Of a stretch of 64,000 nt of DNA, positions 1 to 64,000 are shown piece by piece. The translations under genes and the position numbers were made by a program. This stretch comes from Hoyosella rhizosphaerae. GTDB lineage: Bacteria; Actinomycetota; Actinomycetes; Mycobacteriales; Mycobacteriaceae. Below the pieces are notes generated by a model. It had not been told where the DNA came from. It made no database searches and saw nothing but the letters and a program-made list of their open reading frames with translations. The stretch lies in the NCBI RefSeq assembly GCF_014643175.1, contig NZ_BMJH01000001.1, positions 62,001 to 126,000 on the forward strand, in the 5' to 3' direction. Numbering within the stretch: the first letter of the stretch is position 1; the number at the start of each line of letters is the position of its first letter.

Positions 1-810
1 ACCACTGCGTTGAGCCAGCCATTCAGTTATATGTGGGATAACTTTGCCTTGGCTGCACACCACCCGTGTGCCGGGGAGCCGCGAGATTTCAAGTAAACGC
101 TTGTGCGCCGCTTCAGGATCCTTTATGTAGGCCTCTTCTGACAGTGTGGGTTCAACAATTATGTCGCGGTTCAATTCGTCGGCCAGCGGTGCGACCGTTT
201 GCGTGCAGCGAACCCGGTCCGCAGAATGCACGTCCGTTGCCCCGAATGCAAGAAAATGGGGAAGAAGCGCTTCGGCTTGTGCCCGGCCCTCAGGTATCAG
301 CGGGCGAGCAGTGTCGTCGCCGAAGAAGTCCTCTCGCCGACCAGCTTTAGCGTGGCGAACGAACAGCAATGTCGTGACGTCAGTTGGTTGCTTGGCGTAA
401 ATTTTGATGACGCGGCGATCCAAGTTGTAGCTCACCTTCTTGGCGGCTTTTTCCACTGTCAACCAGAGCAGTTCGTCACATTCCTCATTGGGCACGAACT
501 CGCCGCCGAGAGCTTCGGCCGCCCAATAATCGACTTCTTTGCGCTTGGCATCTTTCAGCGGGTAGGAAACGCGGATGAGGTGTCTCCCCAACTTAGGGAC
601 GAAACCGGTCTCTTCCTCAATTTCGCGGGCTGCAGCGATGACTGGTGTTTCCCCGGAATCCAATTTTCCTTTGGGCAACGACCAGTCGTCATACCGGGGG
701 CGATGCACAACGGCGATTTCCCGCACCCCCTTGGGGGTACGTCGCCACAGCACCGCTCCCGCTGCGAGAACGCTTGTGGATTTGTGCTTCTTTTTCTTCG
801 TCGAACCCAC
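1..810 (-). CDS. mutT1: MutT1-type Nudix hydrolase with histidine phosphatase domain (3' end cut off)
   Basis: The visible 270 codons have no stop and run off the window edge. The family (M. tuberculosis MutT1, about 317 aa) hydrolyses oxidised guanine nucleotides such as 8-oxo-GTP and thereby prevents mutation. Residues about 15-140 form a Nudix domain: the GX5EX7REUXEEXGU box is complete, from GKLDSGE to REIEEETGF. A second domain begins at FVRHAKAG, the RHG-type motif of histidine phosphatases, giving the two-domain architecture special to this actinobacterial type. The start is a GTG two bases after the ppk1 stop, with AAGG upstream inside ppk1, so the genes are probably cotranscribed. 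The Ppk1-MutT1 neighbourhood is conserved in mycobacteria. Confidence 0.9.
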   Translation of the reverse strand, partial: MGSTKKKKHKSTSVLAAGAVLWRRTPKGVREIAVVHRPRYDDWSLPKGKLDSGETPVIAAAREIEEETGFVPKLGRHLIRVSYPLKDAKRKEVDYWAAEALGGEFVPNEECDELLWLTVEKAAKKVSYNLDRRVIKIYAKQPTDVTTLLFVRHAKAGRREDFFGDDTARPLIPEGRAQAEALLPHFLAFGATDVHSADRVRCTQTVAPLADELNRDIIVEPTLSEEAYIKDPEAAHKRLLEISRLPGTRVVCSQGKVIPHITEWLAQRSG

Positions 811-812
811 GT

Positions 813-3119
813 TTATGACCCTTGTGTTAGATGCCGGCGAATCATCTCCTCTTGATGATCGCGCACTTGCTCGCCATCTGCAGGGGCGGCCACCCAATTG
901 CTGTCTTCTTGGAGAACCCAGCAGCGAGTAGTGGGGTCGAGCGCGGAGTCAAAGATACTGTTGATTTCAGCCGTGATCTTGGGGTCGGTGACGCGCAGGA
1001 GAACCTCCACGCGGCGGTCCAAGTTGCGGTGCATCATGTCGGCGCTACCGATCCAGAACTCGTCGCTCCCGGCGAAGTGCATGATGCGGGAGTGTTCGAG
1101 GAAACGTCCGAGGATAGATCGCACATGGATGGTCTCGCTAAGTCCGGGGACACCGGGCTTGAGTGCACAAATGCCGCGAACAACAATCTCGACCGGTATG
1201 CCCGCTTGTGATGCGCGGTAAAGCGCATCGATAACTTGTTCGTCGACGAGAGCATTTGCTTTCATGCGGATCCGTGCAGGAAGACCAGCGCGCTGGAATT
1301 CAATCTCTTTGTCGATTCGAGCGATGATGCCTGATCGAATCCCGGTGGGGGCGACAAGAAGGTTGCGGTACTGCTCCACGCGCGAGTAGCCGGTGAGCGA
1401 GTTGAACAAGTCGGTGAGGTCCGCGCCAACCTCCGGTGCAGCGGTGAGGATACCGACGTCTTCGTACAATCGGGCGGTCTTGGGATTGTAATTGCCGGTC
1501 CCGATGTGGCAGTAACGGCGGATGGTGGCGCCTTCACGCCGCACCACGAGACACGTTTTGCAGTGCGTTTTGAGGCCCACGAGGCCGTAAACGACGTGCA
1601 CGCCTGCCTGCTCAAGTTTGCGAGCCCACTTGATGTTGGCTTGCTCGTCGAAGCGCGCTTTAATCTCGACCAGCGCTACAACCTGTTTGCCAGCTTCTGC
1701 GGCATCGATCAAGGCATTGATGATCGGGGAGTCGCCGGACGTGCGGTACAAGGTCTGCTTGATGGCGAGCACTTGTGGGTCAGCCGCGGCTTGTTCAATG
1801 AACCGCTGCACGCTGGTCGAGAATGATGCGTATGGGTGGTGTACGAAGATGTCACCTTCGCGGAGGGTCGAGAAAACACTCTTCGGGGTCTCGCGTTCAC
1901 CGAACGCTGAGTGCGTTGCGGGTACGAAAGGCTTGTCCTTGAGTGCGGGGCGGTCTACGGCGTACACCTGCCAGAGACTCGAAAGATCAAGTAGCCCAGG
2001 CACGTGAACAACATCGGCTGGGTCGACATCGAGTTCACGCAGGAGCAGGTCGAGCATCCGTTCGGTCATGTCATCGGACACTTCGAGCCGAACTGGGGAG
2101 CCGAAACGGCGGCGGGCAAGTTCACGTTCGAGCGCTTGCAGGAGATCTTCGTCGCGGTCTTCTTCCACTTCGAAGTCGGCATTCCTCGTGATGCGGAATG
2201 CGTGGTTCTCGACGATCTCCATCCCGTGGAAGAGTACGTCGAGGTGCGCGGCGATGAGTTCCTCAACCGGGAGGAAAGCCACTGTGTCGGGGTCTTCATG
2301 GTCGACCTTGACGTACCGGCTGACGTTGTTGGGAACTTTGACGCGGGCGAAATGCTGGCCCCCACTGGCATCACGAACTGTGACGGCTAGGTTCAAACTC
2401 AGCCCACTGATGTAGGGGAAAGGGTGGGCCGGGTCGACAGCGAGCGGGGTGAGGACCGGGAAGATCTGCCCGTGAAAAAACGTCGACAGCTGTTTGTGTT
2501 GGTCGTCGTCGAGTTCGCCCCACGACACCAGCAAGATGCCCTTTTCGTCGAGCGCTGGGCGCACCTGGTCCATGAAGACGCGGGCGTGTTTGTTCGCAAG
2601 TTCTTGAGTGCGTGTGGCGATGAGTGACAACTGTTCGCGCGGCGAAAGGCCGTCTGCGGAACGCACCGACAAACCTGTTTCGTCTCGGCGTTTCAGCCCG
2701 GCGACACGCACCATGTAGAACTCGTCGAGGTTGGAAGCAAAGATTGCGAGGAACTTCGCGCGCTCAAGAAGGGGGATTGACGAGTCTTCAGCGAGGCTGA
2801 GGACACGGGAGTTGAAATCCAGCCAACTCAGTTCGCGGTTCAAGTATCGATCCGCAGGCAGTCCCTCAGGCGTGGAATCCGCCGCCGTCGCCGCAGGTGG
2901 GGCGGACGGGATGACATGCACGGGTGTGTTGGGTGCAAGTTCTGCATCAGGGTCCAGCGTCAGTCCGTCGGGTAGCGGGTGCTGCTCAGTCTTCGCTGCA
3001 TCGTCTGCAGATACGTCGCTGGCAAGAGGTCGGGGGGAACTTGCGTGATCGGCCACCCCCTGATCATTCCAAATTATTGCGCATCGGCAAGCCAGTCTTG
3101 CTCTGATTGAGCTAAACAT
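813..3119 (-). CDS. ppk1: Polyphosphate kinase 1
   Basis: Reversibly transfers the gamma-phosphate of ATP to polyphosphate, usually at the membrane. The protein matches actinobacterial Ppk1 nearly end to end from [13 protein letters not shown] onward. Both phospholipase-D-like catalytic histidines are recognisable, the first in GLKTHCKT and the second in RFLEHSRI. The first ~90 residues are low-complexity and unconserved. The start is uncertain: the ATG at 3119 lies 4 bp after cofC but has no clear ribosome site, while a GTG at 3056 follows a G-rich stretch that is very close to it. It lies in a minus-strand run cofC-ppk1-mutT1 with gaps of 2-4 bp, so one transcript is likely. Confidence 0.96.
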
Positions 3120-3123
3120 TTAA

Positions 3124-3783
3124 TTACCAGTGGGTGACGCGCCGGAAAAGTGGCGCTTTACGGGTTACATCACGAGTGAAAGCACCAACATCGAGTCCAC
3201 CGATCTCGTCAAGATCGGCTGGGGTGTCAACGTCATGACGCAAGCCTGGTACCGGTCCAAGGAATGGCCGCGCCCCGTCGGCATGAAAAGCGGCGGCGGA
3301 ATTGGGACCGAACAGTGGGTGCACAGCGTGCCCGCCGGGAATAAACAAGGCAGTGGTGCCGATGCCGTGACGATCAGCGATAAATACCGGTGTCGCAGTT
3401 GTTGCGGTGAATGTCATGACGGCTTCTAGCTCGTGCGGTTGCACAGCTGGCACATCAGCGTGGACGATGCCGAGCGCTGTTCCGGGGTTTGCTTGGCGAA
3501 TGCGATCGCATGCGTCCGTCAGGGAGTCGTTTAAGTCGTTTCGCTGTTCGGATTCATACAGGGCACCGTGTTCGCACGCGATTTTTTCGACATCCACAGA
3601 GGAACCAACAACGGTGACGCGCGAGACAAGCGGGCTCCGCGACACAGCATCAAGCGTGTCGCGCAACATGGCGGCGGCTAGTCGTGCCCGCTCCGTTGCG
3701 CTAAGAACCCCAGCGAGGCGCGATTTCGCCTGACTCAGCGGTTTTGCCGGAACAACGACGGCGAACACATCCACCACACACAC
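3124..3783 (-). CDS. cofC: 2-phospho-L-lactate/phosphoenolpyruvate guanylyltransferase (F420 biosynthesis)
   Basis: Nucleotidyltransferase that makes the GDP-activated three-carbon precursor joined to Fo in coenzyme F420 synthesis. In mycobacteria the homologue is FbiD (Rv2983) and uses phosphoenolpyruvate. The protein has 219 aa, close to the usual 214. The N-terminus VVPAKPLSQAKSRLAGVLS is the typical glycosyltransferase-A-like nucleotide-binding start, and the C-terminal stretch has the family's ADRHGIGTTAL, HPLFGPNS and LRHDVDTPADL segments. It is first in the cofC-ppk1-mutT1 run, divergent from gpsA. Its presence implies that the organism makes F420, although no other F420 biosynthetic gene lies in the window. 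The GTG at 3783 could be replaced by a GTG a few codons downstream. Confidence 0.88.
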   Translation of the reverse strand: MCVVDVFAVVVPAKPLSQAKSRLAGVLSATERARLAAAMLRDTLDAVSRSPLVSRVTVVGSSVDVEKIACEHGALYESEQRNDLNDSLTDACDRIRQANPGTALGIVHADVPAVQPHELEAVMTFTATTATPVFIADRHGIGTTALFIPGGHAVHPLFGPNSAAAFHADGARPFLGPVPGLRHDVDTPADLDEIGGLDVGAFTRDVTRKAPLFRRVTHW

Positions 3784-3898
3784 CCTAGTCGCTTATGGCT
3801 GGGCGGGTTTGTTGGTGTATGTGCCGCCGATGCGCCCCGTGGCTGGCAGAATGCGGGCACAAGGTTCTTTGACGCGCGAACGGTGGAGGTAGGTTGTC

Positions 3899-4897
3899 AT
3901 GACCAAGGCAGCAGTAATGGGTTCGGGCTCATGGGGAACTGCGTTCGCCAAGGTGCTCGCCGACGCTGGTACCGACGTCATGATGTGGGCGCGTCGACCG
4001 GAACTTGCACAGTGCATTGAGCAAACCAACGAAAACAAGGACTACCTGCCTGGCAGCATCTTGCCGGAGAGGCTGCACGCGACGCACGACCCCGAAGTGG
4101 CGCTCGCGAATGCTGACATCGTTGTTCTTGCAGTACCGTCTCAAACCTTGCGCGGCAACCTTGAATCGTGGAAGTCGATGATTCCCCCAGACGCGACTCT
4201 GCTGAGTCTGGCCAAGGGCGTTGAAAGCGAAACTTTGCTGCGGATGAGTCAAGTAATCGCGCAGGTCACCAAGGCTGATCCTTCGCGAATTGCTGTGTTG
4301 TCGGGGCCGAACCTTGCCCGTGAAGTTGCGGAAGGCCAACCAGCTGCCACCGTGATTGCTTGCCCCGACTCTGCCCGCGCAATTGCAGTGCAAAAAGCTT
4401 GTCACACAGGCTATTTTCGCCCGTACACAAATACCGATGTGATCGGGTGCGAAATCGGTGGGGCATGCAAGAACGTCATCGCTTTGGCGTGTGGGATGGC
4501 CTCTGGTGTTGGGTTGGGCGACAACACCATTGCATCGATCATTACCCGAGGGCTAGCGGAGGTGACGCGACTTGGCGTAGCTACGGGCGCAAACCCTTCG
4601 ACGCTAGCCGGGCTCGCAGGCGTGGGTGACCTCGTGGCGACCTGCACCTCGCCGCTGTCTCGCAATCGTAGTTTTGGACACGCTTTGGGCCGGGGTGGCA
4701 GCCTTGCCGATGCCCAACGGGCCGCGCATGGGCAGGTCGCCGAGGGCGTGAAATCATGTACATCAGTCCGTGCTCTGGCCAACAGTTATGGCGTGGACAT
4801 GCCGTTGACCAACGCCGTGCACCGGGTATGCCACGAGGACCAAGCGGTTCTCGATGCAGTGCAGCAATTGCTTGGGCGCAGCACCAAATCCGAATAA
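3899..4897 (+). CDS. gpsA: Glycerol-3-phosphate dehydrogenase [NAD(P)+]
   Basis: Cytosolic reduction of dihydroxyacetone phosphate to sn-glycerol 3-phosphate, the backbone of phospholipids. The 332-aa protein has the full family length. The N-terminal Rossmann motif [14 protein letters not shown] (residues about 8-21) binds NAD(P)H. The segment [14 protein letters not shown] contains the catalytic lysine region, and the C-terminal helical domain is complete. A GGAGG-type ribosome site lies about 8 bases before the ATG. It is followed after 62 bp by ddl, the same order as Rv2982c-Rv2981c. Confidence 0.97.
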
Positions 4898-4959
4898 ATC
4901 TTCGCCACACGTGTACGACCATTCGCATGACCAAGTTTTCGGAAGGTAGCGTTACCAGA

Positions 4960-6075
4960 GTGTCTGACAAGCGGATTCGAGTAGCAGTCATTTTCGGTGG
5001 GCGCAGCAGCGAGCACCCCGTGTCGTGTGTGTCGGCTGGCAGTGTGCTCCGCCACATCGATCGGGACCGGTTCGACGTCACCCCCATCGGCATCACCACA
5101 GCCGGTGCATGGGTGCAGGGCGTCACCGACCCGGACAAACTCGTGATCGCAAATAAGACGATGCCCTCTGTCGATCCCGCCGGTGGAGAGGTGTGCTTGT
5201 CGCCTTCGCCTGCCAGTGACGGTGCCGTCATCGCAATGGACTCCACCGAAATGGGCCGCCTGCTCGCCAATGTCGATGTTGTTTTCCCCATCCTCCACGG
5301 GCCATACGGCGAGGACGGCACTATTCAAGGCCTGCTTGAACTATCTGGTGTTCCATACGTGGGACCAGGCGTTTTGGCCAGCGCCGCAGGGATGGATAAG
5401 GAATTCACCAAGAAACTCCTTGCTGCCGAAGGGCTACCGGTAGGCCGTCAGATCATTCTTCGCCCGGGTACGCACGAGGTCACGGATGCTCAGCGTGAGG
5501 CCATCGGCTTGCCCGCTTTTGTTAAGCCCGCTCGGGGTGGATCGTCAATCGGGATCTCCCGCATCACCTCCTGGGACCAACTGGCTGACGCGATTGCTGT
5601 CGCTCGGGAACACGATCCCAAGGTGATCATCGAGGCGGGCATTGTTGGTCGTGAAGTCGAATGTGGTGTCCTGGAGTTTCCTGATGGGCGGGTCGAGGCC
5701 AGCGTCATCGCCGAGATTCGATTGCCCGACACACACGTGGGCGACGCAGAAGGCGGCGCTTTCTATGATTTCGAAACTAAGTACATCAATGACGTCACTG
5801 AATTTGATGTACCCGCAAACTTAAGCGACGTCGAAACGAAAGAAATTCAGCGAATCGCCGTAGAGGCATTCCGTGCCCTTGATTGCCAAGGCCTGGCACG
5901 AGTCGACTTTTTCTCGACCGCTGACGGACCGGTCATCAACGAGATCAACACAATGCCGGGATTCACATCGATCTCGCTGTATCCGCGGGTATGGGCAGCG
6001 AGTGGTGTTGAATACTCCGATTTGATTTCCACCCTCATCGACACCGCAATCGCTCGCGGGACTGGGCTTCGGTAG
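4960..6075 (+). CDS. ddl: D-alanine--D-alanine ligase
   Basis: ATP-grasp enzyme that joins two D-alanines for the peptidoglycan stem peptide. I start it at GTG 4960 ([14 protein letters not shown]) because GGAAGGTAG lies 10 bases upstream; a longer reading frame overlaps gpsA and has no homology. The length is 371 aa, typical of actinobacterial Ddl. N-terminal [14 protein letters not shown], the ATP-grasp core ([14 protein letters not shown]) and the C-terminal metal-binding [11 protein letters not shown] are all present. An in-frame ATG at 4927 is the alternative start. Confidence 0.96.
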
Positions 6076-6095
6076 CGGGGGATTGGGCCAGCGGG

Positions 6096-6650
6096 CTAGT
6101 TAATTGGTGCCGGGTCGATCGGTTGTGGCGGCAGCACATCAGCGATCGTGTCGGACACCACCTGGAGTGGGGTAGGGCCTGAGCCGTTGGGGACAGTCAA
6201 GGCTATGTAGATTCCCCTGTCGACGGCGTACCAGGTGCTTGAATCAATCCCGAGCGGGGCGCCTGATGCCTCGAACCACTCCACGCCGTTGATGATCTGC
6301 AACGCGGCAGCACGATCAAACTCAAGGGGCCGGTCAAGCCCACACCGCAACACAACTGGGTCATCAAGCGAGGCCGCCAAGCGCCATGCCGCAGCACCCA
6401 CAGGCGCCGGATCCAACAACTCCGCCCGCTCAAGGTCTCCCAGCGTGTCGGGCAGCGCCGACACCACACTGGCACATTGCTCCGACTCGGCGTCGGGCGC
6501 AGGCACCACGGAGAGAGGGACAGGTTGGGAAGGGGCGGTCCGCTGCAACACCACCGCCGCCACGATGAGAGCGACAACCAGAATCACTGGCAGAGCCACT
6601 GCCGTCGCAATGATTGCGGGTGACATTCGTTCTGACGACGTATCGTTCAC
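6096..6650 (-). CDS. DUF3515 family membrane-anchored protein
   Basis: Conserved actinobacterial protein of unknown function (Rv2980 counterpart by position and length). The chosen product has 184 aa. Residues about 10-32 form one hydrophobic segment (IIATAVALPVILVVALIVAA), followed by an outward-facing soluble domain with two conserved-looking cysteines (SEQC and VLRCG). It converges on ddl and its 5' end is 23 bp from that of thiL, so the two share a divergent promoter region. The start is not decided by a strong ribosome site: GTG 6650 gives the best family length, ATG 6626 also fits, and longer readings would run antisense into thiL. Confidence 0.72.
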   Translation of the reverse strand: MNDTSSERMSPAIIATAVALPVILVVALIVAAVVLQRTAPSQPVPLSVVPAPDAESEQCASVVSALPDTLGDLERAELLDPAPVGAAAWRLAASLDDPVVLRCGLDRPLEFDRAAALQIINGVEWFEASGAPLGIDSSTWYAVDRGIYIALTVPNGSGPTPLQVVSDTIADVLPPQPIDPAPIN

Positions 6651-6672
6651 AGCGCCACCGTACTCTAATGCA

Positions 6673-7668
6673 GTGACAACTGACCGATCAGATCTTCCCA
6701 ATGTCAGCGACGCCACAGTGAGCGAAATCGGCGAATTTTCCGTCATCGCCCGCGCCACGGACCAGCGTCAACAGCCCGCAGATGTGCAGGTGGGGCCCGG
6801 CGACGACGCCGCAGTGGTCACGATCGATGGTGCTGCTGTTGTGGCATGCGTGGACACCCTCGTTGAGGGTAGGCATTTTCGTGTGGACTGGTCGACGGGA
6901 AGCGACATAGGGCGCAAAGCGATCGCACAAAATGCGGCAGATCTTGCTGCGATGGGTGCGATACCAGTGACGTTCCTTGTGTCCTTAGGGTGCCCCGCAG
7001 ATACTTCGGTGGCGTTCACCGACGATCTGGTAGCGGGGCTATGGGCTGAGGCCGCCAGATTTGGAGCCGGGATTAGTGGCGGCGACTTGGTGCAGTCCGA
7101 TCAAATCACTGTGTCGGTGACCGCTTTGGGCTCTTTGCAGGGGCGAACGGCTGTCCTGCGTAGTGGAGCACAACCCGGCGACGTTGTTGCCGTTGCGGGT
7201 GAACTCGGAAAGTCAGCAGCAGGGCTTCATCTGCTGGCCAACATGAACTCCGATTCGTTGGCACCTTTTGTTGACTGCGTGCATGTTCATCGTGTGCCCG
7301 ACCCCCCGTATACCGCAGGGATCGCGGCAGCGAATGCCGGTGCGCATTCCATGATTGACACATCGGACGGGTTGCTCGCGGACCTATCTCATGTGGCTGC
7401 AGCCTCGCAGGTGCGGGTCGACATAGAAACGGCGTTGCTCCCGATACCGTCGGCGGTAGCTGAAGTGGCAGAAATGGCGGGGGTCGACCCGTTGGATTGG
7501 GTACTCGGCGGTGGAGAAGACCACGCGCTCGTGGCGACTTTTGCGTCTCATCAGACTGTGCCCGCACCATTTAGGCGGGTCGGCAGCGTGTCTGCCGGTT
7601 CCGGCGTCACCGTCGATGGGGCGCGCGTCGAACAGCGTGGGTGGACGAGTTGGCGCCGCACTGAGTGA
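6673..7668 (+). CDS. thiL: Thiamine-monophosphate kinase
   Basis: Phosphorylates thiamine monophosphate to thiamine diphosphate, the final step of cofactor B1 synthesis. Family hallmarks are GPGDDAAVV near residue 40, DTLVEGRHFR, the AQNAADLAAMGA helix, and the C-terminal GGGEDHALV. The start GTG 6673 gives an N-terminus closely resembling the mycobacterial protein (VTTDRSD). No clear ribosome site precedes it, so the mRNA may be leaderless. The longer upstream frame would overlap DUF3515 and is rejected. The product has 331 aa, the normal length. Confidence 0.93.
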   Translation: MTTDRSDLPNVSDATVSEIGEFSVIARATDQRQQPADVQVGPGDDAAVVTIDGAAVVACVDTLVEGRHFRVDWSTGSDIGRKAIAQNAADLAAMGAIPVTFLVSLGCPADTSVAFTDDLVAGLWAEAARFGAGISGGDLVQSDQITVSVTALGSLQGRTAVLRSGAQPGDVVAVAGELGKSAAGLHLLANMNSDSLAPFVDCVHVHRVPDPPYTAGIAAANAGAHSMIDTSDGLLADLSHVAAASQVRVDIETALLPIPSAVAEVAEMAGVDPLDWVLGGGEDHALVATFASHQTVPAPFRRVGSVSAGSGVTVDGARVEQRGWTSWRRTE

Positions 7669-7693
7669 TGCTTTTGGGGCTTGTTGGCTTCGC

Positions 7694-7762
7694 GCTCCCG
7701 TTTTGTGCGGACGCTCCCGGTTTTGCGGTGAAAAAGTGGGAGCGTTTGCACAAAGTCGGAGC
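7694..7762. repeat. Nested imperfect inverted repeat in the thiL-carbonic anhydrase gap
   Basis: The 160-bp gap between thiL and the next gene holds a two-level inverted repeat. The inner arms are exact: CGCTCCC at 7712-7718 and GGGAGCG at 7738-7744, with a 19-nt loop. The outer arms, 7694-7708 (GCTCCCGTTTTGTGC) and 7748-7762 (GCACAAAGTCGGAGC), pair with few mismatches. The left half is also a direct repeat of CGCTCCCG-TTTTG. There is no U-tract after it. It could be a processed RNA structure, a dispersed intergenic repeat or a protein-binding site. Confidence 0.7.
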
Positions 7763-7828
7763 CCCACTGGAAACCACCACCAGACCATCAGCTGTGACAG
7801 TGTGTCTCACTTGCTTTATGCTTGCGCG

Positions 7829-8350
7829 ATGGCGATATATGCACTCGGCGACAGGGTCCCGTCCATTCATCCCGATGCCTACGTACACCCAGATGCCGTT
7901 GTCATCGGTTCGGTCACCCTTGAAGCAGGCGTTTCCATCTGGCCGACGACCGTACTTCGTGGTGACTACGGCACCATTTCCATCGGTGCCAAGTCCAACA
8001 TTCAAGATGGCACGATCATTCATTGCACGAGTGTTCACCCGACAGTCATTGGGGAAAATTGCGTGGTGGGGCACAACGCGCACATCGAGGGTGCCGTTAT
8101 TGGGCCGAACTGCCTTATCGCATCCGGCTCGATTGTGCTCAACGGCTCAGTGATTGGCGAGAACGCGATCGTCGGCGCCGGTGCAGTGGTGCCGTTCAAT
8201 TTCCAACTACCCGCCTACCGGATGGCTTTGGGTGTTCCAGCGAAGATCCGCGAAGGCTACGAGGTGCCGGTCGGGCACGTCGACGGCAACACTGCGGTGT
8301 ATATGGCGAACGCAACCTACTATCGTGAGGCTTTGCGTCGACTCGATTAG
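7829..8350 (+). CDS. Gamma-class carbonic anhydrase-like hexapeptide-repeat protein
   Basis: Left-handed beta-helix protein of the gamma-carbonic anhydrase/YrdA group, a probable zinc enzyme interconverting CO2 and bicarbonate. The 173-aa product is built of hexapeptide repeats from about residue 15 (HPDAVVIGSVTLEAGVSIW). Histidines that normally ligate zinc occur in IIHCTSVHPT and VVGHNAHIEG. I start at ATG 7829 (MAIYALGDRV); the longer frame overlaps thiL and shows no homology. No strong ribosome site is visible. YrdA-type proteins are not all active anhydrases, so the activity is inferred from the family. Confidence 0.85.
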   Translation: MAIYALGDRVPSIHPDAYVHPDAVVIGSVTLEAGVSIWPTTVLRGDYGTISIGAKSNIQDGTIIHCTSVHPTVIGENCVVGHNAHIEGAVIGPNCLIASGSIVLNGSVIGENAIVGAGAVVPFNFQLPAYRMALGVPAKIREGYEVPVGHVDGNTAVYMANATYYREALRRLD

Positions 8351-8388
8351 TGGCGATGCAACCGCAACGGTAGAGGAGAAGCAGAGTC

Positions 8389-9066
8389 ATGGCGCCCAAG
8401 CCATTGTCCGACATTGTTGAAGCTGGCTGGGCTGAGGCGCTGGCGCCGGTAGAGCCGGTGATTGCGGAAATGGGGGAGTTCTTGCGGGCCGAGCAGTCGG
8501 CCGGTCGCGGATACTTGCCCAGCGGCGCGAACATTTTGCGGGCATTCCAGCAACCACTTGCGGACGTGCGGATTCTGATCGTGGGGCAGGACCCATATCC
8601 GACACCGGGGCACGCTGTGGGGCTCAGTTTTTCGGTGGCGCCCGATGTTCGCCCATTGCCGCGTAGCTTAAGCAACATTTTTCGCGAGTACTCCGACGAT
8701 CTTGGGTTTCCGATGCCGTCGAACGGAGATCTGACTCCGTGGTCGAAAGCTGGCGTGATGTTGTTGAACAGGGTTCTCACGGTGCAGCCGGGGCAGCCAG
8801 CATCTCATCGCGGTAAGGGCTGGGAGGCAGTGACGGAGCAGGCGATCCATGCCTTGGTGGATCGAGTTGATCCGTTGGTGGCCATTTTGTGGGGCCGTGA
8901 TGCGTCGACGTTGAAACCGTTGTTGCCAGATGTGCCGATTATTGAATCAGCGCACCCGTCTCCGTTGTCGGCCTCGCGGGGGTTCTTTGGGTCCAAACCT
9001 TTTAGTCGCGCCAATGAGCATCTTTTAGATCTTGGAGCCGACGAGGTTGATTGGCGCTTGCCGTAA
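8389..9066 (+). CDS. ung: Uracil-DNA glycosylase
   Basis: Base-excision repair enzyme that removes uracil from DNA. The 225-aa protein carries family motif [18 protein letters not shown], with the catalytic aspartate at residue 68. The C-terminal motif [18 protein letters not shown] contains the DNA-intercalating region and catalytic histidine. AGGAG lies about 9 bases before the ATG. The position between thiL and the DAK-domain gene mirrors Rv2976c, but rpmB, which I expect nearby in mycobacteria, is not seen. Confidence 0.97.
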
Positions 9067-9172
9067 TTTTAGGACGTGCCTCGTGCGGTGAAGGTCCACC
9101 ACATGACCGGTATGGCGGGCTACGCTTTGAGGTAATCGGACATGAGGGTCCACTGATGGGGAGGGGTGTGTA

Positions 9173-10843
9173 GTGCTGAAGGTTCTGAACGAACTTGACG
9201 CTCGCTCCCTAATGCAATGGGCGTCGGCATGTGTCGAGGGTCTTGATGCCCGACGGGATGAGATCAATCTGCTGAATGTTTTCCCGATAGCGGATTCCGA
9301 TACCGGCACGAACCTGCACTTCACGATGAAGGCTGCATTTGATGCTGCCTCGCTGGCGTTAAACACTCCGGATGTTTCTGTGCATGACCTCGCGGTGGCG
9401 TTGGCGCGGGGTGCAGTGGCGGGCGCGAGGGGGAACTCTGGCGTCATCTTGTCTCAGGTGCTGCGCGGTGTGGCTGATGCCGCAGCGCATGGCCCCATTG
9501 ATGGCAGGGTCTACCAAAATGCGCTCAGCGGAGCCCTCGAATTGGTCGGCCGTTCGATGTCGAATGTTGTTGAAGGCACGGTCGTCACAGTTCTTCGTGG
9601 TGCGGCGTGGGCTGCAGCGGCTGCGTCGGATGGTGACCTACCTGTGGTTGCGCGCGCCGCGGCGGATGGGGCAGCAGAAGCATTGGAGACCACGCCGTCG
9701 CAGCTGGCGGTGTTGCGGCAAGCGGGTGTCGTCGACGCTGGCGGTTTGGGATTGTTGATCATCCTGGATGCGATGGTGGGCGTGGTGTCTGGTGATATCC
9801 CGACGAGGCCTTCGTATGCAGCGCGCGCTGCTACCCCTGGGAACCTGCCTGTTGACGATGAGGGTGCGCAGAACTCCCAGGACGTGATGGCGTGCGTGAC
9901 GGAGCACGTGCATGAGTATTCCGCTGGCGGGGTCGAATACGAGATCATGTACTTGCTTCGTGGGTGCGGTGACGACGGGGCTACGCAGTTGCGGGACAAA
10001 TTGTCAGACCTAGGTGATTCAGTGATCGTTGTGGGTGACGGTTCTGGAGTGTGGTCGGTGCATGTGCACAGCATGGATCCCGGTGCTTCTGTGGAGGCTG
10101 GGCTTGCGGTTGGTGTCCCATATGACATTCGAATCACCGCTTTTGGTGCTGACCAGCCAGGGTTTTCGCCGTCGTCAAAGCCGCGCATACGCACCGTTCT
10201 GGCCATCGTTAACGGCGATAAGTGCGCGGAGTTGTTTCATAGCGAGGGCGCGTCGGTGCTTCGGTGCGGCGGGGAGTGCACACCGCAGGATTTGCTTGAC
10301 GCTGTGTTGGCTGTGCGTGCGGACGAGATTTTTGTGCTGCCTAATGGGTTTATTCGCCCTGAGGAGCTAGTGGCGGTAAGTACTCAAGCTCGGCAATTGG
10401 GGCATCCTGCGGTTCTGCTACCGACGTCGAGTTTGGTGCAAGGGCTAGCAGCGCTTGCTGTGCATGATCCGACGAGGGCCGCATCGGATGATTCGTATGC
10501 TATGGCTGCCGCTGCGGCAGGAACGCGGTGGGGATCGGTGCGGCAGGCGCATGAAAGGGCTTTGACACTGGCTGGCACATGCGAGTCTGGTGACTTTTTG
10601 GCGTTGGTTGGGCGCGAGGTGCTTGTCATTGATGACGAATTCAAGCGGTCGGCGTTGAAGCTGGTGGACTTGATGTTGGGTGCTGGTGGGGAGCTGGTGA
10701 CGGTACTGACGGGCGATAGTCACCTCGTTGCTGATTTCGACCGGGTGGTCGAGGAGCATATCGACCGGAATCACCCGGGTGTCGAGGTCATGATGTATTC
10801 CGGCGGGCAGAGCGAGGACATTATCCAGATTGGAGTGGAGTGA
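9173..10843 (+). CDS. DAK2/DhaL-domain protein, FakA-like kinase
   Basis: Resembles FakA (fatty acid kinase subunit, formerly YloV) and Rv2974c. The N-terminal DhaL domain (residues about 10-200) has the nucleotide/Mg-binding NVFPIADSDTGTN and the ARGNSGVILSQ loop, and DAGGLGLLII closes it. The C-terminal half is the FakA-type middle and C domain. FakA works with a fatty-acid-binding FakB (DegV family) to phosphorylate exogenous fatty acids; no FakB gene is in this window, so the substrate is inferred. The GTG start has a GGAGGGG-type ribosome site upstream. It overlaps recG by 4 bp (GTGA), so the two are translationally coupled. Confidence 0.88.
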   Translation: MLKVLNELDARSLMQWASACVEGLDARRDEINLLNVFPIADSDTGTNLHFTMKAAFDAASLALNTPDVSVHDLAVALARGAVAGARGNSGVILSQVLRGVADAAAHGPIDGRVYQNALSGALELVGRSMSNVVEGTVVTVLRGAAWAAAAASDGDLPVVARAAADGAAEALETTPSQLAVLRQAGVVDAGGLGLLIILDAMVGVVSGDIPTRPSYAARAATPGNLPVDDEGAQNSQDVMACVTEHVHEYSAGGVEYEIMYLLRGCGDDGATQLRDKLSDLGDSVIVVGDGSGVWSVHVHSMDPGASVEAGLAVGVPYDIRITAFGADQPGFSPSSKPRIRTVLAIVNGDKCAELFHSEGASVLRCGGECTPQDLLDAVLAVRADEIFVLPNGFIRPEELVAVSTQARQLGHPAVLLPTSSLVQGLAALAVHDPTRAASDDSYAMAAAAAGTRWGSVRQAHERALTLAGTCESGDFLALVGREVLVIDDEFKRSALKLVDLMLGAGGELVTVLTGDSHLVADFDRVVEEHIDRNHPGVEVMMYSGGQSEDIIQIGVE

Positions 10844-13083
10844 CGGCGGTGGGCACTTCGGTCACTTTGTCGTCACCACTGCAAGGGTTGCTGGGTGACA
10901 AGACTGTGCTCACTTTGGGTGAGCAGTACGGCGCGCACACCGTGGGTGATCTTCTGCGGATATACCCGAGGCGGTACGCGCGCAACGGTGTTCCATTGGG
11001 CGACGAGCAGGCCGAACCTGGCGATCACATCACCGTCGTTGCGAATATCACGCGCGCTGATCTTGTTCCGATGAAGAATCGCCGCGGCAGTTTCTTGAAG
11101 CTCACGTTGCAGGCTGACCGCCAGCGGCTTGAGGCGACCTTTTTCAACCCGCAGAAACTGCGCCACGTTCTGAAACCAGGTTTGCGGATGATGTTTTCGG
11201 GAACTGTGTCGTTCTTCAGAGGCACTATGCAACTGACTCATCCGAGCTATGTCGAGTTGCGGGGGGCAGGCGAGGACGCCCGAGTTCGGGGGAGTGGCCA
11301 ACTGGCGGAGTTGGCGCGCGCGCAACAAAAGTCTGCAGGCGTTGTTGACGAGGATGTCTTTGCCCGTGACATCATCCCGATTTACGACTCAACCCGAGAA
11401 ATTCAAAGTTGGGAAGTGTGGACGGCGATTCGGGTAGTTCTGAACCAACTAGGCGAAATCGCTGACCCAATGCCGGAATCTGTTCGGCAGACGCGGGGCA
11501 TGGTGTCTTTAGATACTGCGCTGAGGGCAGTGCACCTTCCAGATCGGCCTAGTGACTACGACACTGCGCGGGATCGCCTTCGGTTTGATGAAGCATTGAC
11601 GATGCAGCTAGTACTGGCCCAGCAGCGAAGTGATGAGTCCCGCAGGGCCGCACCCCCCATGCCACCGCGGAGTGGCGGAATCGCGGCTGCATTCGAAGAA
11701 CAACTGCCTTTTGTGCTCACCGCTGGCCAAAAGGCCGCGGGAAGCAAAATTAGTGAGCGACTTGCCGCAACGCACCCGATGAATGTGCTGCTGCAGGGCG
11801 AAGTGGGCTCGGGCAAAACAATCGTTGCGCTGCGGGCAATGTTGCAGGCCGTTGACGCCGGGTTCCAGTGCGCAATGCTTGCTCCCACTGAGGTGTTGGC
11901 GACGCAGCACTACCGTTCGCTGCGCAATATGCTGGGCGCGCTAGGGCAGGGTGGTGAACTTGGAAGTGCTCCGAACTCGACTGCTGTCGCGTTGCTCACT
12001 GGGTCGATGAATACCGCTCAACGTAAGAAGTCGCTTCTGAGCGTTGTGTCCGGAGACGCCGGGATCGTTATTGGAACCCATGCGCTTATTCAAGATTCGG
12101 TGGACTTTTTCAACCTGGGGTTGGTCATCATCGATGAGCAGCACCGGTTTGGGGTTGAGCAACGTGATCATTTGCGTTCCAAGGCGCGCGAAGGACTCAC
12201 GCCACACATGTTGGTGATGACTGCGACGCCCATTCCGCGAACGATTGCTATGACAGTGTTCGGCGCCTTGGACGTGGTGACGTTGCGGGAGCTTCCGCGC
12301 GGGCGTAGCCCCATCGCAAGTTCGGTTCTCGCTCTTGGAGTTTCTCGACGGTGGTTGCCTCGGGTGTGGGAGCGGATTTCGGAGGAAGTTGACCGGGGGC
12401 GTCAGGCTTATGTGGTGTGCTCGCGCATTGGTGATGACGACTCGTCACCGCCAGGCGGTAAGGAAGGTCCCGAAACGACCTCAGTAGTCGACATGTTCGA
12501 GCACCTTGAACAAGGACCGTTGTCACACCTTCGTTTGGGGTTACTCCACGGCAGATTAGCGGCGGATGAGAAGGACTACACCATGCGAGAGTTCTCAGCG
12601 GGGAACATTGATGTCCTGGTGTGCACAACGGTGATCGAAGTCGGCGTTGATGTTCCAAATGCGACGGTGATGGTGATCGCCGACGCCGATCGCTTTGGTG
12701 TGAGCCAACTGCACCAGCTGCGCGGACGGGTGGGTCGAGGTGAGCACGCGGGCTTGTGCATCTTGATGAGCGAGGCTCCTGAGGGATCGGCAGCGCTGTC
12801 TCGTCTGGGCGAGGTGGCGGAGATCACCGACGGGTTCCGTCTTGCAGAGTTGGACCTTCGTACCCGCCGGGAGGGCGACATTCTTGGGGCAGCACAGTCG
12901 GGTACGCGCACATCCCTGCGGCTGTTGTCTTTGCTTGAACATGGCGAGGTCATCAGTGCTGCAAGGGATCTAGCCGAGGAGTTGGTTTCAGATGATCGCG
13001 ACCTGACCAGTCACCCAGGTTTGGCGGAACTCGTGCGCGCTGCCACTTCGGTAGCGAACATTGACTACCTTGAGAAGGCGTGA
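10840..13083 (+). CDS. recG: ATP-dependent DNA helicase RecG
   Basis: Superfamily 2 helicase that remodels stalled replication forks and Holliday junctions. The 747-aa product begins with an OB-fold wedge domain (residues about 40-170). It then has Walker A GEVGSGKTIVAL, the DEQH box in IIDEQHRFGVEQR, TATPIPRT, and motif VI QLRGRVGRGEHAG. The GTG start overlaps the end of the DhaL gene; a second GTG three codons in is an alternative. The order DhaL-recG-pyc-rsmD-coaD follows Rv2974c-Rv2965c. Confidence 0.96.
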   Translation: MTAVGTSVTLSSPLQGLLGDKTVLTLGEQYGAHTVGDLLRIYPRRYARNGVPLGDEQAEPGDHITVVANITRADLVPMKNRRGSFLKLTLQADRQRLEATFFNPQKLRHVLKPGLRMMFSGTVSFFRGTMQLTHPSYVELRGAGEDARVRGSGQLAELARAQQKSAGVVDEDVFARDIIPIYDSTREIQSWEVWTAIRVVLNQLGEIADPMPESVRQTRGMVSLDTALRAVHLPDRPSDYDTARDRLRFDEALTMQLVLAQQRSDESRRAAPPMPPRSGGIAAAFEEQLPFVLTAGQKAAGSKISERLAATHPMNVLLQGEVGSGKTIVALRAMLQAVDAGFQCAMLAPTEVLATQHYRSLRNMLGALGQGGELGSAPNSTAVALLTGSMNTAQRKKSLLSVVSGDAGIVIGTHALIQDSVDFFNLGLVIIDEQHRFGVEQRDHLRSKAREGLTPHMLVMTATPIPRTIAMTVFGALDVVTLRELPRGRSPIASSVLALGVSRRWLPRVWERISEEVDRGRQAYVVCSRIGDDDSSPPGGKEGPETTSVVDMFEHLEQGPLSHLRLGLLHGRLAADEKDYTMREFSAGNIDVLVCTTVIEVGVDVPNATVMVIADADRFGVSQLHQLRGRVGRGEHAGLCILMSEAPEGSAALSRLGEVAEITDGFRLAELDLRTRREGDILGAAQSGTRTSLRLLSLLEHGEVISAARDLAEELVSDDRDLTSHPGLAELVRAATSVANIDYLEKA

Positions 13084-13200
13084 CGCAATCGGGCTGACGC
13101 CCGGTAGTGTTCCTAAATACGGAGCTTTTGCAGTGCACTCGCGATGTCGCTGCTGAGGCTCAGCGATCCGCGTGAGCAAACGTAAGGAGCTGGCACTCAT

Positions 13201-16200
13201 ATGTTCACCAAAGTTCTTGTCGCCAACCGAGGTGAAATCGCAGTGCGGGCTTTCCGCGCAGCTTACGAACTCGGTGCCGCTACTGTGGCTGTGTTTCCGT
13301 TCGAAGACCGAAATTCGATTCACCGGCTCAAAGCTGACGAAAGCTACGAGATCGGCGAACACGGGCACCCGGTGCGCGCCTATTTGTCGGTGTCCGAAAT
13401 CATCAACGCTGCCGCAAACGCGGGCGCGGATGCTATCTACCCTGGGTACGGTTTCCTTTCGGAGAACCCTGATCTCGCGGCGGCTTGTGAAGAAGCGGGT
13501 ATCGCCTTCGTTGGTCCCTCAGTTGAAGTTCTCGAACTAGCAGGGAACAAGGCCCGCGCCATTAACGCGGCTCGGGAAGCCGGACTGCCGGTGTTGAAGT
13601 CTTCTGAGCCCACCGCAGACATTGATGAGCTGATCGCTGCGTCGAAGACAATGGAGTTTCCAGTCTTCGTTAAAGCTGTGGCCGGTGGTGGCGGTCGCGG
13701 AATGCGTAGGGTCGACAAGAAGAGCCATCTCCGTGAGGCAATTGAGCAGGCGCAGCGCGAAGCAGAATCGGCGTTTGGTGACGCCACAGTGTTTCTGGAG
13801 CAAGCTGTCGTCAATCCGCGCCACATCGAGGTGCAAATCCTCGCTGACAAAGCGGGCAACGTCATTCACCTTTTCGAGCGTGATTGTTCGGTTCAGCGCC
13901 GCCACCAGAAAGTTGTGGAGCTTGCCCCAGCACCAAATCTTCCTGAGGAAACTCGGGACCTGATGTGTGCGGATGCTGTGCGGTTTGCTCGCAGCATCGG
14001 GTATTCGTGCGCGGGTACCGTTGAATTTTTGCTCGATGAGCGCGGAAAACACGTGTTCATTGAGATGAATCCACGCATCCAGGTGGAACACACGGTAACT
14101 GAAGAGGTCACTGATGTTGACCTTGTGCAGGCACAAATGCGCATTGCCAGTGGAGAAACCCTGTCCGACCTCGGGTTGACGCAGGAGTCGATCGTGTTGC
14201 GCGGTGCCGCGCTGCAGTGCCGCATCACCACTGAGGACCCCACCAACGGATTCCGACCCGACACCGGTCGCATCACGGCGTACCGCACCCCGGGCGGGGC
14301 TGGTGTTCGCCTTGACGGCGGTACAGCGTTGGGTGCTGAAGTTGGCGCCTACTTCGATTCCATGCTGGTCAAACTGACCTGCCGTGGCAGGGATTTCGAT
14401 ACAGCGGTGCGCCGTGCGCGGCGAGCATTGGCGGAGTTCCGCATTCGTGGAGTCTCCACAAACATCCCGTTCTTGCAGGGCGTTCTCGACGATCCCGATT
14501 TCAGGTCGGGCAATGTCAACACCTCGTTCATTGACAAGCGACCGCACCTTCTCACCCAGCACACTCCAGCCGACCGTGGCACAAAAATACTGCGGTATCT
14601 CGCCGACGTCACAGTGAACAAGCCGCATGGGGAGCGGCCAGTCGACTTCGATCCGCGCACCAAACTTCCCAAGCTGGACAAGGACGCTCCGATTCCGGAC
14701 GGTTCGCGTCAACGACTGCTGAAGTTGGGGCCGGAAGGTTTCGCGGCGGCACTACGTGCACAGTCGGCCATCGGGGTGACGGATACAACCTTCCGTGACG
14801 CGCACCAGTCTTTGCTCGCCACTCGTGTCCGTACCCGGGACCTTCTGGGTGTCGCGGGACACGTCGCGCGCACCACGCCGGAGCTACTGAGTATCGAGGC
14901 TTGGGGTGGCGCTACATACGACGTTGCCTTGCGATTCCTCCACGAAGATCCGTGGGAGCGTCTCGCCCAGCTTCGGGAGGCAGTGCCGAACATCTGTTTG
15001 CAGATGCTGCTTCGCGGGCGAAACACTGTGGGCTACACCCCGTACCCGGAAAGTGTGACGCGCGCCTTTGTCGACGAAGCCACAAAGACCGGAATCGACA
15101 TCTTCCGCATCTTTGATGCGTTGAACAATATTGATCAGATGCGTCCCGCAATCGATGCCGTTCGCGAGACGGGCACAGCGTTGGCTGAGGTTGCATTGAG
15201 CTACACAGGTGACCTCAGTAATCCAAATGAAAACCTGTACACGCTGGATTACTACCTCAAGCTTGCGGAACAGGCAGTTGACGCTGGTGCGCATGTCCTG
15301 GCAATCAAGGATATGGCTGGTTTGCTGCGGGCCCCTGCTGCAGCAACCTTGGTGAGCGCCCTGCGATCCAGGTTTGACCTGCCAGTCCATGTGCACACTC
15401 ATGACACTCCAGGTGGGCAGCTTGCTACGTACCTGGCAGCGTGGGGTGCGGGGGCCGACGCAGTGGATGGTGCCGCAGCGCCGCTGGCGGGGACAACGAG
15501 CCAGCCAGCTCTGTCAGCTATTGTTGCCGCCGCAGCTCACACCGATCGCGACTCCGGTATTGATCTTGGTGCAGTGTGTGCGCTCGAACCGTACTGGGAA
15601 GCTGTACGAAAGGTGTACGCCCCGTTCGAATCAGGGCTGCCGTCGCCGACCGGGCGGGTGTACGAACACGAGATCCCGGGTGGTCAGCTGTCGAACCTCC
15701 GCCAGCAGGCCATCGCCCTGGGCTTGGGTGACCGCTTCGAGAAGATCGAAAACGCCTACGCTGCGGCGGATCGGCTCCTCGGTCGCCTGGTGAAGGTCAC
15801 GCCTTCATCGAAGGTTGTGGGCGATCTGGCGTTGCACCTTGTGGGTGCGGATGTTTCCGTCGACGAATTTGCGGAAGATCCCGGGTCGTTCGACATCCCA
15901 GATTCAGTGATTGGGTTCTTGCGCGGTGAGCTCGGCGACCCCGCAGGTGGGTGGCCAGAACCGTTCCGCACGAAAGCTCTCGAAGGCCGCGCCGCCGCGA
16001 AGCCAGCACCGGAACTCAGTTCTGACACTGAACGCGCGCTTACTGAAGGGGACAGCGCCAAGCGCCAGCAAACTTTGAATACGTTGCTGTTCCCCGGCCC
16101 CGCCCGTGAGTTCCTTGACCACCAGGAGGAGTTTGGTGACACCTCACTGGTGTCGAGTAGTGAATTCTTCTATGGGCTGCAACCAGGCAAGGAACATCAG

Positions 16201-16602
16201 GTCCACCTAGAGCCAGGCGTAACCCTGTTGTTCGGACTCGAAGCGATCGCAGAGCCTGATGAGAAGGGCATGCGCACGGTGATGTGCACGATCAATGGGC
16301 AACTGCGCCCGGTGAAGGTTCGTGACCACTCCATTTCCAGCGAGGCGCCATCGTCGGAGAAGTCTGACAAGAACAACCCGGACCATGTACCTGCGCCATT
16401 CGCTGGTGTTGTCACGATTGCGGTGAAAGCGGGCGAGTCGGTGAAGTCCGGGGACACCGTGGCCACCATTGAGGCCATGAAGATGGAGGCTTCAATCACT
16501 GCGCATAAGGCAGGTACGGTGGCGCGCATCGCCATCAGTTCGGTGCAGCAGGTTGAGGGGGGAGACTTGATTGCCGTGATCGAGTCGGCTGCGTCCGAAT
16601 GA
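13201..16602 (+). CDS. pyc: Pyruvate carboxylase
   Basis: Biotin enzyme that carboxylates pyruvate to oxaloacetate, refilling the TCA cycle. The single 1133-aa chain has all domains. Biotin carboxylase occupies about 1-450 (AVAGGGGRGMRRV ATP loop, EMNPRIQVEHTVTE). Carboxyltransferase occupies about 530-800 (GVTDTTFRDAHQSLLATR, with metal-binding HVHTHDTPGG). The allosteric linker follows, and a biotinyl domain ends the chain with EAMKMEAS; the biotinylated lysine is residue 1094. AAGGAG lies about 10 bases before the ATG. Its last four bases overlap rsmD. Confidence 0.98.
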   Translation: MFTKVLVANRGEIAVRAFRAAYELGAATVAVFPFEDRNSIHRLKADESYEIGEHGHPVRAYLSVSEIINAAANAGADAIYPGYGFLSENPDLAAACEEAGIAFVGPSVEVLELAGNKARAINAAREAGLPVLKSSEPTADIDELIAASKTMEFPVFVKAVAGGGGRGMRRVDKKSHLREAIEQAQREAESAFGDATVFLEQAVVNPRHIEVQILADKAGNVIHLFERDCSVQRRHQKVVELAPAPNLPEETRDLMCADAVRFARSIGYSCAGTVEFLLDERGKHVFIEMNPRIQVEHTVTEEVTDVDLVQAQMRIASGETLSDLGLTQESIVLRGAALQCRITTEDPTNGFRPDTGRITAYRTPGGAGVRLDGGTALGAEVGAYFDSMLVKLTCRGRDFDTAVRRARRALAEFRIRGVSTNIPFLQGVLDDPDFRSGNVNTSFIDKRPHLLTQHTPADRGTKILRYLADVTVNKPHGERPVDFDPRTKLPKLDKDAPIPDGSRQRLLKLGPEGFAAALRAQSAIGVTDTTFRDAHQSLLATRVRTRDLLGVAGHVARTTPELLSIEAWGGATYDVALRFLHEDPWERLAQLREAVPNICLQMLLRGRNTVGYTPYPESVTRAFVDEATKTGIDIFRIFDALNNIDQMRPAIDAVRETGTALAEVALSYTGDLSNPNENLYTLDYYLKLAEQAVDAGAHVLAIKDMAGLLRAPAAATLVSALRSRFDLPVHVHTHDTPGGQLATYLAAWGAGADAVDGAAAPLAGTTSQPALSAIVAAAAHTDRDSGIDLGAVCALEPYWEAVRKVYAPFESGLPSPTGRVYEHEIPGGQLSNLRQQAIALGLGDRFEKIENAYAAADRLLGRLVKVTPSSKVVGDLALHLVGADVSVDEFAEDPGSFDIPDSVIGFLRGELGDPAGGWPEPFRTKALEGRAAAKPAPELSSDTERALTEGDSAKRQQTLNTLLFPGPAREFLDHQEEFGDTSLVSSSEFFYGLQPGKEHQVHLEPGVTLLFGLEAIAEPDEKGMRTVMCTINGQLRPVKVRDHSISSEAPSSEKSDKNNPDHVPAPFAGVVTIAVKAGESVKSGDTVATIEAMKMEASITAHKAGTVARIAISSVQQVEGGDLIAVIESAASE

Positions 16603-17186
16603 CGAGAATTATTGCTGGTGCGGTAGGAGGCACCCGGATTAAGGTGCCTCCTACCGGCACGCGGCCAACCTCTGACCGCGTGCGTGAAGCGCTGTTTAGC
16701 GCGTTGCAGGCCCGACTCGACTTCGCCGACATCAGGGTGCTCGACTTGTTTGCTGGGTCGGGAGCATTGGCTATTGAGTCGCTGTCGCGTGGCGCCGCAC
16801 ACGCCACTTTTGTCGAAAACAGCGGGCGCGCAGTGTCGGTGATCAAAACAAATTTGCACCTCACCCGACTGACGGACCGAGCTGTGGTGACAAAAGAAGA
16901 CGTACTGCATTTTGTTCAGAAACCAGCCCAACATGGTTTTGACTTGGTTTTCGCCGATCCGCCGTACGCCGTTGATGACGACACAATCGAGGCTTTGCTT
17001 GTCGGGTTGGGTAGCAACGGATGGTTGAGCCCCGAAGCCTTTGTCGTTGTGGAGAGATCGGCGAGATCATCGTCGCCGAATTGGCCAACTGGTTTCGACG
17101 ATGTGCTTGATAGGACGTATGGCGAGACACGGATCAGCATCGGTGAGTTCGCCACACCGACGGACCTGTTACCGTCAGCGTCATGA
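16599..17186 (+). CDS. rsmD: 16S rRNA (guanine(966)-N2)-methyltransferase
   Basis: SAM-dependent methylation of G966 in 16S rRNA. The 195-aa protein starts with the [16 protein letters not shown] segment and the [14 protein letters not shown] signature. It has the SAM loop [19 protein letters not shown] and catalytic DPPY in [14 protein letters not shown] overlaps join it to pyc upstream and coaD downstream, so translation of all three is likely coupled. The rsmD-coaD pairing is widespread in bacteria. Confidence 0.94.
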
Positions 17187-17671
17187 GTGGAGCCGTCTGC
17201 CCCGGATCTTTTGATCCCATCACCCGTGGCCACCTCGATGTTATTGAGCGTGCATCGAAAAACTTCGACCGCGTAGTGGTGGCGGTCTTGGTTAACCCGA
17301 ATAAGCAGGGCATGTTCACTATTGATGAGCGCATGAAGCTTATTCGCGAAGTCACGTCTCACCTGCCCAATGTGGAAGTGGATTCGTGGCAGGGATTGTT
17401 GGTTGACTACACCACCAAAGAAAACCTCACTGCCATAGTCAAGGGTCTGCGGGCGGTCAGCGACTTTGAGTACGAACTGCAGATGGCGCAGATGAACAAG
17501 GAACTGACCGGTGTTGACACGTTCTTCACCGCTACAAACCCGATTTACAGTTTCGTGTCGAGTTCGCTGGTTAAAGAAGTGGCGACCTACGGCGGCGATG
17601 TTGCCCAGCATTTGCCGGACCCAGTGCACGAGGCCTTGCTTGCGCGCATTAAAGAGCGACAGGCGACGTAG
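17183..17671 (+). CDS. coaD: Phosphopantetheine adenylyltransferase
   Basis: Penultimate step of coenzyme A synthesis: 4'-phosphopantetheine plus ATP gives dephospho-CoA. The 162-aa length is standard. The nucleotidyltransferase N-terminus [19 protein letters not shown] has the (T/H)xGH motif. Further conserved blocks are [20 protein letters not shown] and the ATP-contacting [12 protein letters not shown]. It overlaps rsmD by 4 bp. A 172-bp gap follows in which I see no gene. Confidence 0.97.
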
Positions 17672-17843
17672 ATGGTAGGCCAGCGGTCGTTGAAGGACTA
17701 TGCTCCAAGCTTGGAGCTGGGCAGACAGGCTCGCGCGCGGAAGATACCTGTGATCTGATGATGCGGAAGCCGACCAGTCCGGGCAGACTAGCGTGTGAGA
17801 GACGCACTTACTGCAAAAGCACAGTCAGAGATGTGGGGTAGCG

Positions 17844-18623
17844 GTGTATCGAGTTTTCGGCGCACTTGATGAAATTGTGGCCATAGTTGAAGAGGCACGT
17901 AGTGTGCCGATGACATCGGGTTGCATTGTGCCGCGTGGCGACGTGCTTGATTTGCTTGACGATATTCGTGAGGCGATTCCGTCCGAGCTTGACGATGCAC
18001 AAGATGTGCTCGACCATCGGGACAAGCTTGTAAACGACGCGCGGGAAAACGCTGAGCAGACTGTGACTGCGGCGAACGACGAAGCCGAGACCACTGTGGG
18101 CAATGCGCGCGAGGACGCCGACCGAATGTTGCGGGAGGCGAAAGCGCAGGCTGACCGGATGGTCGCCGAGGCGAAAGCTCATGCTGAGCAACTTGTGTCG
18201 GAGTCGCAAGCGGAAGCCGATCGCACGGTGCAGGGCGGCCAACGTGAGTTTGAGGCGATCACCGCACGCGCGCGAAGTGAAGCTAATCGACTCATCGAAT
18301 CGGGTAACGCAGCCTACGAACGTGCTGTGAGCGAGGGCGTCGCCGAGCAGCAGCGTCTTGTATCGCAATCCGAGGTAGTCCAGGCTGCACAAGCCGAGGC
18401 AAACAGGGTCGTTGACGCAGCTCATGCTGAGTCTGAGCGGTTGCGCGCCGATTGTGACGATTACGTTGATGCGAAGTTGGGTGAATTCGAAGAATTCCTC
18501 AATGGCACACTGCGGTCGGTCAGCCGTGGACGGCTCCGTTTGCGTGATGCTGGAGCGGGCGCGCCTGCCCCTAGCGTGGTCCCGCAGTTCGCGGAGGAAC
18601 GAAGTACCTCTCGTCGCCGTTAG
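17844..18623 (+). CDS. DivIVA-like coiled-coil protein (Rv2927c-type)
   Basis: A 259-aa protein whose first ~60 residues resemble the membrane-proximal DivIVA start (YRVFGALDEIVAIVEEAR, then LDLLDDIREAIPSELDDAQ). Residues about 65-215 are an almost unbroken Ala/Glu/Arg-rich helix with repeated KAxAxRMVAEAKAHAE-like units, certainly coiled coil. The tail is short and basic. It corresponds in position to Rv2927c, before the YceD-like gene and rnc. A role in polar growth or septum organisation is suggested by family resemblance only; ATP synthase b-like or filament proteins look similar. The GTG start follows GGGGTAGC. Confidence 0.75.
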   Translation: MYRVFGALDEIVAIVEEARSVPMTSGCIVPRGDVLDLLDDIREAIPSELDDAQDVLDHRDKLVNDARENAEQTVTAANDEAETTVGNAREDADRMLREAKAQADRMVAEAKAHAEQLVSESQAEADRTVQGGQREFEAITARARSEANRLIESGNAAYERAVSEGVAEQQRLVSQSEVVQAAQAEANRVVDAAHAESERLRADCDDYVDAKLGEFEEFLNGTLRSVSRGRLRLRDAGAGAPAPSVVPQFAEERSTSRRR

Positions 18624-18674
18624 AATGGTGGAACTGTACGTTGAGTTTCACCTGAATCGGAGTGTGAGTGTGTG

Positions 18675-19253
18675 ATGTCTAGCCAGCATGGTTCGGCGCT
18701 ACCTAATAGAAATGCGCCGTTTGTGCTGGATGCACGAGCGTTGAATCGGGCGCCAGGGTCAATGCGTGAGGAACATCGCGTCGTATCAGCGCCTTCGCGT
18801 ATGGGCCTAGACATGATTGCGATCGACAAGGGCAGAGATGTAACTCTGGACTTGCGGTTGGAATCTGTGTCCGAGGGCATTTTGGTCACCGGGACAGTGT
18901 CGAGCATCGCCTCGGGGGACTGCGTTCGTTGCCTCGAACCGATGGACCTTGATGTCGAAGTTCCTATCACCGAGTTGTTCGCCTATCCACACAGCGTTAC
19001 GTCGGCAACGACGGAAGAAGAAGAGATCTACCGCCTCATTGATGACCTAATCGATCTTGAGCCTGTAGTGATCAACGGGCTTGGGCTCGAGTTGCCGTTG
19101 CAGCCATTGTGCTCGGAGGACTGCCCGGGATTGTGCACCGACTGCGGTGTTCCGATCGCTAGTGCCGAACCTGACCATGGGCATGACACAATAGATCCTC
19201 GGTGGTCGGGTCTGCTGGACAAAATGGGCAGCGCAGATTCATCGAAAAACTGA
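18675..19253 (+). CDS. YceD-like DUF177 protein
   Basis: Conserved bacterial protein linked genetically to 23S rRNA maturation in other bacteria. The 192-aa product has two cysteine pairs that look metal-binding: CVRC in the middle and the C-terminal CSEDCPGLCTDCG. The latter is the typical DUF177 signature. In many bacteria rpmF (ribosomal protein L32) follows directly; here, as in M. tuberculosis, rnc follows instead. A GTG immediately upstream of the chosen ATG (18672) is an alternative start. Confidence 0.85.
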   Translation: MSSQHGSALPNRNAPFVLDARALNRAPGSMREEHRVVSAPSRMGLDMIAIDKGRDVTLDLRLESVSEGILVTGTVSSIASGDCVRCLEPMDLDVEVPITELFAYPHSVTSATTEEEEIYRLIDDLIDLEPVVINGLGLELPLQPLCSEDCPGLCTDCGVPIASAEPDHGHDTIDPRWSGLLDKMGSADSSKN

Positions 19254-19285
19254 TGGTTGCTTAAATTTTGACAGCGAAGGATTCC

Positions 19286-20002
19286 ATGGCCAACAGCACA
19301 TCTGATCGTGAGCAGTTGATCGCTGCTTTGGGCGTTGGTATTCGCGAAGATCTTCTAACCTTGGCGTTGACGCACCGTTCATATGCTTACGAGCACGGAG
19401 GTTTGCCGACCAACGAGCGGCTCGAGTTTCTCGGGGACTCTGTTTTGGGCTTGGCCATCACGGAGCACTTGTATGTGACGCACCCAGATAAACCAGAAGG
19501 TGAACTCGCGAAGATCCGGTCCAGTGTCGTCAATATGAACGCACTAGCTGACGTTGCGAGGGAACTCGGCGAAGGCGGTCTCGGCGCCCATATCTTCCTC
19601 GGCAAAGGTGAGGAACTAACTGGCGGCCGTGACAAGGCAAGCATCCTTGCTGACGGGATGGAATCCATCCTTGGCGCCATCTATCTCGACCACGGTCTGG
19701 ATGTGGCACGCGATGTGGTGCTGAGACTGTTCCGCGGGCACCTTGAGCGTGGACCGCGTCTTGGTGCTGGCCTCGATTGGAAAACCAGTTTGCAGGAACT
19801 GACCGCGGAGCAAGGGTTGGGCGTCCCGGCATACGACGTCGAGTCGTCGGGGCCTGATCATGACAAGGAATTCACCGCGACGGTGCGGGTTTCGGGAACG
19901 GACTACGGTACCGGAACTGGACGCACCAAGAAGGAAGCCGAACAGAAGGCCGCCGGTGCCGCATGGCATGCGCTGTCTGCATTGTCGGTCCCAGCAGAGT
20001 AG
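19286..20002 (+). CDS. rnc: Ribonuclease III
   Basis: Double-strand-specific endonuclease for rRNA and mRNA processing. The signature [21 protein letters not shown] lies near residue 40, with the acidic catalytic residues. A second acidic cluster occurs in [15 protein letters not shown], and a C-terminal dsRNA-binding domain ends in [19 protein letters not shown] chose ATG 19286 because GAAGG sits just upstream; a TTG at 19268 would add six codons. The 238-aa length is normal. mutM starts 10 bp later. Confidence 0.95.
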
Positions 20003-20011
20003 CGGTGCAGT

Positions 20012-20905
20012 TTGCCTGAACTGCCCGAAGTTGAGGTTGTACGGCTTGGCCTAGAGCGCCACATTTTGGCTTCCACGATCAACCATGTCGCCGTATTGCA
20101 CCCGCGTGCGGTTCGGCGACATGTGCCGGGGGCGCGCGACATCGAGACCCGCCTGCAGGGGCGTCAATTCGTTGCCGCTCACCGCCGAGGCAAATACTTG
20201 TGGCTTGAACTCGACTCGCCCAGCGGTGCTGGCGAGGAATCAGTGCTCGTTCATCTGGGGATGAGCGGCCAAATGCTGGTCCAGCCGCCAAATGTTGCAC
20301 GGGAAGCCCATGCCCGCATCGTGGTGTCGCTCGCCAACGGGATGGAACTGCGATTCGTCGACCAACGCACATTTGGCGGCTGGATGATGGCAGACCTCGT
20401 GCCCAGCCACGGCGGCGCTATAGTTCCGGTGCCGATAACCCATATCGCTCGCGATCCTCTCGATCCACTGTGCGACATCGATCAGGTAGTCGAAGTGATG
20501 CGCGGCAAGACATCTGAGGTCAAGAGGCTTTTACTTGACCAAACAGTGGTGTCAGGAATTGGAAACATCTATGCAGACGAGGCGCTGTGGCGAGTCGGCA
20601 TGCACGGTGCGCGCATCGCACAAACCCAGTCCCGGCCAAAACTGCGACGGTTGATCCACGCGGCCGCTGATGTCATGACAGAAGCACTCGCACAAGGCGG
20701 AACCACATTCGACGCGCTATATGTGAACGTGAACGGGCAGTCGGGGTATTTCAGTCGATCGCTGAATGCGTATGGGCGTGAGAATGAGCCGTGCGTGCGG
20801 TGTGGGGCGGTGATGCGTCGTGAGTCGTTTATGAATCGGTCGTCGTTTTATTGCCCTCGGTGTCAGCCGCGGCCCCGGCGCACGTCGAATGCGGCCCCGG
20901 CCTAA
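20012..20905 (+). CDS. mutM: Formamidopyrimidine-DNA glycosylase
   Basis: Removes oxidised purines such as 8-oxoguanine and cleaves the strand. The start must lie directly before [10 protein letters not shown], because the mature N-terminal proline is the catalytic nucleophile; this makes it the rare start TTG at 20012. Other conserved parts are HLGMSGQML, the H2TH-region [12 protein letters not shown], and a C-terminal zinc finger (CVRC then CPRC). The length is 297 aa. Its last codons run into a 16-bp tandem repeat, so the Ala/Pro-rich tail end is probably recent. Confidence 0.95.
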
Positions 20906-20994
20906 GCAGGACCCGGCCCAAGTAGAACTCGGCCCAAGTAGAACTCGGCCCAAGTAGAACTCGGCCTGAGTAGTAACCGGCCTCGGTAGAACTT
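20899..20994. repeat. Six-copy 16-bp tandem repeat after mutM
   Basis: Six head-to-tail 16-mers start at 20899, 20915, 20931, 20947, 20963 and 20979. Copies two to four are identical (GGCCCAAGTAGAACTC); the outer copies have diverged. The first copy overlaps the mutM stop. The array has no spacer, so it is not CRISPR. It looks like a minisatellite or VNTR in the mutM-monooxygenase gap. Confidence 0.92.
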
Positions 20995-21074
20995 CTGCGC
21001 GTCGAGACTCACGAGTGAGACACTGTGTCTAAGCTACGAAGGTATTGCCTGTGAGCTGGAAGTAGGGGAAACGC

Positions 21075-22556
21075 ATGTCTGAGCGCGAAGAGTTCCGCGT
21101 AGTTGTGGTTGGTGCTGGTTTGGCGGGCATTGCCGCTGCGATCAAGCTCGAACGTGCGGGTATTGATGACGTTGTTGTGTTGGAGAAGGCCGACAGGGTC
21201 GGTGGGACGTGGCGCGACAATACTTACCCAGGCTGCGGATGTGACATCCCTTCCAACGTCTATTCGTTTACGTTTAACCCCAATCCGGACTGGAATTCGA
21301 CGTTCGCGCTGCAACCGGACATTCTTGAGTATGTTGAGGCGACTGCCGAAAAGTTCGATGTTTATCGCAAGATCCGGTTCCGTACTGAGGTGACGGAGGC
21401 TCGCTGGGACAGTGAGGCGCGTCGGTGGCTTATCGACACGACCAACGGTTCGTTTCAATCGCAGTTTGCAGTTTTCGCGGGTGGTCCCATAACCGAACCG
21501 AAGTTGCCGGACGTACCTGGTATCGGCACGTTCACTGGCGACATTTTCCATTCGGCCCGGTGGAATCATGACCTCGACCTCAGCGGTAAACGTGTCGCGG
21601 TGATCGGTACTGGTGCGTCTGCGGTCCAGTTTGTGCCCGAGATTCAGCCTGTAGTTTCTCAAATGTATGTATTTCAGCGAACTGCTTCATGGGTGATTCC
21701 CCGTGTGGATATGCCTGTACCAGGCTTGCTTAAGAGTGTCTTCCGGAAGGCGCCGGCTACTCAACGTGGCATGCGACATGGGCTTGACGGAATCCTCCGG
21801 TTGCTCACTCTGGCGATGCGCCACGAAGCTGCTGCGAAGCGGTTGAACATCATCGGCACGTCGTTTTTGCGGGCCCAGGTTAAGGACCCTGAGTTACGGA
21901 AACATTTGACGCCTAAGTTCAGCCTTGGCTGCAAGCGGCTACTCATCTCTAACGAATTCTTACCTGCGCTAACAAAGCCGAATGTTGAGCTCGTTCCTCA
22001 TGCTTTGCAGAGTGTTGGTGAGCATTCCGTGACAGCTGCTGACGGTACGACTTGCGAAGTTGATGTGATCATCTTCGGCACTGGTTTTGACGTCAGCCAT
22101 CCACCTATTTCTCGGCATATTCGGGGTGAAGATGGCACCATGCTGTCTGATGCGTGGACGGCGAGCCCGGAAGCGTACCTGGGCACAACGACGGTTAATG
22201 TGCCGAATGCTTTTATAATGCTCGGTCCTAATCTTTTGGTATACAACTCGTTCCTCGGAATTGCTGAGGACCAGATGAATTACGTTATCGATGCCATCAC
22301 GAAGGCAGATAAGTATGGCGTTGAGGTGCTGTCGTTAAAACCAGAAGTGCTCCGTGAATTCAACGACGACATCCAAGAAGCGCTGCAACACACTGTGTTC
22401 AACCACGGTGGGTGTTCTAGCTACTACCTAGATGAGAATGGCAAAAACTTCGCTGCCTGGCCGTACTCCACCACGTTGATGCGTAAACGTCTCAGTGAAT
22501 TCGATATCGAAAGCTACGACACCGTGCCGTACAAGAAGTCCGCGCCTGTGAGTTGA
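21075..22556 (+). CDS. FAD-dependent flavin monooxygenase of the Baeyer-Villiger type
   Basis: Class B flavoprotein monooxygenase that inserts oxygen next to carbonyls or oxidises heteroatoms using NADPH. The 493-aa protein has an N-terminal FAD Rossmann motif GAGLAGIAAAIKL. It also has the Baeyer-Villiger fingerprint FxGxxxHxxxW, seen as FTGDIFHSARW, and a second dinucleotide motif GTGASAVQFVPEI for NADPH. The substrate cannot be read from sequence. AGGGGA precedes the ATG. It interrupts an otherwise M. tuberculosis-like order between mutM and the OsmC gene, so it is probably a lineage-specific insertion. It stands alone, without a hydrolase or regulator. Confidence 0.88.
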   Translation: MSEREEFRVVVVGAGLAGIAAAIKLERAGIDDVVVLEKADRVGGTWRDNTYPGCGCDIPSNVYSFTFNPNPDWNSTFALQPDILEYVEATAEKFDVYRKIRFRTEVTEARWDSEARRWLIDTTNGSFQSQFAVFAGGPITEPKLPDVPGIGTFTGDIFHSARWNHDLDLSGKRVAVIGTGASAVQFVPEIQPVVSQMYVFQRTASWVIPRVDMPVPGLLKSVFRKAPATQRGMRHGLDGILRLLTLAMRHEAAAKRLNIIGTSFLRAQVKDPELRKHLTPKFSLGCKRLLISNEFLPALTKPNVELVPHALQSVGEHSVTAADGTTCEVDVIIFGTGFDVSHPPISRHIRGEDGTMLSDAWTASPEAYLGTTTVNVPNAFIMLGPNLLVYNSFLGIAEDQMNYVIDAITKADKYGVEVLSLKPEVLREFNDDIQEALQHTVFNHGGCSSYYLDENGKNFAAWPYSTTLMRKRLSEFDIESYDTVPYKKSAPVS

Positions 22557-22636
22557 TCTCGCTGGAGGCGTGTTGTTTCTCTCTCCTTGGGCCTGCTGAG
22601 CGGAATTTCTAGGCCCCAGATGGGATTATTACCATC

Positions 22637-23095
22637 ATGGAAGATGATCTGCACGAGTCCGAGGTCCGCAATCCCAACCCTGACAATGTTCGTCTGTGGG
22701 TAGACCGCGCTGGTGTGCGGCGCTATACGGGGAAAAATTCGCGTGGCGCCGAGGTCCAGATTGGATCTGTTGACGTTGACGGCGTGTTCACCCCGGGCGA
22801 ACTGTTGAAGATTGCGCTTGCGGCATGTTCTGGTTTGTCGTCGGACGGCCCACTGTCGCGACGTCTTGGCGACAACTATGACGCGCGAATTCGCGTTACT
22901 GGCTCGCCTGATCGGGAGAGTGAAACGTATCCGTTGCTTGACGAAGTGTTGGAACTCGACCTCAGTGAACTCGATGCGGATGCCCAACAGCGTTTGCTGC
23001 TGGTTGTCGAGCGTGCCATTGAGCGCAACTGCACCGTCGGTCGTACGCTAAAAGAGGGCACAAAGGTTGACCTGACCATTGAGGGGGAGTCGTGA
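22637..23095 (+). CDS. OsmC family protein (Rv2923c-type)
   Basis: OsmC/Ohr-fold proteins reduce hydroperoxides with a pair of cysteines. In this 152-aa product the first cysteine sits in LAACSGLSSDG and the second in NCTVGRTL, the expected spacing for the fold. N-terminal RAGVRRYTGKNSRGAE is typical of the OsmC strand. In M. tuberculosis the counterpart lies next to acyP and smc, as here. It overlaps the next small gene by 4 bp. The peroxide substrate is not known. Confidence 0.85.
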   Translation: MEDDLHESEVRNPNPDNVRLWVDRAGVRRYTGKNSRGAEVQIGSVDVDGVFTPGELLKIALAACSGLSSDGPLSRRLGDNYDARIRVTGSPDRESETYPLLDEVLELDLSELDADAQQRLLLVVERAIERNCTVGRTLKEGTKVDLTIEGES

Positions 23096-23508
23096 CGGGC
23101 AAGGCACCGCGGAGCAAGACTAGAGCGCAGACGCGCACTCGGCGTGCGGCCGATCCTCGTACGAAGGCGCGTAGGCCTCGGCAATTGCGCTCCGGCGTTG
23201 GCGAGTTTGGTCCACGGCCTCGAGCTGGGACAACGACCAAGCAGGTAGACGGTGTGCAGCCAGCCCAGGAACGGCCAGAGCAAGATCGTCCACGTGGATT
23301 TATTCGAGTAGATCCGGCCACGGTGAAGGTTGCGGTCTTCCTCGCGTCACAGGTGAAGTCGTTTACGACCCCGTCGTTTGAGCTGCGGGGGGTTGGCAAG
23401 ATCGGGTCGTACACAATCCCAACTGTCACCGTTCCCAGTATTGCTTTTGAAGCCGGTCAGGTTTACCCACCACGGCTTCCGCGGGTCCGGATCAATCGCT
23501 CTCGGTAA
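23092..23508 (+). CDS. Small basic protein of unknown function
   Basis: I do not recognise a family. The 138-aa product begins with about 50 residues rich in Arg, Lys, Thr and Pro (KAPRSKTRAQTRTRRAAD) that look disordered and nucleic-acid-binding. The compact C-terminal part from about residue 70 (VDPATVKVAVFLASQVKSF) has regular beta/alpha character and repeated I-P-T-V-T-V-P. It is supported as a gene by a 4-bp GTGA overlap with the OsmC gene and by coding-like third positions. It could act in translation or nucleoid binding, but that is only a guess from charge. Confidence 0.6.
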   Translation: MTGKAPRSKTRAQTRTRRAADPRTKARRPRQLRSGVGEFGPRPRAGTTTKQVDGVQPAQERPEQDRPRGFIRVDPATVKVAVFLASQVKSFTTPSFELRGVGKIGSYTIPTVTVPSIAFEAGQVYPPRLPRVRINRSR

Positions 23509-23574
23509 TCTTCGCTGCACTGTTACCGGCGCGTTAGTTTCAAACTTGTCGGAGTGCAGCGACATAATGTCGGG

Positions 23575-23844
23575 ATGGTTCGGTTAACGGCGTGGGTGCA
23601 TGGCACAGTGCAGGGGGTCGGGTTCCGATGGTGGACCCGATCTCGGGCGCTGGAGCTTGGCCTCGTCGGTCATGCCACAAATCATCGTGATGGCCGTGTC
23701 CTAGTAGTTGCTGAGGGCGAGCGGTCGGCATGCGAGAAGCTGCTCGCTTTGCTGCGGTCAGGTAAGACCCCTGGCGTCGTGACGGTGGTTGTCGAGTCGT
23801 GGGACGAACCCCGCGGTGACGTACAAGGGTTTGTGGAGCGGTAG
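23575..23844 (+). CDS. acyP: Acylphosphatase
   Basis: Small (89 aa) hydrolase of carboxyl-phosphate bonds. The signature [20 protein letters not shown] holds the phosphate-binding loop and catalytic arginine, and [11 protein letters not shown] carries the second catalytic position; the asparagine expected near residue 40 is present. The ATG at 23575 is in the expected place; an upstream in-frame GTG (23554) would add seven unconserved residues. acyP directly before smc is a conserved actinobacterial pairing. Confidence 0.93.
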
Positions 23845-23848
23845 CGGC

Positions 23849-26800
23849 ATGTACTTGAAGTCGCTGACGCTTAAGGGGTTTAAATCCTTCGCATCGGCAA
23901 CCACACTGCAGTTTGAACCAGGCATCACCTGTGTTGTGGGGCCGAATGGTTCAGGCAAATCCAATGTCGTGGATGCGCTGTCTTGGGTGATGGGCGAACA
24001 GGGCGCTAAAGCGCTGCGTGGTGGAAAGATGGAAGATGTCATCTTCGCCGGAACTTCGGGTCGCGGTGCGTTAGGCCGCGCTGAAGTTACGCTCACAATC
24101 GATAACACTGATGGTGCGCTGCCCATCGAATATTCTGAAGTCTCTATTACGCGTCGCGTGTTTCGTGATGGTGCGAGTGAATATGAAATCAATGGCGCGA
24201 GTTGTCGGCTTATGGACGTCCAGGAGCTGCTCAGCGACTCTGGCATTGGGCGCGAAATGCACGTCATCGTGGGGCAAGGACAGTTAGCTCACATTCTCGA
24301 GTCTCGGCCCGAAGATCTACGCGCCTATATCGAAGAAGCCGCGGGTGTGCTCAAGCACCGCCGTCGCAAAGAAAAAGCACTCCGCAAACTCAACGCCATG
24401 CAGGCTAATCTGTCTCGACTTTCCGACCTCACCGGCGAACTGCGGCGGCAACTCAAACCGCTTGCGAGACAAGCTGATGTTGCCCGGCGCGCTCAAGTAA
24501 TTCAGGCTGACGTGCGCGACGCAAAGCTACGCATCGCCGCTGATGACGTTGTGCAGCGACGGGTCGAATTGGCTGATCAACAGCACAACGAAACTCTTGC
24601 CCGCGAGCGTGCGGCGGCCGTTCGCGAGAAGTTCGACACGGTCAACGCGCGAGTCGGGAGCCTTGCGAGTCAAGCCGAAACGGTGTCGCCGCGCGCCGAA
24701 GAAGCATCGCAGGTTTGGTTTACGTTGTCTTCCATCGCGGAACGTGTGAATGCCACCATTCGTGTGGCGCGTGAACGGGAGCGGCACCTCACGAGCGCCA
24801 CGGTGGCGCAGCGTGGTCAGGATCCTGATGAACTTGATGCGCAGGCCGAGCATTTTGCCCAGCAGGAAAACGAGCTCAACGAGGCCGTGCTCATGGCCGA
24901 AGCGGCACTCGAAACGGTTCGCGAGGAGCTCGCTGCGTGCGAAGACGAGGCTGCTACCGCGGAGCGGGAACACCTTGCGGCCGTGCGAGCTATCGCGGAC
25001 CGCCGTGAAGGCCTTGCGCGTTTGGCGGGGAAAGTTGAGAACCTACAGACACGAGTCGAATCCTTCGACGCTGAGGTGTCGCGGTTCAACGAGCGGATAG
25101 CGGATGCTCAACGCCGCAACGAAGCCGCGCAGGAAGCGTTCGACGCCACCAGCGTCACCCTGGCTGAACACGAGGCCGTGGAGGAAAAGCTGGACCGCCA
25201 GTACGAACGTGCGCGGGCGACTCTGGCGAAGGCTGAGAATCGTGTCAAAGAGCTTCGGGATGCCGAGCGTGGCGCTGGGCATGAAGTGGTGTCGTTAACA
25301 TCGAGGATTGACACACTGTCCGCTGGTTTGCGCCGCGCTGACGGTCCCACGTGGCTTCATGATCATCACAGCGGCGTGGGTGCGCGGTTGCCCGACGTTG
25401 TTCAACTGTCCACTGGATACGAGGTGGCGATTTCCGCCGCACTCGGTGCCGCAGCAGATGCTGTCACGTCGTTGAATTCCGAAACAGCGGCTGACGCGCT
25501 TTCCTCTCTCCGTGAGGCAGACCGGGGGCGCGCGGTCATCATGATCGATATTCCCCCGACCCAATCCGCCGACAACAGTGATTCGACAAGTCTGCCGCAA
25601 GGCGCAGTTTGGGCAGCGGACCTCGTTGCGCCACCACAATCGCTAGCCGGAGCGGTGCGTTCACGCCTGGCACACACGGTGGTTGTTGACGACAACGATC
25701 TCATTGATCAGGTCCTCGCCAGTCACCCGACCGCGCGTGTTGTGACGCTGAGCGGGGAAATTTACGGCACCGGATGGGTCGAAGGTGGTACCGCTCAAAC
25801 ACCCTCTACTTTGGAGGTCCAGGCGGACATTGCGTCGGCGAAGGTGCAGCTCAACGAAGCCACCACCCGTGCGCGGGAACTCTCCGCGGCGCTTGCCGGT
25901 GCAGTCGAGGAACTCGACGATCGCCGCCACGCTCTAGCGGAGGCTCATACAGCACTTGCCGCAAACGACACTGCGATCACTCAGACACAAGAGGAACTTG
26001 CACGCCTTGGGCATAGCGTGCGCGGCACAAATGCGGAACGTGAACACCTCATTAGCCAACGCCTACGTGCTGAGGCTGAGCACGATCAGCTCATCTCCGA
26101 GTTAACTGAGCACGAAGAACGGCTTCGGCGGGCGCAATCTGACAGCGACGATGACCATGACGAAGCCGGAACTTCTACCCGCCGTGAAGCTGCCGCACAT
26201 GCCCTCGCCGCCGCGCGTGCCGCCGAGGTCGATGCACGCTTGGGGGCCCGCACGGCTGAGGAGCGCGCGAATGCTGTGCGAGGTCGGGCCGAGTCCCTTC
26301 GGCGTGCAGCCCGAGCAGAACGCGATGCCCGGGCGCGAGCAGAACAGCAGCAGCGGCGCCGTGAGGCCGCAGCCCGCACCGCAAACGTCATCGTTCAAGA
26401 AGCTGAAATGCTCGCGCACAGACTCGCAAAGGCGGTCAGCGAAGCGGCGGCAAACCGCGACGCACTCTCCGTCGAGCGCGACGGAATCAACGCCGAACTC
26501 CTCCGCGAACGGGACCACCTACACGCCCTCAACTCCGAATTGCACCGTCTGAACGACGCGATGCATCGAGACGAGGTTATCCGCGCCGAGGCGGCATTAC
26601 GCGTGGAACAACTCGAAGAACAGGTACTCGAACAATTTGGCATTGCCGCCGACGACCTCATCGCCGAATACGGCCCCGACAGCCCCTTGCCACCATCGGC
26701 GCTGGAGTTGCACGAGTATCAGCAGGCAAAAGAACGCGGGGAACTTGTCAGTGCGCCCCAACCGATGAAATACGAGCGCACTGCACAAAAACGCAGGCTC

Positions 26801-27472
26801 GCAGCGGCGGAACGTGATCTCGCAGCGCTGGGCAAGGTTAACCCCTTAGCGTTGGAAGAGTTCGCAGCTCTCGAAGAGCGCTACAACTTCCTTTCAACAC
26901 AACTAGAGGACGTTCGGGCAGCCCGCCAGGATCTACTTGGTGTCGTCGACGACGTAGACAAGCGGATCCTCCAGCTCTTTACCGATGCCTATTACGACGT
27001 CGAGCGTGAGTTCGTCACGGTGTTCCGCACTTTGTTCCCCGGAGGTGACGGGCGACTAGTTTTGACCGATCCCGCAGATATGCTCACCACTGGCATCGAA
27101 GTACAAGCACGGCCGCCTGGAAAAAAGGTCAAGCGGTTGTCGCTGTTGTCCGGCGGCGAAAAGTCACTTACGGCCGTCGCGTTGCTTGTCGCCATTTTCC
27201 GGGCACGACCGTCACCCTTTTATGTGATGGACGAAGTTGAGGCTGCACTCGATGACACCAACCTGCGACGCCTAATTCACTTGTTCGAACAGCTCCGCGA
27301 AACATCGCAGCTCATTGTGATTACGCACCAAAAAACCACCATGGAGGTGGCTGACGCTTTATACGGCGTCAGCATGCGAGGTGACGGCATCACGACTGTT
27401 ATCTCACAGAGGCTCCGAAATGCAACGCTTGCGCAGCGACCTGCGGCACCAACATCGCCGGAGGTTGCATGA
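23849..27472 (+). CDS. smc: Chromosome segregation ATPase SMC
   Basis: Condensin core subunit that compacts and segregates the nucleoid. The 1207-aa product has the N-terminal MYLKSLTLKGFKSFA, Walker A GPNGSGKSN (about 32-40) and a long coiled coil. A hinge domain lies at about 505-650 (VAISAALGAAADAVTSLNSE), then a second coiled coil. The C-terminal ABC signature LSGGEKSLTAVALL and Walker B FYVMDEVEAALDD complete the head. GGAG upstream supports ATG 23849 rather than the longer frame inside acyP. ftsY, the usual next gene in mycobacteria, is absent; another block begins after a 197-bp gap. Confidence 0.98.
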   Translation: MYLKSLTLKGFKSFASATTLQFEPGITCVVGPNGSGKSNVVDALSWVMGEQGAKALRGGKMEDVIFAGTSGRGALGRAEVTLTIDNTDGALPIEYSEVSITRRVFRDGASEYEINGASCRLMDVQELLSDSGIGREMHVIVGQGQLAHILESRPEDLRAYIEEAAGVLKHRRRKEKALRKLNAMQANLSRLSDLTGELRRQLKPLARQADVARRAQVIQADVRDAKLRIAADDVVQRRVELADQQHNETLARERAAAVREKFDTVNARVGSLASQAETVSPRAEEASQVWFTLSSIAERVNATIRVARERERHLTSATVAQRGQDPDELDAQAEHFAQQENELNEAVLMAEAALETVREELAACEDEAATAEREHLAAVRAIADRREGLARLAGKVENLQTRVESFDAEVSRFNERIADAQRRNEAAQEAFDATSVTLAEHEAVEEKLDRQYERARATLAKAENRVKELRDAERGAGHEVVSLTSRIDTLSAGLRRADGPTWLHDHHSGVGARLPDVVQLSTGYEVAISAALGAAADAVTSLNSETAADALSSLREADRGRAVIMIDIPPTQSADNSDSTSLPQGAVWAADLVAPPQSLAGAVRSRLAHTVVVDDNDLIDQVLASHPTARVVTLSGEIYGTGWVEGGTAQTPSTLEVQADIASAKVQLNEATTRARELSAALAGAVEELDDRRHALAEAHTALAANDTAITQTQEELARLGHSVRGTNAEREHLISQRLRAEAEHDQLISELTEHEERLRRAQSDSDDDHDEAGTSTRREAAAHALAAARAAEVDARLGARTAEERANAVRGRAESLRRAARAERDARARAEQQQRRREAAARTANVIVQEAEMLAHRLAKAVSEAAANRDALSVERDGINAELLRERDHLHALNSELHRLNDAMHRDEVIRAEAALRVEQLEEQVLEQFGIAADDLIAEYGPDSPLPPSALELHEYQQAKERGELVSAPQPMKYERTAQKRRLAAAERDLAALGKVNPLALEEFAALEERYNFLSTQLEDVRAARQDLLGVVDDVDKRILQLFTDAYYDVEREFVTVFRTLFPGGDGRLVLTDPADMLTTGIEVQARPPGKKVKRLSLLSGGEKSLTAVALLVAIFRARPSPFYVMDEVEAALDDTNLRRLIHLFEQLRETSQLIVITHQKTTMEVADALYGVSMRGDGITTVISQRLRNATLAQRPAAPTSPEVA

Positions 27473-27574
27473 GTGCCATCTGGGTGTGCAACAGTTAAGT
27501 CGCTGCTCGTGAGTGAACATGCGAGACGATGCACGTATCGTAGAGTCGTGGATTGGTTGCGCGGGCTACGCGTT

Positions 27575-27628
27575 GCTACACAAGGCCCCACAGCAACACA
27601 AGGCCAAACAGCGACACAAGATCGAACA
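27575..27628. repeat. Three-copy 18-bp tandem repeat upstream of the PgsA-like gene
   Basis: Three consecutive 18-mers, 27575-27592, 27593-27610 and 27611-27628, share the core GC-N-ACACAAG-N-(T/C)C. It lies in the smc-pgsA gap. If translation began at TTG 27553, in frame with the PgsA-like gene, the units would encode a TRPxSx-type hexapeptide repeat; I regard it as non-coding. No other gene is visible in the gap. Confidence 0.8.
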
Positions 27629-27669
27629 ACATAGTCGATGACGTCACATCGGAAGAGTGGTGTGTAAGA

Positions 27670-28404
27670 GTGGCAGACATGAGGACTCCGGAACCGGGTT
27701 CCCGCCCGCCGCTGCGCCGCCGAGGCGAAACTTACACCGAATACGCCAAACGTCTACCGCGCCCCGTGCGATCCGAAGATTACGTCCGTGAGCTGGATGA
27801 GCTAGCGGCTGAACCAGCTATCACCACCGACCGCATCTTCACCGTGCCTAACGTACTTAGCTTGATGCGGCTAGCGGGTGTGCCGATCTTTCTCGTCTTG
27901 TTGCTTGTGTACGAACTCGATGGGTGGGCGCTCATCATTTTGGTGTTCAGTGGCATCAGCGACTGGCTCGACGGCAAGCTCGCACGACTGCTCAACCAAA
28001 CATCAAAACTCGGGGCGATTCTGGACCCACTCGCTGACCGGTTATACATGTTTGTCATCCCCATCGCGTTCGCGTGGCGAGACTTCATTCCATGGTGGGT
28101 TGTCGCCATACTGATTGGCCGCGACGCCATCCTCGCGTGCATGGTGCCGTTTGTTAGGTCGCGAGGTGTGGATGCACTACCGGTGAGCTACTTGGGCAAA
28201 GCTGCAACCTTCGCGTTGATGTATGCGTTCCCTGTCATTTTGGCAGCCCAGGGCACAACCGCCTTCGCTGCTGTCATGGACCCCATCGGGCACGCACTCC
28301 TCATCTGGGGCATGTTCCTATACCTGTGGACAATGCTGCTGTACTTAGTGCAGGTGCGATTGCTCGTGAAGCACAACCCGCGACTTCCAAAACACAAGCG
28401 GTGA
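27670..28404 (+). CDS. CDP-alcohol phosphatidyltransferase (PgsA2-type)
   Basis: Integral membrane enzyme of the CDP-alcohol phosphotransferase family, probably making phosphatidylglycerophosphate or a related lipid. The catalytic signature DG(X2)AR(X8)G(X3)D(X3)D is complete, from LDGKLAR to ILDPLADR. About five to six hydrophobic segments follow NVLSLMRLAGVPIF. The first ~50 residues are Pro/Arg-rich and not conserved, so the start is unsure; GTG 27670 and ATG 27679 are both possible. It heads the cluster with DUF881 and Sbp genes that matches Rv1822-Rv1825. The exact alcohol substrate is not readable from sequence. Confidence 0.85.
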   Translation: MADMRTPEPGSRPPLRRRGETYTEYAKRLPRPVRSEDYVRELDELAAEPAITTDRIFTVPNVLSLMRLAGVPIFLVLLLVYELDGWALIILVFSGISDWLDGKLARLLNQTSKLGAILDPLADRLYMFVIPIAFAWRDFIPWWVVAILIGRDAILACMVPFVRSRGVDALPVSYLGKAATFALMYAFPVILAAQGTTAFAAVMDPIGHALLIWGMFLYLWTMLLYLVQVRLLVKHNPRLPKHKR

Positions 28405-29222
28405 AACGGCGTCGGTCGTCCGCGCCGGTTTATAACCGGCCGCCATCGCTGCTGCGATCGTTGATGACAGATCACCTCGACCCGGGGTACGCGAAGGCAG
28501 CGGCAAAGGAATCTGCCACGAAGCGCGGAGCACGATCGGCGCAGGTGTGGTTCGCAGTGGGTGCTTTGTTAATTGGCGTGTCGTTGGGTTCGGCGCGAGG
28601 ATGGGCCGAGCTCAGAGCAGACGATACTGATTCCGTGCGTTCCGCATTAAGGACTGAAGTTCGTGCAGCACAAACTCGCACGGCGCAGCTAGCGGACGAA
28701 CGTGACGAACTCGTGGAAGAAATCTCGAATGCTCGAAATATGGTGCTTGACCTTGATGGTCCCGATGGTGCGATCCTCGAACAGGTGCGTCGAACACAGT
28801 TCGCTGCAGCGTCGGTCCCAGTGCGCGGACCCGGTATCGAGGTTGTCTTGTCGGAACCTGCGGGGGAACGCAACACGATCTTGGATCGGGATCTTCAGAT
28901 CGTCATCAATTCATTGTGGGCTGCGGGCGCTGAGGCAGTAAGTGTCGGTGGTGTAAGGATTGGTCCGCACGTGGCGATTCGGCAAGCCGGTAGCGCCATC
29001 TTGGTGGACAATCGCGTCGTGCCGCAACCATATGTTGTCTCTGCGATTGGTGAACCACGCCAGGTGCAGGCCAGCTTCTTGACCAGTGGCGCGTATATGC
29101 GAATGTCAGGTATTAGTCAGCTATATGGTGTGGGCTTTGTTGTGCGTGATGCAGCAGATATTTCTATGCCCGCCGCCTCGGTGAGGGAAGTGCGAATCGC
29201 ACAGGAACAGGAGGACCGGTGA
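28401..29222 (+). CDS. DUF881 membrane-anchored protein, first copy
   Basis: Conserved actinobacterial and firmicute envelope protein of unknown function. The 273-aa product has a basic cytoplasmic N-terminus, one transmembrane segment (VWFAVGALLIGVSLGSA, about 48-66) and a short coiled coil (RTAQLADERDELVEEISNAR). A DUF881 domain follows from about residue 125 (VPVRGPGIEVVLSE). The GTG start overlaps the pgsA stop by 4 bp and the end overlaps sbp by 4 bp, so pgsA-DUF881-sbp-DUF881 is one translationally coupled unit. Confidence 0.88.
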   Translation: MKRRRSSAPVYNRPPSLLRSLMTDHLDPGYAKAAAKESATKRGARSAQVWFAVGALLIGVSLGSARGWAELRADDTDSVRSALRTEVRAAQTRTAQLADERDELVEEISNARNMVLDLDGPDGAILEQVRRTQFAAASVPVRGPGIEVVLSEPAGERNTILDRDLQIVINSLWAAGAEAVSVGGVRIGPHVAIRQAGSAILVDNRVVPQPYVVSAIGEPRQVQASFLTSGAYMRMSGISQLYGVGFVVRDAADISMPAASVREVRIAQEQEDR

Positions 29223-29551
29223 TTGGCCTCGTCGCGCTGCTTGTTGGGGTGGTTTTGGGTGTGTATCTCAGCCCTGACATCCCGGTTGCTGTGCAACCGT
29301 ATATGCCGATCGCGGTGGTAGCGGCACTCGATGCCCTTTTTGGCGGGTTGCGAGCCTATTTTGACGGCATCTTCGACTCAAAAGTTTTTGTGGTGTCGTT
29401 CGTCTTTAATGTCACTGTGGCATCGCTTCTAGTGCTTCTTGGGGACCTTCTAGGTGTAGGTACACAATTGTCGACAGCTGTTCTGGTGGTTCTTGGAATC
29501 CGCATCTTCGGTAATGCGGCTGCTATCCGGCGTGGAGTTTTCGGTGCCTGA
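29219..29551 (+). CDS. sbp: Small basic protein family (DUF1290) membrane protein
   Basis: A 110-aa very hydrophobic protein with three or four membrane segments (LVALLVGVVLGVYLSP, VVSFVFNVTVASLLVLLGDLLG, STAVLVVLGIRIFGNAAAIRR). The GLRAYFDGIFDSKVFVVSF segment is typical of Sbp. It lies between two DUF881 genes, with 4-bp overlap upstream and 8-bp overlap downstream. This sandwich is conserved from mycobacteria to clostridia near cell-division genes and suggests that the three proteins form a membrane complex; the function is unknown. Confidence 0.9.
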   Translation: MIGLVALLVGVVLGVYLSPDIPVAVQPYMPIAVVAALDALFGGLRAYFDGIFDSKVFVVSFVFNVTVASLLVLLGDLLGVGTQLSTAVLVVLGIRIFGNAAAIRRGVFGA

Positions 29552-30299
29552 TACCAGCCCAGAAAGCAACGAAGCCAAAGCCGCGTCCAAGCAAGGGCGC
29601 CGCGTTGCATTTTCGGTTCTTGTTGTTGCCTTATGTGTCCTGCTTGGAATTGCCATTACAACGCAAGTCCGGACGGCGAGTAGTGACGATGTGCTCGACG
29701 GGATGCGGCAAACCGATTTGTTGGAATTGCTAGATCAACTTAATGCCCGCGAGGCTTCGATGCGGGTAGAAATCGAGTCGCTTGAGGAGACTCTCGCGTC
29801 CATTGTGGCGTCAGGGTCAGATAATCAGGCAGCGCTCGCGGAGGCCGAAGCTCAGCGTGATGCACTAGCCATCCATATCGGGATAGTGGCGGCGCGTGGC
29901 CCTGGGATCGTGATGATTATCCGCGATCCCAATAACGCGGTACCGGCGGAAGTGTTGCTTGACCAGGTTCAAGAACTTCGCGCGGCTGGCGCGGAGGCTA
30001 TCCAAATTGCGGGCAGTGGTCCTAATACCGGCGGGCCCGTTCGGGTTGGAGTGAATACGTGGTTTGTCGGCGCTGGGGGATCGGTCAGTGTTGAAGGCGA
30101 AGCTTTGGTGAGTCCGTATGTGATCACAGCCATTGGTGATCCGCCAACTCTTGACGCCGCCTTGAACATTCCGGGTGGTGCTGTTGATACTGTTGCGCGC
30201 AGCGGTGGTCGGCTTACCGTCGAAAAGCGCGAAAACGTCGTTGTGGATGCCTTGCGCGAACTGCCGACACCTCAATACGCTCAGTCTGGCGGGTCGTGA
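29544..30299 (+). CDS. DUF881 membrane-anchored protein, second copy
   Basis: Paralogue of the first DUF881 protein (counterpart of Rv1825). The start GTG 29544 is fixed by GGAG seven bases upstream, inside the end of sbp; a longer frame is not needed. The 251 aa comprise a charged N-terminus, a transmembrane segment (VAFSVLVVALCVLLGIAITT), a coiled coil (LLDQLNAREASMRVEIESLEE) and the DUF881 core (AARGPGIVMIIRDPN, then GVNTWFVGAGGSVSVEGE). It presumably pairs with the first copy and Sbp at the membrane. Confidence 0.88.
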   Translation: MPDTSPESNEAKAASKQGRRVAFSVLVVALCVLLGIAITTQVRTASSDDVLDGMRQTDLLELLDQLNAREASMRVEIESLEETLASIVASGSDNQAALAEAEAQRDALAIHIGIVAARGPGIVMIIRDPNNAVPAEVLLDQVQELRAAGAEAIQIAGSGPNTGGPVRVGVNTWFVGAGGSVSVEGEALVSPYVITAIGDPPTLDAALNIPGGAVDTVARSGGRLTVEKRENVVVDALRELPTPQYAQSGGS

Positions 30300-30404
30300 T
30301 GGTGTCGCTGATATGTTTCATGTAGGTCCTCGTCGCGGCGAGGGGTAAGTCGAGTGGTCGGTCAAGTTGTTAGTCGAGTTGTCACGGATGGAAGGAAGAC
30401 ATTA

Positions 30405-30812
30405 GTGAGCGAGGCCAGCCTCCCAGAGGAGTTGCGCTACACCCGCGAGCATGAGTGGGTTCAGCGCACGGGAGATACATCGGTGCGCATCGGCATCACG
30501 GATTATGCTCAGAAGCAGCTTGACGACGTTGTCTTCGTTCAGTTGCCGACTGTTGGCGACAAAGTTGCTGCCGGTGAGCCGCTCGGCGAGGTGGAATCCA
30601 CCAAAAGTGTTTCCGACATTTTCTCTCCCATCAGTGGCCGCGTTGCTGCGGTGAATGATGCGCTGAGTGACAGCCCAGAGTTGGTGAATGTGTCGCCATA
30701 TGACAAGGGTTGGCTCGTGGAGTTGTCTGTCTCCAACGAGGAAACTCTTGATGCTGCGCTGCACGACACGCTTGATGCGGATGAGTATCGTGAGATTACG
30801 GGTGACGAGTAA
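30405..30812 (+). CDS. gcvH: Glycine cleavage system H protein
   Basis: Lipoyl carrier that shuttles the aminomethyl group from GcvP to GcvT. The 135-aa protein starts at GTG 30405, preceded by GGAAGG seven to ten bases upstream. REHEWVQ marks the family N-terminus and the lipoylated lysine is residue 67 in VESTKSVSD. gcvP is 3.2 kb downstream on the same strand, separated by four regulatory or nuclease genes, exactly as in mycobacteria. gcvT is not in the window. Confidence 0.96.
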   Translation: MSEASLPEELRYTREHEWVQRTGDTSVRIGITDYAQKQLDDVVFVQLPTVGDKVAAGEPLGEVESTKSVSDIFSPISGRVAAVNDALSDSPELVNVSPYDKGWLVELSVSNEETLDAALHDTLDADEYREITGDE

Positions 30813-31046
30813 GTTCGATCAGTATTGTTCGCATTAAGTTTCGCTGAGGATTGCAGAAAACTAACGCAAGCGAGCCGCCAAGGCTGTGCGACAGGGTACG
30901 GTCGAACCTATCGTTGATGAGGCTCTCACTGTGTGAGTCATGTTGATGGTCGGGGATGACATTGCAGTCGTGGCGACGATGCTGTGGCGCACATAGCTGT
31001 AATCCAGGGTCGTTTGGTCACGATGCACGAAGAAAGAGGAGATACG

Positions 31047-31529
31047 GTGAGCGAGAACCAGAATAATCCGGCGTTCGAAGGGGCGTCGGCGGAAACCACA
31101 TCGGTATTCCGTGCGGATTTTCTGCGCGAGCTCGATGCGGCGGGTCAAGCGCCGGAGCCACAGGTCTCTGGCATTGAAAGTCTGCCCGCAGGTTCGGCAC
31201 TACTGGTGGTGAAGCGTGGCCCCAATGCTGGATCCCGGTTCCTCTTGGATGAGGCAACGACTTCGGCTGGTCGCCACCCAGACAGCGATATTTTTCTAGA
31301 TGACGTGACTGTGAGCCGTCGCCATGCTGAATTCCGCCGCGAGAACGGTGTGTTTCAGGTTGTTGATGTCGGCAGTTTGAACGGCACCTATGTCAATCGT
31401 GAACCAGTTGATTCAGCTGTGTTGGCTAACGGCGATGAGGTGCAGATCGGGAAGTTCCGTCTCGTTTTCCTCGCTGGCCCTAAATCAGCGGGACACGATG
31501 AGCAGACTGCGGGTGCGGGAAGCCAGTGA
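31047..31529 (+). CDS. garA: FHA-domain regulator GarA (OdhI-like)
   Basis: Phospho-switch that inhibits 2-oxoglutarate dehydrogenase and activates glutamate synthase in mycobacteria when unphosphorylated. The 160-aa protein has the kinase target motif ETTSVFRADF near the N-terminus, with the two phosphorylatable threonines at 17 and 18. The FHA domain spans about 65-145: SAGRHPDSDIFLDD, then TVSRRHAEF and SLNGTYVN, the canonical R, S and N phosphothreonine-binding residues. The start GTG 31047 follows AGAGGAG. It overlaps ftsR by 4 bp. The kinases PknB and PknG are not in the window. Confidence 0.95.
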   Translation: MSENQNNPAFEGASAETTSVFRADFLRELDAAGQAPEPQVSGIESLPAGSALLVVKRGPNAGSRFLLDEATTSAGRHPDSDIFLDDVTVSRRHAEFRRENGVFQVVDVGSLNGTYVNREPVDSAVLANGDEVQIGKFRLVFLAGPKSAGHDEQTAGAGSQ

Positions 31530-32245
31530 CCGCTGCTAGTCACCCGTTACACGGCTCGGGTCTATCCATCGGGGCGGTGCTCGATCAACTCCGCCCCGAC
31601 TTTCCCGATGTGACTATCTCGAAGATTCGATTCCTCGAATCTGAGGGCCTTGTGAGTCCGCAACGAACCCCGTCGGGATATCGCCGATTCTCGGCGGGGG
31701 ACTGTGAGCGCCTCCGTTTTGTGTTGACGGCGCAGCGTGACCACTACTTGCCTTTGAAAGTTATTCGTGAGCAACTCGATGCGATTGATCAAGGGTCGAC
31801 GCTTGAGGGGCCAGTGGTGCGGTTGCCGCGTTCGTTCGCGGTGTCGACGGAAGAACAATTTGATGCGGGGCCTGGTGGCTCGCGGATCAGCGGCGAGGAA
31901 CTGCTTGAACGCACCGGTGTCGATAAGGCGTTTTTGAAAGACCTGGTTACTTCCGGCTTTCTGAAGCCCGGCAACGGTGGTTACTTTGATGGCGATTCGG
32001 TGACGTTGGTGAAGACAGCCCACGCACTCGCTGAGTTTGGATTAGATACGCGACATTTGCGGTCGTTCCGGATGGCCGCTGAGCGCCAAGCCGACCTTCT
32101 CGCACAGATTGCAGGACCAGTCGCCAAAGGGCGAGAAGCTGGCGCTAAGGACCGTGCTGAGGAGATTGTGCGCGAGTTAGGCTCGCTCATCGTGTCCGCT
32201 CATGGGGCGCTGTTGAAGGCCGCTGTGCGCGAATCGCTACGCTAG
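31526..32245 (+). CDS. ftsR: MerR-family transcriptional regulator FtsR
   Basis: MerR-type activator; in corynebacteria FtsR controls ftsZ expression, and the mycobacterial counterpart is Rv1828. The 239 aa include an N-terminal winged helix with SIGAVLDQLRPDFPDVTISKI and the signature FLESEGLVSPQRTPSGYRRF, followed by a helical dimerisation region. The GTG start overlaps garA by 4 bp. The conserved garA-ftsR pair links carbon metabolism signalling and division control on one transcript. Confidence 0.9.
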   Translation: MTAASHPLHGSGLSIGAVLDQLRPDFPDVTISKIRFLESEGLVSPQRTPSGYRRFSAGDCERLRFVLTAQRDHYLPLKVIREQLDAIDQGSTLEGPVVRLPRSFAVSTEEQFDAGPGGSRISGEELLERTGVDKAFLKDLVTSGFLKPGNGGYFDGDSVTLVKTAHALAEFGLDTRHLRSFRMAAERQADLLAQIAGPVAKGREAGAKDRAEEIVRELGSLIVSAHGALLKAAVRESLR

Positions 32246-32317
32246 GGTGTCACCACTTCCCATAAACTGGAGGGTGGCAGACCTGTTCGGTTCGGCGGTC
32301 GCATGTGAGAGGCGGTC

Positions 32318-32794
32318 ATGATGGGCGAGGTTCGTGTCGTCGGCATTCGTGTAGAGCAACCTCAAAACCAACCGGTTTTGCTGCTCCGCGAGGTCGATGG
32401 GGACCGTTATTTGCCAATTTGGATCGGGCAATCGGAGGCGACATCGATCGCTTTGGAGCAACAGGGTGTCGTTCCTGCCCGGCCGTTGACACATGACTTG
32501 TTTCGGGATGTTGTTGTGGCACTTGGGCATACGTTGACAGAGGTGCGCATAGTTGATTTGCAGGAAGGCACCTTTTACGCCGAATTGCATTTCGACAAAG
32601 ATATTCGGGTTTCTGCTCGTCCGTCAGATGCGGTGGCGATCGCGTTGCGCATTGATGTCCCCATCTACGCTGAAGAGTCTGTGCTTGAGGAGGCTGGCCT
32701 TGTAATCCCTGATGAGAAGGAGGACGAGGTTGAGAAGTTTAAAGAGTTCCTGGATTCGGTATCGCCTGATGACTTTAAATCGCCCGAAAGTTAA
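32318..32794 (+). CDS. Bifunctional nuclease family (DUF151) protein
   Basis: A 158-aa protein of the DUF151/BFN family, counterpart of Rv1829; plant members show DNase and RNase activity, bacterial ones are little studied. Recognisable blocks are LPIWIGQSEATSIAL near residue 35, RPLTHDLFRDVVVALG, and RPSDAVAIALRIDVPIYAEE. The acidic C-terminal tail (DEKEDEVEKFKEFLD) follows the domain. AGAGG lies before the two consecutive ATGs. It stands 72 bp after ftsR. Confidence 0.88.
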   Translation: MMGEVRVVGIRVEQPQNQPVLLLREVDGDRYLPIWIGQSEATSIALEQQGVVPARPLTHDLFRDVVVALGHTLTEVRIVDLQEGTFYAELHFDKDIRVSARPSDAVAIALRIDVPIYAEESVLEEAGLVIPDEKEDEVEKFKEFLDSVSPDDFKSPES

Positions 32795-32942
32795 TTGCGT
32801 CTCAGAATGGCTACGTAAAAATCTCAAGTAGTGGTTTAGAGTTTACTATTCCGTTTTGTTTATTACATTTATGTGATTTTACTCATACAGAATTTGACTA
32901 AGTTGTAGTCTTGAAATCGGCGAGGCGCAAAGGCGCGTCACG

Positions 32943-32994
32943 CTTCAGGGCGGTAGTCTCATCGCGACCACCCTGAAGGAACCAGGAAGGTTCC
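32943..32994 (+). promoter_or_regulatory. Two consecutive hairpins in the leader of the second MerR gene
   Basis: The 267-bp gap before the MerR gene is AT-rich at 32815-32915, a likely promoter region. Two inverted repeats follow. The first pairs CTTCAGGG (32943-32950) with CCCTGAAG (32971-32978), extended by GGT/ACC. The second pairs GGAACC (32978-32983) with GGTTCC (32989-32994) around AGGAA. The pairing is visible; a regulatory role in the 5' leader is inferred. No small ORF with a ribosome site is evident. Confidence 0.5.
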
Positions 32995-33061
32995 ACGATA
33001 TCTGTGGCGTAAGTGCGGCGAAGGCCGTGTGGAGTTACAGATCCGGCAAGAGGGAGATACC

Positions 33062-33685
33062 GTGGCCGATAAACTGACGGGAATAAGTGGCTCTGACGCC
33101 TCGACTTCACCGAATGTAGCGCCCGCTGCTCGTGCTCTTAGTGCGCCAATACAACCGGGGCTTTTCCCCGACGACTCAGTGCCTGACGACTTCGTAGGCT
33201 ACCGAGTGCCGACGGCCTGCCAGATCGCAGGCATCACATACCGGCAACTCGACTACTGGGCCAGAACTGGATTGGTGCAGCCATCCATCCGAACCGCGGC
33301 TGGATCCGGCAGTCAACGCTTGTATTCCTTCAAGGACATGCTCGTCCTTAAAATCGTCAAGCGCCTGCTTGATACCGGCATTTCGCTGCAGAACATTCGG
33401 GCAGCTGTTGACCATTTGCGGCAACGCGGTGTTGCTGACTTGGCCAACATCACCCTGTTCTCTGACGGCACCACCGTATACGAGTGCACCTCACCGGAAG
33501 AGGTTGTTGACCTGCTTCAGGGTGGCCAAGGTGTTTTCGGTATTGCCATAAACGGCGCCATGCGCGAACTTACGGGCAAAATAGCAGAGTTCCCAGGGGA
33601 GCAAGCAGACTTGGGTGAGCCAGCAGTATCGGTGGAAGACGAACTGGCATCACGACGCCGCAACCGGACTCGCAAAATCGGGTAG
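33062..33685 (+). CDS. MerR-family transcriptional regulator (Rv1830-type)
   Basis: A 207-aa regulator. The helix-turn-helix is GYRVPTACQIAGITYRQLDYWARTGLVQP and the wing SRQRLYSF-like GSGSQRLYSFKDMLVL. The C-terminal part (SLQNIRAAVDHLRQRG, then LFSDGTTVYECTSPEEV) is typical of the Rv1830 group, which has no classical metal-binding cysteines. GTG 33062 is favoured by AGAGGGAG just upstream. It lies directly before the glycine riboswitch and gcvP but ends 80 bp before the riboswitch begins, so gcvP may have its own promoter. Confidence 0.88.
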   Translation: MADKLTGISGSDASTSPNVAPAARALSAPIQPGLFPDDSVPDDFVGYRVPTACQIAGITYRQLDYWARTGLVQPSIRTAAGSGSQRLYSFKDMLVLKIVKRLLDTGISLQNIRAAVDHLRQRGVADLANITLFSDGTTVYECTSPEEVVDLLQGGQGVFGIAINGAMRELTGKIAEFPGEQADLGEPAVSVEDELASRRRNRTRKIG

Positions 33686-33765
33686 TAACCGGGCGAATGT
33701 TGTGAGTGTGCGGAGCTGATTCGTGCGCCGCAACACCACGCAGTAAGCTAGTGGTGCGTCGATGC

Positions 33766-33982
33766 CGTGCGGGAGAGTCCTCGCCGAACAGGTCCACATT
33801 GTGGTCCTAGTTTGAGTGGGGCGCCGAAGGAGCAACACCTCTCCGACAATCTCTCAGGCACCCAGGACCGTGCGAGCTGCGACGCCTCTGGAAAGTGGTG
33901 GCTTTGACCGCCCGCCCACGGGGAAAGGCGCACGCGCGCTGAATCTCTCAGGCGCCATTCTTGGCGGCGACAGAGGGGGAGG
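33766..33982 (+). promoter_or_regulatory. Tandem glycine riboswitch upstream of gcvP
   Basis: Two glycine-aptamer units lie in tandem in the 345-bp gap before gcvP. The first has GCGGGAGAGTCC, then GGCGCCGAAGGAGCAA and the hallmark AATCTCTCAGGCA (about 33766-33862). The second has CCTCTGGAAAG, GGGGAAAGGCGC and again AATCTCTCAGGCGC (about 33881-33980), closed by GACAGAGG. This is the known cooperative architecture that switches on glycine catabolism at high glycine. The gcvP start codon is about 50 bases downstream, so control could be translational or by termination. Confidence 0.93.
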
Positions 33983-34030
33983 ACCACAGTAGGACAACCT
34001 TGTTCTACCCGGCCCCTCGAGGAGCGCACC

Positions 34031-36871
34031 ATGATTGACTCGACCGCGCATGGTTTTGCTGACCGCCATATTGGGATCACCCCCGAAGCGCTCAGTCATA
34101 TTCTGTCCGTCATCGGTGTCGGATCTCTCGACGAACTCGCCGCCAAAGCGGTCCCGAGTGACATTCTGGACAACGCCTTTGCTGACGCCCAGCACGATGC
34201 TGCAAGCGAATACGAGGTGCTTTCTGAGTTACGCGCCCTTGCGCAGCGCAACACGGTGACAACGGCGATGATCGGGCTTGGGTATTACAACACGCTCACC
34301 CCTCCGGTGCTGGTGCGCAACATTCTCGAAAACCCCGCTTGGTACACCGCCTACACCCCATACCAGCCTGAAATCAGCCAAGGCCGGTTGGAAGTGCTGT
34401 TGAACTTCCAAACGATGGTCGCGGACCTCACCGGTATGGACATGGCCAATTCGTCGCTCCTCGACGAAGCAACGGCAGCAGCAGAGGCGATGACAATGCT
34501 CCGCCGTGCATCTAGGTCGAAGTCGCCGAGATTCATTGTCGACACTGACATTTTTCCCCAAACTAAAGCAGTCTTAGAAACCCGTGCTGAACCACTCGGA
34601 ATCGAACTTGTTCACGCCGATTTGTCTGTAGAAATTCCGGACGGCGAATTCTACGGCGTTTTAGTTCAGACCCCCGGCGCTAGTGGACGCATTGTCGACT
34701 GGAGTGCGCTCATCGACGCCGCGCATGAGCGTGGAGCGTTGGTTGCAGCTGGGGCAGACCTCCTAGCCATGACGCTCGTTACTCCGCCCGGAGAGATGGG
34801 CGCTGACGCAGTATTTGGTACCACTCAGCGGTTCGGTGTGCCCATGGGGTTTGGTGGGCCACACGCCGGTTACCTTGCAACACGGCAGGCGTACGCCCGT
34901 CAGCTCCCCGGTCGACTGGTCGGGGTGTCAAAGGACGCGGACGGAAACCGTGCCTACCGTCTTGCGTTGCAGACACGCGAGCAGCACATTCGGCGTGAAA
35001 AAGCCACATCCAACATCTGCACCGCGCAGGTTCTTCTTGCCGTCCTCGCTGCGAGCTACGCCAGTTACCACGGACCTCAGGGCCTGCGGGCCATTGCGGA
35101 ACGGGTTGCGGGCCACGCCAACACGATTGCGTCCGAGCTACGCGCTAACGCGATCTCAGTGCGTCATGACCAGTTCTTCGACACTCTAGTTGCCCACGTC
35201 CCTGGGCAGGCACAAGATGTGTTCGATTCTGCCCGTCGTGACGGAATCACTCTCCGAGTCGTCGATGCCGACCACATCAGCATTGCGTGTGACGAAGCGA
35301 CAGATGATGCCATTGTTTCCGCGGTGCTCTCGGCTTTTGGGCTCACCAGCCGCGCCACAGCAGCTGCAAACACCATCAACGCAATTCCGGCAGCGCTGCA
35401 ACGCACATCGGAGTACTTAACCCACCCCGCTTTCCACCGCTACCGTACCGAGACGGCGATGTTGCGCTACTTGCGCTCCCTGGCGGATAAAGACGTCGCG
35501 CTGGATCGCAGCATGATTCCGCTCGGTTCATGCACCATGAAGCTCAACGCGACTACTGAGATGGAAGCCATCACCTGGCCTGAGTTTTCCGGCCTGCACC
35601 CGTTCGCCCCGAGCGAGGACACCGCAGGTATTCGGGCCCTGATCGCAGATCTAGAAACGTGGCTTGCAGAAGTCACCGGCTACGACCGCGTCAGCCTCCA
35701 GCCCAACGCGGGAAGCCAGGGCGAACTTGCCGGACTGCTTGCCATTCGCGGTTACCACCTCAGCCGTGGTGACACGCAGCGCGACGTGTGTGTCATCCCG
35801 TCGAGTGCGCACGGCACAAACGCTGCCTCCGCGGTGATGGCTGGGATGCGCGTGGTCGTCGTGAAATGTCGCGACAACGGTGACGTCGATATTGACGACC
35901 TCCGCGCAAAGGTGAACGCCCACGCCGACACCCTGGCCGCCATCATGATTACCTACCCGTCGACGCACGGTGTGTTTGAGCATGAGATCCGGGACATCTG
36001 CGCGGTTGTGCACGACGCAGGTGGGCAGGTTTACGTTGACGGAGCAAACCTCAATGCGCTCGTCGGTGTGGCCCGACCAGGACATTTTGGTGGCGATGTT
36101 AGCCACCTCAACTTGCACAAGACGTTCTGCATCCCGCACGGTGGCGGGGGACCAGGTGTTGGTCCCGTGGCCGTACTCGAACACCTTGCACCGTTCCTGC
36201 CAGGACACCCGTTGGCGCCTGAACTTGGCAACGGTCCAACCATCTCCGCCGCCCCATACGGGTCAGCGTCCATCCTGCCGATCAGTTGGGCATACATGCG
36301 CATGATGGGTAACGCAGGTTTGCGCCGTGCGACGCTCACAGCTACTGCGTCCGCGAACTATTTGGCACGTCGCCTCGATGAGTACTTCCCAGTTCTGTAC
36401 ACCGGTGACGCCGGTATGGTCGCCCACGAGTGCATTCTCGACATCCGGCCACTCACTAAGGCCACGGGCGTCACGATTGACGACGTTGCCAAGCGCCTCG
36501 CCGATTACGGCTTCCACGCCCCGACCATGAGCTTCCCCGTTCCGGGCACTCTTATGGTGGAACCGACCGAAAGCGAAAACATCGAAGAACTCGACGCTTT
36601 CATCGACGCCATGATTGCGATCCGCAAAGAAATCGACCGGGTTGGTGCGGGCGAATGGCCGGTGGACGACAACCCACTGCGCGGCGCCCCACATACCGCG
36701 GAGTCACTAGTCCGCGAATGGAACCACCCCTACAGTCGTGAGATTGCCGCCTATCCGGCGGGAATTGGTGCCCGACCTAAGGTGTGGCCAGCAGTCCGGC
36801 GTATCGATGGGGCTTTCGGTGACCGCAACCTGGTCTGCTCATGCCAACCACTTGAGGCATACAGCGAGTAA
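34031..36871 (+). CDS. gcvP: Glycine dehydrogenase (decarboxylating), glycine cleavage P protein
   Basis: Pyridoxal-phosphate enzyme that decarboxylates glycine and loads the aminomethyl group on lipoyl-GcvH. The 946-aa single chain has both halves of P-protein: N-terminal [17 protein letters not shown] and a C-terminal catalytic half with the cofactor lysine at 697 in [15 protein letters not shown]. The glycine-rich loop that follows is intact. GAGGAG lies six bases before the ATG. It is controlled by the tandem glycine riboswitch. gcvT and lpd are elsewhere. Confidence 0.98.
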
Positions 36872-36912
36872 TCGGACAAACAGCATTCAGCGCCCGAGCG
36901 TGGCCACTGTGA

Positions 36913-36935
36913 GTGTAGTTTCCTCTTGACTACAC
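36913..36935. promoter_or_regulatory. Perfect 7-9-7 palindrome upstream of the NRAMP-like gene
   Basis: GTGTAGT (36913-36919) and ACTACAC (36929-36935) are exact inverted repeats separated by nine bases, 22 bp before the ATG of the transporter. Spacing of about one and a half helical turns suits a dimeric regulator. It does not match the IdeR boxes found elsewhere in the window. The regulator is unknown. Confidence 0.55.
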
Positions 36936-36956
36936 GAACAGGATTGGACGTCGAGC

Positions 36957-38261
36957 ATGAGTGTGGATTCGCGAGAAGGCGATTCTCCGGACACCGGGTT
37001 AGTTAACCGCAGTACGTTGTGGGCTGCGTTGGGCCCCGGCATCCTCATGGCAGGAGCAGCGGTCGGGGTTTCTCACCTTGTTCAGTCAACTCGGGCCGGG
37101 GCGGAGTATGGGTTTCTTCTCCTTGGCCTGGTCCTTCTCGCGTGTTTGCTGAAGTACCCGTTCCTAGAATTCGGTCCGCGCTACGCCGCCGCGACAGGTG
37201 AAACGATGATCCGCGGCTACCGACGAATGGGTCGTTGGGCGATCATCACGTACGCCGTCATTACGGCGGCAACATTTTGGGTGATCCTTGCCAGCGTCAC
37301 CATTGCCACCGCGGGCCTGGCTGGGGTTGTGTTCGGGGTCGACCTCCCCATCAGTGTCCTCGCGGCGGGTGTATTGGTTGTGGTGGCTGCGCTGCTGGGT
37401 GTGGGCCAGTTCCGCGCGCTGGACTTGTCGATGAAGATCATCATGAGCGTTCTGGCTGTGTCGACGCTGAGCGCTGTCGTGGTAGCTGTGGTGGGGATGC
37501 CCGATACTCAGGGGCCAATTTGGGTGTCGCCGGATGCGCTCTGGACCGCTGCGGGCATTGCCTTTGTGCTCGCGTTGCTGGGTTGGATGCCCATTCCGCT
37601 CGACGTCGCGGTGTGGCATTCACTGTGGACCAAGGAGCGGGCGCGTGACACAAAAACAATGCCGTCCGTTAAGCATGCGGTCCGCGATTTTCAGATCGGC
37701 TACTTAGGGGCGACACTGCTCGCCGCTGCGTTTCTGACGCTCGGGGCGCTGGTGATGTTCGGTGGCACCGGGTTCGCCACCACGGCCGTTGGCTTTTCCG
37801 ACCAACTGGTTGGCATGTACTCCGCAACACTGGGTGACTGGAGCCGCCCAGTCATCACGATTGCTGCTCTGACAACCATGTTTTCGACAACCCTGGCTGT
37901 GGCTGATGCCTACCCCCGCGTGATAGCGGGAATTGTGCGTGAGGTGAGGACGTCGTCCCCGGACACCATTGATGAACCCGCTACCACGCGGGCAACGTAC
38001 GCGCTGTGGTTGGGGATCGTGCTCGCCGGTGGTTGGGCGATCATTCAGTTTTTTGGTGCACAATTCACTACGTTGATTGACTTCGCCACGACAGTGTCAT
38101 TCTTGGCCGCACCAGTGTTGGCGTGGATGAACTTGAAACTAATCACTGGCCCGTACACGCCGGTGGAGTCTCAGCCGGGTCGGTTCCTTCGAGTCCTGTC
38201 GTGGGTAGGTATCGCATTCCTTGTGGTGTTCTGTGTCGTGTGGGCGTGGTGGCGCATCTAG
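36957..38261 (+). CDS. NRAMP-like membrane transporter with altered metal site
   Basis: An 11-helix protein (434 aa) of the NRAMP/MntH superfamily by its GPGILMAGAAVGVSHL first helix, LLKYPFLEFGPRYAAATGE segment and overall helix pattern. The canonical helix-1 DPGN metal motif is replaced by VGVS-type residues. The helix-6 MPH motif reads MPIPLDVAVWHS. These are the residues that bind Mn or Fe in true NRAMPs, so another substrate (perhaps Mg or a non-metal) or a degenerate transporter is likely. It lies alone behind a palindromic operator-like site. Its TAG stop shares the CTAG tetramer with the convergent phosphoesterase stop. Confidence 0.75.
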   Translation: MSVDSREGDSPDTGLVNRSTLWAALGPGILMAGAAVGVSHLVQSTRAGAEYGFLLLGLVLLACLLKYPFLEFGPRYAAATGETMIRGYRRMGRWAIITYAVITAATFWVILASVTIATAGLAGVVFGVDLPISVLAAGVLVVVAALLGVGQFRALDLSMKIIMSVLAVSTLSAVVVAVVGMPDTQGPIWVSPDALWTAAGIAFVLALLGWMPIPLDVAVWHSLWTKERARDTKTMPSVKHAVRDFQIGYLGATLLAAAFLTLGALVMFGGTGFATTAVGFSDQLVGMYSATLGDWSRPVITIAALTTMFSTTLAVADAYPRVIAGIVREVRTSSPDTIDEPATTRATYALWLGIVLAGGWAIIQFFGAQFTTLIDFATTVSFLAAPVLAWMNLKLITGPYTPVESQPGRFLRVLSWVGIAFLVVFCVVWAWWRI

Positions 38262-39382
38262 CGCAGTTCGAGTATCGCCACTTCAGGAGTGTTGCCCACG
38301 CGGACTGGTGGCCCCCACGTCCCAACTCCCGGAGTTGTGTACAGAACGGCGTCGCCAACACTGTCGAGACCAACAATCCTGGGGGACTGCGCCAACTTCA
38401 CTGCGTAGTTGAACGGCCACATTTGCCCGCCGTGGGTGTGTCCAGACACTTGTAGATTGATACCCGCTTCGGCGGCCTCATCGATGTGGTGCGGTTGATG
38501 CGCCACGAGGATGGAGAAGCGCGACGGGTCTGCCCCGTCTAGCGCCGCTGAGAGGTCGGCCGGGTCAGGTTCTGGCGCATCCCAGTCGTGGACACCCACA
38601 ATGTCGATGCTGGCGTCGCCGCGTTCAGAAGCTACGCGACTGTTGCGCAGAGTTGTCATGCCGAGGGAGTCAAAGTGGTCGAGCCAATTATTGACATCGT
38701 CGGCGTAATACTCGTGGTTGCCGCTGACCACGAACACCCCGAGTGGTGCGCTGAGCGAGGCGAGATCAGCAATGTCTGGTGCGACATGATGAACGGTGCC
38801 GTCGATGAGGTCGCCTGGAATGAGGATGAGGTCGGGGCCTTCCTCCTGAACCAACTGGACCACTTTTTGGGTGAATCCTTTGCCGAGTGTAGGTCCGACG
38901 TGAAGGTCAGCGAAAACGGCGACGCGCAGCCCCTCAAACTCAGGCGGTAGGTCTTTGACGTCGACTGTGACGTTGTTGATGACGGGGTTTAGCGCGTTGT
39001 GCGCACCCAAGCCAACGGTGATGAGCGACGCGGGAATCAGAACAGCGGTCGACGCACGGATCCATAGCAGCCGTGTGCGTGGGTCGGCACGAACGATCCT
39101 GAGCAGACCGGACGCAAGAGCTATGACGAGGGTGCCGAGCACGAGGTAAAACACGACACCGAGCCATAGTGCCCCGGTGTAGCCAAACGGACGCGACCAT
39201 GACGGCGATAGGGCTGACCCGACGGCGAAACTCATCACCGCCAGCACCCAGAGCACGATAAGGCCCGCGGTGGCGATGGTGCGTGTGCGTGGGGGAAGTT
39301 GGGTGGCGCGGATCAGCCGTCGGTATAACAACAAGTGCACGAGGCCGAGAAATGTTGCGACGACGAGCAGAAGTATGAGCAC
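38258..39382 (-). CDS. Membrane-anchored metallophosphoesterase
   Basis: Calcineurin-like phosphoesterase of the YkuE/YaeI type, with 374 aa from GTG 39382. Four hydrophobic segments occupy about 1-125. The dimetal domain starts at VAVFADLHVGPT (D-x-H), continues with LILIPGDLIDG (GDxxD), VVSGNHEYY (GNHE), and ends with VSGHTHGGQ (GHxH). All canonical metal ligands are present. I prefer GTG 39382 because GGAAGGA lies just upstream; the longer reading from ATG 39424 would translate through the glcB terminator stem. The substrate is unknown; relatives act on nucleotides or lipid-linked phosphates. Confidence 0.82.
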   Translation of the reverse strand: MLILLLVVATFLGLVHLLLYRRLIRATQLPPRTRTIATAGLIVLWVLAVMSFAVGSALSPSWSRPFGYTGALWLGVVFYLVLGTLVIALASGLLRIVRADPRTRLLWIRASTAVLIPASLITVGLGAHNALNPVINNVTVDVKDLPPEFEGLRVAVFADLHVGPTLGKGFTQKVVQLVQEEGPDLILIPGDLIDGTVHHVAPDIADLASLSAPLGVFVVSGNHEYYADDVNNWLDHFDSLGMTTLRNSRVASERGDASIDIVGVHDWDAPEPDPADLSAALDGADPSRFSILVAHQPHHIDEAAEAGINLQVSGHTHGGQMWPFNYAVKLAQSPRIVGLDSVGDAVLYTTPGVGTWGPPVRVGNTPEVAILELR

Positions 39383-39399
39383 GGTTCCTTCCACGACAA

Positions 39400-39429
39400 A
39401 AGGGGTGACAGCGTCAGCTGTCACCCCTT
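39400..39429 (-). terminator. Intrinsic terminator of glcB
   Basis: A perfect 13-bp stem (39400-39412 with 39417-39429) with a 4-nt GTCA loop lies 17 bp after the glcB stop. Read on the minus strand it ends in CCCCTTTTG, a short U-run. It sits immediately upstream of the next minus-strand gene, so it also tells against the longest start of that gene. Confidence 0.85.
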
Positions 39430-39445
39430 GTCATACTGCTAGGTG

Positions 39446-41620
39446 TTACGCGTTGGCTGCTTTGTATTCGCGGCGGCGGCGGTGCAGGATTGGTTCGGTG
39501 TAGCCGCTTGGCTGCGTTGCACCCTCGAGGATAAGTTCCTTCGCTGCTTCGAAGGCGATATTGCCTTCAAAGTTTGGTGCCATTGGCTTGTATGCGGCGT
39601 CGCCTTCGTTCTGGCGGTCAACCACAGCTGCCATGCGTTCCAGGCTTTCGTTCACCTGGTCCTTGGTGATGATGCCGTGGCGCAACCAGTTAGCAAGCGT
39701 CTGGCTTGCAATACGGAGTGTTGCACGGTCTTCCATGAGTGCCACGTCGTTGATGTCAGGCACCTTGGAGACGCCGACACCTTGGTCGATCCAGCGAACA
39801 ACGTAGCCAAGGATGGACTGGCAGTTGTTGTCCACTTCACGGGACACAACCTTGGGGTCCCAAGTTGAAGCATCGTCTGCGACAGGAATGGTCAGCAGTG
39901 AGTCAAGGCTCGCGGGGGTGCGTTCCTTGAGTTCCTTGTGCGCCGCAAACACGTCAACCTGGTGGTAGTGCATGGCGTGCAGGGTCGCGGCGGTGGGGGA
40001 TGGCACCCATGCGGTGGTGGCGCCTTGCTTCAGCTGGCCCGCTTTTTGCTCGACCATGGCGGACATAAGGTCCGTCATTGCCCACATGCCCTTGCCGATT
40101 TGTGCGTGACCGGGAAGCCCAGTGGACAGACCCGCGTCAACATTGTTGTCCTCGTAGGCGGCAAACCATTTTTGTGACTTCTGGTCAGCCTTAGGAACGA
40201 ATGGTCCAGCCTCCATGGAGGTGTGGATTTCGTCGCCGGTGCGGTCGAGGAAGCCGGTGTTGATGAACACGACCCGCTCGCGCGCGGCTTCGATGCAGGC
40301 ACGGAGGTTGACGCTGGTGCGGCGTTCCTCGTCCATGATGCCGATCTTGAGGGTGTTTTCGGGAAGGTCGAGGATCATTTCGACGCGGCTGAACAGTTCG
40401 CCGGTGAAGGCAACTTCTTCAGGGCCGTGCATCTTTGGCTTCACGATGTACAGCGATCCGGTGAGGCTGTTCTTCAGCGGGTAGGAGCCGCGGAGGCTGT
40501 GCAACCCGGCGAGGGACGTCACGATGCCGTCGAGGATGCCCTCGGGGATCTCGTTGCCATCGGCGTCGAGAATCGCGTCGGTGGTCATGAGGTGACCAAC
40601 ATTGCGCACGAACATCAACGAACGGCCTGGAATAGAAATTGTGCGGCCGTCAACGGTGGTGTAGTCCCGATCAGGGTTCATCACTCGTGTGAAGGACTTG
40701 CCGTTCTTGGTCATCTCCTCGGCAAGTTCACCCTTCATCAAACCAAGCCAGTTGGTGTAACCCAAGACCTTGTCTTCGGCGTCAACTGCGGCGACGGAGT
40801 CTTCGAAGTCCATGATGGTGGTGAGTGCAGATTCGAGGACGACATCCTTGACACCCGCTGCGTCGGTCGAACCGACTGGACTGTCGGGGTCAATGACGAT
40901 CTCGGCGTGCAGACCGTTGTGCTTGATCAGGAATGAGGTTGGGTTGCTCGCATCGCCGGTGTAACCGATGAATGTGGCGTTGTCCGCCAACCCTGTGGTG
41001 GTGCCGTCAGCGAGAGTAACGGCAAATTTGCCGTCGTTGATGCTGTACTTGGTGCTGCCAACGTGCGAACCATTGGCTAGTGGCACTGCTTGGTCCAGCA
41101 CATTGCGGGCGTAAGCGATGACCTTGTCGCCGCGAACCTTGTTGTATCCCTTGCCCTTTTCGGCGCCGCCATCTTCAGAAATGACGTCTGTTCCGTAGAG
41201 CGCGTCGTACAACGAACCCCAGCGTGCGTTTGCGGCGTTGATCGCGAAACGCGCGTTGGTCACGGGCACAACAAGCTGCGGGCCTGCGGTTTCAGCGATT
41301 TCTTCGTCGACACCAGCAGTGGTGACGGTGAATTCCGATGGGCTGGGCTGCAGGTAGCCAATGTCAGTCAGGAAGTTTTTATACGCGGTGGCGTCGAATG
41401 AATCTTTATTCTCGGTGTGCCACGCGTCGATCTTGGACTGCAACTCGTCACGCTTGGCCAGCAGTTCCCGGTTCACAGGGGCAAGATCGTTAATGACAGC
41501 TTCTGCGCCAACCCAGAACGCATCTACGTCGACACCAGTACCAGGGATGGCCTGGTCCACTACGAAGTCGTACAGAACCTTAGCAACCTGCAGGCTACCG
41601 ACGGTTACGCGCTCAGTCAT
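39446..41620 (-). CDS. glcB: Malate synthase G
   Basis: Condenses glyoxylate and acetyl-CoA to malate in the glyoxylate shunt. The 724-aa length is that of isoform G, not the shorter A form. The [18 protein letters not shown] block and MEDSVA-like [15 protein letters not shown] contain catalytic and Mg-binding residues, and [14 protein letters not shown] is typical. GAGG precedes the ATG. In M. tuberculosis glcB (Rv1837c) likewise follows the gcvB region. No isocitrate lyase gene is visible here. The 281-bp upstream gap has operator-like palindromes. Confidence 0.98.
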
Positions 41621-41677
41621 TCATTGCCTCACTTCTATGGAAATTGCGTTACATACGCACACAAAAAACGCGAGCAG

Positions 41678-41699
41678 TCACAGCACTGTGATACTCACA
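41678..41699. promoter_or_regulatory. Overlapping palindromes upstream of glcB
   Basis: Two inverted repeats share bases 58-79 bp before the glcB start: TCACAG-CA-CTGTGA (41678-41691) and TGTGA-TAC-TCACA (41687-41699). The half-site TGTGA resembles that of CRP/GlxR proteins, but the spacing is shorter than their usual six bases. A regulator of the glyoxylate shunt is a reasonable guess. The rest of the 281-bp gap shows no gene. Confidence 0.45.
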
Positions 41700-41901
41700 C
41701 AATCACCTTAGGGTACCCGCAGCGTCTAATCCGAAACTAACGTATCGGTGACAGATCGACGCACAGGTTCGTTCACGCTGATGAACGTCGAAGAACCCGG
41801 GGCTCATAACCATCATTAAACAACAGCGTGTACCGGCTGGTTCTCGCAATGAGCAACCTACCCAGCGCAGGAATCTGCGACAAGGTTGCCAGAGAGCGCT
41901 C

Positions 41902-42876
41902 CTAAGCTCCCGTGGGGGTTGCAGTGGACCAACTTTGTGCAGCAACGCGGCGAAAGTTGCCGCCGAGAACTGCAGCAACGTCATGGTCTCCCCAACCCCG
42001 TGCTTTCAAATGTTGTCCAAGTCTGAGGAAAGTTTCAGGCGGCATCCACTGAATCGGGCCCCATCGCGTGTAGTTTTCGTCGAATAGCTGGGGGTTTGTA
42101 GCGACCTCAGCGAGGAAGTCTTCATAATCAAACGAGAAGTCGGTGCTCACGCCAACATGCTCAACACCCACCAGGTTCGCCGCATATTCAATGTGTTGAG
42201 TCATCGCATCAAGCGTCGGAGTGTTTGGACCTAAGAAAATGCCGACACCAGTGATCCCGATGACGCCCCCAGTGCCCGCACAAGCGATTGCCTGATCGTC
42301 AGTGATGTTCCGGGGATGATCCCACACACTACGCATACACGAATGGCTGTACACCACTGGTTTAGACGATATTTCGCACAAGTCCAGGCCCGTACGGACA
42401 CTGCAGTGCGAACCATCAGGAACCATGCCAGCAGAGTTCATTTCCGCCGTAATTGCCCGACCCCATGCGGTAAGCCCAGTGTCTTCAACGTCGAGGCTGC
42501 CGCACCCGGCCGCGTTGGCGTGGTTATAAGTCGGCAGCATGGTGCGCACACCAAGCTCCGCAAACCGGTGCACGTTGTCGAGGTCCATGTCCAATGGGCC
42601 GGAATCTTCGAGGTCGAAGGCGACCCCGATCCGCCCTGCCCCTGACTGCGAGGCAATGTCGGCGACGTTTGACACCAGATACATAACGTCGGACGCACTG
42701 ATCTTGGCGCGGTCATAAGCAAGAAGTTTGTCGACATCATCCCGGCTGTGTGGGGCGTAGCCCACATTTACGGAGACAAAAACATCACCTGGGTTCTGGA
42801 ACCGCGTCAGCATCGACACATCGGCGTCAACCTGCAACGGTAGGCAAGTGTGCTGGTCCCACAACAATGGCGTCAT
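41902..42876 (-). CDS. Membrane dipeptidase-like (M19) hydrolase with altered metal site
   Basis: A TIM-barrel amidohydrolase of the renal-dipeptidase family with 324 aa. The expected blocks are FDLEDSGPL (bridging glutamate), a mid-chain histidine in DGSHCSV, SHSCMRSVWDHPRNITDD (second histidine and the signature), GVEHVGVSTDFSFD and the C-terminal VLGGNFRRV. The N-terminal metal motif, normally DxHxD, reads D7-Q-H9-T-C11, so the metal-binding aspartate is a cysteine. It may be inactive or use a different metal or substrate. No ribosome site precedes the ATG, so the mRNA could be leaderless. It stands alone. Confidence 0.78.
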   Translation of the reverse strand: MTPLLWDQHTCLPLQVDADVSMLTRFQNPGDVFVSVNVGYAPHSRDDVDKLLAYDRAKISASDVMYLVSNVADIASQSGAGRIGVAFDLEDSGPLDMDLDNVHRFAELGVRTMLPTYNHANAAGCGSLDVEDTGLTAWGRAITAEMNSAGMVPDGSHCSVRTGLDLCEISSKPVVYSHSCMRSVWDHPRNITDDQAIACAGTGGVIGITGVGIFLGPNTPTLDAMTQHIEYAANLVGVEHVGVSTDFSFDYEDFLAEVATNPQLFDENYTRWGPIQWMPPETFLRLGQHLKARGWGDHDVAAVLGGNFRRVAAQSWSTATPTGA

Positions 42877-42928
42877 ACGTATTGACTCTGCACCGCCGAC
42901 CGAAAAAGGTCTAGAGAATTAATTGCCG

Positions 42929-42957
42929 AACGGCGCTGCCCCGACAGCAGCGCCGTT
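42929..42957. terminator. Strong GC hairpin between the J-domain and dipeptidase genes
   Basis: An 11-bp perfect stem, AACGGCGCTGC (42929-42939) with GCAGCGCCGTT (42947-42957), has a 7-nt loop. It lies 60 bp beyond the stop of the minus-strand J-domain gene and 53 bp before the dipeptidase start. It lacks a U-run on either strand, so it is a possible terminator for the J-domain gene. Confidence 0.5.
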
Positions 42958-43016
42958 CTTCAGGAACCCCTTGCAGGGAAGTATTAACTTTTCACCACAT
43001 CATCGAGAGTTGTCTG

Positions 43017-43271
43017 TCAAAGCTTCACCCACTGACGGCGCCGGAACTTGCGTGGAACACGAATACAACGGAACCACGCTCGTTTACACCGACCCTTCCA
43101 AGTGGGGTAACCAGTTATGACATTTTCATACCTCGGAGAATCAGAACGGTAGAGCCGGTCGATTTCGGCTAGCACCCGAATGTAGGTCTCCGGGTCGCCG
43201 CCGACATCAGGATGATGCTCGCGAGCTGCTGCACGACGGGCAGCCTTGTACTGCGCGCCCTGGTCAGTCAC
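43017..43271 (-). CDS. Short J-domain-like protein
   Basis: An 84-aa protein whose first ~45 residues are the core of a DnaJ J-domain: YKAARRAAAREHHPDVGGDPETY holds the invariant HPD tripeptide that stimulates Hsp70 ATPase. The last ~25 residues are very basic with aromatic residues (RCKRAWFRCIRVPRKFRRR), so it may bind nucleic acid or membrane. There is no G/F or zinc-finger region. GTG 43271 has GGGAGGGA nine bases upstream. Its Hsp70 partner and client are unknown. Confidence 0.7.
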   Translation of the reverse strand: MTDQGAQYKAARRAAAREHHPDVGGDPETYIRVLAEIDRLYRSDSPRYENVITGYPTWKGRCKRAWFRCIRVPRKFRRRQWVKL

Positions 43272-43404
43272 TCTCGAAGTCCCTCCCGTTTTGTTCCTCA
43301 GTAGTTAGTCGTGGTGAACACTCAAAACTGCACGAGCGAATCTCTGTGATCCGCGCCACACGGCCTCATGTCGGCTTCTGTCCGGAGGAACCGGGGCAGC
43401 CCCC

Positions 43405-43941
43405 TCAGCCTCCGGCGGAGGACCGGTAGCGGTTGACTACGTGAGTGGGAGATTCTCCGTGGTGCTCGACGTAGCGATCTGCAATTGCAGTGGCATCGAG
43501 ATCGGTTCGTCCGACTTGAACAACTGGGTGCCCGTTTTGCCACACTTTCCATTGTGCTCCGTCAGCGTTGGCTACCAGTGCATTTCCCAACAGCAGACCA
43601 ATTTCTCCGCTAAGCATGTGCCCGAGTTCCTCATCGGCAATGGCCTCCGGGAGGCGGCGTTCGATGGCCGCTAGTGCTTCATCGGGATTGTCGATCCGCT
43701 CACCTCGGTCGGCCAGCCACTGCAAGAGATCGTGAGGTTGCAGAAAGGGAGATTCAGCATCGATTTCGCCATCACTGCGCCCGTTTGCGCCGTACACAAC
43801 AAACCCGTGGGCGATCCCGTACCGAGGGCCGACTCGAAGGCCACGCTGGACAAAGAGCGGTAGTCGGACGCTCACTGCGCTGGGCAGATGCAAATCCAAA
43901 ATTTCTCTAAAGGGCATCCGCTGTGATCGTTTCACATCCAT
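43405..43941 (-). CDS. Conserved hypothetical protein
   Basis: I do not recognise the family. The 178-aa product is soluble and acidic, with no signal or membrane segment. It opens with MPFREILDLHLPSAVSVRLPLFVQRG and contains LADRGERIDNPDEALAAIERRLPEAI and a VWQNGHPVVQVG strand. ATG 43941 is fixed by GGAGG seven bases upstream. It is divergent from the next small gene with a 107-bp shared control region. A 133-bp gap to the J-domain gene shows nothing. Confidence 0.6.
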   Translation of the reverse strand: MDVKRSQRMPFREILDLHLPSAVSVRLPLFVQRGLRVGPRYGIAHGFVVYGANGRSDGEIDAESPFLQPHDLLQWLADRGERIDNPDEALAAIERRLPEAIADEELGHMLSGEIGLLLGNALVANADGAQWKVWQNGHPVVQVGRTDLDATAIADRYVEHHGESPTHVVNRYRSSAGG

Positions 43942-44048
43942 ACGGTAGCCCTCCGGCCTCGTCGTCAAAAAGCCTCGCTTTCGGCAACTTGGCTCACTCT
44001 CTGTCTACACTGACTGGTCTGCGATGGTTCGCTTGTGAAGGGAGCACC

Positions 44049-44438
44049 GTGGATAGAAACTCCTCGGAATGGCCGGTGGCGGTCTACGAGAAACTTGTAT
44101 CGCTATTGCGGCGCGGTGACGTCGGTAATCCTACGGAGACTGAAGTTGTTGCTACCTGGCTGAACAACACTGACGTATTCGTGGTGTTTAAACGCAACGG
44201 CGGAAACGAGTGCTACGGGATCAGTTTCAATACCAAAGATTGCCCAACAGGCACCGTCTGGCCTGAGCCGGAATCTATCGCGTCCGAGATTGCAGCCTAC
44301 TGTGTGTTTGAATCGCTCGGCGCTGCGGCACCTCCAGAGCCAGCGGCTTTGCCGAACATTAACTGGGTGCTTGAGCAATCACATGAAGGCCTTCCGCAGA
44401 CTGTCGGGCAGTTATCGAGTGACTCGCGCTGGTACTGA
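44049..44438 (+). CDS. Conserved hypothetical protein
   Basis: The product has 129 aa from GTG 44049, supported by GAAGGGAG upstream. I do not recognise the family. The sequence alternates short helices and strands (VAVYEKLVSLLRRGD, then VVATWLNNTDVFVVFKRNGGNECYGISF) and looks like a small globular domain, perhaps immunity-like or regulatory. Two cysteines are present. Its stop abuts the stop of the convergent glycosylase-like gene with no spacer. Confidence 0.6.
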   Translation: MDRNSSEWPVAVYEKLVSLLRRGDVGNPTETEVVATWLNNTDVFVVFKRNGGNECYGISFNTKDCPTGTVWPEPESIASEIAAYCVFESLGAAAPPEPAALPNINWVLEQSHEGLPQTVGQLSSDSRWY

Positions 44439-45296
44439 TTAGTGCGCGAGGAGGGCGCGGCATTGCTCGAGGAGCTGAGTGCGAATGGTCGTTGCGCGTT
44501 GGGATAGTTGCTGTTGCTGGCGGATGTAGTCGGCTCGGCCCGCGGCGGTTTCGATGGGTACTGGGTCGTATCCGTAGGCGGTGAGGTCGTAGGGGCTTGC
44601 ACGCATGTCGAGTTCGCGCGCGGCGTACGCGAGTGTGAAGGCGTCCCAGACGAGTTGTGTGCTCACAAGGGGGAGCAGTTTGGCGGAGAACTTGTAGAGG
44701 TCCATTCCGGCGTGGAGGCAGCCCGGTTGTTCGGCGTCGATTTGGGTGTCGCGGCTGAGGTGGGTTTCGTTGCGGGGCCGTGCTGGTTCGGTGAAGAACC
44801 GGAAGGCATCAAAGTGTGTGCAGCGCAGGGGAAGCGATTCGACTACTGCGTCGGTTTCGGCGTGCCCTAGGCGTAGGGGCACTGTTGAGTGTCGAACTGC
44901 TTCGGTTCCGCCGCGGTAGACCATTGCCCATTCGTGTAGCCCGAAGCATCCGAACCGTGGGGTGCGGGTGGCGGTCGCTTCCATGAGGTCCGCAATGTAA
45001 GTGATGGTGGGTCGGCGGTGCTCGAGGTGTTGAGCGCTGGCGGTAACGCCGCCCGCAGTGGTGCGGTATCCGCGCAGGTTTTCATACTCGGCGGCGTCCT
45101 GGAGGGTGTATCCAAATCCAGGGTGCCAGCGCAGTAACTGTGCGGGCTTTAACGAGTAGTAGGTGAAGAGAAAGTCGATGACGGGGTGTGTGGCGCCGCG
45201 GCTACGTTCGCCGAGATATGTGCCAATGAGGGCATGAACCTGTTGGTGGTGTGCCTCGCTGAGGGCACGCCAGGTTGCTGAAGGTAGGAGCGTCAC
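44439..45296 (-). CDS. Actinobacterial protein of the group annotated as 3-methyladenine DNA glycosylase
   Basis: The 285-aa product matches my memory of a conserved actinobacterial family often labelled 3-methyladenine DNA glycosylase. Characteristic segments are HPVIDFLFTYYSLKPAQLLRWHPG, FGCFGLHEWAMVYR and EQPGCLHAGMDLYKFSAKL. I see no HhH-GPD or AlkA signature, so the enzymatic label rests on annotation habit rather than a motif. The start GTG 45296 lies 10 bp after the stop of the upstream small gene, suggesting an operon of two. Confidence 0.6.
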   Translation of the reverse strand: MTLLPSATWRALSEAHHQQVHALIGTYLGERSRGATHPVIDFLFTYYSLKPAQLLRWHPGFGYTLQDAAEYENLRGYRTTAGGVTASAQHLEHRRPTITYIADLMEATATRTPRFGCFGLHEWAMVYRGGTEAVRHSTVPLRLGHAETDAVVESLPLRCTHFDAFRFFTEPARPRNETHLSRDTQIDAEQPGCLHAGMDLYKFSAKLLPLVSTQLVWDAFTLAYAARELDMRASPYDLTAYGYDPVPIETAAGRADYIRQQQQLSQRATTIRTQLLEQCRALLAH

Positions 45297-45306
45297 ATAC
45301 TAACTG

Positions 45307-45750
45307 TTACCGCTCGAGGGGGCACAAATGCCAGCGGGCGGCATTCCAGATTGGGAAAACCTGGGCTGTGGTGGCGTCGGGGTGCCGTTCGCGTGTGTAG
45401 GCGAGGAGGTCGTCGACAGTGTTGGTGCTGTTCTGGGTGAGCACACATGCCTTGAGGGAAATCTTGCTGGTTTCAGTGAAACCGATGTCTCGGGCGAAGG
45501 ATCCCATGCGTTGTTCGGGGACGAACCGGTCAAGGTCTTGTGCCCACCGGTTGAAGCCTTCTTGGGTGTCGTAGTCACATGGTTCGCCGTAGAACATTGC
45601 ACAGTTCTGTTGGGAGCCTTCGATGGCGAAAGTGAGGTCATCCTGGGGGAATTCAGTGGTCTCTTCCCTGTCGACGAGCACAAAGAAGAGTAGGGCACCA
45701 AGTACCACGGCGATAATTGCAGCAACAATTCCTGCCAGCAAACCTTTCAT
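45307..45750 (-). CDS. Hypothetical protein with N-terminal membrane anchor
   Basis: The 147-aa product begins with one transmembrane segment (LLAGIVAAIIAVVLGALLFFVLV) and continues as an external domain of about 120 residues. The domain contains four cysteines, NCAMF, EPCDYD, KACVL and HLCPL, which could form two disulfides. AAGGTGA before the ATG supports the start. It lies upstream of the glycosylase-like gene on the same strand. No family recognised; the disulfide-rich external domain is inferred. Confidence 0.65.
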   Translation of the reverse strand: MKGLLAGIVAAIIAVVLGALLFFVLVDREETTEFPQDDLTFAIEGSQQNCAMFYGEPCDYDTQEGFNRWAQDLDRFVPEQRMGSFARDIGFTETSKISLKACVLTQNSTNTVDDLLAYTRERHPDATTAQVFPIWNAARWHLCPLER

Positions 45751-45822
45751 GCATTCACCTTATATGGGCAATTCGGGTGTTGGAACCAGAATGCACAACG
45801 TCGACTTTTCTCGGTGGTGCGC

Positions 45823-48780
<2,958 letters not shown>

Positions 48781-48862
48781 GGGGCACTCCTGACGGCGAC
48801 GCCGAACGGTGAATGTGTTGGTTCCCCTTCACAATATCGACCACACGCCGTGGCCGCGTGGT

Positions 48863-49822
48863 TCACCGTGCTGTTAGTCCGAAGAGTCGGGAAAGTTCCA
48901 CCAGCCACGGCACTGCTACGGCGATAGTTGGGCCGATCAAGATGAGTGCCGCAACGGTGTAGGCAGCCACGGAGGTGCGTAGGTCGTATGTGCCGTCGGC
49001 GAGCCGTTGAATGCGCAGGAGGGTTGCGATCCCTCCCGCGGCCATGGCCCCGTCCGGCGTGGCATTGGACGAACAGGTGACAAGTGCCCGTGCGAGGGGG
49101 GTGGCACCGGTGGCGCGGAGTGCTGCGTCGTCGGCGAGTAGCTCGATGAGGAGGCGGACAGCACCGAGTGCCGACTTGCTTCGAACGACCCGCGGGAAGG
49201 CTGCGTGGACGGCGGTGAATGCTTCCAAGACGAGGTCGTGACGCGCGCGGAGGTGTGCTCGTTCGTGAGCGAGGATTGCGTCGAGTTCGTCGGGTGCGAG
49301 TTTGTCGAGGGCACCTTCGCTGACAACGACGCGCTGCCTCAGGCCTGGGAGACAGTAGGCGAGCGGCTCGGAGTGTCGCAGAACGCGCAGGTCCGCTCTG
49401 GTGAGGTGGTCTAGCCGCGGGTCGGGTTGGTCCAGCAGATCGACGAGCATTCGGTGATGGGCTCGTCGTTTTCGGGTGCGGATTGAGACCTGTGCCGTGC
49501 TGTAGATCAGTCGCGCCCCAATAAGTACGGTGATGGCGAACACTCCGACGGACAGAATCCACAGGGGAAGCCCGAGTACAGCGATTTCCTCTGTTGGAGA
49601 GGTCGTGGGCAGACCGTCGGGGCCGGGGACGAGCAACATGCTTGCGATCGCGAGTCCTGAGCTAAACGCTGATAGGACTGCGGCGATGGCGATGGATTGC
49701 CAGAGAACAAGTGCCGCTCGTGGCGCTTTGAGTGGCCATTGAGCTTTGCTAAGTATGGCGGGAATCGGACCTGCGAGGGCGACAGCGAGTACCGCGAATG
49801 CGGCAGCCGTGGTGCCCGTCAT
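48863..49822 (-). CDS. M56/BlaR1-type membrane metallopeptidase
   Basis: Membrane zinc protease of 319 aa, counterpart of Rv1845c. Hydrophobic helices occur at about 1-22, 36-58, 80-105 and 285-310. The catalytic motif HEXXH is HERAH in ILAHERAHLRARHD. There is no extracellular penicillin-binding sensor, unlike staphylococcal BlaR1. With BlaI just upstream it probably forms a two-gene signalling pair in which the peptidase inactivates the repressor. AAGGA precedes the ATG. Confidence 0.9.
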   Translation of the reverse strand: MTGTTAAAFAVLAVALAGPIPAILSKAQWPLKAPRAALVLWQSIAIAAVLSAFSSGLAIASMLLVPGPDGLPTTSPTEEIAVLGLPLWILSVGVFAITVLIGARLIYSTAQVSIRTRKRRAHHRMLVDLLDQPDPRLDHLTRADLRVLRHSEPLAYCLPGLRQRVVVSEGALDKLAPDELDAILAHERAHLRARHDLVLEAFTAVHAAFPRVVRSKSALGAVRLLIELLADDAALRATGATPLARALVTCSSNATPDGAMAAGGIATLLRIQRLADGTYDLRTSVAAYTVAALILIGPTIAVAVPWLVELSRLFGLTAR

Positions 49823-49880
49823 GGCGCGTCCTTAAGGGTTGGTGGCGTGTCCCCATCTAGTGTGCATGTAAGTGTGGCGA

Positions 49881-50291
49881 TCAGCGAAACCGTGGCCCGC
49901 GACCGCGGCTTCGAGGTTCGGATTCGCGGCGTTCAAGGGCGGCCAGGGCGTCTCGCAAAGCGTCAACTTCGGTGGCGTCAGCCCGCTCGACGAAGTGCAC
50001 CAGTGCTGCAGCACGTCCACCGGACTTTTCTGCCTGCTTCAACGCGTCCATCATGAGGTCCGCAACAAGTTCTTCGCGAGCATTAACCGGCGTATAGCGG
50101 TAGGCGCGTTCGCGTCGCTCTTGGGCGACAAGATTCTTTTTCGCCAAGCGTTGTAGCACCGTCATGACGGTTGTGTACGCCAGTGAACGATGCTGCGCCA
50201 ATGCCTCGTGGACTTGGCGTACGGTCTGTGGTTCAGGTGCGGACCACAGGTGATCCATCACTGCCCGTTCGAGTTCTCCGAGACCTGCCAT
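49881..50291 (-). CDS. blaI: BlaI-type transcriptional repressor
   Basis: Winged-helix repressor of 136 aa of the BlaI/MecI/CopY family, counterpart of Rv1846c. LGELERAVMDHLWSAPEPQTV and the recognition helix SLAYTTVMTVLQRLAKKNLV are typical. The dimerisation part has the RLALAALEERESE-like helix (LRDALAALERRESE). In mycobacteria BlaI represses itself, the M56 peptidase and beta-lactamase-linked genes. A matching operator sits 35 bp upstream. M56 follows after 58 bp. Confidence 0.93.
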   Translation of the reverse strand: MAGLGELERAVMDHLWSAPEPQTVRQVHEALAQHRSLAYTTVMTVLQRLAKKNLVAQERRERAYRYTPVNAREELVADLMMDALKQAEKSGGRAAALVHFVERADATEVDALRDALAALERRESEPRSRGRGPRFR

Positions 50292-50325
50292 TCTTTCAAT
50301 CCTACTGAATAACCAACAGGGTTGG

Positions 50326-50344
50326 CTACTACAGTTGGTCGTAG
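50326..50344. promoter_or_regulatory. BlaI operator-like palindrome
   Basis: CTACTAC-AGTTG-GTCGTAG (50326-50344) is an inverted repeat with one mismatch and resembles the TACTACA/TGTAGTA half-sites of known BlaI operators. It lies 35 bp upstream of blaI, consistent with autorepression. An adjoining CCAAC-AGG-GTTGG palindrome (50313-50325) may be part of the same site. Confidence 0.65.
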
Positions 50345-50369
50345 AAGCGGTCTAATCAGGTGAGGTTGG

Positions 50370-51215
50370 TCACCCTATTGCATCCGCGGTGATCAAATCC
50401 GCGTGCACGTGCCTCGTTCCGATGGGAACAATTAGGGGCGCGTCTGAGGTGGGGTCGTCGATGACGGCGGCGCGCAAACCGAATGCCTCATCAAGCAGGT
50501 CGGCGGAAATGACATCACGTGGTGCACCGGCGGCAATGATCGCGCCATCTTTCATCACCACAATGTGATCGCTGTAGCGCACGGCAAGGTTCAGGTCGTG
50601 CAGCACCATCACCACGGTGCGGCTCATGTCTGTATGCAACCTGTCGATCAGATCCAACACGTCGATAGCGTGCGACAGGTCGAGGTAGGTGGTTGGCTCG
50701 TCGAGGAGCAAGATGTCTGTTCCTTGAGCCAGCGCCATCGATATCCACACTCGTTGCCTCTGCCCGCCCGAGAGTTCATCGACAGGTCGGTCTGCTAGGT
50801 CAGTGATGCCCGTTAATGCGAGCGCGGCCGCAACCTCCGCCTCGTCGTCGGCGGACCATTGGCGAATCCACGACTGATGTGGATGGCGTCCTCGCGATAC
50901 TAAGTCTGCGACAGCAAGGCCTTCAGGAGCGATCGGTGCTTGGGGGAGCAAACCCACAATGCGGGCGACATCTTTAGTTCGCATAGTGGTGATCGTCTTG
51001 CCGTCGAGAACAATTGCGCCGTCACGCGGCTTCAGCAGCCGGCCCAACGCACGAAGGAGGGTGGATTTACCGCACCCATTGGGGCCGATGATGGTCGTAA
51101 TTTCACCGGGGCGGATCGCCATGCTGAGCTTCTCAACAATGACGCGATCGCCGTAGTTCAACGTGATGTTGTCGGCAACGAGTCTCGGCGGTGAAGACAT
51201 TCCGTAATCAGTCAT
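50370..51215 (-). CDS. Iron-siderophore ABC transporter ATP-binding protein
   Basis: FecE/FepC-type ATPase of 281 aa that powers siderophore or heme import. Walker A is GPNGCGKST, the Q-loop lies in LLPQAPIAPEG, the signature is LSGGQRQR, Walker B ILLLDEPT, and the switch histidine VLHDLN. The start ATG 51215 overlaps the permease gene by 4 bp; a much longer upstream reading is antisense-like and rejected. It is last in the operon fusion permease-permease-ATPase. Confidence 0.93.
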   Translation of the reverse strand: MTDYGMSSPPRLVADNITLNYGDRVIVEKLSMAIRPGEITTIIGPNGCGKSTLLRALGRLLKPRDGAIVLDGKTITTMRTKDVARIVGLLPQAPIAPEGLAVADLVSRGRHPHQSWIRQWSADDEAEVAAALALTGITDLADRPVDELSGGQRQRVWISMALAQGTDILLLDEPTTYLDLSHAIDVLDLIDRLHTDMSRTVVMVLHDLNLAVRYSDHIVVMKDGAIIAAGAPRDVISADLLDEAFGLRAAVIDDPTSDAPLIVPIGTRHVHADLITADAIG

Positions 51216-52315
51216 CCGGTTACCCTTCGGTTTGCGCGGATCAGGAGGTACAGCAAGAACGGGCCACCGAGCGCTGCGGTCACAATGCCCGCGGGAAGTT
51301 CTACGGGTAACAGCGTCCGTGCTGTGATGTCCGCAGCTAACACGAGGCACGCGCCGGTAAGACCTGACGCGAGAATCGGTGGGGTTGGGGTGCGCAATAG
51401 TCGCATAGCCACCTGTGGAGCCATCAGCCCGACAAAGCCAATGGGGCCCGCCGCTGACACACTGGCTGCGGTTAGCGCGACCGCCGTCAGGAGCAAAATG
51501 GTCTGCGTGCGGTGGAGGCGCACGCCCAGAGCCTGGGCGGTGTCGTTGCCCAACCGTAGTGCGCCCATCGAAAAGCTCGCACCCACCGCGATCGCACCAA
51601 ATACTGTTGTGGTGACCAAAAGTGGGGTGAAGTGTCGCCAATCCCTACCATTGAGCGACCCCACGAGCCACGCCTGGGCTTGGGCGACATCGTTGATGTC
51701 CGAGACGATCAACATCCAGTACACCAATGCCTGGCAGATGGCCGTGACGGCTATGCCAATAAGTATCAGTCGGAAGCCGTCTACACCTCCCTTCCACGCA
51801 AGGGCATACAGAATGACGGCGGCAGTGATACCGCCAATCAATGCGGCGACGGGCAGTCCCATGAGTCCAAGCGTCGACATGACCACACCGGTGGTTCCAC
51901 CGCTCAGCACAATGAGGGCTACAGCGGTGACGCTTGCCCCTGCACTAATCCCAAGAATGTCGGGGCTTGCGAGAGGATTTCGAGTCAGGCTTTGTGTGAG
52001 TGCCCCCGCGATGCCAAGCGAAAGTCCGACAAGAGCGCCGACGAGTGAGCGTGGGAGTCGAAGGTCCATCACGATGAACCGCTCCATCCGGGTGCCGCCA
52101 CCAAGCAGAACTTCCACCACCGCTGTTATCGATAGCGGGAAATCGCCGCGCCCAATGTTGATGCACAGCAGTAGGAAAAGTAGCGCGCCGAGTAGTGCGG
52201 TCGCGATCACCATTGGCGCGCGCAGCACGAGGGACACGGGCCCTAGCCGGAACGACTTTCGGCTAGGGATGGTGCGGTGGTCCCCGGAAACCTGCCGTTG
52301 AAGCGTCGTTGTCAC
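51212..52315 (-). CDS. FecCD-family iron-siderophore permease
   Basis: Polytopic permease of 367 aa with about nine to ten helices. Conserved blocks are LRLPRSLVGALVGLSLGIAG, TQSLTRNPLASPDILGISAGA and the C-terminal GPIGFVGLMAPQVAMRLL, the EAA-like loop contacting the ATPase. GTG 52315 and its stop overlap both neighbours by 4 bp, giving tight translational coupling. It pairs with the fusion permease encoded just upstream. Confidence 0.93.
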   Translation of the reverse strand: MTTTLQRQVSGDHRTIPSRKSFRLGPVSLVLRAPMVIATALLGALLFLLLCINIGRGDFPLSITAVVEVLLGGGTRMERFIVMDLRLPRSLVGALVGLSLGIAGALTQSLTRNPLASPDILGISAGASVTAVALIVLSGGTTGVVMSTLGLMGLPVAALIGGITAAVILYALAWKGGVDGFRLILIGIAVTAICQALVYWMLIVSDINDVAQAQAWLVGSLNGRDWRHFTPLLVTTTVFGAIAVGASFSMGALRLGNDTAQALGVRLHRTQTILLLTAVALTAASVSAAGPIGFVGLMAPQVAMRLLRTPTPPILASGLTGACLVLAADITARTLLPVELPAGIVTAALGGPFLLYLLIRANRRVTG

Positions 52316-53763
52316 AAGCTCACCAGCTTGCGGCGGCGAACAAGCGCAATAAAGAACGGCCCGCCCACGAGGGCTAGCACGATGCTCAGTTGTAGCTCCC
52401 CTGGGCGAATAACAACCCGGCCAACAACATCAGCCGTGAGCAGCAGTATCGCGCCGCACAGCGCGGCGACGGGGATGAGCCACCGATAGTCAGGGCCGGT
52501 GATGGCCCTAGCGATGTGTGGCACCACAAGTCCAAGGAATGCGATGACTCCGCAGGCCGCGGTGGCTGCACCTGCGAGCAACGTGATGGCAAGTACGCCA
52601 ATGATGCGGGTGCGGACAATGCTAGTGCCGAGGGAGCGAGCGACGTCGTCTCCGAGGCTCAGCAAATTCAGTCCGGGTGTGCTGGCGAACGCGAGGATCA
52701 GCCCCACGATGATGAACGGCAGCACCTGAACCAAGACGTCGAAACCGCGGCCAGCTACAGATCCGACGTTCCAAAATCGGTAGGCGTCGAGCGAGGCTTG
52801 GTCAAGCAGAACGATCGCGTTGGTCATTGCGGCTAGAAACGCGCCAACGGCGACACCCGCGAGGGGCAATGTAAGAGGGCTTGCGCCGCCGCGGCCTATT
52901 GACGCCAGAGTGAACACAGCGACGGTTGTAAGAAAGGCCCCCGCGAAGGCGAACCAAATGTATTCGATGGGTGAGCTGAGGCGGAACAGGTACACGGCGA
53001 GAACGACTGCGAACGCTGCGCCTGGGATGACGCCGAGGATTCCGGGGTCAGCAAGAGGATTGCGGGTGTGCCCTTGGATGAGGGCGCCGGCAACGCCTAT
53101 GGCAACTCCGACGGTGATGGCGAGGAGGGTGCGCGGGAAACGCAGCGTGCGCACGATGATGTCGGTGTCAATCCCCGTTGGGTGGATGAGTGCGTTCCCA
53201 ACCTCGGCGAGGCTGAGGGGTCGCGCACCGATTGCGAGGCTAGCCAGGATGAGCATTGCGAGGATGGCCGTGAGGACGGTGATTCCCGCGAGGCGTTGGC
53301 GGCGTAACGCCGTGATGCTGAGGTTGCGACGGTAGGTGATGAAGCCGTCAGCGGTGGCCTGGGTGGTGGTGACTACTTCAGCGCTGGGGCCAGCGAGGCC
53401 GAATGTGGCGCGGCGGTAGAGGTTTGGCTTTCTACCCACCGCTTGTTTGGTTGTGGTGTTGCGCAACGTGTGGTTCATGGCGTGTTTGCCGATGCTGCTG
53501 CCGGTTCTTCCTTCGAGGTGCCCGAAGTTCCATAGCGCGGTAGCGATGGTGGCGAGCAATGTGAAGGCGGTAAAGGCAACACGGTCGGCTTGGCCGCCCC
53601 CGGCTTCCTCGCGCAGAGATGTCACGATCAACGCCCCGATAAGCAGCGGGGCGCAGGTTGCGGCAACGTCGATGAGGTGAGAGGTGAGTCGTTCCCATTG
53701 TGGTGGGGGATCTGCGCGGGCCGCGCTGGGAAGCGTGTCCGCTTCCAGTGGCCGAGTGCTCAC
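52312..53763 (-). CDS. RDD-domain/FecCD fusion iron permease
   Basis: A 483-aa permease. Residues about 160-483 are a standard FecCD subunit (LRFPRTLLAITVGVAIGVAG, GHTRNPLADPGILGV, GVIAFLGLVVPHIAR). Residues about 22-115 form an extra RDD-type membrane domain: R25 and D32 in ERLTSHLID, two helices, and the loop GRTGSSIGKHAM. I choose GTG 53763 because AAAGGTGG is six bases upstream. It is the first gene of the importer operon and lies under the IdeR-like boxes. No substrate-binding protein gene is in the operon. Confidence 0.85.
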   Translation of the reverse strand: MSTRPLEADTLPSAARADPPPQWERLTSHLIDVAATCAPLLIGALIVTSLREEAGGGQADRVAFTAFTLLATIATALWNFGHLEGRTGSSIGKHAMNHTLRNTTTKQAVGRKPNLYRRATFGLAGPSAEVVTTTQATADGFITYRRNLSITALRRQRLAGITVLTAILAMLILASLAIGARPLSLAEVGNALIHPTGIDTDIIVRTLRFPRTLLAITVGVAIGVAGALIQGHTRNPLADPGILGVIPGAAFAVVLAVYLFRLSSPIEYIWFAFAGAFLTTVAVFTLASIGRGGASPLTLPLAGVAVGAFLAAMTNAIVLLDQASLDAYRFWNVGSVAGRGFDVLVQVLPFIIVGLILAFASTPGLNLLSLGDDVARSLGTSIVRTRIIGVLAITLLAGAATAACGVIAFLGLVVPHIARAITGPDYRWLIPVAALCGAILLLTADVVGRVVIRPGELQLSIVLALVGGPFFIALVRRRKLVSL

Positions 53764-53813
53764 GGGTGACCACCTTTCGTGGACCAAAGTTTTTCAGCGC
53801 GATGTTTCACGGA

Positions 53814-53856
53814 TTAGGTTACGACAGCCTAAGCTAATTAGGAAAACCAAGCCTAA
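53814..53856. promoter_or_regulatory. Two IdeR/DtxR-type iron boxes (importer side)
   Basis: TTAGGTTACGACAGCCTAA (53814-53832) and TTAGGAAAACCAAGCCTAA (53838-53856) each match the consensus of the DtxR/IdeR family at 14 of 19 positions and keep the TTAGG/CCTAA ends. They lie 51-93 bp upstream of the RDD-FecCD gene, where an iron-loaded repressor would block its promoter. Confidence 0.8.
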
Positions 53857-53899
53857 CCAAATGCCGCGACGCTATGATCCGCATCACATGATTTGCTTA

Positions 53900-53943
53900 C
53901 TTGGTAAGCCTAGCCTCAAATTACTAAGGTTAGCCTTATTGGA
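53900..53943. promoter_or_regulatory. Two further IdeR/DtxR-type boxes (FhuF-like side)
   Basis: Windows 53900-53918 (core GGTAAGCCTAGCCT, 14 of 19 consensus matches) and 53925-53943 (core AAGGTTAGCCTTA, 13 of 19) lie 41-84 bp before the FhuF-like GTG. With the first pair they make four sites in 130 bp, a dense divergent iron-control region. Confidence 0.7.
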
Positions 53944-53983
53944 AGTTGGCCAGAGTGATGGACGAAGCACGAGGAGGGATTTC

Positions 53984-54781
53984 GTGTCGCGAGCAATGAT
54001 GAAGGTGGCAGGCGGGTTTGGTGCGACTGAACCGCAAGCTGCAGGAGTGGGTGTGCACCGTGAAACCCCATTGCTAGTCAACGCTTCTGCGCTGCGGCAA
54101 ATCGATCCCGAATATCCCCGCAATTACGCGGTCACATGGATGCATCTCGAACCGCGTCGCAGGTGGTGGGCGCTTTCTTCGGCCTTGACCGAGCCGCGGT
54201 TGGAGCATATGTATGTCCGGATGCGTCGAGAACTGGGATCGCCCGAGGTCGCGGCGAGCCAGGTTGCCGCAGTGGTCATTCACGCAGTCGTCGGGCGCTT
54301 GATGGCTTCACTGGCACTCCAGGGGCGGGCGTGGGACCCGGGGCTTGACAACCTTTGGATGCACTACGACTCTGACGGCGGGGTCGATTGGGCGGGGGTT
54401 GTCGATCCCACCCTGCGCGTGTTGCCGACCGACTGTTTTGCCGGGTCGCGCGTTGCTGTCACGATGCCGAGTGAACGAGCTCTTGCGGTGTGGGCGGCTC
54501 ACAGAGTGGAGACGACGCTCAGGCCGCTTTTCTGTCGCATCTCGGAATTTACCGGCGCTGACAGTGAGCGAATGTGGTCAATGGTGGGAGAGTCCATTGT
54601 GGGGACGATGTCGTATGTGCCCACGCGGACGGGCTGTGACGACGTCAACGCCGCACGTCGCGGCCGCTTGATGCTCGATGCGATGACGGCGGCGGGATTG
54701 CCGGTGCGGTCCCATGTTTCGGCTGTGCGCCTGCGGTGGAGTTCGATGGAGCTTTCAACCCCTGTGCGCGCAACCGCGTAA
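53984..54781 (+). CDS. FhuF-like iron-associated protein
   Basis: The 265 aa from GTG 53984 follow GAGGAGGGA; a longer frame runs through the iron boxes and is rejected. The pattern resembles the FhuF/IucA-C-like siderophore-iron reductase fold: ASQVAAVVIHAVVGRLMASLALQG, LRVLPTDCF, HRVETTLRPLFCRISEFTG and ERMWSMVGESIVG. The C-terminal CC-x-C-x2-C iron-sulfur motif of FhuF is absent; the chain ends RSHVSAVRLRW and a short tail. It may release iron by another route or assist uptake. The iron boxes support an iron role. Confidence 0.55.
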   Translation: MSRAMMKVAGGFGATEPQAAGVGVHRETPLLVNASALRQIDPEYPRNYAVTWMHLEPRRRWWALSSALTEPRLEHMYVRMRRELGSPEVAASQVAAVVIHAVVGRLMASLALQGRAWDPGLDNLWMHYDSDGGVDWAGVVDPTLRVLPTDCFAGSRVAVTMPSERALAVWAAHRVETTLRPLFCRISEFTGADSERMWSMVGESIVGTMSYVPTRTGCDDVNAARRGRLMLDAMTAAGLPVRSHVSAVRLRWSSMELSTPVRATA

Positions 54782-54810
54782 GAATGTGACGGGCGTCACC
54801 CTGAAGATGG

Positions 54811-54839
54811 TTGTAATGTAGGTGAGCCTCACCTAATGT
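54811..54839 (+). promoter_or_regulatory. Iron-boxed promoter of the small RNA
   Basis: A sigma-A-like -35 TTGTAA (54811-54816) and -10 TAATGT (54834-54839) are 17 bp apart. The 19-bp window GTAGGTGAGCCTCACCTAA (54818-54836) fills the spacer: AGGTGAG-C-CTCACCT is a perfect palindrome and 16 of 19 bases match the DtxR/IdeR consensus. It is the best iron box in the window. Repression in high iron is inferred. Confidence 0.82.
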
Positions 54840-54845
54840 TGTTGG

Positions 54846-54955
54846 TGGGACGGGAAATACTACCGGGCCGAGACGGTGTCCTGAGGGCTGCAGAGACATC
54901 CGGTCCACGCCACGATGGGCCTCACGCCAAGTACGGCGTGAGGCCCATCGCTATT
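54846..54955 (+). ncRNA. Candidate iron-regulated small RNA (MrsI-like)
   Basis: Downstream of the boxed promoter the sequence has no ORF with a ribosome site for about 200 bp and reaches a strong terminator-like stem at 54913-54950. The predicted transcript is about 110 nt. In M. tuberculosis the IdeR-controlled iron-sparing RNA MrsI (ncRv11846) lies between Rv1846c and Rv1847. Here the element lies just before the Rv1847 counterpart, and blaI (Rv1846c) is 4.6 kb upstream with the iron genes between. Identity with MrsI is an inference from position and control; the 5' end is predicted from the promoter. Confidence 0.65.
54913..54950 (+). terminator. 16-bp stem-loop terminator of the small RNA
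   Basis: CGATGGGCCTCACGCC (54913-54928) pairs perfectly with GGCGTGAGGCCCATCG (54935-54950) around the loop AAGTAC. A pyrimidine-rich tail CTATTTCTC follows, not a full U-tract. It is the longest perfect stem I found in the window. Confidence 0.8.
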
Positions 54956-55044
54956 TCTCACACATCCCATGAGTGCTTTTCAGAAGCACGAGCGTATTTG
55001 CGCAACTATGGTGGAGCGCAACTACCACGCCACAAGGAGCAGCC

Positions 55045-55524
55045 GTGAGCAATTTCGATGACAACGAGCAGATTCAACGTGGAGGAGAAATCCCCGACGA
55101 ACTCCGAGAAATCCTCAGCCGAGGCATGGGCGACTACCTCGGGCTCCGGTACACCGAGATAACACCAGACTCCGTGCGCGCCCATTGGCGGATCCGTCCC
55201 GAAATGCACCAGCCAGCCGGACTGGTCCACGGTGGGGTGTACTGCGCAGTCGTCGAATCACTAGCGAGCATTGCAGGAATGGCTTGGCTGGGCGACCGCG
55301 GCCACGTCGTCGGCGTAAACAACAACACCGACTTTCTCCGTGCAGCCCGCGAAGGCACCCTGCACGCCCACGCCATCCCCATGCATCGTGGACGTCTGCA
55401 GCAGTTGTGGCTCGTCAATATCGTCGATGAACAACACCGACTCATCGCCCGCGGGCACGTTCGCCTACAAAATGTTGCAGACAGCGCAAATCTGGCAAAG
55501 CCAGAAAACAACACCACCGACTAG
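55045..55524 (+). CDS. Hotdog-fold thioesterase (PaaI-like, Rv1847-type)
   Basis: A 159-aa acyl-CoA thioesterase of the PaaI/4HBT group. The active-site helix region is HQPAGLVHGGVYCAVVESLASIAG, and VVGVNNNTDFLRAAREG and the GHVRLQN strand complete the hotdog. GTG 55045 is fixed by AAGGAG eight bases upstream. It lies about 90 bp beyond the small RNA. The acyl substrate is unknown; in menaquinone-using actinobacteria such proteins often act on aromatic acyl-CoAs. Confidence 0.9.
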   Translation: MSNFDDNEQIQRGGEIPDELREILSRGMGDYLGLRYTEITPDSVRAHWRIRPEMHQPAGLVHGGVYCAVVESLASIAGMAWLGDRGHVVGVNNNTDFLRAAREGTLHAHAIPMHRGRLQQLWLVNIVDEQHRLIARGHVRLQNVADSANLAKPENNTTD

Positions 55525-55542
55525 CTCAAACGGGCAGAAAAA

Positions 55543-55568
55543 GGCGGGCGCCACACACGGCGCCCGCC
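55543..55568 (-). terminator. Terminator between thioesterase and ndh
   Basis: GGCGGGCGCC (55543-55552) and GGCGCCCGCC (55559-55568) form a perfect 10-bp stem with the loop ACACAC, followed on the minus strand by TTTTT. It terminates ndh and may also stop the convergent thioesterase transcript. Confidence 0.85.
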
Positions 55569-55584
55569 AATCTCGCACTGCTTA

Positions 55585-56982
55585 TTAGCTAGCTTCGACC
55601 TGCTTCTGATTCAACTTGTCGTTGGCCTTCTGCGCCTCAAGTGACTCAAGGTGATCGATCGCGGTCCGCGCCGTCATCCACTGTTCGGTGACCGTAAGCT
55701 GCGCCCGCGAGTTCGTCGCGAACGTGACGATCCACGAGAACAACGTCGCTACCCGGCTCTTGAATCCCACGATGTACACCAAGTGCACCGCGAGCCACAT
55801 CAACCATCCGATAAAGCCACTGATATTGATCTTGCCGACCTGAGCCACCGCGCTGTACTTGGAAACAGCAGCCATGTTGCCCTTGTTGAAGTACTTAAAC
55901 GGCTTGCGCTCAGGCGCAGGCTCGCCCTTGGCGTTGGCCTTGACTTCCTTCTTGATGATCTTCGACGTGTACCGCCCGCCCTGGATGGCGACCTGGGCTA
56001 CACCAGGCAAACCATCGAGCGCCATCATGTCACCCACAACGAAGATGTTCGGTTCGCCCTTGATCGACAAGTCTGGATTAACCATCACGCGGCCTGCGCG
56101 GTCAATCTCGGTTCCAGTCTGATCCGACAACATCTTGCCCAGTGGGCTCGCAGCCACACCAGCGGCCCACAACTTGCAGTACGCAGTGATGCGCTGTTCG
56201 TTTCCTTCTTTGTCCTTCACGACGACGCCATACTCATCGACATCGGTGACGAAGGTGTTGAGCATGATCTCCACGCCCAACTTTTCAAGGCGGCGATGTG
56301 CCTTTCCACCCAGCTTCTCGCCAAACGGAGGAAGTACCTGCGACGCCGCATCGAGCAAAATGATGCGTGCCTGGCCTGGGTCGATGTTTCGGAACGCGCC
56401 TTCGAGCGTGTCCTTGGCTAGTTCGGCGATCTGACCAGCCATTTCCACACCGGTGGGTCCTGCGCCAACGACTACGAAAGTGAGGAGACGTTCCTGTTCA
56501 GCCGGGTCATTCGACAACTCAGCGAGCTCGAAAGCGCTCACGATCTTGCCGCGCAACTCAAGGGCGTGATCCACAGTCTTCATGCCTGGTGCGTACTTAG
56601 CGAAGTGATCGTTTCCGAAGTACGACTGCTCTGCGCCCGCTGCAACGATGAGGCTGTCGAACGACGTGACCGTGGTCTGCCCGAACTGCTCCGAGGTGAT
56701 CGTGCGGTTGGCGACATCGATATCGCTGACCTCGCCCATCAACACACGGGTGTTGCGCTGCTTCCTAAGTACCACACGGGTCGGTGCCGCAATCTCGCCG
56801 ACAGACAAAATCCCGGTAGCAACTTGGTACAGCAACGGTTGAAATAGGTGGTGTGTTGTGCGGGCGATCATGGTGATGTCAACATCAGCCCGTTTCAAAG
56901 CTTGGGTCGCAAATAATCCACCAAATCCGGATCCAATAACGACGACATGATGGCGCTGACCGTTGTCGGGCTGGTTACCCAT
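55585..56982 (-). CDS. ndh: Type II NADH dehydrogenase
   Basis: Non-proton-pumping NADH:menaquinone oxidoreductase at the inner membrane face. The 465-aa product has FAD motif VVIGSGFGGLFATQAL, the NADH motif VVVGAGPTGVEMAGQIAEL, and the conserved LWAAGVAASPL and FVVGDMMAL. Hydrophobic, amphipathic segments near the C-terminus (FIGWLMWLAVHLVYIVGF) anchor it. ATG 56982 follows GAAGGAG; the much longer upstream reading is not real. It is the Rv1854c counterpart. Confidence 0.96.
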   Translation of the reverse strand: MGNQPDNGQRHHVVVIGSGFGGLFATQALKRADVDITMIARTTHHLFQPLLYQVATGILSVGEIAAPTRVVLRKQRNTRVLMGEVSDIDVANRTITSEQFGQTTVTSFDSLIVAAGAEQSYFGNDHFAKYAPGMKTVDHALELRGKIVSAFELAELSNDPAEQERLLTFVVVGAGPTGVEMAGQIAELAKDTLEGAFRNIDPGQARIILLDAASQVLPPFGEKLGGKAHRRLEKLGVEIMLNTFVTDVDEYGVVVKDKEGNEQRITAYCKLWAAGVAASPLGKMLSDQTGTEIDRAGRVMVNPDLSIKGEPNIFVVGDMMALDGLPGVAQVAIQGGRYTSKIIKKEVKANAKGEPAPERKPFKYFNKGNMAAVSKYSAVAQVGKINISGFIGWLMWLAVHLVYIVGFKSRVATLFSWIVTFATNSRAQLTVTEQWMTARTAIDHLESLEAQKANDKLNQKQVEAS

Positions 56983-57191
56983 GACAGTCTCCTTCGATTG
57001 CAGGGCTGACGTGCTAAGCCTAGTAACGTTGCATTTGCTGCGGGAATGGGATCCCGATATTGGTCGCAACTTCTTCCACAACTTTCTCACCACGAACGGT
57101 TCGGGGGCGTAACCGGGTGCCCGAATGTGTCCAAAATCGCACCGCAGAAGCATTCGCAGCGTGAACCGAACTGCACGGGCTCCCACTCCGA

Positions 57192-57836
57192 ATGAATGGT
57201 GTGAAAACAATCGTTCTCGTTTTGCCCGGCGGAAAGGTTCGCAGCGATTCCAGCTCGCGCCCATGGCACCTCTCCTCTGTGCGGATGCGCCCATTTACCC
57301 GGGTCTTGTCCGCACTTGCAGAATCAGCAACCACCGCTGGAGAAGCCGATATCCATGTCGTGCAGGTCCGCTACCGCAAGCGGGGATGGAACGGCAATGG
57401 TGCAGAAGCGATCGCCGACGCGAGAGGTGCGATGCAACGTGCGATTGAACTCAACGACAGCGAAATCGACACCAACGTCATAGTCGTGGGGCATTCCATG
57501 GGAGGCCGAGTGGCGGCCCACTTGGCAAGCGACCCCCGAGTCTCCGGTGTCATCGCCCTCGCCCCCTGGTGGCCCGACGAGGAAGGAAACCTCTTTAGGG
57601 CAGGGCAGCGACTGGCAGTTCTCCACGGGACTGAAGATCGTTGGACAGATCCAGTGCTCTCACGCGCTGAAGTTCTTCGCGCGTCACGCAACGGTGTTGA
57701 GGCCCACTGGGAACCGATGGAAGACGCCGGGCACTTCATGTTGAGCAAGACGGGCCAATGGCACAACTGGGTCGTCGAGTCCGCTGAACGCATGATCGCA
57801 GCCAGCCACACAGATAACCCATCCGACAACACGTGA
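57192..57836 (+). CDS. Alpha/beta-hydrolase
   Basis: A 214-aa hydrolase with the nucleophile elbow GHSMGGRVAAHLAS. The acid is likely in LHGTEDRWTDP and the histidine in EDAGHFML, a full Ser-Asp-His triad. The first 30 residues (KTIVLVLPGGKVRSDS) hold the oxyanion strand. No lid or signal peptide is seen. It lies divergent from ndh and 43 bp before the FAD oxidoreductase of the lipid operon, so it may belong to that transcript. Substrate unknown. GTG 57201 is an alternative start. Confidence 0.8.
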   Translation: MNGVKTIVLVLPGGKVRSDSSSRPWHLSSVRMRPFTRVLSALAESATTAGEADIHVVQVRYRKRGWNGNGAEAIADARGAMQRAIELNDSEIDTNVIVVGHSMGGRVAAHLASDPRVSGVIALAPWWPDEEGNLFRAGQRLAVLHGTEDRWTDPVLSRAEVLRASRNGVEAHWEPMEDAGHFMLSKTGQWHNWVVESAERMIAASHTDNPSDNT

Positions 57837-57879
57837 GCTTCGAATAACTGCTAAAGGTTCTTTTTTCGAGGGGGAAACG

Positions 57880-59175
57880 ATGGCAGAAGCCAAATCGCCA
57901 GCGCGGCGCTCAGTTGCTGTGGTGGGGAGTGGCGTTGCAGGGCTCACAGCAGCATGGGTGTTGCGCAAAAGCGCGGACGTCACACTGTACGAGGCGGACA
58001 ACCGCCTCGGTGGGCACGCCGACACACACGATGTGGTCGTCGGTTCGAGGATCGTTCCGATCGACACAGGGTTCATCGTCCACAATGAACGGACCTATCC
58101 CACGCTCCTGAAGCTATTTGCTGAACTTGGGGTGCAAACGCAAGAGACCGACATGAGCATGTCCGTCCGATGCGACGGGTGCGGTTTGGAGTACGCAGGC
58201 GGGAAGAAAGCGCCCGGACTCTTCCCCACAGCGAAGGTCGCCGTAAGGCGGCCATACCTGCGGATGCTGTCCGAGATCAAGCGCTTTCATAAGGCGGCCC
58301 GGGGAGTCATTGACGGCGGCGAAGCCACTGCTATCGACGATCAAATCACCTTGGGTGAGTTTCTGCAGCGCGAACAGTTTTCGCCGTACTTCACAAACCA
58401 TTTCATGACACCACTGGTATCAGCCGTGTGGTCATGCAACCCCGAAACCGCGATGCTGTACCCCGCGCGCTACCTCTTCGCGTTCCTTGACCATCACGGA
58501 ATGTTGTCAGTCACGGGTTCCCCAACATGGCGCACCGTTACCGGCGGCTCGCGCGAGTACGTCAGCAGGGTGGCGAAGGAACTGCACCAAGTTCGCGTCG
58601 GCTACGCAGTGCGCGATGTCCAAGTACGTGCCGAGGGAATCGAAATTCGTGACGACTCCGATGACGTGCACATGTTTGATGCAGCGGTCATCGCAACGCA
58701 CCCCGGACAGGCACTGCGAATGCTCACCAGACCGACAGACGCTCAATTCGACGTCTTGTCCGCGATGACATACACACCAAACACTGCGTTATTACACACG
58801 GACACCGACGTCCTGCCCAAAGCGAAACTTGCTCGCGCTTCATGGAACTACCGAATCCCCGCGTGCGATGCAAAGCCGAACCATGTTCTTGTCAGCTACG
58901 ACATGACACGGCTACAACGTCTTGGCGCTCTGGACGGCCGACGATTCATGGTGACACTGGGCGGCGAACACCTCATTTCAGGTTCCAGCGTCATTGATCG
59001 TATGGAATACGAACACCCTCAATACACGCCGGAATCAATCGCCGCGCAGCGCCGCCTACCCGAAATCAACAGCACCAACCTGGCATTCGCTGGCGCCTAC
59101 CACGGGTGGGGTTTCCACGAGGACGGCGCATTGTCCGGTCTTCGCGCAGCCCAACACTTAGGCGGTTCATGGTGA
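57880..59175 (+). CDS. FAD-dependent oxidoreductase of the amine-oxidase fold (Rv0449c-type)
   Basis: A 431-aa flavoprotein of the group long annotated predicted NAD/FAD-binding (COG2907). Dinucleotide motif VVGSGVAGLTAAWVL, then LYEADNRLGGHADTH and the C-terminal LAFAGAYHGWGFHEDGALSG. It is always found with the DUF1365 and cyclopropane-synthase-type genes, as here, and probably oxidises or prepares an acyl-lipid substrate of those methyltransferases. GGGGG precedes the ATG. Its end overlaps the DUF1365 gene by 4-7 bp. Confidence 0.88.
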   Translation: MAEAKSPARRSVAVVGSGVAGLTAAWVLRKSADVTLYEADNRLGGHADTHDVVVGSRIVPIDTGFIVHNERTYPTLLKLFAELGVQTQETDMSMSVRCDGCGLEYAGGKKAPGLFPTAKVAVRRPYLRMLSEIKRFHKAARGVIDGGEATAIDDQITLGEFLQREQFSPYFTNHFMTPLVSAVWSCNPETAMLYPARYLFAFLDHHGMLSVTGSPTWRTVTGGSREYVSRVAKELHQVRVGYAVRDVQVRAEGIEIRDDSDDVHMFDAAVIATHPGQALRMLTRPTDAQFDVLSAMTYTPNTALLHTDTDVLPKAKLARASWNYRIPACDAKPNHVLVSYDMTRLQRLGALDGRRFMVTLGGEHLISGSSVIDRMEYEHPQYTPESIAAQRRLPEINSTNLAFAGAYHGWGFHEDGALSGLRAAQHLGGSW

Positions 59176-59993
59176 CCACCACTGCGCTTAAATCTACTGC
59201 GCCCGAATCTTCTGCGCCCAAATCTACTGCGCCCGAAACGATAAACCCCTCGCGTCGACGCAAAACCTACCCGGGCGCGATCTACCACACCCAGATTAGG
59301 CATGTTCGGCGCGCACCTCTGCGCAATGTGTTCACCTACCGCAGCATGTGGTGGCTGGTCGATCTCGACCGCATTCCGGTTCTGCCATGGTGGGCGCGCC
59401 CGTTCGTCTCCTTCCAATCGAAGGACCATTTCGGGGATCCACACCGCAGCATTCGCGACAATGTTGAGGAGTTTCTCGCCCTCCGCGGAATTGATATCAG
59501 CGGCGGATCCGTGTGGATGCTCGCAAATGCCCGCGCCATGGGAATCAATTTCAACCCACTCTCGGTGTATTGGTGCTTCGACCGGCACGGAGACATGGCG
59601 TGCGTCATAGCTGAAGTTCACAACACTTACGGCGAAAAGCACTGCTATGTCGTCGGTCCAGACGCAGCGACCGCCGGTGCTCGCGTAGACAAAGAGTTCT
59701 ACGTATCGCCCTTCAATGACGTGTCCGGGGAGTACCAACTGCGGTTACCGGCGCCGACTCAGATTCTGCGGCTAGCAATCGTGTTACACCGCACTGGGCA
59801 ACCCCCATTCACTGCCACGGTCACGGGGGTGCGCCAGCCCATCACCGTGGCATCAGTAGTGCGGGCAATCTCCTCAATTCCGCTGCCTCCACTGCGTGTG
59901 ATCGTGCAGATCCGCTGGCAGGGGGTTCGTTTGTGGCTGCGGCGTTTACCAGTAGTTCCACGGCCGAAACACCAGCGGCAGGAAGGCGTATAA
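59169..59993 (+). CDS. DUF1365 family protein (Rv0448c-type)
   Basis: Member of the DUF1365 family found in cyclopropane-lipid operons; the biochemical role is unknown. The 274-aa product has RRKTYPGAIYHTQIRHVR, GGSVWMLANARAMGINFNPLSVYWCFD and KEFYVSPFNDVSG. Residues about 9-23 are a three-copy pentapeptide repeat (KSTAP/ESSAP) encoded by 15-bp units, absent in relatives I recall. ATG 59169 overlaps the FAD gene; GTG one codon later is also possible. The stop abuts the next ATG. Confidence 0.87.
   Translation: MVTTTALKSTAPESSAPKSTAPETINPSRRRKTYPGAIYHTQIRHVRRAPLRNVFTYRSMWWLVDLDRIPVLPWWARPFVSFQSKDHFGDPHRSIRDNVEEFLALRGIDISGGSVWMLANARAMGINFNPLSVYWCFDRHGDMACVIAEVHNTYGEKHCYVVGPDAATAGARVDKEFYVSPFNDVSGEYQLRLPAPTQILRLAIVLHRTGQPPFTATVTGVRQPITVASVVRAISSIPLPPLRVIVQIRWQGVRLWLRRLPVVPRPKHQRQEGV
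59191..59235 (+). repeat. Three-copy 15-bp coding repeat
   Basis: AATCTACTGCGCCCG at 59191-59205 and 59221-59235 is identical, with a variant copy at 59206-59220. The units keep the reading frame and encode K/E-S-T/S-A-P pentapeptides in the unstructured head of the DUF1365 protein. Confidence 0.9.
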
Positions 59994-61337
59994 ATGGAAA
60001 TCCAGAAAGCGGAAAACATGAGCTCCCAGATGCGTGTCGCCCCCAATGCAGACAGTTCAGTCGTACGGGCACCTGGTCAACTCGACATAGATCCGCAGCG
60101 GTGGCCTGCCATCGCTGTTGCGCCGTCTGGTGCCACAGTGAACATGCGAGCACGCGTGGCACGAAGAATTTTTCGCCGCGCGGTTTCCGAACTCCCATTG
60201 AGGGTGGAGTTCCCCGATGGCACGGTATGGGGCGCGACGTCAGAGGTTGAGACCCATCCACGCATGTTGCTTCACCGTCCCGACGAATTTTTCCGACGGC
60301 TCGGCAGCGGAGCCCTCATTGGCTTCGGTGAGGCCTACATGGCGGGGGACTGGGATGCCAGTGACCTTGAGGCCGTCCTCGAGGTGTTTGCTAGCCGCGT
60401 AGCCTCGCTCGTGCCAGGGAACCTGCAACGCTTGCGCGCGTTTTTAGTTGCGCGGCAGCCCAAGAACGAACGTAACTCGACGAAGAACACCCAGTCGAAC
60501 ATCTCCCGTCATTACGACCTATCCAACGACTTTTTCCGCTTGTTCCTCGACGAGACGATGACGTACTCGGCCGCGCTGTTTACCGACCCGGAGACGGCAA
60601 CCCTGGACGACCTCGCTGAGGCGCAGCGCCGCAAGATTGACCGCCTCCTAGACCTCGCGGGTGTTACAGCAGGATCCCGTGTACTTGAGATCGGTACCGG
60701 CTGGGGTGAACTCGCCCTCCGCGCAGCCGCACGAGGCGCCACGGTTCACACCGTCACATTGTCAACAGCGCAGGCTGAACTAGCACAACAGCGAGTCCAC
60801 CAGCACGGATACTCTGACTCGGTCACCGTCGAGATCCTTGACTACCGATTCGTCGATGGACAATACGACGCTGTGGTGTCCGTCGAAATGATCGAAGCCG
60901 TCGGCTACCAATACTGGACGGAATACTTCAGCAAAATCGACAGTGTTCTAGCTCCGGGCGGCAAGGTGGCAATTCAGGCCATCACGATGCCCCACGAGCG
61001 GATGCTCGCCACACGTAATACGTACACCTGGATTCACAAATACATTTTTCCAGGTGGGCTACTCCCGTCGGTTCGTGCCATCGAAGAGACCACGGAGAAA
61101 TTCACCACCCTGCGCGTTGATGAAGTCTTCAGCATGGGATCGCACTACGCGCGGACACTTCGCCTATGGGAAGACCACTTCACTGCGACGTTCGACCAGA
61201 CGCGAAAGCTTGGCTTTGACGATGTATTTCGTCGAATGTGGAAGTTCTATCTGAACTATTCCGAAGCCGGATTTGCCTCACAGTATCTCGACGTACAGCA
61301 AATTTTGATCAGCCGTCCCAACGAGAGCAGGACGTGA
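59994..61337 (+). CDS. Cyclopropane-fatty-acid-synthase-type methyltransferase, first copy (UfaA1-like)
   Basis: A SAM-dependent lipid methyltransferase of 447 aa. The SAM loop is VLEIGTGWGELALRAA, and the family signatures SNISRHYDLSNDFFRLFLDE and MIEAVGYQYWTEYFSKID are present. The N-terminal ~150 residues form the CFA-specific domain. In M. tuberculosis the locus counterpart is Rv0447c (UfaA1), reported to make tuberculostearic acid from oleate. GGAAGG lies before the ATG. It can therefore add a methyl or methylene group at an acyl double bond; the exact product here is not predictable. Confidence 0.87.
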   Translation: MEIQKAENMSSQMRVAPNADSSVVRAPGQLDIDPQRWPAIAVAPSGATVNMRARVARRIFRRAVSELPLRVEFPDGTVWGATSEVETHPRMLLHRPDEFFRRLGSGALIGFGEAYMAGDWDASDLEAVLEVFASRVASLVPGNLQRLRAFLVARQPKNERNSTKNTQSNISRHYDLSNDFFRLFLDETMTYSAALFTDPETATLDDLAEAQRRKIDRLLDLAGVTAGSRVLEIGTGWGELALRAAARGATVHTVTLSTAQAELAQQRVHQHGYSDSVTVEILDYRFVDGQYDAVVSVEMIEAVGYQYWTEYFSKIDSVLAPGGKVAIQAITMPHERMLATRNTYTWIHKYIFPGGLLPSVRAIEETTEKFTTLRVDEVFSMGSHYARTLRLWEDHFTATFDQTRKLGFDDVFRRMWKFYLNYSEAGFASQYLDVQQILISRPNESRT

Positions 61338-61341
61338 ATCG

Positions 61342-62673
61342 ATGACCGCAACTGTAAAAGAGACTGAACCTGCCGCGCCCACACAACATGGCGCTGCTCT
61401 GACTATTGCCAACGTGCTCGAACCCATCACAGGTAGCCCACTTCCGGTCCGGATCGTTGCATGGGACGGAAGTGAAGCAGGACCCGATGGTGTTCCCGTA
61501 GTGCGGATCACCAGCCCCGACGCGCTGCGACGACTGTTGTGGCACCCAGGGGAGCTAGGCGCAGCACAGGCCTATGTCACAGGCGAAATAGATGTCGACG
61601 GTGATCTCGGCGATGCGCTCGATCACGTGTGGAACGTGGTTCACGAACGCAACCTCAAAGCGGTGCGACCAGGTCCGCGTCTACTGGCTGGTATTGCGGG
61701 TGCAGCCAAGAAGCTCGGAGTTTTGGGCTTAGACCCAGAACCACCCGAATCGCAAGCGAAAATTAAGGGCAAACTGCACAGCGTGCGTCGCGACCGCAGT
61801 GCCATTAGCCACCATTATGACCTGTCGAATGAGTTCTACTCGAAGATTCTTGACCCGCACATGGCGTACTCCTGCGGATACTGGACCTCCCACGAACCCG
61901 GTTACACGGTCGAGGATGCACAACGTGACAAGCTCGACCTAGCGTGCCGAAAAGTTGGCCTGAAACCCGGAATGCGGCTGCTCGACATTGGTTGCGGATG
62001 GGGATCACTCAGCATTCACGCAGCCGCCGAATACGGTGCACGCGTCGTAGGGGTAACCATCTCCCGCGAGCAAAAGAAGTTTGCCGACGCTCGCATCGCC
62101 GCCCTCGGTCTAGAGGACACTGTTGAAATTCGACTGCAGGACTATCGCGAAATCCACGACGGACCGTTTGATGCCGTCGCATCCCTCGAAATGGGGGAGC
62201 ACGTGGGTCAACGCAACTACCCGAGGTACGCAGAGGCGCTGTATAAGAATGTGCGCCCAGGCGGCCGCGTCCTCATTCAGCAAATGTCACGCAGGGGCCG
62301 TCACCCTGGGGGTGGACCGTTCATCGAATCGTTCATTGCCCCAGATATGCACATGCGACCACTCGGCGAAACTGTGGAGATGCTCGAAGAATCCGGCCTG
62401 GAAGTGCGCGACGTGCACGCCCTGCGGGAACACTACGTGTACACCGTGGATGCCTGGTACGACACATTCGAATCGAAATGGGATGAAGTGTGCGACCTCG
62501 TCGGTGAGGAAGTCGCTAGGGTCTGGCGGCTCTACCTAGTGGGCGGCGCGCGGGCGTTCCGCGACGGCCGCATGGGAGTAGATCAGATACTTATGGTTCG
62601 CCCAGATGCTCGTGGTGCCTCACATCTCGAAGACGTTCGACCACAGTGGGTTGGGGAACGACATCATGGGTGA
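61342..62673 (+). CDS. Cyclopropane-fatty-acid-synthase-type methyltransferase, second copy
   Basis: A second CFA-type methyltransferase, 443 aa, only 4 bp after the first. SAM loop LLDIGCGWGSLSIHAA, SAISHHYDLSNEFYSKIL, and C-terminal GGARAFRDGRMGVDQILMV are intact. It is clearly diverged from the first copy: the same motifs vary at many positions, so this is not a recent duplication. In M. tuberculosis the locus has one such gene. Different substrate or product specificity is likely. Its end overlaps the DUF1295 gene by 8 bp. Confidence 0.88.
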   Translation: MTATVKETEPAAPTQHGAALTIANVLEPITGSPLPVRIVAWDGSEAGPDGVPVVRITSPDALRRLLWHPGELGAAQAYVTGEIDVDGDLGDALDHVWNVVHERNLKAVRPGPRLLAGIAGAAKKLGVLGLDPEPPESQAKIKGKLHSVRRDRSAISHHYDLSNEFYSKILDPHMAYSCGYWTSHEPGYTVEDAQRDKLDLACRKVGLKPGMRLLDIGCGWGSLSIHAAAEYGARVVGVTISREQKKFADARIAALGLEDTVEIRLQDYREIHDGPFDAVASLEMGEHVGQRNYPRYAEALYKNVRPGGRVLIQQMSRRGRHPGGGPFIESFIAPDMHMRPLGETVEMLEESGLEVRDVHALREHYVYTVDAWYDTFESKWDEVCDLVGEEVARVWRLYLVGGARAFRDGRMGVDQILMVRPDARGASHLEDVRPQWVGERHHG

Positions 62674-63442
62674 TTTTGTGCTCGTCAGCGCGCTCAGCTT
62701 GGTGGCAGTAGCGGTCTTGATGGCCGTCACGGCACGGGTTGGGTTTTGGCTGGGACGACACAATGTTGTGGACGTCACCTGGGGAGTGGCGTTCGTAGTC
62801 ATCGCAGGTGTTGCGGGTCTGGCTGGCAGTGGTTCTGTGTCGAGGCGAATCGTAATCTTCGTCCTCGTCGGCATTTGGGGTTGTCGCCTCGCGTGGCACC
62901 TATACGTGCGCACCCGCGGCCATGGTGAAGACCCACGCTACGAAAAACTGCTCGCCGGAAGTGATTCGGTATGGGTACCCATCCGCAAAATCTATGTCAC
63001 ACAAGCATTAGTTGCCTGGTTCATCTCACTGCCCATCCAAGTGGTGGCGGTGTCGGACGGTCCTCTCGGGTGGATTGCGTTCGCCGGGATCATGCTGTGG
63101 ATTGTTGGCGTCACGTTTGAAGCTGTCGGCGACCACCAGTTGCGACAGTTCAAGGCTCGGCGATCAAGCCGCGGCAAGGTCATGAACGAAGGGCTCTGGG
63201 CGTGGACGCGTCATCCAAACTATTTCGGTGACGCATGCGTGTGGTGGGGCATTTACCTTATTGCCGCTGACGTCTGGCCTGGTGCGCTCACGGTTTTGTC
63301 ACCTGTTGTGATGACGTATTTTCTGGTGTTCGCCACCGGGGCGCGCCTGCTGGAAAAGCATATGCAAGAGCGCCCCGGCTTCCGTGAGTACCAGCAAACT
63401 ACGAGCTTCTTTGTCCCGCTTCCACCGAAGTCACGCGTCTAG
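62666..63442 (+). CDS. DUF1295 membrane protein (Rv0446c-type)
   Basis: Polytopic protein of 258 aa with six to seven helices in the isoprenylcysteine methyltransferase/steroid-5-alpha-reductase-like fold. NVVDVTWGVAFVV opens it, and LWAWTRHPNYFGDACVWWG is the C-terminal signature that binds a nucleotide cofactor in related reductases. GVWKHPNYxG-type motifs fit reduction of a methylene or double bond. ATG 62666 overlaps the preceding methyltransferase. It likely completes acyl-chain modification in this operon. Confidence 0.87.
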   Translation: MGDFVLVSALSLVAVAVLMAVTARVGFWLGRHNVVDVTWGVAFVVIAGVAGLAGSGSVSRRIVIFVLVGIWGCRLAWHLYVRTRGHGEDPRYEKLLAGSDSVWVPIRKIYVTQALVAWFISLPIQVVAVSDGPLGWIAFAGIMLWIVGVTFEAVGDHQLRQFKARRSSRGKVMNEGLWAWTRHPNYFGDACVWWGIYLIAADVWPGALTVLSPVVMTYFLVFATGARLLEKHMQERPGFREYQQTTSFFVPLPPKSRV

Positions 63443-64000
63443 TCGCGGTGTTTTCGGTTGGGTGATGCCTTTTGCTTCGGTTTCGGAACCCCAGCATTCG
63501 ATGTTTGTGAGGTCGGGCATATCTGACCTCACAAACACGGGGTCGAGGCCTTGTTTGCGTTGCGCACGGTAGTGGTCGAGGAGTCTGAATACGATCACGG
63601 ACAGTGGTGCGATGACGGCGAGGTTGATTGCGACCATGATGCCCATCGAGAAGTCCGCCATGGTCCACACAAGGCCGAGGGACGCCACAGATCCGATGAA
63701 GACGCACGATACGACGGTGAGCCTGAAGGCCTGCACGGCGAGCGTCGAATTGGTCATGAAGGATACGTTCGCTTCGCCGATGTAGTAGTTGCCAAGGATG
63801 GAGCTAAACGCGAGGAAGAAGATCACGACGGCGAGGTAGTGCACAGCCCAGTCGCCGAACTGCAATGCCAAGGCGTCTTGGGTGAGGGACGCGCCCTCTC
63901 GGCCCTGTCCAAAGGTGGGATCTGCGAGCAAGATAATGAACGCGGTCATCGAGCAGATGACGAGGGTGTCAAAGTACACACCGAGCGACTGCACGAGCCC
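63431..64000 (-). CDS. Sodium:alanine/glycine symporter, AGCS family (N-terminal part cut off)
   Basis: The C-terminal 189 residues of a sodium-coupled amino-acid importer. LVQSLGVYFDTLVICSMTAFIIL is the helix with the family signature, then SSILGNYYIGEANVSFM and three more helices. A charged cytoplasmic tail ends the protein. The reading frame continues past the window edge, so the start is not seen. Its last 12 bases overlap the end of the convergent DUF1295 gene. Confidence 0.9.
   Translation of the reverse strand, partial: GLVQSLGVYFDTLVICSMTAFIILLADPTFGQGREGASLTQDALALQFGDWAVHYLAVVIFFLAFSSILGNYYIGEANVSFMTNSTLAVQAFRLTVVSCVFIGSVASLGLVWTMADFSMGIMVAINLAVIAPLSVIVFRLLDHYRAQRKQGLDPVFVRSDMPDLTNIECWGSETEAKGITQPKTPRLDA

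Follow-up and report, generated by a model that had tools for sequence, protein, structure and literature searches.

The window, by which we mean the whole 64 000-nucleotide stretch that was analysed, comes from a member of Lolliginicoccus, a genus that the NCBI scheme places in the family Hoyosellaceae of the order Mycobacteriales. Its genes of interest run in the order M56, blaI, importer, FhuF-like gene, RNA, thioesterase and ndh. The blaI gene (49881-50291, minus strand) occupies the position of Rv1846c and encodes a BlaI-type repressor (Pfam Penicillinase_R), and beyond it lies a siderophore-type ABC importer (50370-53787, minus strand) consisting of an ATPase and two FecCD permeases, all recognized with Pfam. 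A FhuF-like protein is encoded on the plus strand at 53984-54781, the start being approximate and the Pfam FhuF match sub-threshold (E-value 0.0048), and the hotdog thioesterase gene in the position of Rv1847 (55045-55524, plus strand; Pfam 4HBT, TIGR00369) follows the RNA. The divergent intergenic stretch between the importer and the FhuF-like gene contains four IdeR-like boxes with 4-5 mismatches each (53814-53918), two of which overlap, and 20 shuffles of the whole window gave an average of 0.55 such matches. Because these boxes lie in the intergenic region common to the importer and the FhuF-like gene, the whole cluster looks iron-controlled.

A promoter can be read directly on the plus strand at 54811-54839, with a −35 element TTGTAA (54811-54816) and a −10 element TAATGT (54834-54839) separated by 17 nt. 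The pair is only moderately near consensus, and a strict sigma-70 scan of positions 53600-55700 returned no promoters. Its spacer carries a predicted IdeR (iron) box (54818-54836, plus strand), the core of which is a 17 bp palindrome, TAGGTGAG-C-CTCACCTA, at 54819-54835 (TAGGTGAGCCTCACCTA in full) that begins inside the spacer and reaches two bases into the −10 element. When the 64 kb were scanned with what we take to be the IdeR consensus, this palindrome was the only match with three or fewer mismatches, and 100 shuffles gave none. The host encodes IdeR (E-value 5e-108 to PDB 1fx7, IdeR), and the same layout of a box within the promoter was seen by eye in the loci of relatives. Downstream of the promoter we predict a small RNA of about 110 nt (54846-54957, plus strand), with both ends predicted, from its fold and from a covariance model; the fold from 54846 has an energy of −58.1 kcal/mol and a z-score of −5.7, equalled by none of 200 shuffles. 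A terminator-like stem-loop of 16 bp with a 6 nt loop lies at 54913-54950 (plus strand) and is followed by the tail CTATTTCTCA. The original prediction, drawn from this DNA alone, had described a −35/−10 pair with a palindromic iron box and, after about 65 bp, a perfect 16 bp stem, and all of these elements are present as described; to this we add that the approximately 65 nt between promoter and stem contain a conserved core hairpin at 54865-54906.

The core hairpin (42 nt, plus strand) agrees with the single-sequence fold of the window copy and is composed of three stems, P1 (54865-54870 with 54901-54906), P2 (54875-54880 with 54895-54900) and P3 (54881-54883 with 54891-54893). These are capped by a 7 nt apical loop, AGGGCUG (54884-54890), in which the 6 nt GGGCUG is the proposed seed on the grounds of its conservation and of its complement in candidate targets. 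Among 48 distinct cores from related loci, 8 of the 15 pairs have changed on both sides; the covariation score of the core is reached by none of 500 shuffles, and all five measures also beat every slid register, an outcome that is the same as that of an earlier count on 45 cores. Loci L156 and L157 (genomes G061 and G036, genus g34) provide an example, with P3 formed by CCG/CGG rather than CUG/CAG, so that both sides are changed, around the same AGGGCUG loop. Of 60 loci that the covariance model found, a set weighted towards the best-scoring ones, 58 retain the loop, with L112 and L115 as the exceptions, and 55 retain the 13-mer CTGAGGGCTGCAG; the 60 are the 63 model-found loci minus L114, L116 and L117, whose matches (E-value 0.14 or greater) we judged to be due to chance. 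An earlier count of that fixed 13-mer was partly circular because the pattern used to pick loci contained most of it, hence the recount on loci found by the model only. The alignment is nearly gap-free from Lolliginicoccus to Mycobacterium, with the loop and the P1-P3 architecture common to all. In P2 one pair is unpaired in 25 of the 48 cores and another in 40, RNAalifold unaided retained just 10 pairs of the core, and the cores of L020 and L021 prefer alternative structures when folded as single sequences; P2 is, as judged from the aligned cores, partly open outside Lolliginicoccus. We note that in the mycobacterial copy L158 (G188) a GTTT/AAAC stem allows an otherwise bulged A to be paired.

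In 31 genomes fetched through the thioesterase, several genera were seen to have an iron box and then a strong hairpin ahead of the thioesterase gene, and a reading of these stretches revealed the core common to them. The covariance model, R1, was built from nine aligned cores with 15 pairs, none of the nine coming from Mycobacterium (g41). It matches the host genome with an E-value of 2.1e-11, the host copy being among the loci from which the model was built. In the taxonomic family it has matches, nearly always in single copy, in 274 of the 401 genomes searched, which represent 19 of 31 genera; it also matches 334 of 396 Mycobacterium genomes, the remaining 62 having no R1 match under strict filters. 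In an order-wide draw of 249 genomes there were matches in 33, and all 33 lie inside the one taxonomic family. These large searches (401, 396 and 249 genomes) were all run with strict filters, under which weak matches are lost. A rescan with laxer filters of 16 genomes (nine Mycobacterium and seven from other genera of the taxonomic family) found something at an E-value of up to 1 in eight, with values below 0.01 only in G730, G481, G703 and G333; G479 has no R1 match better than 0.97. Two R1 matches are present in each of G157, G167, G216, G501 and G617, and second copies of the RNA in these genomes are possible.

A separate scan of named genomes with a core pattern produced 24 stretches, including ones from Lolliginicoccus suaedae, L. 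levis and L. lacisalsi and many from Gordonia and Williamsia, together with one from Mycobacterium and one from a record titled Kitasatospora. The last of these (L092, Kitasatospora arboriphila NRRL B-24581) is 96 % identical to Williamsia muralis over 7.7 kb and is probably mislabelled or mixed. Two queries gave no matches in phages, and both found a single plasmid record, Gordonia polyisoprenivorans p174, in which box, core and stem are all readable and the order is gnd, M56 peptidase, blaI, the unannotated RNA, thioesterase, an aldolase/citrate-lyase gene and ureABC. In Rfam release 15 neither the window copy nor any of the copies scanned from six relatives corresponds to a named family, and with a relaxed threshold the matches at the window copy all fell far under the gathering scores of their families. 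Elsewhere in the window Rfam identifies a glycine riboswitch (33760-33880, plus strand; RF00504, E-value 1.9e-07), and in L086, from Mycobacterium sp. MYCO198283, a 5_ureB_sRNA (6945-7236, minus strand; E-value 9.9e-18) downstream of the RNA locus.

A loose loop motif identified 115 distinct places, of which 96 with a stem before the loop were kept and 19 without one were dropped, L158 being kept by hand. An IdeR box with six or fewer mismatches is found upstream in 94 of the 96, its first base 41-89 nt ahead of the P3 CTG; of 1605 control positions drawn at random from these loci, 55 had such a box 20-140 nt upstream. The core is followed by a perfect stem of 12 bp or more in 83 of the 96, as against 12 of the 1605 random positions at slightly narrower settings. 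By eye, six of the 13 loci without such a stem (L036, L040, L051, L065, L068 and L122) have hairpins that are interrupted or that escaped the count for another reason, the sequence of L043 is masked by N, and L033, L099, L110, L111, L115 and L149 have none of 12 bp or more. Locus L104 (G622) contains the full loop and a terminator-like stem but no recognizable IdeR box, and its core, which begins right after an upstream reading frame, is perhaps co-transcribed with that frame. Two Mycobacterium genomes of 3.3 Mb, G513 (L115) and G481 (L111), carry decayed copies in which the middle P3 pair is broken and no terminator stem was found; L115 has one changed loop base, a good IdeR box and no match in the thioesterase search, and L111 has a poor box and two weak pieces of thioesterase.

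The thioesterase gene is the nearest detected downstream neighbour of the RNA in 93 of 98 loci, about a dozen of which had been fetched through the thioesterase itself; the original placement of the RNA before an Rv1847-type thioesterase gene is upheld. On the other side the nearest detected neighbour is the FhuF-like gene at 56 of the 98 loci and blaI at 40, the latter arrangement being found in Gordonia, in Williamsia and at some mycobacterial loci, and from these counts the importer looks inserted in Lolliginicoccus; it is present in L. lacisalsi (L087) and absent in L. suaedae (L074). The original proposal that an inserted iron importer separates the RNA from blaI agrees with this, except that the FhuF-like gene also lies between the two.

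The loop complement, CAGCCC, occurs within 75 nt before the bfrA start in 18 of 26 mycobacterial leaders (30 loci were fetched, and a start codon could be assigned in these 26) and in 3.2 % of 5417 windows. It is tied with the ribosome-site hexamer TAGGAG as the most enriched 6-mer in these 26 leaders, in several of which the complement is CAGCCCTCA at −26 or −27 and in others of which it lies 43-65 nt upstream; the starts were called with a rule that misplaces a few of them by some bases. In a larger set of 39 mycobacterial genomes, nine of them new, and with a different way of finding starts, CAGCCC is present in the bfrA leader of 24 of the 33 with the RNA and one of the six without it (Fisher p 0.016, related genomes being non-independent), so that the leaders of nine RNA-bearing mycobacteria are without the hexamer. 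The single exception among the RNA-less genomes is G333, itself a weak R1 match (E-value 0.0035). Among the three bfrA leaders read in other RNA-bearing genera, CAGCCC is found in L176 and in neither L172 nor L175. Exact counting of complements within Mycobacterium thus separated RNA-bearing from RNA-less genomes, whereas pairing energies between the loop and ferritin-family leaders from different genera failed to tell them apart. The host has two ferritin-family matches, one of the ferritin type (L168) and one of the Dps type (L256), with no BfrA found and CAGCCC in neither leader. Bacterioferritin, named in the original prediction for a target search, is supported as a target by the mycobacterial leaders and finds no counterpart in the host; the absence of a bfrA target there bears on targets, not on descent.

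Other candidate targets in the host are few. A search of its own genome with CAGCCCTCAG found seven sites besides the RNA, hardly more than the five given by a reversed-pattern control. One of the seven matches the RNA over 13 identical nt and lies upstream of a ferredoxin-reductase-like gene; it was rejected, as the strand is wrong for pairing with that mRNA. Scanning of the window for frames with a ribosome site and CAGCCC near the start returned two, a frame opposite the importer (at −73) and ndh (at −26). The ndh leader contains the loop complement in CAGCCCTGCA (56999-57008, minus strand), which is not significant alone and whose 5′ end is 26 nt upstream of the ndh start codon (56982). 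CAGCC(C/U) is present 26 nt before the ndh start in all four Lolliginicoccus species, and the site is also present in L093 (Gordonia hirsuta) and G015. We rate ndh as a weak candidate because the site is absent in the other 15 of the 21 RNA-bearing genomes read, and because G006, the single RNA-less genome read, has CAGCCT there. NDH-2 contains no iron, and targeting of ndh would therefore be a regulation of respiration rather than plain sparing.

The MrsI RNA of mycobacteria is described in reviews, in the parts that deal with it, as an RNA of about 100 nt between blaI and Rv1847 with an IdeR site and a terminator, and with a 7 nt apical loop whose 6 nt seed acts on bfrA, its established target (PMC8628891, PMC11188477, PMC12101431). 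The window RNA shares the position, with the thioesterase gene directly downstream and blaI beyond the importer and the FhuF-like gene; it has an IdeR box in its promoter, as read from sequence alone, and its predicted ends (54846-54957) and stem (54913-54950) correspond to a length of about 100 nt with a Rho-independent terminator. AGGGCUG, in both the fold and the alignment, matches the wording of the reviews for an apical loop of 7 nt holding a 6 nt seed, and the pairing of seed and bfrA leader is found by complementarity for the family in Mycobacterium (18 of 26 leaders, and 25 of 39 in the larger set), though not in the host. The window RNA is very probably an orthologue of MrsI, which is the best explanation of the whole, the comparison with MrsI being made through the description in the reviews. 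The original prediction had left open whether the RNA is orthologous or merely analogous and had called for a covariance-model search; the search, run with R1 from its nine loci, strongly supports orthology, since a model without Mycobacterium sequences finds the Mycobacterium copies, with the same place, box, loop and covarying stems. Of its two further options, that the RNA is much older than mycobacteria or was re-evolved at the same place, the comparison across 19 of 31 genera bears out an older origin: the RNA appears, by its distribution, to be older than Mycobacterium, and an ancestor of many genera of the taxonomic family probably already had the RNA with its box, in the same position next to the thioesterase gene.

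That two unrelated RNAs arose independently at one place under an iron box has, in our estimation, next to no likelihood. Iron boxes are common beside siderophore genes, and the four further IdeR-like matches about 0.9-1 kb off in the window would suit such an origin, but the shared loop, the P1-P3 architecture and the nearly gap-free alignment between Lolliginicoccus and Mycobacterium argue against it, and since the seed and its bfrA target were recovered independently we file the RNA as MrsI and not as a re-evolved analogue. Nor is it at all likely that the transcript belongs to the thioesterase mRNA, as its 5′ leader or an attenuator, and is not a free trans-acting RNA: the constancy of the downstream neighbour at 93 of 98 loci would be expected of a leader, but the distance from loop to thioesterase gene varies from less than 60 to more than 500 nt, 83 of 96 loci have a strong terminator-like stem after the core, and the conserved loop matches the leader of bfrA, a gene located elsewhere in the genome.

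The region might also encode a small leaderless protein, as a 67-codon frame not mentioned in the original prediction crosses the RNA from a GTG start at 54845 to a stop that overlaps the thioesterase start. Open in the window, this frame also runs through the loop without a stop in 96 of 97 loci; but a second frame does so in all 97, and only 35 of 97 have, in the 70 nt upstream, an in-frame start without an intervening stop. Among congeners, the frame closes 21 nt ahead of the loop in L004 and has different ends in L005 and L006, and the stem pairs change on both sides together. The 67-codon frame looks non-coding, and we consider a protein product extremely improbable.

Taking the window RNA as an MrsI orthologue, we suppose that under iron sufficiency Fe-bound IdeR would sit on the box in the promoter spacer and block transcription. 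As iron falls the promoter would fire and yield an RNA of about 110 nt ending at the 16 bp stem, which would display the loop AGGGCUG on a hairpin whose structure is backed by covariation. In the host the loop may pair with CAGCCC(U) upstream of the start codons of its targets and lower their expression; for bfrA in Mycobacterium the comparison shows the match of seed and target. Some Lolliginicoccus would later have acquired the siderophore importer, at the site between blaI and the FhuF-like gene. It is conceivable, if rather doubtful, that this is the ancestral MrsI of much of the mycolic-acid lineage, its loop fixed and its targets rewired, and that in Lolliginicoccus the loop acts on other leaders, including that of ndh.

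MrsI (ncRv11846) is the closest known system. Both RNAs lie beside an Rv1847-type thioesterase gene, have an IdeR box in the promoter (predicted for the window RNA), a length of about 110 nt and a terminator-like end, and carry a 7 nt apical loop with a 6 nt seed complementary to the bfrA leader; they differ in that the window's host is outside Mycobacterium, that the FhuF-like gene and the importer lie between the RNA and blaI, and that BfrA was not found in the host. MrsI is described as a mycobacterial RNA where the reviews treat it (PMC8628891, PMC11188477, PMC12101431), and no MrsI or IdeR-controlled RNA outside Mycobacterium is reported in the portions covered of the open-licence full texts (including PMC3388012, PMC8600241 and PMC12327846), a scope outside which the original MrsI paper falls. 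By the covariance model, the fixed loop, the covarying stems and the independent seed-target pair, MrsI is now a family in 19 of 31 sampled genera, and it offers a natural experiment in which a single fixed seed meets changing targets, one that is accessible in harmless relatives. RyhB, PrrF, FsrA and IsrR are likewise iron-repressed RNAs that spare iron by pairing with mRNA leaders, as the window RNA presumably does, although the latter is under predicted IdeR control and we claim no kinship of sequence with them. FsrA and IsrR use C-rich stretches (for IsrR, C-rich regions are noted in the part of PMC12101431 that describes it), whereas the seed of the window RNA is G-rich and lies in a hairpin loop. 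The window RNA would have a role in iron sparing similar to that of RipA of Corynebacterium glutamicum, although RipA, the DtxR-repressed agent of the iron-sparing response in that organism, is a protein and not an RNA.
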